Source: Bacteroidota bacterium (lineage in GTDB: Bacteria; Bacteroidota; Rhodothermia; Rhodothermales; JAHQVL01). Taken from it: a DNA stretch of 36,503 nt. Location of the stretch: contig JBCCIM010000041.1 in NCBI GenBank assembly GCA_039111535.1, positions 1-36,503 of the forward strand, in the 5' to 3' direction. A model generated the notes under the pieces. The model saw nothing but the letters and a program-made list of their open reading frames with translations, was not told the DNA's origin and did no database searches. The position numbers and the translations under genes were made by a program. Numbering within the stretch: position 1 is the stretch's first letter; every line of letters begins with the position of its first letter. Below are positions 1 through 36,503 of this stretch, in pieces.

Positions 1-147
1 CGGGTTCGAATCAAGGTGTACATACCGCGATATAGCCTGAAAATACCCGTAGATATACAGATCTTCGTTTATCTGTGCTTTTGCTGGTTTTGCATATCCC
101 AGCCATGCAACAAGGCACAGACCGACTATTTGAAACCATGATTTCAT
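1..147 (-). CDS. Exported, probably outer-membrane protein, N-terminal part only (cut by left edge)
   Basis: The ATG at 147 opens a 49-codon frame that stays open to the window edge. Its product begins MKSWFQ, continues with a hydrophobic stretch (IVGLCLVAWLGYA) and then PAKA-Q, which fits a signal peptide cut by signal peptidase I after AKA. The predicted mature start (QINEDLYIYGYFQAISRYV) has the aromatic, alternating pattern often seen in the first strand of beta-barrel or porin-like proteins. That family reading is only an inference from about 25 residues. A second ATG at 166 is in another frame and gives no signal peptide. The start region has only a weak purine stretch (GTGAAAAA) as ribosome binding site. 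The rest of the gene lies outside the window. Confidence 0.6.
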   Translation of the reverse strand, partial: MKSWFQIVGLCLVAWLGYAKPAKAQINEDLYIYGYFQAISRYVHLDSNP

Positions 148-195
148 GCTTTTTCACTGATGCCATCAACAAGAATCGCCTAAAAAACCTACCGG

Positions 196-396
196 TTACC
201 TTGCTTCTTTCCCGAAGGATCGAAGTAATAATGTCTCGATGTATTCCCCGCGGAGATCATCCTGCTGATAAGACCAGCTCACCTGCCAGCCATTTTTTTT
301 GAGTCGATGAAAAGCAGGTAGATCGTTGAGTTGCTGACCTGCAGAAATGTAAAATTTGCGATACGTGATCTCTGTATCCTGATCCAAGACTTGCAT
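196..396 (-). CDS. Small unknown ORF or gene remnant upstream of the left-edge exported protein
   Basis: This is a 66-codon frame from ATG 396 to TAA 196. The product is not recognised. It is basic and aromatic (TYRKFYISAGQQLNDLPAFHRLKKNGWQV in two parts, then SWSYQQDDLRGEYIETLLLRS) and has no membrane segment or signal peptide. The frame stays open upstream of the ATG to a stop at 478-480, with protein-like codons but no ATG, GTG or TTG. It could therefore be the tail of a decayed gene rather than a complete one. No ribosome binding site precedes ATG 396. It ends 48 bp before the exported protein at 147 on the same strand, so the two could share a transcript. Confidence 0.35.
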   Translation of the reverse strand: MQVLDQDTEITYRKFYISAGQQLNDLPAFHRLKKNGWQVSWSYQQDDLRGEYIETLLLRSFGKEAR

Positions 397-533
397 TGCA
401 CGCGTGTAGAATTGAGAAGTGTAGTTATTGCTATGCTTATTATCGCCAGCTCTTTCTTTAACTATAGCGAACCTTGCTTATCCTTATCCCGGATACGTTT
501 TGGAGATCTAGCTAACGCGCGGTAAGGGGTTGC

Positions 534-1430
534 TTATTTCCGGTTTTGAAGTGACAAGAAGCCGCCATGTTGCTGGATCACCTGGCCGGCAAGACGGCTA
601 CCGGCAGCGCCGGCCGCAATCAAGGTGTTGCGGTCCGGATTGATGAGCGCTGCATGCTGGACCAGATAACCAAGCAGGCCGCCATAAAATGCATCTCCGG
701 CACCAGTAACATCTTTTGCAGCAACCGCAGGCGGATCTATATGAATATGATGATCGGGTGTATGTATCACTGCGCCGGCTGCGGCTTGCGTATGTACGAG
801 TAAACGAAGTTTGCCTGCAGCCTGAAGCATAGGTTTTACCATCTCCCATTCTGCGTCGTTCACTTTTAGTAAATCCACTAACTGAATCAGCTTGCTCGTC
901 CGTTCTCGGACACCCGGTGCAACACGGGCAAGATTAATATTGGGGTCGTAAGAAATCAGGCCCCCATTTGCCTTCACCTGCGCCACCAGTGCAAACGTAG
1001 TCGCTGCAGTTTCTTCGCCCAACATTGTTGTGCCTCCAATGTGCAATACATCAAATGCCATATCCCCCTTGCGGACCTGGTCCCATTCCAGGAACTGGTC
1101 TGCGCTGCGGCGATTTGCAATGGCAACGCTTCGTCGGCCTCCTTCATCGTGTGCCATAAAAACACAACGCGTAGGGTGAGATTTATCGACCTGAATTCCC
1201 GACGTTGTGCAGCCGGCAGCTTGCAGCGCTTGTTGTGTAAACTGACCAAAAGCACCCTTCCCCACTTTACTCAGCAGCAGCACATCGATACCTGCAGCCT
1301 CGCATGCTGCGGCAACATTGGCCGGCGAGCCCCCCGGGTGCTTCTCAAATACTACTGCATCTGCAACTGATGCAACGGGGTCCGGACAAATAAAATCTAC
1401 AACCAGTTCACCAATACAACCTACCTTCAT
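534..1430 (-). CDS. PfkB-family carbohydrate kinase (fructokinase-like)
   Basis: The product has about 298 residues, the usual length for PfkB/ribokinase-family sugar kinases, which transfer the ATP gamma-phosphate to a sugar hydroxyl in the cytoplasm. The N-terminus MKVGCIGELVVDF is the usual first strand. GGSPANVAAACEAAG is the substrate-side signature 1 region. DVTGAGDAFYGGLLGYL near the C-terminus is signature 2, with the anion-hole GAGD and the catalytic Asp. Fructose is the likeliest substrate from this motif set, but ribose, 2-keto-3-deoxygluconate and others cannot be excluded. I prefer ATG 1430; a GTG at 1436 in the same frame adds two residues. Neither has a clear Shine-Dalgarno. 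The divergent MFS transporter next to it suggests uptake followed by phosphorylation of one sugar. Confidence 0.9.
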   Translation of the reverse strand: MKVGCIGELVVDFICPDPVASVADAVVFEKHPGGSPANVAAACEAAGIDVLLLSKVGKGAFGQFTQQALQAAGCTTSGIQVDKSHPTRCVFMAHDEGGRRSVAIANRRSADQFLEWDQVRKGDMAFDVLHIGGTTMLGEETAATTFALVAQVKANGGLISYDPNINLARVAPGVRERTSKLIQLVDLLKVNDAEWEMVKPMLQAAGKLRLLVHTQAAAGAVIHTPDHHIHIDPPAVAAKDVTGAGDAFYGGLLGYLVQHAALINPDRNTLIAAGAAGSRLAGQVIQQHGGFLSLQNRK

Positions 1431-1560
1431 AACCACATTATTGATATACTTGACGCATCAATGTACGCTATTCGGCCGCATGGTTCACGCCAGCATTACC
1501 CGGCTATCGTGGATTGTTAACACAACTGTTTGCTCACCAGCTTTTGCGCACTCGATCACC

Positions 1561-2748
1561 ATGCCCCCATCAACCAGCCTGTCTGCACCCTCAGATCACC
1601 CTTCGCGCATGCTGGCCTGGTGTTATTTTCTGACGTTCTTTGTACTTGGCCTTGCTCCCGCAGCACTGGGTCCTACCCTCCTTGCCCTGGCCGAGCAAAC
1701 CGGCTCCGAGTTGGGAGACATCAGTATCCTCTTCTCCATGCGTTCGCTTGGCTATCTGTGTAGTGCGCGCATCATTGGCGGCATGTATGACAAACACAAT
1801 GGGCATCCCATCATGGCCGGTGCCCTTAGCTTTGTTGTCGTGCTGTTTGTCACATTGCCCTACATCTCCTCGCTGGGCGTGCTCTCAGGCGCATTTCTGT
1901 TCCATGGTATCCTCAGCGCGTGTATCGATTTAGGAGGGAATATCCTCCTTATCTGGGCCTACCACAAAAATTCAGCGCCTTATGTAAACGGACTGCATTT
2001 CAGCTTTGGCCTTGGGGCGTTCACGGCACCACTCATTGTTGCCGCAACATTGACTGTACAACTCCCCCCGGTGTATACCTACTGGATTATCGCAGCACTT
2101 GGGATACCAAGCATTATCTGGCTATTGCGTAGCCCGAGCCCCCATAACCCGCTCATTGAGGAAAGTGATGAGCCCACAGCACCGGGTAAAACTGTACCCG
2201 TGTGGCTACTCGCTGGCTTCTTTTTCCTGTATGGCGGCAGTGAAGTAAGCCTCGGCGGCTGGATTCATACCTATGGCATCAAACATAACCAGATGGATGA
2301 AAAAACAGCGGCGTACCTCACCTCGTCTTTTTGGGGAGCGTTTACGCTTGGCCGGCTGTTTGCTATCAGGCTTTCAAGCAAAGTTGCGCTACACAAACTT
2401 GTATTGATTCAAATGAGCGGCGCGGCGTTGTGTGTACTTGTGTTGCTTCTCAGCCCGCCAAATACAATTATCACATGGGGTTGCACACTGCTTGTCGGAC
2501 TCTGTATGTCTTCCGTATTCCCCCTTGCCATCACGTATTTCAAACGATTTACCGCCGGCAGCGGTCAACTGTCCAGCTGGTTCTGGATTGGCGCCAGCGC
2601 AGGAAGCATGACCGTACCATGGACAATAGGCCAATTCTTCGATACCATTGGGCCTACCTTTTTCACGCTTCTCATCGTTATTTGCCTGATTTTGGCGACG
2701 AGCATTATGTACTACATTTCCCAATTTATATACACCGATGCAGAATAA
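1561..2748 (+). CDS. MFS transporter, sugar-type, about 395 aa
   Basis: This is a polytopic membrane protein with about twelve hydrophobic helices, for example MLAWCYFLTFFVLGLAPAAL, SFVVVLFVTLPYI, VWLLAGFFFLYGG and LLIVICLILATSIMYYI. The loop between helices 2 and 3 (MRSLGYLCSARIIGGMYDK) is a variant of the MFS motif G-x-x-x-D-R. The overall pattern (LGPTLLALAEQTGSELGDISILFS) resembles the MFS group of MFSD4/Na-glucose-transporter-like proteins, which is an inference from memory of the family. The frame is open further upstream, back into antisense of the kinase gene, but that part is not hydrophobic or conserved-looking. ATG 1561 gives a short cytoplasmic tail before helix 1 and is preferred; ATG 1480 is an alternative. 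It is divergent from the PfkB kinase, so the pair may share a control region at about 1431-1560. Confidence 0.85.
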   Translation: MPPSTSLSAPSDHPSRMLAWCYFLTFFVLGLAPAALGPTLLALAEQTGSELGDISILFSMRSLGYLCSARIIGGMYDKHNGHPIMAGALSFVVVLFVTLPYISSLGVLSGAFLFHGILSACIDLGGNILLIWAYHKNSAPYVNGLHFSFGLGAFTAPLIVAATLTVQLPPVYTYWIIAALGIPSIIWLLRSPSPHNPLIEESDEPTAPGKTVPVWLLAGFFFLYGGSEVSLGGWIHTYGIKHNQMDEKTAAYLTSSFWGAFTLGRLFAIRLSSKVALHKLVLIQMSGAALCVLVLLLSPPNTIITWGCTLLVGLCMSSVFPLAITYFKRFTAGSGQLSSWFWIGASAGSMTVPWTIGQFFDTIGPTFFTLLIVICLILATSIMYYISQFIYTDAE

Positions 2749-3140
2749 GACCATATAATCAAGCAATACTCAACCAAATATGGTTCGCGTCGTAACAGGT
2801 GAAAATTGGTCTTATAAAAGGATACATTGGATCATCCAATTCCGGGGAGTACAAATTTCGGCTTGAATATGGTAGGCTGACTGGTACAGGATCTAATCCG
2901 AACGTCCGTGTTGCGTCGAGATATAAAATCGATATGCGCTAGACACCAAAAGCGTAGCTTTTGTCCTGACATATTATTTTAAAGTAGCGTTGCCTGGCAC
3001 TTCTTGATGTGTTAGGTGGTTTAATGCAAGGCAACGGCACATATTGCAGTTTTACTCTTAATTGGCAAGCGATCTGTACAGGACCATCACTTCAAGCAAG
3101 AAATCATCGCAAGAATTATAGCATCTGCTACTTCCAATCC
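2749..3140. other. 392-bp intergenic stretch with three inverted repeats
   Basis: No confident gene lies here. Three inverted repeats are visible: ATTGGA-TCA-TCCAAT at 2826-2840, CAAAAGC-GTA-GCTTTTG at 2947-2963, and a longer-range pair CGTTGCCT at 2988-2995 with AGGCAACG at 3029-3036. The second is a tight 7-bp hairpin, but no T-run follows it directly, so it is a poor terminator for the MFS gene. The stretch presumably holds the MFS 3' end, the promoter of the DUF4340 gene and perhaps a decayed gene at 2799-2942, which is listed separately. Confidence 0.5.
2799..2942 (+). pseudogene. Possible small ORF or remnant with beta-strand pattern
   Basis: A 47-codon frame runs from GTG 2799 to TAG 2942, with an in-frame TAA just upstream at 2793-2795. 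The translation alternates polar and hydrophobic residues (VKIGLIKGYIGS, GEYKFRLEYGRLTG, VRVASRYKIDMR), as in beta-barrel or beta-sandwich proteins. This is more protein-like than expected by chance. It has no signal peptide, no ATG and no ribosome binding site, so a leftover fragment of a larger gene is more likely than a working gene. A chance open frame is a real alternative. Confidence 0.25.
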
Positions 3141-4043
3141 ATGCAACAAAAGCAATTGATTTGGCTTGGGGGCTCTCTGGTTGCCCTGTTAGCCCTCGCG
3201 TTTGCCTCAGGCACATTTGGTAGAGAGATTTCTACGGTAGACGTGCCGGCGCTTTCTATTTCAAGCGAACAAATTGAGCACTTTGAAATCGTCACCAGCG
3301 ACTCTTCCATCTTTACCCTGGAAAAGCAAAACGGCATTTGGCATATTACGAGCCCCATTCAGGATGTTGCCGATAGCCTGACCGTTGAACGGTTTACCCA
3401 AAACCTCGACGACATCCGGCTCGAATCGGTGGTGTCAACCAATGTCAAAAAGTATGACAGCTATGGCGTCGGCGAAAACAGTAAACATGTAAACATCGCC
3501 TGGGGCCGCAACAAAAAAACATTTCACGTCGGAGATAGTGGACCAGACTTTCAGTCATTCTACCTGCGTATGGGGGGCGACAGCAGGGTATTCCTTTCCA
3601 GCGGCCGGCTAAACTTGCCAGAAAACCTCGACACCTGGCGCAATAAGCTGGTCATCACCCTGGTACCCGAAATTGTAAACCAGATTGCTGTTTCCACGCC
3701 GGCCACAACATACGAAGTAAACCGCAATGGCAGCGTTTGGAAAGTTGTAGAAGATGGGGATGAAAGCACAATTGAATCGGCTAAAATTATGGAGTGGATG
3801 GATAGGTTTGCACCACTCGAAGCAACGGCTTTTATTAACGATATGCCGGCAGCAGAAGTCAAAGCAGAGGCAACACACCAAATCCATTTTAGCATGCCGG
3901 GCGGTGGTACCCAGACCATCTGGATTGTTGATGCTGAAAACGAATTGGCCGCTACTGTGAGTGGCAAGGCAGCCACGTTCCGCTTATCTCCCGCCCTACT
4001 AGATACATTTATACCCGACCCCGACGACCTCACTGACGATTAA
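3141..4043 (+). CDS. DUF4340 domain protein, membrane anchored
   Basis: The product is 300 residues. It starts MQQKQLIWLGGSLVALLALAF, a single N-terminal membrane anchor, followed by a periplasmic-type region. Repeated beta-rich units of the form 'EHFEIVTSDSSIFTLEKQNGIWHI' (quoted in part) with a W-x-I/V pattern and 'VTLVPEIVNQIAVSTPATTYEVNRNGSVWKVV'-like segments are typical of DUF4340, a family often coded beside Gld/ABC-transporter genes; its function is unknown. The frame is open upstream to 3009, but that part (many Cys, Asn and Tyr residues, no anchor) looks non-coding, so ATG 3141 is chosen. No ABC-transporter genes are next to it here, which is unusual for the family. It converges on glmS across a strong terminator. 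Confidence 0.75.
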   Translation: MQQKQLIWLGGSLVALLALAFASGTFGREISTVDVPALSISSEQIEHFEIVTSDSSIFTLEKQNGIWHITSPIQDVADSLTVERFTQNLDDIRLESVVSTNVKKYDSYGVGENSKHVNIAWGRNKKTFHVGDSGPDFQSFYLRMGGDSRVFLSSGRLNLPENLDTWRNKLVITLVPEIVNQIAVSTPATTYEVNRNGSVWKVVEDGDESTIESAKIMEWMDRFAPLEATAFINDMPAAEVKAEATHQIHFSMPGGGTQTIWIVDAENELAATVSGKAATFRLSPALLDTFIPDPDDLTDD

Positions 4044-4064
4044 CTTCACTGACGATTACCGTTT

Positions 4065-4115
4065 TGAAAACGCCGAAGCCAACACCATCCTCTGGTGCCG
4101 GCTTCGGCGTTTTCA
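4065..4115. terminator. Bidirectional rho-independent terminator between DUF4340 gene and glmS
   Basis: A 16-bp perfect stem pairs 4065-4080 with 4100-4115 (core CGCCGAAGCC with GGCTTCGGCG, flanked by AAAA and TTTT). An inner stem CACCA-TCCTC-TGGTG sits at 4083-4097. The A-tract on one side and T-tract on the other give a U-run in both directions, as expected between the convergent genes ending at 4043 (plus) and 4144 (minus). Confidence 0.9.
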
Positions 4116-4143
4116 CGTATGAACAAGAACAGGCACTGCACTC

Positions 4144-5976
4144 TTACTCAACAGTCACGCTCTTTGCCAGATTACGTGGCTGGTCTACATCACAACCCCG
4201 CAGCACTGCTATGTGATACGCCAGGAGTTGCAACGGAATAACCGACAGCAATGGCGAAAGAAACTCAGCAGTAGATGGAATACGTATGACGTACTCGCAC
4301 AGTTCATCCAATTCAGTATTGTCTTCTTCTGTGATTGCAATCACAACCCCGTGCCGGGCCACAACTTCTTCGATGTTCGTGACAATCTTTTCGTAAGTAC
4401 TGTCTTTCAGCGCGATAAAAATCACGGGCATCTGCCGATCGATCAGGGCAATGGGGCCGTGTTTCATCTCGGCAGCCGGATACCCTTCTGCGTGGATGTA
4501 CGAGATTTCCTTTAGTTTCAACGCACCTTCAAGCGCCACAGGGAAATTGTATCCGCGCCCGAGGTACAGGAAATTGGTTGCATAGCGAAACACCTCACTC
4601 ATGCTGCGGATATCCTGGTTGAGCTCAAGTACGCGTTCCACTTTCTCAGGGATCTGGGCGAGCTCCTGCAGATGCACAGCTACTTGCGCTTCGGTTAGCG
4701 TACGCCCCTCAGCCATTTTCAGCGCAATCATCGTCAGCACGATTACCTGCGCGGTAAAAGCTTTTGTAGATGCAACACCTATCTCAGGGCCGGCATGCAA
4801 GTAGACGCCGGCATCGGTCTCTCTTGCAATGGTAGACCCTACGGCGTTACACACGCCAAACACCGGAATACCTTGCCGCTTGGCCTCATGCACCGCAGCC
4901 AGGGTATCAGCCGTCTCACCACTCTGAGAAATGGCAAGGACAACATCGCCTTCGTTCAGGATTGGTTTCCGATACCTGAATTCACTCGCGTATTCTACCT
5001 CGACCGGAATCCGCGCCAGATCTTCTATCAGATACTCCCCTACCAGGCCGGCATGCCATGAGGTACCACACGCACAAATGATAATGCGCTGTGCCTGCTT
5101 GAGCTGCTCCATGACATCTTCCAGGCCACCCAGTTTGATCTGGTTGGTTTCGGTAGATACCCGACCGCGCATACAGTTTGCAATCGATGCCGGCTGCTCA
5201 ACAATCTCCTTGAGCATGAAATGCGGATATCCCTGCTTTTCAATTTCTTCCAGCTCCCACTCTAGCTCGTGGATTTCTTTCTGCAGCGTCACATCATCAA
5301 TTGTGCGCACCTCAAAACCTGATCGGCGCACCACAATCAATTCTCCATCATTCAGGTAGACCACCTTGCGCGTATACTCCACAACTGCTGAAGCATCCGA
5401 ACTGATGATGTATTCATCGTCGCCAATCCCAAGAATCAGCGGACTCCCTTTACGGGCTGCAATGAGCAAGTCGGGGTCTTCCGCTGAAACAATAGCGATG
5501 CCGTAGGTCCCCACAACCTGCGTCAGGGCTTGCCGCACTGCCTGATCAAGTGCCAGGTTGGTCGACTGCTTAACGTCGTCGATCAGGTGCACCAATGCCT
5601 CGGTATCCGTCTGCGATTTAAACTCAAAGCCGCGTTTTTGCAAGCGAGCGCGCAAAGCCTGATAGTTTTCAATAATCCCATTGTGTACCAGTGCAAAGCT
5701 CCCATCGCTGCTGCTATGCGGGTGCGCGTTGACATCGTTGGGAAAGCCATGGGTTGCCCAACGTGTGTGGCCTATGCCCAGTTGGCTGCCAAGTGCCTTG
5801 TGCTGTATCACATCTTCGAGCTCTCCTACCTTGCCTTTTTGTTTGACAATGGTAAGCCCTTCGTCCTGCACTGCAATGCCGGCTGAATCATACCCACGGT
5901 ATTCCAACCGTTTGAGGCCGTTGAGTATTACTTCGTGCGCTTTCTGATGTCCTATATATCCAACAATACCACACAT
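4144..5976 (-). CDS. glmS: Glutamine--fructose-6-phosphate aminotransferase (isomerizing)
   Basis: GlmS makes glucosamine-6-phosphate from fructose-6-phosphate and glutamine, the first step to UDP-GlcNAc for peptidoglycan and lipid A. The 610-residue length matches the family. Met1 is followed by Cys2 (MCGIVGYIGHQKAHEVI), the N-terminal nucleophile of the class II glutaminase domain, with HTRWATHG and LVHNGIIENY as further glutaminase motifs. Two SIS domains follow: CGTSWHAGLVGEYL, SQSGETADTLAAVHEAKRQG and ASTKAFTAQV in the first, and GRGYNFPVALEGALKLKEISY in the second. The C-terminus DQPRNLAKSVTVE is the conserved active-site tail. The start has an AGGA four bases upstream of ATG 5976. It is the last gene of a minus-strand run after aroF, with a 160-bp gap that may contain its own promoter. 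Confidence 0.97.
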   Translation of the reverse strand: MCGIVGYIGHQKAHEVILNGLKRLEYRGYDSAGIAVQDEGLTIVKQKGKVGELEDVIQHKALGSQLGIGHTRWATHGFPNDVNAHPHSSSDGSFALVHNGIIENYQALRARLQKRGFEFKSQTDTEALVHLIDDVKQSTNLALDQAVRQALTQVVGTYGIAIVSAEDPDLLIAARKGSPLILGIGDDEYIISSDASAVVEYTRKVVYLNDGELIVVRRSGFEVRTIDDVTLQKEIHELEWELEEIEKQGYPHFMLKEIVEQPASIANCMRGRVSTETNQIKLGGLEDVMEQLKQAQRIIICACGTSWHAGLVGEYLIEDLARIPVEVEYASEFRYRKPILNEGDVVLAISQSGETADTLAAVHEAKRQGIPVFGVCNAVGSTIARETDAGVYLHAGPEIGVASTKAFTAQVIVLTMIALKMAEGRTLTEAQVAVHLQELAQIPEKVERVLELNQDIRSMSEVFRYATNFLYLGRGYNFPVALEGALKLKEISYIHAEGYPAAEMKHGPIALIDRQMPVIFIALKDSTYEKIVTNIEEVVARHGVVIAITEEDNTELDELCEYVIRIPSTAEFLSPLLSVIPLQLLAYHIAVLRGCDVDQPRNLAKSVTVE

Positions 5977-6016
5977 GTGATCCTGCGATTTATCTATTTT
6001 GGAAAATGTAAAAGCA

Positions 6017-6036
6017 GGTCATGCAAAATCATGACC
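6017..6036. promoter_or_regulatory. Inverted repeat upstream of glmS
   Basis: GGTCATG (6017-6023), a six-base spacer CAAAAT, then CATGACC (6030-6036). It lies 41-60 bp upstream of the glmS start, where an operator or a leader hairpin would sit. It does not match the glmS ribozyme known from Firmicutes. Its function is unknown. Confidence 0.4.
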
Positions 6037-6136
6037 GTACTACAGAGATATATGCACCGCACGCCGGCGCCAAGACGTATTGATCTAAAACAGGCTACCG
6101 GTGCAGGCGCTAAACTAGAGTAGATAGGGGCGTAAA

Positions 6137-7150
6137 CTAAAATGTTCGTCCGATGGCAGAAGCAATCTGCCGGACCTGATTTACCAGTTCCACAAACTGT
6201 TCAAAGAAAAGTGCCTGCGCGCCTTCACTTCTGGCAGCAGCAGGATTTGGATGCACCTCGATCATGAGTCCATCAGCACCGGCCGCTATAGCAGCCAGGG
6301 CCATCGGCGTCACTTTGTTGCGATACCCCGTGCCATGGCTCGGGTCTGCAAATATGGGAAGGTGGCTACGCTCCTTAACCACCGGGATCGCTGACAAATC
6401 GAGTGTATTGCGGGTGTACCGCTCAAACGTCCGGATACCACCCTCACACAGAATAACTTGCATGTTGCCCTCAGCCAGAATGTACTCCGCACTCATCAAC
6501 CATTCTTCTATGGTAGCAGACAGTCCACGCTTGAGGAATACGGGTTTCTGCGTGCGTCCGACGGCACGAAGCAAGTCGTAATTATGCATGTGACTTGCGC
6601 GAATATGGTACACATCCACATAGTCGCGCATTTTCTCGACCATATCAGGACTGGTTGCCTTACTCACCACGCGCAGGTTATGCCGGTCTGCTACATCCCG
6701 CAGGATCTGCAACCCCGAGGTACCAAGTCCCTGGAAAGAGTAAGGAGACATTTCAGGTCGGTGAATATCTGCGCGCAGAAAAGACGCGCCGGCTGCCGCG
6801 ACGTGTGCGGCAATTTGCTCTAACTGGGCTTCATCTTCCAACATGTTCGGGCCGGCCATCATCACAATGTGGTTGCCACCAACTTCAACCCCATCGATGG
6901 TAATCGTTGTGTTTTCCTTTTTCCATGCCCGACTCGCAAACTTGTACGGTTCGGTGACCCGATACACATTGGCTACGCCCTGCATCACTTTAACCAGGCG
7001 GGAATCAAAGTCTGGTTTTACACCTATAGCACCCAACACGGTCTGATTAACGCCACTGGAGCGATGTACATCAAATCCCAGTTCACTCAGCTTCCCGATG
7101 ACAGCTTCAACCTGCTCCTCAGCAGCGCCGGCCTGCATGACTACAACCAT
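6137..7150 (-). CDS. aroF: 3-deoxy-7-phosphoheptulonate synthase, type I beta with N-terminal ferredoxin-like/ACT-like domain
   Basis: This enzyme condenses phosphoenolpyruvate with erythrose-4-phosphate to DAHP, the entry step of the shikimate pathway. The 337-residue length and the N-terminal regulatory-type domain (MVVVMQAGAAEEQVEAVI to about residue 70) match the Thermotoga/Bacillus-like form. The barrel shows AGPNMLEDEAQLEQIA, the region of RADIHRPEMSPYSFQGLG (canonical form has Lys-Pro-Arg-Thr-Ser; here the spelling is H-R-P-E-M-S, a divergence to note), KRGLSATIEEWLMSAEYI, CEGGIRTFERYTRNTLDL and FADPSHGTGYRNKV. The shikimate pathway also supplies chorismate for the menaquinone genes downstream in the window. 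The gene starts 13 bp after the lptB stop, so it probably shares that transcript. No Shine-Dalgarno is visible. Confidence 0.93.
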   Translation of the reverse strand: MVVVMQAGAAEEQVEAVIGKLSELGFDVHRSSGVNQTVLGAIGVKPDFDSRLVKVMQGVANVYRVTEPYKFASRAWKKENTTITIDGVEVGGNHIVMMAGPNMLEDEAQLEQIAAHVAAAGASFLRADIHRPEMSPYSFQGLGTSGLQILRDVADRHNLRVVSKATSPDMVEKMRDYVDVYHIRASHMHNYDLLRAVGRTQKPVFLKRGLSATIEEWLMSAEYILAEGNMQVILCEGGIRTFERYTRNTLDLSAIPVVKERSHLPIFADPSHGTGYRNKVTPMALAAIAAGADGLMIEVHPNPAAARSEGAQALFFEQFVELVNQVRQIASAIGRTF

Positions 7151-7163
7151 GATTCAATAGGGG

Positions 7164-7928
7164 TTATTGTTGGTATCGCTCCAGGGTAAACTTTTCACCC
7201 AGGTATCGCTTTCTCACTTCTTCATCCGCAGCAAGATCCTCTGCAGTGCCCTGTTTCAGGATGCGGCCTTCATACAACAAATAGGCGCGGTCGGTAATTG
7301 CAAGGGTTTCGTGTACGTTGTGGTCTGTGATCAGTACGCCTATGCCCCGCTCCTTTAACCGGGCGACAATCGACTGGATATCTTCCACAGCAATCGGATC
7401 GACGCCGGCAAACGGTTCATCCAACAGGAAAAATTTTGGATTCGTAGCAAGCGCGCGTGCAATCTCTGTTCGCCGGCGTTCTCCACCCGACAACATGTAG
7501 CCTTTCGAATGCCGAACCTTTTCCAATCCAAACTCTTCGATCAATCCATCAACACGATACTTGCGATCTTTTTTGTCCATCGACTGAAATTCGAGGACTG
7601 CATGGATATTGCCCTCAACAGACAGATGGGTAAACACAGAAGCTTCCTGCGCAAGATACCCTAGGCCAAGGCGGGCGCGCTGGTACATGGGCACCGATGT
7701 GATGTCTTCTCCACCCAATCGAATGGCACCGGCATTGGGGCGCACCATACCAACGATCATGTAAAAAGTGGTCGTCTTGCCGGCGCCATTTGGCCCGAGC
7801 AATCCGACAATTTCACCTTGCTGTACCTGCAAGCTTACGCCGCGCACGACTTCCCTTTTCTTGTAGCGACGCACGAGGCTATCCGCATACAAAGTTAAAG
7901 ATTCGCTAGATGTACCAGACTGATCCAT
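7164..7928 (-). CDS. lptB: LPS export ABC transporter ATP-binding protein
   Basis: LptB is the cytoplasmic ATPase of the LptB2FG complex that drives lipopolysaccharide from the inner membrane to the LptC/LptA bridge. The 254 residues show Walker [18 protein letters not shown]-loop [11 protein letters not shown], the ABC signature [15 protein letters not shown], Walker [14 protein letters not shown] and the switch His in [11 protein letters not shown], all in the LptB-specific form. It lies 5 bp after the stop of the OstA-like gene and 13 bp before aroF, in one minus-strand operon. The permease genes lptF/lptG are not in the window. Confidence 0.95.
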
Positions 7929-7933
7929 GCTGT

Positions 7934-9481
7934 TTAGTCTTCATTTATGAGGCCGCGCGGCTGTTCGCCAGAAACGGGTAGCAAAAAGGGCTGGGTCCGC
8001 TGCATTATACGAAGCATTCGCGATTCATCATCCAGCATGACATTTTTTTGTGGCCGGCGCTCCGGTGTCCACGAAAAACCATCCAATTGAAAGGGATCAG
8101 GAATTAACGCGCCATCATAGTACATGCCTTGAATACCTGAAAAATATCCAATCTCATTTAGGTCATTATTCTTGAACCGTAGTTCAATCCGATCACCAGA
8201 AGTTTGGATACCACGCAGTTGGCTACCCTCACTTACACTGAAATAAATGGATTCTGCCTGCGGCCCAACAGATAGGCTCTTGAGGGAGTCCTGTTCAAAT
8301 AAACCCAGCAGCGTTTTCCCCTTGAGCTGGTTGATACGCATGGTGGTAGAATCCTGATCAGCGGCAAATGCATTTCGCAGCACAAACAACGAATCAATTT
8401 TTCCATCAAAAGCCGTTGCCCGCATCGTGTCACCAGACAACTGATACGAGTCAAACCAAGCCATTGGGTTGTCGAAGAGCCGGTTCTCTTCATTTAGCGG
8501 TTCAAGCTCTACAGAAACGCGGTCGTACACAGCAGAATCTGCCAGAGCGGCAAAGTCATCGCGCCAAATGAGGACAGATTCAACAGCAATGAGCCGCTGC
8601 AACGAATCTTCCCGGATGGCTTCGAGCGTGGTGGCCGTCATAACGAGCGAATCAGCCGGCACGCCGAGGGAGTCCTGTTTAAACTGGAAGAGCATCGCAT
8701 TGCCCTCCATTTTGCTGTAGCCGGCGCGATTGTCGTTATACACCCGATCGCCGAACAGAAAGGTGCGGGTTGAACTGTCAGCTGCAGCTTCGCCTTCCTC
8801 ACCGCCTGTGCGCTCAATAAATACATCGCCAAGACCAATAGAAATTTCAGTATCCCGGAAATAGGTTACCGAGTCTGCTTCGAGGTAGGTTTTGTCTTCT
8901 TCAAGCACCACCTCCCCATAAAATTCTGCGCGTTTCTCTTGGGAGAAATATTCGCCGTCCAAGCTGGTCAACACCGTTGCACTGTCAACGAGCCTGACAT
9001 TGTCGTCAAACGCAGTGTGCTTTCGGTCAAAATCATGCAATGCGGAAGGAGCATATACCTGTACTTCACCATCAGACAGGCGCACCCGACCCATTGCTCG
9101 GCCTTTCTTCGTGCTGCTGAAATACCGTACGCTATCAGCCGACAGCGAGTCATTGTTTTGTATGATGAGTACATCGCCGATCAGCAGCACTTCATCCCGC
9201 CCTTCAAACTCAAGCACACGATCAGCCCAGAGGTAAAGCGTGTCTTTATCAGGCTGGCTGAGCCTTACGTTGCCTTCAAACATCCGGATGGGCTCACCGT
9301 TTTTGACGGTGCGGGAAAGTCGGTCGGCATTCAGGAATTTGACCACCTTCTCATTTGTATCTGCAATAGCGGACTCCCAGGTTGTAGCTGGTATCTGCGG
9401 CGCCAGGCCGGCGCCAAGCAAGCAGGCCGCAAGAAGCGCAGGTAAACAAAACTGCAGAATGGCTGTGTTTCTAAATGTCAT
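7934..9481 (-). CDS. OstA-like LptA protein, periplasmic LPS transport bridge
   Basis: A protein of about 515 residues with an N-terminal signal segment ([19 protein letters not shown]) and a long beta-rich region of OstA type. Repeated phrases of the form 'F-x-G-N-V-R-L-S-x', '[11 protein letters not shown]', '[18 protein letters not shown]' and '[12 protein letters not shown]' mark the stacked strands that bind lipid A acyl chains in LptA/LptD-N. It is far longer than E. coli LptA (about 185 aa), in line with the OstA-like proteins of Bacteroidota. It sits between lptC and lptB. ATG 9481 overlaps the lptC stop by 11 bp; a TTG at 9487 is an in-frame alternative. Overlap with lptC points to translational coupling. 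Confidence 0.85.
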
Positions 9482-10091
9482 CAACAAGGGCCTGCCCGGT
9501 TACCCTGGCAATTTCGTAGTTCTCGAGGTCTTCGTCAGCATCCAGGTTGTAGCCCTGAATGTCTTCACGGGGGGTTGTAATACGAACAAAGCCGTCTGTT
9601 TTAACCCGCCGGTCTATTTCATGCCAGATGAGGAACTCTGTTTCTAGTTTTTTCTCATCCGTTGTATTTACAATCACATTGCCTATAGATTCGATCCGGC
9701 GCTCGTTTTCAAAATAAACCATCTGGTCAGCTAAAATAGTAGCTGATGAGTCACCCTTTTCGTCAAAAAGATAAGCGAGCACCCTGCCTCCCAGGCTATC
9801 CGGATGCCCCTCAAGGATCATGTAGGTACTGTCTACGCTTTCAAATTTGGCCATGTAATCCGCGTGGATCTGCATCCGAGGCTTGCCGCCGTCGATGACA
9901 TTAAACTGGGTAAACCAGCTTTCCTGGTCGGGCAGCGGCCCTTGCTGGATTTCTTGCAGGCTCGGGGTAGCAATATCCGGCTCCGCACAGCCGGCAAGCG
10001 CCACCCATACAACAGCAAATATCATCCAATACGGCCCAGAAAGAACCTTCGGAACGCAACGCGTACAGCTTGGTATTATTTCCATCAACAT
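9471..10091 (-). CDS. lptC: LPS export protein LptC, predicted lipoprotein
   Basis: The product has 206 residues. A hydrophobic segment MIFAVVWVALAGCAEP contains a lipobox (A-L-A-G-C), so the protein is predicted to be lipid-anchored at Cys35 rather than held by a transmembrane helix as in E. coli. The rest is LptC/OstA-like: MQIHADYMAKFESVDSTYMI, GGRVLAYLFDEKGDSSATI, ADQMVYFENERRIESIGNVIV and LETEFLIWHEIDRRVKTDG. LptC links the LptFG permease to LptA. It is the first gene of the lptC-lptA-lptB-aroF run. ATG 10091 gives a long n-region; ATG 10085 is equally possible. Neither has a Shine-Dalgarno. Confidence 0.85.
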   Translation of the reverse strand: MLMEIIPSCTRCVPKVLSGPYWMIFAVVWVALAGCAEPDIATPSLQEIQQGPLPDQESWFTQFNVIDGGKPRMQIHADYMAKFESVDSTYMILEGHPDSLGGRVLAYLFDEKGDSSATILADQMVYFENERRIESIGNVIVNTTDEKKLETEFLIWHEIDRRVKTDGFVRITTPREDIQGYNLDADEDLENYEIARVTGQALVDDI

Positions 10092-10242
10092 GATCTTGTA
10101 TCCGACTTGTGCATCGGACTTACAAATGCATTTCTAGCACCGATAAACATTTCACCTCCCCTTTTCTCTTTCCCGTCCTTCAACGTTAAGAACGAATAAG
10201 GGTTTTAATATTTCATGGTTTTGCCGATACAACGGAAAACCT

Positions 10243-10256
10243 GTTTGAGCTCAAAC
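10243..10256. promoter_or_regulatory. 14-bp perfect palindrome upstream of the STAS gene
   Basis: GTTTGAGCTCAAAC is a perfect palindrome ending 29 bp before the STAS start codon, in the 194-bp divergent region between lptC and the partner-switching operon. This is a plausible operator for a dimeric regulator. No known family is assigned. Confidence 0.4.
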
Positions 10257-10272
10257 CATTAGATCATGCCTT

Positions 10273-10279
10273 AGAGGAA
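10273..10279 (+). promoter_or_regulatory. Ribosome binding site of the STAS gene
   Basis: AGAGGAA six bases before ATG 10286. It is one of the few clear Shine-Dalgarno sequences in the window and supports that start. Confidence 0.6.
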
Positions 10280-10285
10280 ACCTTT

Positions 10286-10624
10286 ATGAGCTTTTCAATC
10301 GAGCCTTTTGACACTGATACTGCAGTCGTAACGATCGGCAAAACGCTGGACTTTAGGAATGCAGACGACTTCAAAACGTCTTGCCAGAATCAAGTTGAAA
10401 CTGGAAAACACAATTTTATCCTAGATTTTTCTGATACGGGTATCCTCGACTCTACTGGGTTGGGTTCTATTTTCTCCCTGTATCGCAAAGTATCGCCCCT
10501 CAATGGACAAGTGGTATTTGCTGCCATCTCAAGGCCCGTGCAAGTGGTCGTACAACTGACCCGTACTTACAAAGTATTCCGTCAGTTTCCTTCGGTAGAT
10601 GCAGCAATGCAGGCACTTCACTAG
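10286..10624 (+). CDS. Anti-sigma factor antagonist, STAS domain (SpoIIAA/RsbV-like)
   Basis: A 112-residue single STAS domain. D55-S56-T57-G58 in ILDSTGLGSIFSLYRKV is the conserved phosphorylation loop; Ser56 is the expected target of a partner kinase. In this family the unphosphorylated form binds the anti-sigma kinase and frees its partner, and phosphorylation breaks that contact. The next gene starts on the last base of this stop codon and codes an RsbW-like kinase, then a PP2C phosphatase follows, so all three parts of a partner switch are coded together. The start has a good ribosome binding site, AGAGGAA. Confidence 0.92.
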   Translation: MSFSIEPFDTDTAVVTIGKTLDFRNADDFKTSCQNQVETGKHNFILDFSDTGILDSTGLGSIFSLYRKVSPLNGQVVFAAISRPVQVVVQLTRTYKVFRQFPSVDAAMQALH

Positions 10625-11151
10625 TGGATTGCCCAAATTTATTCGAAGCGGAACCCTCCGTTTTTGTTCGTTTAGATTTACACCCTTTCCCCTCCATGTA
10701 TTCCGAAATGCATTATTTTAGGAATCTAGATACCATCATGGACGATGTCCACGGGCTGTTTGATGGTTGGGAAACGCAGTTAGAAGCGTATGCTTCGCTT
10801 TCCCTTGAAGTACTGCACCTCGCCAAACTTGCCGTTCATGAGTGGGTAGCCAATATAAAACAACATGCTGACTTCCAGGGCAGATCGCCCGAAGTTGGAC
10901 TGTACGTCTCTCCAACAGATGATCGCCTGAGATGCATCATTGAGGATAACTCTGAAGGATTTGATCTTGAGGGTTATCTGAAAGATCATCCCAAAATTAC
11001 CGTAGTCCTTCCCGACCGTGGTATGGGCTTGTTAATGCTCAGGTCTTGCACCGAGGAGTTGCGTTATGAAAAGTTAAACGGCGGTAAACAGAAGCTGGAA
11101 TTCTATATTCCCGCCAATAACGATCCTCATGTCGATATTCCCTTCTCATGA
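10624..11151 (+). CDS. Anti-sigma regulatory kinase, HATPase_c_2 (RsbW/SpoIIAB-like)
   Basis: This protein of about 175 residues has a GHKL ATPase fold: N-box LAVHEWVANIKQHA (E73, N77, H81), G1 box IEDNSEGFDLEGYL (D108, G112) and G2 box LPDRGMGLLMLRSC (G133, G135). These kinases phosphorylate a STAS antagonist and hold a sigma factor or another target. The G1 box reads D-N-S-E-G-F-D where D-x-G-x-G is usual, so the first Gly is Ser here; ATP binding could be altered. The frame opens at GTG 10624, overlapping the preceding TAG by one base, which suggests coupling. ATG 10696 is an alternative but would cut off the first beta strand (SVFVRLDLHPF). It overlaps the next gene by ATGA. Confidence 0.87.
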   Translation: MDCPNLFEAEPSVFVRLDLHPFPSMYSEMHYFRNLDTIMDDVHGLFDGWETQLEAYASLSLEVLHLAKLAVHEWVANIKQHADFQGRSPEVGLYVSPTDDRLRCIIEDNSEGFDLEGYLKDHPKITVVLPDRGMGLLMLRSCTEELRYEKLNGGKQKLEFYIPANNDPHVDIPFS

Positions 11152-12263
11152 CAGATTATAACATTCTAGTTGTAGAAGACGAACATACCCTACGCCGGCT
11201 ACTTGAATACAGGCTGAGCAAGCATTATAGCGTCCAGACGGCCGCGAATGGAGAAGAAGCGCTTGCCCAATTGGGTTCAAACACCCCCGACCTGATCATT
11301 TCGGATATCATGATGCCGAAAATGGATGGGTTTGCCCTGCAGACAGCCCTGCAAGAACAAAAAGATACGCGGACAATCCCCTTTATTTTTCTGACTGCAA
11401 AAGCCGACGATACCAGCCGGCTTAAAGGCATGCGCATGGGGGTTGACGATTACATCACAAAGCCATTCGACATCGACCAGCTCCTCTCCAGAATAGACAG
11501 GCTGCTCGAACGCACCCGTCTCTTTCAAACGCAGCTGGATGCCAAAATTGGCAACGATTTCTCCCAGCGGTTGATGCCGAAGTCCATGCCCGAAGTAAAC
11601 GGGTACGATATTACGTACTACAACGAACCGCGAGAATATGGCGGTGGCGACCTTTTTGACTGGGCAGAACCATTCCCCGGTGTCTTTTTCTTCACCATTG
11701 GTGACGTGATGGGCAAAGGGTTGCAGGCCAAGTTTTATGCTTTCAGCTTTCTGAGCTATATCCGAGGTACACTACATGCGATGCTCGGTACCTCAACCTC
11801 TCCGGCAGCCCTCATGCAACGGGTCAATAAAATCCTGATGGAAGACGAGGTGATGGAAGAGACCTTTGCCTCGTTGTTACTCATGCGCTGGGAGCCGGCG
11901 AAAAACGAGCTGACATATGCCAACGCAGGCCATTGCCGGCCATTCCTGATTTCAAATTCTGGCGCCAGCGTTATCCCGCATAGCGACCTCATTCTGGGGC
12001 TCGACAAAAATGCTACGTTTGAAGATGCCACCATCCAGCTTGCACCGGGCAGCGCCGTCATGGCATACACTGATGGACTCATCGAGCAACAGTTGAAAAA
12101 TGGCAGCCAGTTGGGTGAAGAAAATCTCGGCCGATTGGCCCACCGCGCGAAGGGCTGTCAGGCCCCTATCCAGGGCCTGTTAAGCAAAGTGCTCGACAAC
12201 AGCGCGGAAAAGAAATTTGGAGACGACATCCTGGTCTTCTGGATGCAGCGGTCAGCTTCCTGA
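11148..12263 (+). CDS. Response regulator with PP2C-type (SpoIIE/RsbU-like) phosphatase domain
   Basis: The product has 371 residues. Residues 1-120 form a receiver domain with the acidic pair E10-D11, phospho-acceptor D53 (ISDIMMPKMDG), T83 and K105 (TKPFD). After a short helix (RIDRLLERTRLFQTQLD) a PPM phosphatase spans about 130-368, with metal-ligand positions in GGGDLFDW (D168), GDVMGKG (D186), YTDGLIE (D309) and GDDILVF (D359/D360). The expected role is to dephosphorylate the STAS protein coded upstream when D53 is phosphorylated, which switches the module. The cognate histidine kinase is not in the window. It starts inside the previous gene (ATGA) and its last 12 bp overlap the convergent menE 3' end. 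Confidence 0.93.
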   Translation: MTDYNILVVEDEHTLRRLLEYRLSKHYSVQTAANGEEALAQLGSNTPDLIISDIMMPKMDGFALQTALQEQKDTRTIPFIFLTAKADDTSRLKGMRMGVDDYITKPFDIDQLLSRIDRLLERTRLFQTQLDAKIGNDFSQRLMPKSMPEVNGYDITYYNEPREYGGGDLFDWAEPFPGVFFFTIGDVMGKGLQAKFYAFSFLSYIRGTLHAMLGTSTSPAALMQRVNKILMEDEVMEETFASLLLMRWEPAKNELTYANAGHCRPFLISNSGASVIPHSDLILGLDKNATFEDATIQLAPGSAVMAYTDGLIEQQLKNGSQLGEENLGRLAHRAKGCQAPIQGLLSKVLDNSAEKKFGDDILVFWMQRSAS

Positions 12264-13688
12264 TGCCAGCGCAGCTAAAGCACGAGTCGTAAGTTGCTTG
12301 CGCGAAACCTTCATCTCTCCAGTAACATCTTCCGCAAGCGGCAAGTAGGCAATTGGATTCATAAACCTTGCAATCCGTGTTGCAAGATGCGTTTCGAACA
12401 CAGTTGGCGCCGGCATGTCGCGGGATACATCCAGGAAAGCAACCGGGCGATACCCATAGGTCTCATCAGGTACCGGAACGACAAATGCGCGGATTACCGC
12501 AGCATGTGCCTGCAAGGCCCGTTCAATTTCTTCCGGATGAATATTCTCTCCGCCAGAGATAAACATATTGTCTTTTCGCCCTTCCACCACAAGATTGCCT
12601 GCCGCGTCCATACGACCAACATCTCCTGTCCGATACCAACCGGTTTCATCAAACGGCTTTTGTAGCCCCTCCCCGCTTACGTACCCCAGGAAACGTGTGG
12701 CACCTTTTACAAGGATTTCGCCATCTGCATCCAGCTTCAAGCGCCTGTAGTTGAGCAGCTTCCCCGAAGTAAGCAGCGTTTCTAGTGATGCAGCGGGCGG
12801 TGTGGCAGTGATCTGCGACGCCAACTCAGTCATCCCGTACGAGGTATGGATGGGTAAGCCGGCTTTATAGGCAAGCGTTATTAACGATTCCGAGATCGCA
12901 CTCCCCCCCAGCAAAATAGCCTGCAGGGCTTCATACCTGTTGTTTGCTTTTGCTGCAAGTAGCCGCTTCAGTTGCGTGCCCACCATCGACACATGCGTTA
13001 TCTCATCAGACGCCAACTGGACTGCAATAGGCTGTTTTTTATCTGACAAAACTACTGTAGCGCCGGCAACAAATGCACGAAACAGAATGGCAACGCCGGC
13101 CACGTGATAAAGGGGCAGCGAAAGTAAATAGCGATCGCCGGGTTTCATCGGAATATTTTCATTGGCACCAAGCGCACTCAGGTAATGGTTGCCCCATCGG
13201 TGCAATATTGCCTTGGGTAATCCGGTACTCCCAGACGATAGCAGGAGGGTTGCCGGCTTCTGTACATCCACGGTGACTGGTATCGTAACCGGTTTGGCTG
13301 CCAATGCCTCCCTTATAAACGTATCGACAGCGATGACCTGCGTAACATCGCTGTTATATCGGTCTTCAGCCACAAGCAACACCTTACACCGAAGATGTCC
13401 CATCAGCTTCTCCACCTGCGAAACCGGAAATCGCGTGCTGAGTGGCACAGCCACCAACCGGCACCTGAAACACGCCCACATCAACGTTATGTGCATCCAG
13501 GTGTTGGGCAACAATAGGCCAACGTGATCGCCCGGCTTGAGCCCGGCAGCGACGAGTTGGCTGGCGACTGCACTGACCCGTGCATCAAGGGTGGCATAGG
13601 GCAGGTCCTCACCGTTTCCCAACACAAGCGCAATAGAAGTCGGTTGAGACCGGGCATGCTCACTGAGCGGGCAATTTCGTATAGCCAC
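12252..13688 (-). CDS. menE: 2-succinylbenzoate--CoA ligase
   Basis: MenE activates o-succinylbenzoate as its CoA thioester in menaquinone synthesis. The 478-residue product is an ANL-superfamily adenylating enzyme: P-loop-like LLLSSGSTGLPKAILHRWG, HTSYGMTELASQIT, WYRTGDVGRMDAAGNLVVEGRKDNMFISGGENIHPEEIE and a late SRKQL lysine for adenylation. Assignment to MenE rather than another acyl-CoA ligase rests on the compact length and on menA and menB upstream on the same strand. The start is GTG 13688, as no ATG lies near it, 6 bp after the menA stop. Its 3' end overlaps the convergent phosphatase gene by 12 bp. Confidence 0.9.
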   Translation of the reverse strand: MAIRNCPLSEHARSQPTSIALVLGNGEDLPYATLDARVSAVASQLVAAGLKPGDHVGLLLPNTWMHITLMWACFRCRLVAVPLSTRFPVSQVEKLMGHLRCKVLLVAEDRYNSDVTQVIAVDTFIREALAAKPVTIPVTVDVQKPATLLLSSGSTGLPKAILHRWGNHYLSALGANENIPMKPGDRYLLSLPLYHVAGVAILFRAFVAGATVVLSDKKQPIAVQLASDEITHVSMVGTQLKRLLAAKANNRYEALQAILLGGSAISESLITLAYKAGLPIHTSYGMTELASQITATPPAASLETLLTSGKLLNYRRLKLDADGEILVKGATRFLGYVSGEGLQKPFDETGWYRTGDVGRMDAAGNLVVEGRKDNMFISGGENIHPEEIERALQAHAAVIRAFVVPVPDETYGYRPVAFLDVSRDMPAPTVFETHLATRIARFMNPIAYLPLAEDVTGEMKVSRKQLTTRALAALASGS

Positions 13689-13694
13689 GGTAAG

Positions 13695-14597
13695 TTAGAG
13701 ATTCCAGGTTATAGAAAAGAGAATACTATAGATAAGCAAAAGTCTGGCCGTTGCCCCCAGGATCGGATTTAAAGCGGGGCTTGCCGGCGTATTTGTCACT
13801 TGGCGGAACAGCAACATACCGGGGATGACGCACAGGCTCGTGATCAGCACGGGCAGGTGCGCAGGCTCCATCAGATAAACACCCAACGGAATCAGGCCAG
13901 CCCCCAGCATACAGATAAAATAGCAAACCAGACCAAACGTCCGTCCAAAGCGGACCACAATGGTTTTTTTACCAGCAAGCCGGTCTTCTTCGACATCTCG
14001 AATGTTGTTCACCAGCAATATTGCTACGGCAAGCAGCCCCGGGGCAAGTCCTGCCAATAATACCGTATTGTTAATCGAGAGGGCCTGCACAAAATAGGTC
14101 CCGCCTACAGCAACGGGCCCAAAGAAAATCAGCACAAATAAATCGCCAAGGCCCATGTATGCGAGCGAATATTTGCCAGCCGTATACATAAACCCCGAAA
14201 TGATTGAGAGGATGCCTATTAATACGATAGGCCAACCGCCTCGCCACATCAGATACCCTCCAGAAACAACCGCCAATCCAAAGACCAGCGCAGTAGCAAC
14301 CAGCATGGTACGGGCAGATACCAGGCCCGCTTGCGTCACACGCAGCGGGCCTTTACGGTCTTCTGTATCCGCACCTTTCTTGAAATCGGCGTAGTCGTTA
14401 AAGAAGTTGGTACCAATCTGAATAAATAGCGCCCCAAGGAGCGCTAATCCGGCAGACAGCCAGTGCACAACCCCAGCAGCTATCGCCATGGCAACACCAA
14501 TCAGAACCGGTGCGACTGCTGCCCACAGTGTTTTGGGGCGCACAGCTGCCATCCAGACTTGAAAGGTAGACATTGAAGGAGATGCCATGGTATCCAT
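13695..14597 (-). CDS. menA: 1,4-dihydroxy-2-naphthoate polyprenyltransferase
   Basis: MenA attaches the polyprenyl chain to 1,4-dihydroxy-2-naphthoate in the inner membrane. The 300-residue product has about eight or nine hydrophobic helices. Its UbiA-family Asp motifs are NFFNDYADFKKGADTEDR (first, N-D-x-x-D) and NNIRDVEEDRLAGKKT (second, D-x-x-x-D), and GPLRVTQAGLVSA is the MenA-typical stretch after the first. It lies between menB and menE on the same strand with short gaps. ATG 14597 is the outer start; ATG 14588 and ATG 14573 are possible, and the first helix starts after residue 25 in any case. Confidence 0.95.
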   Translation of the reverse strand: MDTMASPSMSTFQVWMAAVRPKTLWAAVAPVLIGVAMAIAAGVVHWLSAGLALLGALFIQIGTNFFNDYADFKKGADTEDRKGPLRVTQAGLVSARTMLVATALVFGLAVVSGGYLMWRGGWPIVLIGILSIISGFMYTAGKYSLAYMGLGDLFVLIFFGPVAVGGTYFVQALSINNTVLLAGLAPGLLAVAILLVNNIRDVEEDRLAGKKTIVVRFGRTFGLVCYFICMLGAGLIPLGVYLMEPAHLPVLITSLCVIPGMLLFRQVTNTPASPALNPILGATARLLLIYSILFSITWNL

Positions 14598-14618
14598 GCT
14601 GCAACAGTGCCGGCAGGT

Positions 14619-15443
14619 TTATGGGCGAAACGGGAATTTGGAAAACTCGGGTTTGCGCTTCTCATTGTACGCATTACGGCCTTCCTGTCCTTCTTCGGTC
14701 ATATAGAAAAGCAGGGTTGCATTCCCAGCCAACTCCTGCAAGCCGGCCTGGCCGTCACAGTCTGCATTAAGTGCAGCTTTCAGGCAGCGAATGGCCATGT
14801 GAGAGTTTGCGAGGATTTCCCGACACCATTGCACAGTTTCCGCTTCCAAATCAGCAAGCGGCACCACGGTATTCACGAGGCCCATTTGCAACGCATCCTG
14901 CGCATTGTAAGGACGGCAGAGAAACCAGATCTCCCGCGCTTTCTTCTGACCGATGTGGCGCGCAAGATATGCGGCACCATATCCACCGTCGAAAGAACCC
15001 ACTTTGGGGCCAGTTTGCATAAACTTGGCATTGTCGGCTGCGATGGTCAGGTCGCACATCACGTGCAGGACGTGTCCCCCACCAACGGCCCAGCCGGCAA
15101 CCATTGCAATGACAGGTTTGGGACACGAGCGAATTTGCCGCTGGAAGTCCAGCACGTTGAGTCGCATGATGCCTGTACCGCTTTCTTTGTAGCCGGCATC
15201 ACCACGAATCCGCTGGTCTCCGCCGGAGCAAAACGCATCCGGGCCTTCACCCGTCAGAATGATTACGCCGATTTCAGAATCGTCACGTGCATCATCCATC
15301 GCATGAATCATCTCCTTTACCGTCAGGGGACGAAACGCATTGCGCACTTCGGGGCGATTTATGGTAATTTTGGCAATTCCTTCTGCCTTATGATATTTGA
15401 TATCGGTATATTCACCGGCAACATTCCACGAAATTGCAGACAT
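14619..15443 (-). CDS. menB: 1,4-dihydroxy-2-naphthoyl-CoA synthase
   Basis: MenB closes the naphthoate ring from o-succinylbenzoyl-CoA. The 274-residue product is a crotonase-fold enzyme with MenB-specific segments: [57 protein letters not shown] (oxyanion hole), [36 protein letters not shown] and the C-terminal [21 protein letters not shown]. It is the first gene of the menB-menA-menE run; the men genes resume at menD on the other side of a plus-strand Dabb gene. The leader holds two near-identical 9-bp repeats. Confidence 0.97.
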
Positions 15444-15467
15444 ATTTATCGAGGTTTGAGTTTTATT

Positions 15468-15489
15468 GGGCGCTAAATACGGGCGCTAA
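15468..15489. repeat. Direct repeat in the menB leader
   Basis: GGGCGCTAA occurs at 15468-15476 and again at 15481-15489, period 13, inside the divergent region between menB and the Dabb gene. Read towards menB it is TTAGCGCCC twice. Related TTTAGCGC copies lie upstream of glmS and the ybbR-like gene. This could be a regulator or promoter element. Confidence 0.4.
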
Positions 15490-15606
15490 TATACAACTTT
15501 ATTACGATCCAGGGTCAGGTTCATTTGCAGGGCTGGAATTCAACCCCGGCATATCGTAATATCACGCTTGCAATACTCTTTTCAATCTTTTTACACTGCA
15601 ACGCAA

Positions 15607-15909
15607 ATGGTTACACACATCGTCTATTTTTGGATGAAATCAGACGTCGGCCAGGCCGGCCACGATCAGTTCGTAAAAGGTGCAAAACACCTGCTTACCA
15701 TCGAGGATCTCGCCCAAGGGTATCTCGGAAAGCCGGCTGCTACCGAGAAACGCGAAATCATAGACGATTCCTATGACTATGCCCTGGTCACGATGTTCGA
15801 CACCATGGAAGCACACGATAGATACCAGGTACATCCAAAACACGACGATTTCAGAGAACTCGCCCACCTGTGGGACCGCGTGCAAATCTATGATTCTAAA
15901 ATAATCTAA
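15607..15909 (+). CDS. Dabb-family (stress-responsive alpha/beta barrel) protein
   Basis: A 100-residue single-domain protein. MVTHIVYFWMKSD is the usual first strand of the Dabb fold, with YDYALVTMFDTMEAHDRYQVHPKHDDFRE as the second half (H-P-x-H being typical). These ferredoxin-like dimers are found in stress proteins and some polyketide cyclases; here the role is unknown. The frame extends back to 15568, but ATG 15607 matches the family start. It is on the plus strand, divergent from menB and convergent with the CPBP protease gene, so it breaks the run of men genes. Confidence 0.8.
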   Translation: MVTHIVYFWMKSDVGQAGHDQFVKGAKHLLTIEDLAQGYLGKPAATEKREIIDDSYDYALVTMFDTMEAHDRYQVHPKHDDFRELAHLWDRVQIYDSKII

Positions 15910-15955
15910 TCTTTATTGATCAGGCATGTAATGCAGGACTGCCTCAAAAGGGTAG

Positions 15956-16708
15956 TTATCGCGAAGACTTTACTTCTTCGAGCACGCCATTTTCTTTAAA
16001 GCGCATCTCCGGGTGATAGAAAACAGCCCAGTAATCATTTGAAATTGCCAGAATTGCATGGGCTGCAACACAAGCCCAGATGGCACCTGTTTGTATAACA
16101 ATCAGCGACAAGACGATACTCAAGGGAATCGTCCCAAAGGTTTCTTTGCCGCCCTTCGGAAGGTGGGTTGTTGCAGATAATGCGGTTGTGACAATAATTG
16201 CCGGCCACCACCCATACACAGACGCAACCCCCATCAAAAGAAATCCCCGAAACAGGAATTCATAGGCAAACATGTAAAGCGTCCATACCAGCGCATTGAC
16301 CACAAGCAGGCGCCGGCTCCAGTCTCTTGCCCTTATCTGCGGGTAAAAACTGTACATCTCTTTCTGGCGGGCTGTATACCAGGGTATAAATGAAATGGCC
16401 CCTCCAAACAACAAAATCCAATACAGCGAGATGGTCCAGTTGGCGTCACCTAATCCGTAGTTTTCAGGTGTGCCCGGCAAAAGCAGCAGCGTGGCCAACA
16501 TAGGCAATCCGCCAAGGTATAACACCCCAATGAGCTTCTGGTACACAGCACCATACTGATCGAAGTATCCATCCCCATTACGCGCATCAACCCAGGCTTT
16601 CAATCGCTCCGAATGGGCGACAAACCAATAGAGGCAAAAACAAACGGTAGCGGTACCCACAGTGATGACAAAGACTGCATCACTAGTTTTCCAAACCAAG
16701 TCTTCCAT
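15956..16708 (-). CDS. CPBP-family intramembrane metalloprotease-like protein
   Basis: A 250-residue polytopic membrane protein with about six or seven helices. The C-terminal half carries the CPBP (CAAX protease and bacteriocin-processing, Abi/Rce1) pattern: motif 1 E-F-L-F-R-G in MFAYEFLFRGFLLMG, where the usual doublet E-E is Y-E; motif 2 a His in TTALSATTHLPKGG; motif 3 CVAAHAILAISND. Glu and both His positions needed for catalysis are present, so it is probably active. The substrate is unknown. It starts 4 bp after the menD stop and is probably cotranscribed with menF-menD. It ends facing the Dabb gene. Confidence 0.8.
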   Translation of the reverse strand: MEDLVWKTSDAVFVITVGTATVCFCLYWFVAHSERLKAWVDARNGDGYFDQYGAVYQKLIGVLYLGGLPMLATLLLLPGTPENYGLGDANWTISLYWILLFGGAISFIPWYTARQKEMYSFYPQIRARDWSRRLLVVNALVWTLYMFAYEFLFRGFLLMGVASVYGWWPAIIVTTALSATTHLPKGGKETFGTIPLSIVLSLIVIQTGAIWACVAAHAILAISNDYWAVFYHPEMRFKENGVLEEVKSSR

Positions 16709-16712
16709 TTAC

Positions 16713-18446
16713 TCACTCGTTCACGAGGATCTTTGCTATCGCCCGGTGGCAGGCGAGATTTTCTTTACGATTTGTATGGACTTCGATGATCGTGCTTTTC
16801 TTCCCTGCTAAAGCACGTGCATAACTTGCGCTAAAGGTGTCTACCTGGTGGGTTTGCGCATAATCAAGGCCAAACATTTCTGCGGCGAACCCGAAATTTA
16901 ACCCATGCGGCGCTGCAAAATGCGATTCAAATATATCGTTGTATGAAGAGATTGGTAAAAAAGAGAAAATTCCGCCACCATCGTTATTTATTACAATGAT
17001 AATGACCGGTGCCGGCAAGCTGCGAAGTATAGCGAGCGAATTAAGATCATGCAAGAGGGTCAGGTCTCCGAGCAGCACAGTACAGCATTGGCCCGTACCG
17101 GCGACTACTCCGGCAGCAGTTGCTACCGTACCATCGATACCACTCGCACCGCGATTCAAGATCACAGGCGTTGGGCGCGCTTGAAGAATCGCAAACACGT
17201 CCATATCACGCACAGGCATACTGTTTCCGACAACAAGCGTCTCGCGTGCAAGGAGGGTCCCGAGTGTACGCGCCAGCAAAGGTTCTGTAAGGGTTGTTGC
17301 GCCGGCAAAGTAGGTATCCAGTTTGGCAGCTACGCCTGCGTCAGCTTCCTGCCAGGCGGAAAGCCACGCTGTACCATTTTCATCCGTGCCGGTAGTATGT
17401 TCAGCCAATTGCAAGGCAACCGTGGCGATATCACCTTCGATACGGGTAGTGACGTTGTGGGTGGGGTCGAGTCTGTCAGGCAATCCGTCAACAACTACGT
17501 GTTTGCTGGGTGCCGTACGCTCAAGCCATTGCAGCACTTTTTTGGAGGTGTACCGTTTCCCAAACTGCAACACCATGTCGGGTCCCTCACGAAAAGCCGG
17601 CGTATCTACAAGAAAATCCTGGTTGACAATTACGTGCCTATCTAACTCATCTACTTGCGCGCCAACATCTGCAAAAACGGGCCAGTTCGACTTTTTGGCA
17701 AGGTGAACAACTGCAGCCCCTTCTGCAGGAGAACGCATCCGTCCGGCAATTACAACACCACGCGCTGATGCGCGAATGTGGTCAGCGATTGCTGTTAATT
17801 GGGGTTCAGCTGCAACACGTACGGTAGCCGGATACGCCGTGAAGGGCGCATCGGATTGCTCCCAATTTTTCAAAGAGGCAGCGTAAGCTGTAAAGTCAGC
17901 GTGCGTTTCACCCGGCGCAAGGGGTTCGCGAAACATCCAGTTCAAGTGTACGGGCCCCTCCTGACTACGGTGCACTGCCTGGTCTATGGTTGTAAGTACA
18001 AAAGCGGGCGCAATTTCGACCGTCGGTGGAGGACCATCGAAAGCCCACGAAAGATAGTCTCCGAAAATGCCGGGCTGCGTAATAGTTTGATTGGCACCTG
18101 TACGACGAAGCTCAGGAGGACGATCCGCAGTTAACAACAGCATGGGCACCCCTTCAATGGCAGCTTCCACAACAGCAGGCAATCCATTCGCAACAGCAGT
18201 CCCAGACGTGGTAATCCAGCCAGCCGGCCGGCCTGTTGCGCGCGCAAACCCGAGCGCTGCAAAAGCCGTCCCTCGTTCATCAAAATGGACAAACGATGTT
18301 GCTTTGGGGTGGCGGGCAACAGCTGTAGTGAACGGCGTAGAACGCGAGCCTGGGGCGATAAAGAAAGTATCCACGCCACACCTGACCAGTTCTTCAACGA
18401 TCAGATACGTCCACAGATGGTTAATATTTGGCGCGTCGTTGATCAA
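16713..18446 (-). CDS. menD: 2-succinyl-5-enolpyruvyl-6-hydroxy-3-cyclohexene-1-carboxylate synthase
   Basis: MenD is a thiamine-diphosphate enzyme that joins 2-oxoglutarate to isochorismate. Motifs: FIAPGSRSTPFTTAV, HFDERGTAFAALG with the cofactor Glu, TSGTAVANGLPAVVEA, LTADRPPELRRTGANQTI, NRGASGIDGTVATAAG and the ThDP/Mg site LLGDLTLLHDLNSLAIL with NNDGGGIFSFLP. The frame is open back to 18590 over the end of menF, but family alignment places the start just before PNINHLWTYLI. TTG 18446 is the only nearby start codon and gives 577 residues; ATG 18503 is the alternative. From TTG the gene overlaps menF by 26 bp. Confidence 0.94.
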   Translation of the reverse strand: MINDAPNINHLWTYLIVEELVRCGVDTFFIAPGSRSTPFTTAVARHPKATSFVHFDERGTAFAALGFARATGRPAGWITTSGTAVANGLPAVVEAAIEGVPMLLLTADRPPELRRTGANQTITQPGIFGDYLSWAFDGPPPTVEIAPAFVLTTIDQAVHRSQEGPVHLNWMFREPLAPGETHADFTAYAASLKNWEQSDAPFTAYPATVRVAAEPQLTAIADHIRASARGVVIAGRMRSPAEGAAVVHLAKKSNWPVFADVGAQVDELDRHVIVNQDFLVDTPAFREGPDMVLQFGKRYTSKKVLQWLERTAPSKHVVVDGLPDRLDPTHNVTTRIEGDIATVALQLAEHTTGTDENGTAWLSAWQEADAGVAAKLDTYFAGATTLTEPLLARTLGTLLARETLVVGNSMPVRDMDVFAILQARPTPVILNRGASGIDGTVATAAGVVAGTGQCCTVLLGDLTLLHDLNSLAILRSLPAPVIIIVINNDGGGIFSFLPISSYNDIFESHFAAPHGLNFGFAAEMFGLDYAQTHQVDTFSASYARALAGKKSTIIEVHTNRKENLACHRAIAKILVNE

Positions 18447-19842
18447 GCCCCAATGCTTTGATAAAATCGCCGATTTTCTGCTCAATTTCCTGCCATTCAT
18501 CGACAGGTTTGGAGCCTTCAACAATGCCGGCGCCCGAATAGAGGGCAAGCTTTCGATCTGTTGCAAGTCCGGATCGGATGGCAACCGCAAATTCTGCGGC
18601 TTCGTTACTCATCCAGCCAATAGGTCCCGCATACCACCCGCGATCAAATGACTCCAGTTGCCGGATAGTTTCCATGGCCTCTTTCTTTGGATGTCCGCCC
18701 ACCGCAGAGGTTGGAGGCAATGCCTGCAAAATGTCGACGTCTGAAATAGACGGGCGCAGCATCCCATGGAATTTAGATCGAAGGTGCCGGCCAATATTGA
18801 GATTCATCAAAGAAGGTGCTTTGTCCATCGTAATATCCGTGCATATCGCACGAAAGACTTGCTCGATGCTACGCCTGACAAACGCGTGCTCGTGCTGGTC
18901 TTTATCACTCAATAGTAGCCGATGTCCCAGTTCAATGTCTTTTGCATTGATATCATCGCGCATTCCTGTGCCGGCAACGGCTTCGCTAAAAATAGCCCTG
19001 CCATTGCGGCGATACAGGCGCTCTGGCGGCGCACCCAAAAAGACATACGCATCCTGCACCTGAAAATAGAAGTGAAAACAGTTTGGTGTTGCCTCACGAA
19101 GCAGTTTGAAAAGCAAAAATTTATCAAACGCTTCTGTAAAAGAAAATTCTACTTTGCGCGCCAGCACAACTTTTTCAAGCGGATGGCCATTCCGAATCAT
19201 TTTCAGCGCCTCCTGTATCATACCGCGCCACCCTGATTCATTTGGGGAATCATGTCGCGCTATAGGCAACGGGACCTCTCCACGTAATTTGTGTGTCGAG
19301 AATTGTATGCCAGCAAGTGCAGCCAGTAGCTCCTCTTCCCGGTGCATATCCTCGCCTGGGATCAGGTTGCAGCACAAGAAAAATTGTCCGTCGTGTCCCT
19401 GAAGCTCAAACCGAGGCAACACAAAACAAAAGTTTCCGGCAACGGGCCACTCTGGGGTGCCTGCTTGATCAAACCTGATGCCACCATAATACCGCACACC
19501 TTCCTGTGCCTCTTCTAGCCGCTCATTAACTTGCGCTTTAAGCACTGGAAAAGCATCATTACCCTGGGCAATGAGTTGATCAGCCTCGCCCAACGCTGCA
19601 GTAAAAAACTGGTCGTCTCTGGCCTCCCAGAAAATTTTTATATCAGCATCCTGCTCACGCAACCACTGGACAGGATCGAGCGCAGCAACAGGCACAGAAA
19701 CCTGTACAATACGCTGATCGACCGCTGCAGTATTTCGGGCTGCAGCAAGGACAGACCTGACTTGATCTGAAAGCATTAACGACGGCTTTGTAACCGGCGT
19801 TACCTGCAAGGTGCTTTGTATGTTATCGCGTCTCTCCATCAT
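18421..19842 (-). CDS. menF: Isochorismate synthase
   Basis: MenF converts chorismate to isochorismate, the branch step to menaquinone. The 473-residue product has a chorismate-binding C-terminal domain: EKVVLARKVEFSF, FLGAPPERLYRRNGRAIFSEA, AVAGTGMRDD, LLLSDKDQHEHAFVRRSIE, LPPTSAVGGHPKKEAM, FDRGWYAGPIGWM and LYSGAGIVEGSKPVDEWQEIEQKI. The N-terminal third is a divergent MenF-type region. Isochorismate synthase rather than anthranilate or 4-amino-4-deoxychorismate synthase is supported by menD directly downstream. The start is ATG 19842 or the next ATG 19839. Confidence 0.94.
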   Translation of the reverse strand: MMERRDNIQSTLQVTPVTKPSLMLSDQVRSVLAAARNTAAVDQRIVQVSVPVAALDPVQWLREQDADIKIFWEARDDQFFTAALGEADQLIAQGNDAFPVLKAQVNERLEEAQEGVRYYGGIRFDQAGTPEWPVAGNFCFVLPRFELQGHDGQFFLCCNLIPGEDMHREEELLAALAGIQFSTHKLRGEVPLPIARHDSPNESGWRGMIQEALKMIRNGHPLEKVVLARKVEFSFTEAFDKFLLFKLLREATPNCFHFYFQVQDAYVFLGAPPERLYRRNGRAIFSEAVAGTGMRDDINAKDIELGHRLLLSDKDQHEHAFVRRSIEQVFRAICTDITMDKAPSLMNLNIGRHLRSKFHGMLRPSISDVDILQALPPTSAVGGHPKKEAMETIRQLESFDRGWYAGPIGWMSNEAAEFAVAIRSGLATDRKLALYSGAGIVEGSKPVDEWQEIEQKIGDFIKALGLDQRRAKY

Positions 19843-19876
19843 ACCTGTACCGGTTGTCGTTCAGGTGTTCAGAACA

Positions 19877-20593
19877 CTAACTTAAGGATGCCAGATGATC
19901 GGTATTGTTTAAATACTGCATTTCAAATCCGGCCGCACTATGCGTGATATAGTTTATGCCCGTGTTGGCATGTTTAATCTCCTCCATCCGCTGCAATCCA
20001 TATGCATCAAGCAAGCTTGCAATCAGGATGCGAAGAAACCGACCGTGGGCCACAACCATGACCCGTTCGCCGGCGTGATTGTCAATTATATAGTTGATGC
20101 CCCGCAGGGCCCGCTGCTGAACATCCAGGGCAGACTCCCCTCTTCCAATCGAAAAAGTATAATTGCCTTGCTGCCATTCTTCGCGCATACGTACAAACTC
20201 GTCGCGTAGCGCGTCTGTTACATGCATGCCTTCATAGTCACCCCACGACATCTCTTCGAGATCGTTGAGGTATATGAGGGGCTTATCCTGGTTCTCCAAT
20301 GCAACAGTCTGGGCAGTCTGTTTGGCACGAATAAGGGTACTGGCGTAAATCACATCCAGGTTAAAAGTAGCCGCGTGTGATGCCAAAGCACGCGCTTGCC
20401 GGCGTCCCAACTCATTCAGCGGTACATCTATCCCTCTGCCCTGCACAATGCCCTGCTTGTTGTAATCCGTTTCGCCGTGACGTACAAGAAACAGGTGGGT
20501 AACAGCGTTCTCCACACGTGCTGCCGGCCTAGACGCCTCACCGCTCGAAAAGGCAGGGGCTCTTGATTCAGATCCTTCCGCTGACTTCGTCAT
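19877..20593 (-). CDS. Histidine phosphatase family protein (phosphoglycerate mutase-like)
   Basis: A protein of about 238 residues with the RHG motif LFLVRHGETDYNKQGIVQGRG, the LNELGRRQARAL region, a catalytic acid in MSWGDYEGM and the second His in MVVAHGRFLRILIASLL. It is a small phosphatase of the cobC/gpmB type; the substrate cannot be told from sequence. The first 30 residues (MTKSAEGSESRAPAF and on) are a polar extension rich in Ser and Ala before the fold. ATG 20593 overlaps the stop of the upstream membrane protein (ATGA), with AGGAA in front. It lies 34 bp upstream of menF and may be on the men transcript. Confidence 0.88.
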   Translation of the reverse strand: MTKSAEGSESRAPAFSSGEASRPAARVENAVTHLFLVRHGETDYNKQGIVQGRGIDVPLNELGRRQARALASHAATFNLDVIYASTLIRAKQTAQTVALENQDKPLIYLNDLEEMSWGDYEGMHVTDALRDEFVRMREEWQQGNYTFSIGRGESALDVQQRALRGINYIIDNHAGERVMVVAHGRFLRILIASLLDAYGLQRMEEIKHANTGINYITHSAAGFEMQYLNNTDHLASLS

Positions 20594-21219
20594 TTCCTGG
20601 TTAATCGGTTCAAAATAAAACGCTCCATTTCGTCGAGTTCGGGCAACGATACCCGGTGCTTCATAGCTGCACGTACGATCACCGACTTCAACACCTGATC
20701 GGGATACGGGACTGCATACATGCGCGCATGTACTTTGTCTAGCAAAGGCTTAAACAACTGATCTACAAGGCCCCAGCGGATGACGATAAACAAGACCAGT
20801 CCAATTCCCATCAACAAAAACTGGTCATTGATGGCAAACCAACTCATCCCGATTACATAGAACAACCCCTGGGCCCAAACCTGATCCAATAGTCTGAGTA
20901 CGGGAGACACCGTCAGGCTCGTTAAAACAGGGCCCCAGATGGCAAAAAGGAGGTAAACGGCTACAGCAATTCCGAGGGTGGGTAACACACCGAGCGTCCA
21001 CAGCAATGGTGGAATGCTCCAGAGCATCAGTGTTTTTGGACTCCCAAGCCAACGGGCAGCCATATTTAGCAACCAGTCTATGGATCGGTGCGCAAGAACA
21101 GGCTCCGCATATTGCTTAAGATCAGCAATGGTTGTGTGAAACCAATGCCCTGCGGCGGTAAATATTCCGTTGGGTGTTTCGATGAAGGATGCGTCTTTAT
21201 CCGCGATGGGGACCTTCAT
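20590..21219 (-). CDS. Unknown membrane protein, 209 aa
   Basis: I do not recognise this gene. ATG 21219 has a Shine-Dalgarno-like TAGGTT at a suitable distance and yields a soluble-looking first 55 residues (MKVPIADKDASFIETPNGIF), then three or four membrane helices around TLMLWSIPPLLWTLGVLPTL, AVAVYLLFAIWGPVLTSLTV and LFYVIGMSWF plus FLLMGIGLVLFIVIRWGLV. A basic, predicted cytoplasmic tail follows (MYAVPYPDQVLKSVIVRAAMKHRVSLPELDEMERFILN, given in part). The open frame reaches 21348 upstream, but that part is not coding-like. The stop overlaps the start of the histidine phosphatase gene, so the two are translated together. Confidence 0.7.
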   Translation of the reverse strand: MKVPIADKDASFIETPNGIFTAAGHWFHTTIADLKQYAEPVLAHRSIDWLLNMAARWLGSPKTLMLWSIPPLLWTLGVLPTLGIAVAVYLLFAIWGPVLTSLTVSPVLRLLDQVWAQGLFYVIGMSWFAINDQFLLMGIGLVLFIVIRWGLVDQLFKPLLDKVHARMYAVPYPDQVLKSVIVRAAMKHRVSLPELDEMERFILNRLTRK

Positions 21220-21499
21220 AAGTAACCTACCGGTTGGCCGAGGTATCAGGAATCCTGTAGAGATACAAAATCTAGCGTTACCAAACCACACAAGAATGAA
21301 CGATTCAGGGGCACAAATTACGGACACACCAGCTCCAGATCCGCTCATTCCTCTGTAGCTAAACGTAACGATTCCGAACGATCAATAGTTTCAAAAATTA
21401 TTGAAAGTTTGGTTCAGATGCACGCAGGCCAGTAATTAATGCTCAAATGCGATGTGCCGGCCCCTCATTTCCGGCAATTTCCAATGTGGGGTATAAACG
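21220..21499. other. Intergenic 280 bp, no gene seen
   Basis: No open frame with coding character. A weak inverted repeat TTTCAA-AAATTA-TTGAAA lies at 21389-21406, and GCCGG/CCGGC arms occur near 21456-21476. The stretch separates the DUF4230 gene stop from the membrane protein start on the same strand, so it may hold a promoter and a terminator, neither clear. Confidence 0.4.
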
Positions 21500-22177
21500 C
21501 TAGCCTTGCGGGGTGTACAGTTGAACACCTTTTCTAAACCGGATTACAGGATCTGACACGCCAGCTGCTTTTAACGCCGGCACCAATAACCGGGAAAGGG
21601 CTGCTTCGGTGTTTCGCAAGGGTTGTGGGGATGTTTGCAGGTGTGCTTCAGCTTCTGCACGGAGTGCATCTTTGGCAACAACCATGGCTTTGTGCTCTAC
21701 AGCTTGTCCACTCCACGAATGTAGTCTCGCCCACCCTACTTCTGTTTGAACCTCCATATTTTCGAGGTTCGGATCAACAGACTCTACTTCAAGCTCGCTG
21801 GCGGTAATTATGACAACATTACCGGGCTCAAAAGAAATGGAGCTGCCGTCAATCTTGAGCAGATCGACACCATAGGACACACGCCCCGGTAGTCGTACAG
21901 TTGATTTCGTGGTACCCAGCGAGATGGACTTGTCAAAGTAATCCGGGAAGAGATACTTGGTGTTTTGCTGCGTGATGGTTGCGTTGATATCCAGGTATCC
22001 CGCAACCAGAAAGGAAGCCGGCACCTCACGCCTAAGCTCGGAGATGATAATCTCTTTAACGTCTTCTTGCGTGATCTGCACATCAGGCAATGATGGCGCA
22101 GAAATCTGGGGTGGTGACAGGTAGATACCTACCGCAACTCCAGCAAGCAGCAACAGGATCAGGAAAATGCCTCTCAT
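21500..22177 (-). CDS. DUF4230 domain protein, membrane anchored
   Basis: The 225-residue product begins MRGIFLILLLLAGVAVGIYL, an anchor or signal segment, followed by a DUF4230 domain. IISELRREVPASFLVAGYLDINATI and TTKSTVRLPGRVSYGVDLLKIDGSSISFE are the usual strands, then a long helix (WSGQAVEHKAMVVAKDALRAEAE) and VIRFRKGVQLYT. The family is of unknown function and is often found in Gram-negatives and Firmicutes as an exported protein. It lies 101 bp downstream of the YbbR-like gene on the same strand. ATG 22177 is the only good start. Confidence 0.75.
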   Translation of the reverse strand: MRGIFLILLLLAGVAVGIYLSPPQISAPSLPDVQITQEDVKEIIISELRREVPASFLVAGYLDINATITQQNTKYLFPDYFDKSISLGTTKSTVRLPGRVSYGVDLLKIDGSSISFEPGNVVIITASELEVESVDPNLENMEVQTEVGWARLHSWSGQAVEHKAMVVAKDALRAEAEAHLQTSPQPLRNTEAALSRLLVPALKAAGVSDPVIRFRKGVQLYTPQG

Positions 22178-22278
22178 GACAATATTGGCTACCGACCATA
22201 CAACGGCATAGAAATGCCCGGGCGTTCAAATGATAAAGCGTAGGGTATTATTATGTCGAATAGCACACCTAAGTTGCA

Positions 22279-23292
22279 CTACTCATCCAGCAACACGTCG
22301 TAATAGCGCAATTTTGATGGAAACATGACAACATCACGCAACCATATGCCCTGGGGAAGGACCAATTCAGGGACAATAAAACCTGTGGTATCATCCCGTA
22401 GTGCGTCGTATGATACGGAGGCAAGAAAATCACTGGCATCTTGCGCCATCTGATATTGTGCAAGCGGTACCCTGAACTTGACTTCAATAATCGGAGGATC
22501 AAGGGTCAAGTACTCCTGCATAGATGGGACATCATTTAAGTGGACATCCAGGTCACGGGTGCCTTCAGTGAATTGTGCGGTAACAGCAGAAAGACGTGTT
22601 TCACTGATGCTGAGCGCAACAAGTCCTTTCAAGGTATCAGCCAGTTGCACGGTAATATCAAGGGTGTCTTTCACGTCTTCCCGCTCAAAAAACGCTGTTG
22701 GCCAGTGGGTAATGTTCTCAAGGATGGATTGTGCACCGGAAAGCTCAACAGAATCAGGTGTTACCCAGATGTCTTGCACTATATCGTGCGTAGCCGGCCA
22801 GGAAATTTCAGCACGGGGCTGGATCGGTACTTTTTTGGTCTGACGCGCTTCTTTTTGCAGCGAAAGGATGGCCGGCAAGGTGCGCTCAACCATCATATTC
22901 TGGGGCAACCGTCGCTCTACTGCTTCCTGGACACTCAACTGCGATTGATTGGCGTCGATGACAATACTGGGTGGATTGTAATAAAGCTGCAGCAACTGCA
23001 ATCCATCCCCTTTCACCATCACATTTACACTTGGAGGTGGCAGGGTAACAAATGCTTCGTTTTCAGACAGGTTTTCGACGCGCGTAACGATGTCAAACGA
23101 CTTGGTATAGCTCTCACTCATTGAGCTAAAGAACCAAAGGATCACGGAGAACACAATGCACATTGTGATCACAAAACCACGGTGTTCAGGCTGCTCACCT
23201 TCATCGTGTGGTTCTTTGCTGGAAAGCGAAAAGATATTGTTTAGCCGCTCCCAGAAAACCGATCCGTATGACGCTGATTCAGAATTCGCCAC
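22279..23292 (-). CDS. YbbR/CdaR-like protein
   Basis: The 337-residue product has a cytoplasmic N-terminus (about 40 residues, acidic), one membrane helix (GFVITMCIVFSVILWFFSS) and then YbbR-type repeats: SFDIVTRVENLSENEAFV with PPPSVNVMVKGDGLQLL; WVTPDSVELSGAQSILENI; then FTEGTRDLDVHLNDVP. In many bacteria YbbR/CdaR sits next to the diadenylate cyclase CdaA and controls it. No cdaA is in the window, so its partner is unknown. The start is GTG 23292 (GTGGCGAATTCTG). It lies between the flippase and the DUF4230 gene. Confidence 0.75.
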   Translation of the reverse strand: MANSESASYGSVFWERLNNIFSLSSKEPHDEGEQPEHRGFVITMCIVFSVILWFFSSMSESYTKSFDIVTRVENLSENEAFVTLPPPSVNVMVKGDGLQLLQLYYNPPSIVIDANQSQLSVQEAVERRLPQNMMVERTLPAILSLQKEARQTKKVPIQPRAEISWPATHDIVQDIWVTPDSVELSGAQSILENITHWPTAFFEREDVKDTLDITVQLADTLKGLVALSISETRLSAVTAQFTEGTRDLDVHLNDVPSMQEYLTLDPPIIEVKFRVPLAQYQMAQDASDFLASVSYDALRDDTTGFIVPELVLPQGIWLRDVVMFPSKLRYYDVLLDE

Positions 23293-23402
23293 AATCGAAA
23301 TTAATCATTGAATTGTTGAAATGCCGGTAGGCCTTGTATGTAATGAACATACGCGCTAAATAGCCGCACCAGGTAACGAGCCTAGTACCGATTTACCCGG
23401 CC

Positions 23403-24881
23403 TTAGGTCCAACCTATTTTCTCTTTGATAAATTGCCATCCCTGAGCAATCTCATCCCGACTGTATAACCTAAAAAGGAATAACAGCGGGAAGTAGGTCA
23501 GGATAAGCAAAACACGTGCAAAAATTCTCGGTACCAGTGCGAACTCCTGCGTCAGCAAGCCAAGCACAAAAAGGCAGGTAACAATGCCAAGGACGATTGC
23601 GAAGGTAGACCACCGGTATTGGATATCAATTTCTTTGCCCGCGAGGCGATTTGCCAAAAAAACAAGGATCCCATATGACAACACAGTAGCGGCGGCTGCG
23701 CCATAAGCACCGGTTGTCGGAATAAGCGCAAGGTTCAGCAATACATTCAGTACAGCCGCTATCGACACCATCCAGGAAATGAGGTGGGTTTTATTGGTTG
23801 CAAAGAAAATGTTGTTGATCACAACAAACACACCATACAGCATTGCCCCCAATGCAAGCGGAAAAACGAGAATTGTACTTTCAAGGTAGTAGGCATCTAC
23901 CCCGATGCGGCCAAGGGCTGCGGTCAGGTCAAAAGCCAGCAACGCAATGCCGAGCACAAACCACGCGGCCCATATAGAAAAATGTCGGAAAGCCCGCCTG
24001 TGTAAACTGAGGTCCCCACTGCCCAGTGTTTTGAGGCCAAGAATGGTGAAAGCAAGCTGAAAACTCTGTACTACAAAAAGATTTAATACGCCACTGAGCC
24101 TCGCCGCCCACTCGTACATGGCAACCGTTTCATCTGAAGCAAGCTCTTTCAGCAAAAAACGATCGCCGGCATTCAAAACAAGTCCGGCAAGTCCCATAAA
24201 AATGAGCGGGCCGCCATAAGCAAGTAAAGGACGCAAGAGCCCTACTTTAAATTGCCACTTTATTGAGGAAAGCAACGCTACGAGCAGTACAAAAACCTGC
24301 AATCCGGAGGCACAGGCATACGCCATGTAGATGCCTTCAATCCCCCGTTGCTGTGCTGCAAGAAAAACATATACGCCGCCAATCAACACAACCATTTCCA
24401 GCATGATCACAAGTACATACACCCCGGGCCGCTCTTGAATGCGAAGCAGCATCATGGGTACGGCTGCTATAACTTTGCACCCGATATATATCCCCAAAAA
24501 CAGGATGACATGACCGGCGCCGGTGTCATCGAGGAAATACGAGGCCAGCGGTTCGGCAAAAAACTGCAAAATCAGCCAGAACAAGCCGGCAAACCCGATG
24601 GATGCAACAACTGCCGTAAAAGGCAACGCTTCCTGTTCACCCGCACGCTCATCTCTCCCTACATACCTTAGCAGACCATTCCCTAATCCTAGCCCAGCGA
24701 CAATGATGCAAATCTGGGCAAACACAAAAAGCGTCGCAAATTGACCGTACGCCTTGACACTTAAAATGGAAGAGTTCAGATAAAGCGGTGCAAGAAATAA
24801 CCCGCTAAGTTTAATGGCAACATTGCCAAGTGCGTACAAGCCACTTTGCTTGATAAGGTCAAAAATAGATCTTTTTGCCAT
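23403..24881 (-). CDS. Polysaccharide biosynthesis flippase (MVF/Wzx-like)
   Basis: An integral membrane protein of about 492 residues with twelve or more helices. The N-terminus MAKRSIFDLIKQSGLYALGNVAIKLSGLFLAPLYL is the typical Wzx/MurJ-superfamily start, and GGPLIFMGLAGLVLNAGDRFLLKELAS is the typical second-half opening. Such proteins flip lipid-linked saccharides across the inner membrane. With the epimerase, glycosyltransferase and YfhO genes 2 kb away, a surface glycan role is likely. The frame reaches upstream to 24914, but ATG 24881 is the better start. It diverges from the cytochrome/LRR gene. Confidence 0.88.
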   Translation of the reverse strand: MAKRSIFDLIKQSGLYALGNVAIKLSGLFLAPLYLNSSILSVKAYGQFATLFVFAQICIIVAGLGLGNGLLRYVGRDERAGEQEALPFTAVVASIGFAGLFWLILQFFAEPLASYFLDDTGAGHVILFLGIYIGCKVIAAVPMMLLRIQERPGVYVLVIMLEMVVLIGGVYVFLAAQQRGIEGIYMAYACASGLQVFVLLVALLSSIKWQFKVGLLRPLLAYGGPLIFMGLAGLVLNAGDRFLLKELASDETVAMYEWAARLSGVLNLFVVQSFQLAFTILGLKTLGSGDLSLHRRAFRHFSIWAAWFVLGIALLAFDLTAALGRIGVDAYYLESTILVFPLALGAMLYGVFVVINNIFFATNKTHLISWMVSIAAVLNVLLNLALIPTTGAYGAAAATVLSYGILVFLANRLAGKEIDIQYRWSTFAIVLGIVTCLFVLGLLTQEFALVPRIFARVLLILTYFPLLFLFRLYSRDEIAQGWQFIKEKIGWT

Positions 24882-25004
24882 ACGGCTTAAACGTACGCAG
24901 ATGCAGGAATACAACGGTTTGGACTAAACGCGGGAGAAGGTTTTTTGTACCTGTTCTCGATCCTCGTTTTATATTTTTTTATAATACGAGGGTCTAAGAG
25001 AAAA

Positions 25005-25017
25005 AACCTGTCAGGTT
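25005..25017 (+). promoter_or_regulatory. Short inverted repeat covering the ribosome binding site
   Basis: AACCTG-T-CAGGTT is a near-perfect palindrome that ends 7 bp before the ATG at 25025. Its right arm contains AGG, the only Shine-Dalgarno-like bases in front of the gene. It could be an operator or could mask the site in RNA. An AT-rich block (TTTTATATTTTTTTATAATA, 24967-24986) upstream may be the promoter. Confidence 0.35.
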
Positions 25018-25024
25018 GTAAACT

Positions 25025-26620
25025 ATGCCAAACGCGATGTGGACCACCAATACACGCATCCTTTCATTGGTGCTGGTACTTTTTACCCTTTTTTCGCTTC
25101 CTGCCTCAGCCTCTGATTTGCTGCCTGTTTTGCAGGAAACAGCAGATGAAAGTGCTACACCACTCCTTACCAGGATTCTAAATGTAGATCCCGACAATCC
25201 GCCAGATATTTTGGTGTTTCTAGGGCGTTTCCACCCCCTCTTCGTGCATTTGCCGATTAGTTTCTTGCTGCTTGGCGCCCTGCTCGAAGTAATCACACGC
25301 ATGAAACGCTATGAAGAGTTGCGGCCGGCTGTATCGTTTGTCCTTTTCCTGGGCGCTCTTAGTGCTGTCGTTGCGGTAGTTGCCGGCCTATTGCTTGCGA
25401 TGACTGGCAGCTACGGGGGGGATGATCTGAACTGGCATAAGTGGCTCGGGATCGGGGTTGCAGTGACAGCTGTGTTGGCGTATTGGCTCAAGCGCCGCAG
25501 CCTAAAAACGGAAGATGTATCAATGCGCCGGGCCTATGGAGGCGTACTCGCTGCCTGTAGTGCGATGCTCATCGTAGCAAGCCATTTTGGAGGCTCACTC
25601 ACCCACGGCTCAGATTACCTGACCAGCTACATGCCTGAGCCATTTCGTTCAATTGCCGGCATTCCGCCGCGAGAAGAAGCAAAACCCATTGTCCTTGAAA
25701 ACGTGGATGAAGCGCAGTTATTCAGCGACATTATTCATCCCATCCTTGATGCCAAGTGTACCAGTTGTCATAATCCCAACAAGAAAAAAGGCGACCTGAT
25801 TCTTACCACAGAAGCTGATATTGTTGCGGGTGGCGAAAGCGGTGCTGTGTTTGTTGCCGGCGACGCAGGCGACAGCGACCTTTATCGCCGGCTGCTGCTT
25901 CCCACAGACCACGATGACCACATGCCTCCTTCAGGCAGAAAGCCGCTGTCAGATGATCATATTCGCCTGATTGGCTGGTGGATCGACAGCGGTGCACCTT
26001 TTGAGGATGCTACGGTTGCTCAAATCGGTACCGACGATAATATTCGCGGCATCCTCGACCGCATGGCATCTGAAGCTCAGGAAGCTGCCTTTGCCCTTGA
26101 AGTGCCGGCTGCTGATCCGGCAGACATACAGGCCCTCGCAGACATGGGTGTCCTCATCATGCCCCTATCCCAAGAAACCAACCTGCTCCAGGCAACTTTC
26201 CTCAATGTTGCTGACGACTTCAGCGACGATGACCTGGCCCTGCTTACTCCGCTCGCAGAACAGATGGCCTGGCTGAATCTTGGCCGATCGGCCATTACCG
26301 ACGCAGGCATGGTGCACATAAAAGCGCTGAAGAACCTTTCGAAGCTACACCTCGAAAAAACAGCAGTGACGGATGACGGCCTCGCGCAATTGAGTGAATT
26401 GGAACGCCTGGAATACCTCAATTTGTACGGCACCCAAGTATCGGACAACGGACTTGAGCACTTGAAATCGCTCGCCAACCTGAGTGCGCTCTACCTGTGG
26501 CAATCCAACGCAACACGCGAAGGTGCAGCCCGACTGGAAACGGCCATCCCTGGCATCGAAATCAACATGGGCTACGAAATGATGCAGGATGCAGAAACGA
26601 ACAACGTATCTACAGATTAA
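25025..26620 (+). CDS. Membrane protein with DUF2231-like helices, cytochrome c domain and leucine-rich repeats
   Basis: The 531-residue product starts with a signal peptide (RILSLVLVLFTLFSLPASAS). Residues 62-190 form about four membrane helices with in-line His (H70-P-L-F-V-H75-L-P-I, H138, H187, H194), as in DUF2231/heme-type modules of Planctomycetes and Bacteroidota. Residues 228-325 are a planctomycete-type cytochrome c domain with C245-T-S-C248-H249 and a probable distal Met300 (DHMPPSGRKPLS). Residues about 370-510 are leucine-rich repeats of the form LAQLSELERLEYLNLYGTQV. This suggests a membrane-bound heme protein with a protein-binding tail; its reaction is unknown. It is alone on the plus strand among glycan genes and converges on the epimerase gene 6 bp away. 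Confidence 0.85.
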   Translation: MPNAMWTTNTRILSLVLVLFTLFSLPASASDLLPVLQETADESATPLLTRILNVDPDNPPDILVFLGRFHPLFVHLPISFLLLGALLEVITRMKRYEELRPAVSFVLFLGALSAVVAVVAGLLLAMTGSYGGDDLNWHKWLGIGVAVTAVLAYWLKRRSLKTEDVSMRRAYGGVLAACSAMLIVASHFGGSLTHGSDYLTSYMPEPFRSIAGIPPREEAKPIVLENVDEAQLFSDIIHPILDAKCTSCHNPNKKKGDLILTTEADIVAGGESGAVFVAGDAGDSDLYRRLLLPTDHDDHMPPSGRKPLSDDHIRLIGWWIDSGAPFEDATVAQIGTDDNIRGILDRMASEAQEAAFALEVPAADPADIQALADMGVLIMPLSQETNLLQATFLNVADDFSDDDLALLTPLAEQMAWLNLGRSAITDAGMVHIKALKNLSKLHLEKTAVTDDGLAQLSELERLEYLNLYGTQVSDNGLEHLKSLANLSALYLWQSNATREGAARLETAIPGIEINMGYEMMQDAETNNVSTD

Positions 26621-26626
26621 GCCCGT

Positions 26627-27691
26627 TTAGCTGTTATATCCGAGTAAGGTCTTTGCGATTACGTTTGAGGCTGTTCCTCCATCGAGGGGCAGCCCAAACA
26701 TTTTCTGGGGAGTTGTGAGAGCCGGTACCCGGGCTACAGCTTCTTGAATCGCCTGGCGATCTGCGGCGACCAACTGGTTCCATCCTCCTTCCAACGTCTC
26801 AACCCACTCTGTCTCCTGTCGGAGCGTAATGCACGCTTTCTTCAGCCAGTACGCTTCTTTTTGCAGACCACCTGAATCAGTGAGCACAGCCTGTGCATTT
26901 TTTATAAGCTGCAACATTTTCAAATAGCCCACGGGCTCCTTAACGTGGATATTTTGAGGCACATCAATGCCGTCGAGCTTGGCTTTTGTACGGGGATGCA
27001 AAGGTAGCAGAACAGGCGCCGGTAAGGCGCCCAAGCCGGCAAGGATTTCGAGGAGATGTTTTTTGTTATCTGTATTCGAGGCCCGGTGTACCGTTGCCAG
27101 GTAATAATCAGCCGGCACATCATCAATCAGATTTTGCTTTGTTGCAGCAAGGGCTGAGAAGTGGATTGTGGCATCATACATCACATCCCCCGAGAAACAC
27201 ACCGTTGTATCAATGCCTTCATTTTTAAGATGCTGCATCGCGGTTGAGGTAGGGCAAAAGAGTACTTCAGACAGCCGATCAGTGACAATTCTATTGATCT
27301 CTTCCGGCATTTTACGGTTGAACGATCGTAATCCAGCTTCCACGTGGGAGATGGGTATATCCAGCTTGGCGGCCACGAGCGCGCCAGCAAGCGTTGTGTT
27401 TGTATCGCCGTAAACGAGTACCCAGTCTACAGCATCCTGTGCCAGTAAAAAGGTCTCAAATCGTTCCATAATTTCCCCGGTTTGCACGGCATGGGAGCCA
27501 GAACCAACCTGCAAGTTGACCTCTGGTTGTGGAATTTCAAGCTCGTCAAAAAAGATTTGGCTGACCTGCCTATCGTAGTGCTGACCAGAATGTACAATCA
27601 TTTCTTCAATACCGGCCGCTGAAAAGGCCCGGCTTACCATAGACGCTTTTATAAACTGGGGCCTTGCCCCGACCAGCGTGACTACTTTCAT
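26627..27691 (-). CDS. wecB: UDP-N-acetylglucosamine 2-epimerase (non-hydrolyzing)
   Basis: The enzyme interconverts UDP-GlcNAc and UDP-ManNAc. The 354-residue product has the family motifs: MKVVTLVGARPQFIKASMVSRAF, SGQHYDRQVSQIFFDELEI, VYGDTNTTLAGALVAAKL, HVEAGLRSFNRKMPEEINRI, LFCPTSTAMQHL, ATVHRASNTDN and TDSGGLQKEAYWLKKACITLR with EWVET. It supplies ManNAc-type sugar for surface glycan, in line with the glycosyltransferase upstream. Its ATG overlaps the glycosyltransferase stop by four bases. GlmS earlier in the window feeds the same UDP-GlcNAc pool. Confidence 0.94.
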   Translation of the reverse strand: MKVVTLVGARPQFIKASMVSRAFSAAGIEEMIVHSGQHYDRQVSQIFFDELEIPQPEVNLQVGSGSHAVQTGEIMERFETFLLAQDAVDWVLVYGDTNTTLAGALVAAKLDIPISHVEAGLRSFNRKMPEEINRIVTDRLSEVLFCPTSTAMQHLKNEGIDTTVCFSGDVMYDATIHFSALAATKQNLIDDVPADYYLATVHRASNTDNKKHLLEILAGLGALPAPVLLPLHPRTKAKLDGIDVPQNIHVKEPVGYLKMLQLIKNAQAVLTDSGGLQKEAYWLKKACITLRQETEWVETLEGGWNQLVAADRQAIQEAVARVPALTTPQKMFGLPLDGGTASNVIAKTLLGYNS

Positions 27692-28998
27692 GTTCTCTTT
27701 TCTCCTACAATATCGTCGAGCATAGCCGCAAGCTGCCCTGTAAGTCCTGATCGGCTGTATCGTGCAATAGCAGATGTATCACCATGCGGATGCTGCTTGC
27801 CGGCGTCCCACTGGGTATAGAGGCTTCTGACGTATGCAAGCATGGCATCACCATTATCAAAATCAATCATTTTGCCGGCGCCAGTATCTTGCAATATTGC
27901 TGCTGCATCACCATCAGGCGGTCCTATGCCCAGAACAGGATTACCCGTTGCGAGGTATTCGAATAACTTACCCGTTACAATCCCTTTTGCAGAGAATACA
28001 CGGTTAATCGGCAATAGCAGGGCTGCACTCTGTTTCATGTACCTTACAGCCTCGCCATGCGGACAATAGGCAATGCGCTCTACCAGATCCAACAAGCCAG
28101 CAGCCTCCAACGCTTGCATCACTGCCCCGTCAACATTTCCTACCAACCTTATTTTCAGTTTAGGCACCTGCTCTTTTACCTGCGCCAACGCCTGCCACAA
28201 CGCAACAGGATTGCGCGCAGCGTTCATGTTGCCCACATGGGAAATGTAGAACGTATCAGGATCCAGAGATGCGTCTGATGAAAAATCATCCCGATCAAAT
28301 CCGTTGTAGATGGTTACGCAGGGTGTGTTCGTCTTTTTGACAAACTGCCGCTCAATCACAGGGCTGACAGTCAGCACAGCGTCCGACTCATCTAATACAG
28401 ACTTTTCAAGGCGCGCATTTTTTCGGCGGGCAAACCCCGTCATGGGCAACTCCTCCAGGAAGTCAATATCAACCCAGGGATCACGGAAATCTGCAATCCA
28501 GGGCACATTGTATCGCCGTTTCAGGCTCCGCCCGATAAGGTGGGTAGAATGAGGAGGTCCGGTTGTGAAGATGGCATCTATTTCACCAGATGCAACAAGG
28601 GTACGTGCTTTTTTCAACGCGTAGAAATACCAGCCAACTCGTGCATCAGGAATGAACACGTTTGCGCGCACCCACCGGGCAATTCGCTCGCGATAGCTGA
28701 TAGGCTTGTCGGATAGGAAGCCTACCGAAACGGCATCAGCTTTGGATTTGTTGGTAAAGCCGGCATATATCCGATAGGGATCCCAGGCACCCGTACGATG
28801 CACGTTTACGCCATCAGGGACCTCCCGTAGCATGTCCGGGTCCAGGTCTGGGTACGCAGCTGATGCTGGGTCAAGCGTCAACACTTCCGGCATCCAACCA
28901 AAAGATGGCAGGTACTTGACAAACTTCAGTGCCCGCTGGACGCCTGAACCGCCAGAGGGAGGAAAATAGTACGCAATGACAAGAACGCGTTTGGCCAA
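27688..28998 (-). CDS. Glycosyltransferase, family 4-like (GT-B fold)
   Basis: The 436-residue product begins VLVIAYYFPPSGGSGVQRALKFVKYL, the glycine-rich loop typical of GT4-like proteins, followed by IFTTGPPHSTHLIGRSLKRRY and WIADFRDPW. Donor-binding half: VSPVIERQFVKK, YNGFDRDDF, SHVGNMNAARNP and the C-terminal GKLFEYLATGNPVLGIGPPDG with the E that usually contacts the sugar nucleotide. The substrate is not readable. It lies 13 bp after the YfhO-type gene stop and overlaps wecB by ATGA, so the three form one unit. The N-terminus MAKRVLVIAYY fixes the start at 28998. Confidence 0.9.
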   Translation of the reverse strand: MAKRVLVIAYYFPPSGGSGVQRALKFVKYLPSFGWMPEVLTLDPASAAYPDLDPDMLREVPDGVNVHRTGAWDPYRIYAGFTNKSKADAVSVGFLSDKPISYRERIARWVRANVFIPDARVGWYFYALKKARTLVASGEIDAIFTTGPPHSTHLIGRSLKRRYNVPWIADFRDPWVDIDFLEELPMTGFARRKNARLEKSVLDESDAVLTVSPVIERQFVKKTNTPCVTIYNGFDRDDFSSDASLDPDTFYISHVGNMNAARNPVALWQALAQVKEQVPKLKIRLVGNVDGAVMQALEAAGLLDLVERIAYCPHGEAVRYMKQSAALLLPINRVFSAKGIVTGKLFEYLATGNPVLGIGPPDGDAAAILQDTGAGKMIDFDNGDAMLAYVRSLYTQWDAGKQHPHGDTSAIARYSRSGLTGQLAAMLDDIVGEKRT

Positions 28999-29011
28999 TC
29001 TGAGCTACCGA

Positions 29012-31525
29012 CTACTGATCCTTTCTTCGGAAATACCCGTAGCCAACAAGGCCTATTACCGCCCCGTATGCCAACAACGTGGACAGGAGGCTTACCCAGT
29101 ATCCCAGCTTGTAACTGGATGGATCGAACGCCATAGTGAGCTGATGTTCGCCGGCCGGTATCTGTACGCCACGAATGAGATAGTTCACCCGATGAATTGG
29201 TACCTCAACATCATCTACATAGGCCTTCCAGCCATCAGGATAATAAACCTCGCTTACTACCAGCAAACGATCGGTATCGGTATTGACACGCCATGAAATC
29301 TCATGGGGTGTATGTTTTTCCAACACGGCTGTCGCTACGCTGGCAGAATCAACTGGTGAAGTTGTCACAGGCAATTCGGCCGGCAAGATAGCGGTTGTGG
29401 CCAGGTTGAATGCATCGCTTTGCAACCGCGACCAGGTCTCTTCGGCGCTTGTTATTACTTCAGTATTGCCCACAAAGTATGCCCGGGGCAACGCGTTCTC
29501 ACGTTCCAGCACCTGCATGCCTGTTTGTGGATCCTGGTAGACCATTCGCGTATCGGGGAGTTGTCCGCGGGGTACTATTACATACCGCGTGTTGAGCAAG
29601 TCCAGACCGTTTGCATGCGGCACACTGTCTTTAAAAAGGATGTTCTCCAGGTAATCCTGATAATACCTGAGCTTGGCGCCGTGGTATCCGCTTAGTGTTT
29701 CATAATGGTAGGCAGGCCGCGCAACTTCAACTAGATTGCCTTCCAGCGACAACACGCGAAAGTGCCCATTGCCGCCAAGTTCATTCTTTTTATTGATCAG
29801 GTAGGTATCAAAGCCATATTCTGCAACAAGCGCATCTGCCGTTTGCTCGGTGGTTAACCGCTCCTCGACGAAGTAGCGTTTGCCTACATCAATGAGATCA
29901 TAAGCCACCAAACCAAAGATCAGGAAGCCAGCCACAAATCCTGCCAGTGATCCTTTTTGAAACAGGAAAAACACGAGGCTCGCACCCAGCAACATGAGGA
30001 TGGTGCGAATGGCATCTTTTGCATAACGGTCACCCCGGTCAGCTTTAATTCCAACCAATGCACGGTCAACGGCAGTGGCAACTTGCGGATTGTTTACACT
30101 GACGTTGTTTTGTGACGCTACGCGTTGCATAAACATCTCGCGTTCCCCCTCTTTCTCGAACGCAAAGAACACGTCTTTCATTGTAAACAGCACCAACATA
30201 ACGGCGAGTGCGGCACCCATTGTTTTGAAGAGGGTTGGCAAGCCAGTAGAGGTTGTGCGCAGCGATTCAAACGCCTGCTTGAATCCGAATGCCGCTAGTA
30301 ACGCGAGCACTAGAGACACAATAGCCAGCCAGGTTTCTGGTACCCTGAAACTGCTGAATAACGGGAAGAAGTTGAACATGAACCGATTGAGCAGTTCAAA
30401 ATGCCGGCCCAATGCAAACAGCGTGAGCAAGATTGCAGCAATCGAAAGTGCCAATACAGCGCGTTTTCGTACGGTAAAGCCGGCAAAGACTGCAAGGGCC
30501 ATAACAATTCCTCCCACATAGTGAGGACCACCTGTGGGTGGCTTGGGGCCCCAATAGGCCGAAGCACCTCCGTAAGCATCCGAAATAATGAGGGTTATCA
30601 ACTCCCCAATGCCCTGGCTCCAATTCATTGCATAGGCCCAGGAAAGCCCGCCGCCGCCGGCTTCTCCACCAGGCGACGCACCACGGATCGTATGTGCTTT
30701 ATACTCAAAGTTTGAGAGAAACGGCTGGGCAACCATCAGTATGCCTAGCACGGAGCCAAACGCCAGCCAACCGGTAGATTTGGCAATGTTTGCCACATTG
30801 TTTGAACGGTACGCACCCACAACTTCTACAAGCCACCAGATGGCCATAACAAAAGCCACATAGTACGTAATCTGGATATGGCCAGCCCGCAAGTTTATGG
30901 CCAGGGCTATAGCAAACAGGAAGCTGCTGAGTACGCCGGGTTTTCGAAGAGCGAAGACAAATGCAAGAATCAACCACGGCGCAAATGCCATCGTGATAAA
31001 TTTAGAATTATGGCCGGCAACCAGGATGATGGGTACATAGGTAGTAAAACTGTACGCAACCGCCGCCAGCATGCTCGCCCATTTGTCACTCACAAGCACA
31101 AAAGCAAGAAGGTACGTCCCCCAAAGCATAAAGAGGAAGTGCGAAGAAGGCCAGATGAGGGTCCGGAGAAACCGTGGTATATCATCCAGTTGTTTTACTT
31201 CAACGGGAGATGAAATCATGTACCCGGGCATCCCGCCAAACGGATTGGGCGACCAGAGTGCCGTTTCCCCCGTTTCCGCCTTGTATTGCGTCATCTCATT
31301 CGACATTGCCTTAAAGCTTACAGTGTCGTAGGCAAACAGCGACATCCCCTTGAAGTGAATCGGGGCAAAAAAAGTAAAGGAGATAACAGCGAGCAAAACC
31401 AGACAAAACGCATGTTGCACGGTCGGAGACTGCCGGTCCCATAAATTTGGCTCAGCCGTAATCTGTTTTGCTGCTGCAGCCGGCTGCTTCTTTTTGTTAC
31501 GCTTTTTTTTCTGGTTTCGTGCCAT
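29012..31525 (-). CDS. YfhO-family membrane protein
   Basis: A protein of about 837 residues. It begins with a very basic stretch (MARNQKKKRNKKKQPAAAAK), then about twelve helices, then a periplasmic domain ending in a last helix (YWVSLLSTLLAYGAVIGLVGYGYF). YfhO features: NPFGGMPGYMISSP, QITYYVAFVMAIWW, LNTRYVIVPRGQLPDT, RAYFVGNTEVI and YYPDGWKAYVDDVEVPIHRVNYLIRGVQIPAGEH. In Gram-positives YfhO glycosylates lipoteichoic acid; the family belongs to the GT-C-like membrane glycosyltransferases. It leads an operon with a GT4 enzyme and wecB. The frame is open to ATG 31570 (15 residues more); neither start has a Shine-Dalgarno. Confidence 0.88.
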   Translation of the reverse strand: MARNQKKKRNKKKQPAAAAKQITAEPNLWDRQSPTVQHAFCLVLLAVISFTFFAPIHFKGMSLFAYDTVSFKAMSNEMTQYKAETGETALWSPNPFGGMPGYMISSPVEVKQLDDIPRFLRTLIWPSSHFLFMLWGTYLLAFVLVSDKWASMLAAVAYSFTTYVPIILVAGHNSKFITMAFAPWLILAFVFALRKPGVLSSFLFAIALAINLRAGHIQITYYVAFVMAIWWLVEVVGAYRSNNVANIAKSTGWLAFGSVLGILMVAQPFLSNFEYKAHTIRGASPGGEAGGGGLSWAYAMNWSQGIGELITLIISDAYGGASAYWGPKPPTGGPHYVGGIVMALAVFAGFTVRKRAVLALSIAAILLTLFALGRHFELLNRFMFNFFPLFSSFRVPETWLAIVSLVLALLAAFGFKQAFESLRTTSTGLPTLFKTMGAALAVMLVLFTMKDVFFAFEKEGEREMFMQRVASQNNVSVNNPQVATAVDRALVGIKADRGDRYAKDAIRTILMLLGASLVFFLFQKGSLAGFVAGFLIFGLVAYDLIDVGKRYFVEERLTTEQTADALVAEYGFDTYLINKKNELGGNGHFRVLSLEGNLVEVARPAYHYETLSGYHGAKLRYYQDYLENILFKDSVPHANGLDLLNTRYVIVPRGQLPDTRMVYQDPQTGMQVLERENALPRAYFVGNTEVITSAEETWSRLQSDAFNLATTAILPAELPVTTSPVDSASVATAVLEKHTPHEISWRVNTDTDRLLVVSEVYYPDGWKAYVDDVEVPIHRVNYLIRGVQIPAGEHQLTMAFDPSSYKLGYWVSLLSTLLAYGAVIGLVGYGYFRRKDQ

Positions 31526-31682
31526 AGGGGAAATAAGCTTCGCTACCGCCTTTACATCTTTGCCCGACATTCATGACCAAGGATATCAGTGCAATAAACC
31601 CAATGTGATCAAACTTATTCGATCAAAGCGGTGTGATGAAGCGAATACAATATGTGTGGTAAACGTTGGCCCTGTAGTGGGG

Positions 31683-31970
31683 TCAGGAAATAACTTTGGG
31701 AACCCGAAAATAGTCACTATCCGCGTCAGGTGCATTCTTCAATGCTTCATCATGCGATATGCGCTGTTCCACATCTTCAGCCCGAAATACATTGTTGACA
31801 TCAAGCACGTGTGTCATAGGGGGGATATCATCCGTATTCAGCTCATCAAGCTTTGCCATGTAAGACAAAATTGCATTCATCTCTCCGGCCAGCCGAGCCT
31901 GCTCATCTTCAGAAAAAGACAGCCGGGCTAAGGCGGCTATGTATTTCACATCTTCAACAGATACTGACAT
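31683..31970 (-). CDS. gatC: Aspartyl/glutamyl-tRNA amidotransferase subunit C
   Basis: GatC stabilises the GatCAB complex that amidates Glu-tRNA(Gln) or Asp-tRNA(Asn). The 95-residue product has the family features: SVSVEDVKYIAALARLSFSED at the start, LAGEMNAILSYMAKLDELNT in the middle, then MTHVLDVNNVFRAEDVEQRI and DYFRVPKVIS, which wraps GatA. The length is standard. gatA and gatB are not beside it, which is common in this lineage. It stands alone between YfhO and the pilus operon on the minus strand. Confidence 0.95.
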   Translation of the reverse strand: MSVSVEDVKYIAALARLSFSEDEQARLAGEMNAILSYMAKLDELNTDDIPPMTHVLDVNNVFRAEDVEQRISHDEALKNAPDADSDYFRVPKVIS

Positions 31971-32109
31971 GTTAACTTCGGTTTTATCTGCAGCTACGGT
32001 TCAATCGTACGCGCTACGCCAGCGCGAGACTATTGAATAAACGTGCTGATAGAAAGATTCAACACTGTAAAACTAAGAACGCCCAGCAGAGAAAAATAGT
32101 GTACAAAGA

Positions 32110-32143
32110 AAAAGGGACAACATTTAAGCATGTTGTCCCTTTT
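32110..32143 (-). terminator. Rho-independent terminator of the pilus operon
   Basis: A 14-bp perfect stem (AAAAGGGACAACAT, 32110-32123, with ATGTTGTCCCTTTT, 32130-32143) around a six-base loop TTAAGC. On the minus strand, just after the secretin stop at 32180, the stem is followed by a T-rich run. It also has a short T-run on the other strand. Confidence 0.9.
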
Positions 32144-32179
32144 AAACTAATTGGCCTGAACAGGCAGGTTCAGTATAGC

Positions 32180-33556
32180 TTAATTCTGATGCGGATATTT
32201 AATTTCACGCGCAGATTCAGCATCCATTCGGCGAATGTCTTCTTCGATCTGTCGTCTTCTCCGCTCAAGCACCTGGTCATCAAACGGACGGTTGTTGCGG
32301 ACCGTAAGCGGATCAAGCATGCGTGCCTGGAGAATAATCAGCAATTCACGCTGAATTTCATCATGGCGGTTATAGCCAAACAGGTAACGCAGCCCAAAGA
32401 ACCAGGGCGGTAAATCTTTAAGGATAGGAATACCACGGCGCGAGACGCTTTTTTCAGTAGAGTAGAGCCCACCGATGATTGTCTGCTCACCGTCAAGCAG
32501 AAGCACCTGGGTATCTGCCCGGTTACGGTCAATGACAACGCCGGCTGCTGTTGGTCGGCCCGAAGAGTTTTCCACGTTGACATCCAGATGAATAAATTCT
32601 AGCACTTGCCCCCCTAAGGTATCAGCAAGTTGCTCGCGGATTACGGTTGGCGTTACGTCGATGATAATACCCGTCTGGAAAAACTGGGTTACCGTATTAC
32701 CGGCAAAGTCACGTTGCTGAACCGGTACATCAGAACCAATCTGAATGTTACCAACCTGTCCGCTCTGTACGGTTACAGAAGGGTTGGCAATAGTACGACC
32801 GAGGCCTTCTGTTTCAAAGACACGGAGCAACTGCGTGAGTGCATTCAGTGAAATCTGGTCTGGCCCGACAATGAAGTCTTCAAACTGGCTAAAAAACTCT
32901 TTGGTATTCAGCGCAATCTGTGGAATCTGTCCGGCTCCACCCGCCGCGCCGCCGCCAGCGCCGCCACCTGCGCCTCCTGCACCGCCGGCACCGCCGCCGC
33001 CAGCCTGTGGCCCAAACCAAACGCTCCAGTCAACACCAAGCTCAAGTGACTTTGTGAGGTCTGCATCAAACAGAATAGCGTTGATCTGAACTTCGCGTGT
33101 TGCCGATGTAGCAGGCACTGCAATAACGCCGGCTCCCGGATCGCGACCAGAAGCCTGGTTGGCATCCATGACCAGCGGAATGGCCGGTGCATTTTCAATA
33201 ATGTAGTAGCGATCATTCTCGCGATAGGTGAGTCCTTTTGTGTTGAGGACTACTTCAAGCGCATCGAAAAAGTGAGAGCTTGTTATCGCGATACCAATGG
33301 GTTCTGTTCGTGCTTCAGGATCGATAACCTGCTTCTGTGTAACCCGCTGAAAAATGGGGTTCATGAACTCAATAAACTGGTCCATGCGGGTGTCAGCCCT
33401 GAAAGAAACCACCTGGTCAGGTGGGACATAGGTACGGATTCCTGATCCTGCCGGGGGGCGCTGGGCAAGTACTTCTTGAACAGAGATCAATAGAAATAAA
33501 CAAACAAATACAGCAAAGAGGCCCCGACCCTTCGATCCCGGGATGTTCAACGTCAT
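32180..33556 (-). CDS. pilQ: Type II/IV secretin (PilQ/GspD-like), short form
   Basis: An outer-membrane channel protein of about 458 residues. It has a signal peptide (FAVFVCLFLLISVQEVLA-Q), an N0/STN domain at about 48-125 (VVSFRADTRMDQFIEFMNPIF, then ITSSHFFDALEVVLNTKGLTY) and the secretin core at about 153-410 (REVQINAILFDADLTKSLELGVDW, GRTIANPSVTVQSGQ, IGSDVPVQQ, TGIIIDVTPTVI, LLDGEQTIIGGLYS, SRRGIPILKDLPP). No N1/KH-type repeats and no AMIN domain lie between N0 and core, so it is much shorter than typical PilQ. A Gly/Ala-rich loop is at 183-212, and the 50-residue tail after the core is charged. AGGAG precedes the double ATG; ATG 33556 is best spaced, ATG 33559 possible. It is the last gene of the operon. 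Confidence 0.88.
   Translation of the reverse strand: MTLNIPGSKGRGLFAVFVCLFLLISVQEVLAQRPPAGSGIRTYVPPDQVVSFRADTRMDQFIEFMNPIFQRVTQKQVIDPEARTEPIGIAITSSHFFDALEVVLNTKGLTYRENDRYYIIENAPAIPLVMDANQASGRDPGAGVIAVPATSATREVQINAILFDADLTKSLELGVDWSVWFGPQAGGGGAGGAGGAGGGAGGGAAGGAGQIPQIALNTKEFFSQFEDFIVGPDQISLNALTQLLRVFETEGLGRTIANPSVTVQSGQVGNIQIGSDVPVQQRDFAGNTVTQFFQTGIIIDVTPTVIREQLADTLGGQVLEFIHLDVNVENSSGRPTAAGVVIDRNRADTQVLLLDGEQTIIGGLYSTEKSVSRRGIPILKDLPPWFFGLRYLFGYNRHDEIQRELLIILQARMLDPLTVRNNRPFDDQVLERRRRQIEEDIRRMDAESAREIKYPHQN
32924..33013 (-). repeat. Gly/Ala low-complexity stretch in the secretin
   Basis: GCC/GGC-type triplets code about 30 residues, almost all Gly or Ala, in the first strand region of the secretin core. 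Such linkers occur in other secretins at this place. The stretch is prone to slippage, so its length may vary between strains. Confidence 0.7.
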
Positions 33557-33697
33557 CATTCTCTCCTATTGTCGCACGCAAAATGCAAGATTGGATCTAA
33601 AAAAGAAATGCAACACTATAGCTTGCCTACCAATCGAGCCGAAAACGTGTTTACTTTAAATAGATTAATTCAATAAATGCTAAAAATATCAAAAACC

Positions 33698-34702
33698 TTA
33701 CCAATTACTGGACGGTGTAAGCCTAGTTCCGCCTACTGCGCGCCGATAAGACTCCTCATTATTCAAAAATACTTCTACGCGGTCAATAATACCGCCCTTA
33801 TTTAATCGAGCATCTACTTTACCGGACAGTGGATCGATATCGGTAATTTCACCAAGATAGATATTGTCGCCCACACCAAGTGTCCGGTAGCCAGATTCGT
33901 CTCTAAATACTGCTTTTCCTCCCACAATGGATATCAATTCTGTACCAACAGCCTCGATCTCGAGCAGTCCATCTGTATTGGGGGGGATATTTTTCAGGAT
34001 GCCAGGATAAAACGGATTGATGGCCGGCGCATTATCTGGCAGAATATCTTTTGGTACCGGCGGTAACTGGCTAGACCAGCCTGTCGGCAGCAATTCGCCT
34101 TCCATCAGTTCCGCAAACAAGTCTTCTGGGGCACTTACGCCTTCTGTACCGGAATAATAGGCGTTCAGGGTCATCCGGAAAGAAACCATGATCTGCATCC
34201 GCTCCTTCCCTGTTTTCTTGTCTGTAGAAATCAGGTCAATTTCGTCTAGCGTCAGGTCATTGATGCGGTAGAAATTGCGGTTATTTTCGATGTCCCAGAT
34301 AAACTTATAGAGGCTGGGGAAGTAGGCCCTGCCATCAACGGCATACGTATGGTAGCTATAGTCTGGCTCTGTCTTCGTGCCGGTAGCAGTTACGTCAAAG
34401 TTTTTGAATCCGGATGCGGTAAGACCGTTCAGGTAGCCAATCACTTCCGGGCTTTTCAACTCTTCCGGTATAATTTTGTAACGCGCAAACCAGCGACGCG
34501 TCGCATCTTTAGCGGCCGATTCCGAACTGGTCTGTTTCAGAAACAGCTCATCCAGTTCTGCCTTTTTGAGGCGCACAACCTTTTCAGCGCGGATAGCGCG
34601 TTCCAGGTCATCTTCCTTGGCATTCATCATGTAATACCCCAGACCAATAACAATGGCCCAAAGAAAACCCATTACGAGAACACTATAGCCTATTTTACCC
34701 AT
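33698..34702 (-). CDS. Pilus assembly protein with PilO-like and PilP-like halves
   Basis: The 334-residue product begins with one membrane helix (GYSVLVMGFLWAIVIGLGYYMM), a charged coiled-coil stretch (residues 29-58), then a PilO-like periplasmic domain to about 185 (VDGRAYFPSLYKFIWDIENNRNFYRINDLTL resembles the PilO central strand and helix, quoted in part). A Pro-rich linker (205-245) leads to a small beta domain at about 246-316 (GGKAVFRDESGYRTLGVGDNIYLG, then GKVDARLNKGGIIDRVEVF), which matches the HR domain of PilP/GspC. PilO and PilP are separate proteins in most type IV pilus systems. It lies 13 bp after the PilM/N-like gene and 138 bp before the secretin. PilO identity is inferred from gene order and layout, as sequence similarity is weak. 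Confidence 0.65.
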   Translation of the reverse strand: MGKIGYSVLVMGFLWAIVIGLGYYMMNAKEDDLERAIRAEKVVRLKKAELDELFLKQTSSESAAKDATRRWFARYKIIPEELKSPEVIGYLNGLTASGFKNFDVTATGTKTEPDYSYHTYAVDGRAYFPSLYKFIWDIENNRNFYRINDLTLDEIDLISTDKKTGKERMQIMVSFRMTLNAYYSGTEGVSAPEDLFAELMEGELLPTGWSSQLPPVPKDILPDNAPAINPFYPGILKNIPPNTDGLLEIEAVGTELISIVGGKAVFRDESGYRTLGVGDNIYLGEITDIDPLSGKVDARLNKGGIIDRVEVFLNNEESYRRAVGGTRLTPSSNW

Positions 34703-34715
34703 AACTAATTTTTAT

Positions 34716-36503
34716 CTACGGGACAGGCGGCGTGCCTGTCTGTGGTGCAGGATCTGCTGCTTCGTTTTCAGTAGAGATGGCGCCTTCAACCTGGTTACGC
34801 AGGTATTTCGCTGCGGCCGGCAAATCGTCAATTACCGGTACGCGCATTCTAAAGCTGAAAACAGGCGCTTCACGAATTTCAGAATATGTAAGGGATTCAA
34901 TGTCACCGTCGAGATTGGTTGCAAGGTCTACCACGCGGTCTCTCGCTGATGACGTTCCAACAATCACGAGCTCAGTGCCTTCAGGACGCCAATTGTCAAT
35001 CCAGATGCCCCGAACACTTGCTGTTGCCTCAGACACTTGTTCAAGTGTACGGCTCCATTTATCACTCCCTTTGAGCAAATCATCCAATACTGTTAGTGCA
35101 TTCAAATAAGAAGCCGTAACCGTATCAAAACTGTCGATACGTGCCTGAAGGACATTGGCATCAGCACTCTGGATCTCTGCCGGATATTCTGCCAACATCT
35201 GCTGATACTGGGCAATCTCTTTATCAATTGAGATGTACTTGTAGACAAAGAAAAGCCCTGTGAGCATGATGAGCAGACCAATTACAGGGATATGCCAGGT
35301 AATTGGAATTTTAAACCGCCGTTTGATCAGGCGATTCGGCATCAAGTTGATTTCGTCGAAGACACCGAGGAAACGATCTTCAGGGACTAACCGCAGTGCG
35401 GAGGCTACTGCCCCAACGATTGCACTGGTATTGGCCTCATCAAGTCCCAGGTCACCCAATTCATAGACAGTTTGACGGAGAGACGATACCCGGGAATCCG
35501 GGAAGAACATTTCAAAACTCTCAACCAGTTCTTCCTCACGCTCTTCGCTGAGGAGAAACACGTGTTGTACTTCGTTAATCCCGTGCTCATCCTGTTGCAG
35601 GAGCACACGGCTACAAATCGTTTCAGGCGATTCATAGGCCGTCAGCGAGCGCAGGCTCTCATAATGTAGCAACTGGCTCCCACGCATGAAGAGTACAAGC
35701 GTATCTTCAGTGCCGGCGCGCACGATGAGCGAGTGTGTTCGCTCCGGGGGCGTCTGAACGGAAGACGTAGCAAGTGCAGAACGGGCCAGGCCAAGATACA
35801 AAGGTACCTCAGCGTCTAGAATTCGAACCGTTGGGAGGCGCGCATTCTGCTGCTCACGCATAGCAAGCAGCGTAGCAATAACAGAATCTCGCTGTTTAGG
35901 GAAAACAGCGAGGTATCGCAATTCGCCTGGCTCAATGCTGTTCATTTTCAGGAAGCCTACCCGGTTGGCTTCATAGCCCCCCTGGTATTGCTCACCGAGC
36001 ACTTTCAGCAGCCAGGATCGATCAGAATTTTCGACGCGAAAACCCGCACCTTCTTCTTCTTCCTTGCCTTTTTTCTCAGCAGCACTAGAACGGAGTTCAA
36101 CGTGCATGACATCTGAAGAATCAGCACAAAATGCAACGATGGGATCTTCGTAACCGGTGTCTTTACATTCAGCAAGGATATCGCCGAGTTCGAGAACGAA
36201 GGTAGATGAAATGCCGCCGGCCATGTCTTCTTCTGAGTCCATCAGACCCGATGCATTGCCACCGCCAAATTCAGAGTTCAAGAAAAGATTGCTTCCCGCG
36301 TCGGTACCATCACCAAATTGAATGGTAAAATCTCCGCCTGAAGATGCATCTTCCTGCAATTCTGGAACGCTGGTCATAATACCAGCCTGCGCACCTTTGG
36401 TGACCCGTTGCCGCGTAAAACGGCGAAGCACGCGCACACTCTCTCCTTCTGCCTGTAACAAGACAGCGTGGAGCATGCGGTTAGTCACCATCACACCGAG
36501 CAC
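34716..36503 (-). CDS. PilM-like plus PilN-like fusion protein (start cut by right edge)
   Basis: 595 residues are visible and the frame runs to the window edge, so the start is missing or just outside. Residues 1 to about 380 look like a divergent PilM actin-like domain: VLGVMVTNRMLHAVLL as first strand, HSLIVRAGTEDTLVLFMRG in place of the usual D-x-G phosphate loop, and SAIVGAVASALRLVPED at the end. An insert at about 50-110 is rich in Gly, Ser, Asp and Glu. From 384 the sequence is PilN-like: INLMPNRLIKRRFKIP, a membrane helix (404-424), a coiled coil, then RGIWIDNWRPEG. The tail is polar and Pro-rich. In most pilus systems PilM and PilN are separate proteins that bind each other. The GTG at 36503 is probably an internal Val codon. 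Confidence 0.7.
   Translation of the reverse strand: MLGVMVTNRMLHAVLLQAEGESVRVLRRFTRQRVTKGAQAGIMTSVPELQEDASSGGDFTIQFGDGTDAGSNLFLNSEFGGGNASGLMDSEEDMAGGISSTFVLELGDILAECKDTGYEDPIVAFCADSSDVMHVELRSSAAEKKGKEEEEGAGFRVENSDRSWLLKVLGEQYQGGYEANRVGFLKMNSIEPGELRYLAVFPKQRDSVIATLLAMREQQNARLPTVRILDAEVPLYLGLARSALATSSVQTPPERTHSLIVRAGTEDTLVLFMRGSQLLHYESLRSLTAYESPETICSRVLLQQDEHGINEVQHVFLLSEEREEELVESFEMFFPDSRVSSLRQTVYELGDLGLDEANTSAIVGAVASALRLVPEDRFLGVFDEINLMPNRLIKRRFKIPITWHIPVIGLLIMLTGLFFVYKYISIDKEIAQYQQMLAEYPAEIQSADANVLQARIDSFDTVTASYLNALTVLDDLLKGSDKWSRTLEQVSEATASVRGIWIDNWRPEGTELVIVGTSSARDRVVDLATNLDGDIESLTYSEIREAPVFSFRMRVPVIDDLPAAAKYLRNQVEGAISTENEAADPAPQTGTPPVP

Follow-up and report, generated by a model that had tools for sequence, protein, structure and literature searches.

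A type IV pilus-like gene set with fused PilMN and PilOP platform proteins and putatively leaderless pilins in the Rhodothermia (Bacteroidota)

The stretch of DNA considered here (the window) represents an entire contig (C41, 36503 bp) of a draft genome of a member of the class Rhodothermia, phylum Bacteroidota (355 contigs, 97.6% completeness). Three genes on the minus strand, at the contig end, encode a PilM-PilN fusion, a PilO-PilP fusion and a short secretin, the first of these being truncated at its 5' end, as the window comprises the whole contig. The features are as follows.

34716..36503, minus strand: pilMN fusion gene, 595 residues seen, open at the contig end, with about 10 N-terminal residues on contig C25
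35352..36503, minus strand: PilM-like actin-fold half, residues 1 to ~384, from Foldseek on a low-confidence model
35337..35351, minus strand: INLMP motif, corresponding to INLLP at the start of PilN, where the alignment with Myxococcus PilN starts
34716..35351, minus strand: PilN-like half with a membrane helix, a coiled coil and a periplasmic domain, from a profile match to PilN of 3jc8
33698..34702, minus strand: pilOP fusion gene, 334 residues, with orthologues alignable over the full length
34103..34702, minus strand: PilO-like half, residues 1 to ~200, with a membrane helix, a coiled coil and a permuted ferredoxin-like domain
33698..34018, minus strand: PilP-like all-beta half, residues ~229-334, behind a proline-rich linker, from predicted topology and hhalign
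32180..33559, minus strand: short secretin, 459 residues, with a glycine-rich segment, matching Pfam Secretin and the PilQ family
32315..32815, minus strand: secretin channel domain

Both the coordinates and the domain matches agree with the original prediction, in which these three genes were proposed to cover all of PilM, PilN, PilO, PilP and PilQ. The start of pilMN is found on contig C25 of this genome, the final 14 nt of which match exactly the 14 nt that open the minus strand of the window. The joined frame runs on as MQKKRSSDL-VLGVMVTNRM (joined reading of the pilMN start: MQKKRSSDLVLGVMVTNRM), in agreement with the intact relative, MQSKRSSDLILGVMVTGRM, from the close relative L015 (MAG, Rhodothermaceae bacterium), in which PilMN is of 608 residues, and in which pilB, pilT, pilMN, pilOP and the secretin gene share one contig. 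On C25, upstream and on the same strand, genes are present for two pilin-like proteins, PilC, PilB, two small membrane proteins and a PilT-family ATPase, the series ending with the first codons of pilMN. Thus the pilB, pilT, pilC and pilin genes that had been proposed to be sought directly beside the window are indeed present, but on a separate contig. PilB (935 residues) matches TIGR02538 with E=1.7e-116 and 390 bits, which is under the model cut-off of 675.65, and the PilT-family ATPase matches TIGR01420 with E=4.3e-93 and 312.3 bits, versus a cut-off of 319.1. PilC is matched by the GspF and PilC models (E 3.4e-45 to 2.4e-42) and by T2SSF (E=4e-28). The two small membrane proteins carry an N-terminal hydrophobic helix and look like minor pilins; such proteins appear to begin at this helix, with some of the frames open further upstream. 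In one relative, the largest of the minor pilin-like proteins (L091:4824-6140) matches DUF7305 (E=8.4e-21). Outside of the operon, the source genome also encodes three orphan ATPases, one PilB-like and two PilT-like (C1:37728-38912, C185:7009-7680, C44:9507-10088).

As to the identities of the fused proteins, when each is scanned singly against Pfam and NCBIfam, PilMN returns a weak PilN match alone and PilOP nothing convincing, and profiles were therefore built from relatives. The PilN half matches Myxococcus PilN (3jc8) with E=1.4e-7 when a profile of 29 homologues is used, and with E=2.3e-11 when a phylum-wide profile is used. Escherichia coli HofN also matches this half, and HofP and HofO give no useful profile match. 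The aligned PilN region opens at an INLLP-type motif, in the form of INLMP at the junction here. In standard systems, the INLLP start of PilN binds PilM in trans. For the PilM half, no sequence match was obtained, and a Foldseek search with a low-confidence model gives PilM for each of the ten best matches (E 1.2e-6 to 9.3e-6). The AlphaFold models were each built from the window protein and one relative (two-sequence alignments), with mean pLDDT of 44.5 and 35.4, and a confident model was obtained for no part of the machine; Foldseek results on such poor models are considered here because the best matches are specific. A SPOR domain match, a possible link to peptidoglycan or the septum, is seen beside the PilM and PilN parts in 4 of 29 PilMN homologues (alignment A1). 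The sole PilM_2 match elsewhere in the genome is FtsA, in the cell-division cluster. Separate pilN genes, which would have argued against the fusion, were found nowhere else in the source genome.

A profile of the PilO half of the second protein matches Myxococcus PilO with E=2e-5, and the two best Foldseek matches of this half, again on a low-confidence model, are PilO. Among 15 PilOP orthologues drawn from distant families within the class, 14 match Pfam PilO, and these orthologues align with the window family over the full length (hhalign, probability 100). The assignments of PilM, PilN and PilO are thus well supported. The PilP half is predicted to be all-beta (low-confidence model), and in one profile-profile comparison it matches separate PilP-like genes with P=2.6e-5 and a probability of 75%, one of these genes in turn matching Pfam PilP weakly (E=0.0077). 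The identity of this half is moderately supported, presenting the weakest link of the domain assignments. Accordingly, of the predicted PilO-like protein ending in a PilP-like beta domain, the first part is backed by profiles, Pfam and Foldseek, and the second part has moderate support. The secretin matches both Pfam Secretin (E=4.2e-28) and the PilQ family (E=4.6e-27), and the genome search found no other secretin. At 459 residues, with no Pfam match to AMIN and a weak match to STN, it is fairly described as reduced, as had been proposed.

The fusions and the gene order are not a peculiarity of one genome. Of 196 genomes sampled from the class, 137 contain PilMN homologues, and complete genomes from the class, as well as distant families within the phylum, share the order pilins, pilC, pilB, pilT, pilMN, pilOP, secretin. 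As both the fusions and the order are real and conserved, and as no separate pilN is found in the genome, the suggestion of a lineage-specific machine is supported. Viral contigs were also scanned for relatives, and none were found. Some of the operons contain additional genes. One example is a gene of the O-antigen ligase family (Pfam Wzy_C), found between the pilin gene and pilC in several relatives (L095:1824-3311, L086:3243-4796) and not found at that place in the source genome, whose product could glycosylate the pilin. Another example is a cyclic nucleotide-binding domain protein encoded within the operon in some families (L090:12861-13364, L144:9250-9636), which suggests second-messenger control.

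With respect to known systems, core motor, platform and channel functions are shared with the type IVa pilus (Myxococcus xanthus, 3jc8), including PilB, PilT, PilC, PilM/N/O/P in the form of two fused proteins (with PilP of moderate support) and the secretin, and the platform order M-N-O-P-Q is kept. The differences are the fusion of PilM to PilN and of PilO to PilP, the shortness of the secretin, pilins that appear to be leaderless, and the lack of a detectable A24 prepilin peptidase. PilMN also resembles GspL of type II secretion, in which an actin-like cytoplasmic domain, a membrane helix and a periplasmic domain make one chain, and the PilMN complex has been called the orthologue of GspL (PMC4471445). 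Unlike type II secretion, the present system includes a PilT-family ATPase, a second fusion, of PilO to PilP, and no GspG-type pseudopilin in the operon, as no N_methyl protein is found in the source genome. Most type IV pilus clusters of Campylobacterota possess pilM and pilN as one gene, with the pilMNOPQ order seen here, and the accessible portion of that report names the M-N fusion alone (PMC11870540). The PilM-PilN fusion by itself is therefore not new, given the GspL layout and the fused pilMN genes of Campylobacterota; the PilO-PilP fusion is less familiar. More unusual than either are the putatively leaderless pilins and the lack of a detectable prepilin peptidase, both of which were out of reach of the original prediction, made from the contig end alone. 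In the genome of Melioribacter roseus, pilT, pilQ, pilB and pilC have been reported but not pilA or pilD, and this set was taken by the authors to be incomplete (PMC3534657). As far as the published description goes, this gene list fits the present system.

The pilin-like proteins of the operon start with MGQQQLLL, the aligned copies all having MGQQQ or nearly so, and 133 of the 196 class genomes encode them, with several copies per genome. Further copies in the source genome are located off the operon (C14:14847-15251, C162:3083-3526, C4:37565-37969). In 62 of 66 copies (a few of which were recovered twice from overlapping loci), the start is preceded by an in-frame stop, and the interval separating the two contains none of the codons ATG, GTG, TTG and CTG; 25 of 26 further copies from the phylum follow the same pattern, the stop sometimes being directly adjacent. 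Many of the MGQQQ genes are preceded by a GGAGG-like ribosome site at a normal distance. One could argue that a very short stub, MG or MGQ, is cut by a peptidase of an unrecognized kind, since glycine is found at position 2, the MGQQQ start is nearly invariant, and the best PDB alignment pairs residue 9 of the query with residue 6 in a pilin chain of known structure, placing about three residues before the mature start. We consider such cutting unlikely. Methionine aminopeptidase normally removes methionine preceding glycine, so such removal here would be its usual work, and no candidate membrane peptidase was noticed on reading through the operons. The known class III leader peptides are of 6-26 residues and are mostly hydrophilic (PMC4471445), and with the stop upstream and no alternative start, no leader of this length can be encoded; thus the leader that marks class III prepilins is absent from nearly all copies. 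No description of leaderless type IV pilins was found in searches of an open-access library, outside of which most subscription journals and preprints lie.

Are the MGQQQ proteins pilins at all? They show no significant sequence match to known pilins, the MGQQQ profile matches classical pilins weakly (probability 5%), and when the phylum-wide profile is compared to the PDB, the four best matches are type IV pilins, all of them non-significant (E 0.12-0.34). The lack of significant similarity would suit a machine that is a pilus-free secretion or uptake system, with the MGQQQ proteins as its small membrane accessories. This we find improbable, as the MGQQQ genes open the operon beside pilC and pilB and are present in several copies per genome, and as the proteins are of pilin length, have a hydrophobic N-terminus that hardly varies, and are found together with pilMN (see below). 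We infer that the MGQQQ proteins are filament subunits from the place of their genes in the operon, their size and N-terminal helix, the number of copies, the co-occurrence and the non-significant PDB ranking.

A dedicated prepilin peptidase is considered an invariably found component of type IV filament machines (PMC4471445), but a model search for the A24 prepilin peptidase found none in the source genome, where a very divergent peptidase may have escaped it, and no classical N_methyl prepilins were found in this genome either. Among the 196 genomes of the class, A24 is present in 15 and N_methyl prepilins in 23, and 121 of the 133 pilin-bearing genomes are without A24. In a sample of 394 genomes from the phylum, the leaderless pilin is present in 129, A24 in 51, and both in 15. 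With genomes treated as independent, which related genomes are not, 125 genomes of the class have both PilMN and the leaderless pilin (p=7e-27), 14 have both N_methyl prepilins and A24 (p=1.3e-14), and the leaderless pilin and A24 are distributed independently (p=0.39 for the class and 0.63 for the phylum), so that a strict mutual exclusion of the latter two is rejected. In several of the A24-positive genomes, the peptidase adjoins another gene set, which is T2SS-like and includes GspG-like pilins. A minority of the phylum has a second locus, of T2SS-like type (L050-L056, L058, L059, L071), in which PilM and PilN are fused and PilO and PilP are encoded by separate genes; several of these loci include GspG-like pilins and the A24 peptidase. 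In other systems, the MSH loci lack a peptidase, but their host genomes have one (PMC6668835), and Nanoarchaeota have been noted for the lack of any detectable peptidase (PMC4471445).

One objection would be that this is an ordinary type IVa pilus with fused platform genes, whose true pilins and peptidase are located elsewhere and were missed, given that the core motor, platform and channel components are all homologous to those of the type IVa pilus, and that the source genome is an incomplete draft. It carries little weight with us, as neither A24 nor N_methyl prepilins are found in the complete, single-contig genomes that possess the system (G003, G010, G032), and as the A24 and N_methyl searches match, respectively, 12 and 8 of 14 control genomes.

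We therefore favor, with a probability of about 70%, a reading in which the three genes of the window encode the platform and the channel of a type IV pilus-like machine with leaderless pilins and no prepilin processing. The pilins would be inserted into the inner membrane N-in/C-out, starting with MGQQQ and losing at most the initiator methionine, and with the N-terminal helix at nearly mature length at synthesis, there would be no leader to cut. PilB, with PilC, would extract the pilins from the membrane into the filament, and PilT would withdraw or disassemble them. PilMN and PilOP would couple the cytoplasmic motor via the periplasm to the secretin, through which the filament would exit; as each is a single predicted chain, the ratios of PilM to PilN and of PilO to PilP would be fixed at 1:1. 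The roles in assembly and retraction are suggested by homology, and N-terminal processing, extension and retraction of the filament would follow this scheme. The machine may serve in adhesion, twitching or DNA uptake. That these systems together make up a branch of type IV filaments common through much of the phylum, with leaderless pilins and the prepilin peptidase dispensed with, also appears probable to us, if somewhat less so.

If this is true, leader cleavage would not be essential for filament assembly, and the motor, the platform and the channel would have been kept with pilins devoid of leaders. This would also explain why pil loci in the phylum have been taken for incomplete sets (PMC3534657), and the purpose of both the leader and Glu5 would become testable. 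The two-protein platform, in turn, should make structural studies of PilMNOP simpler.
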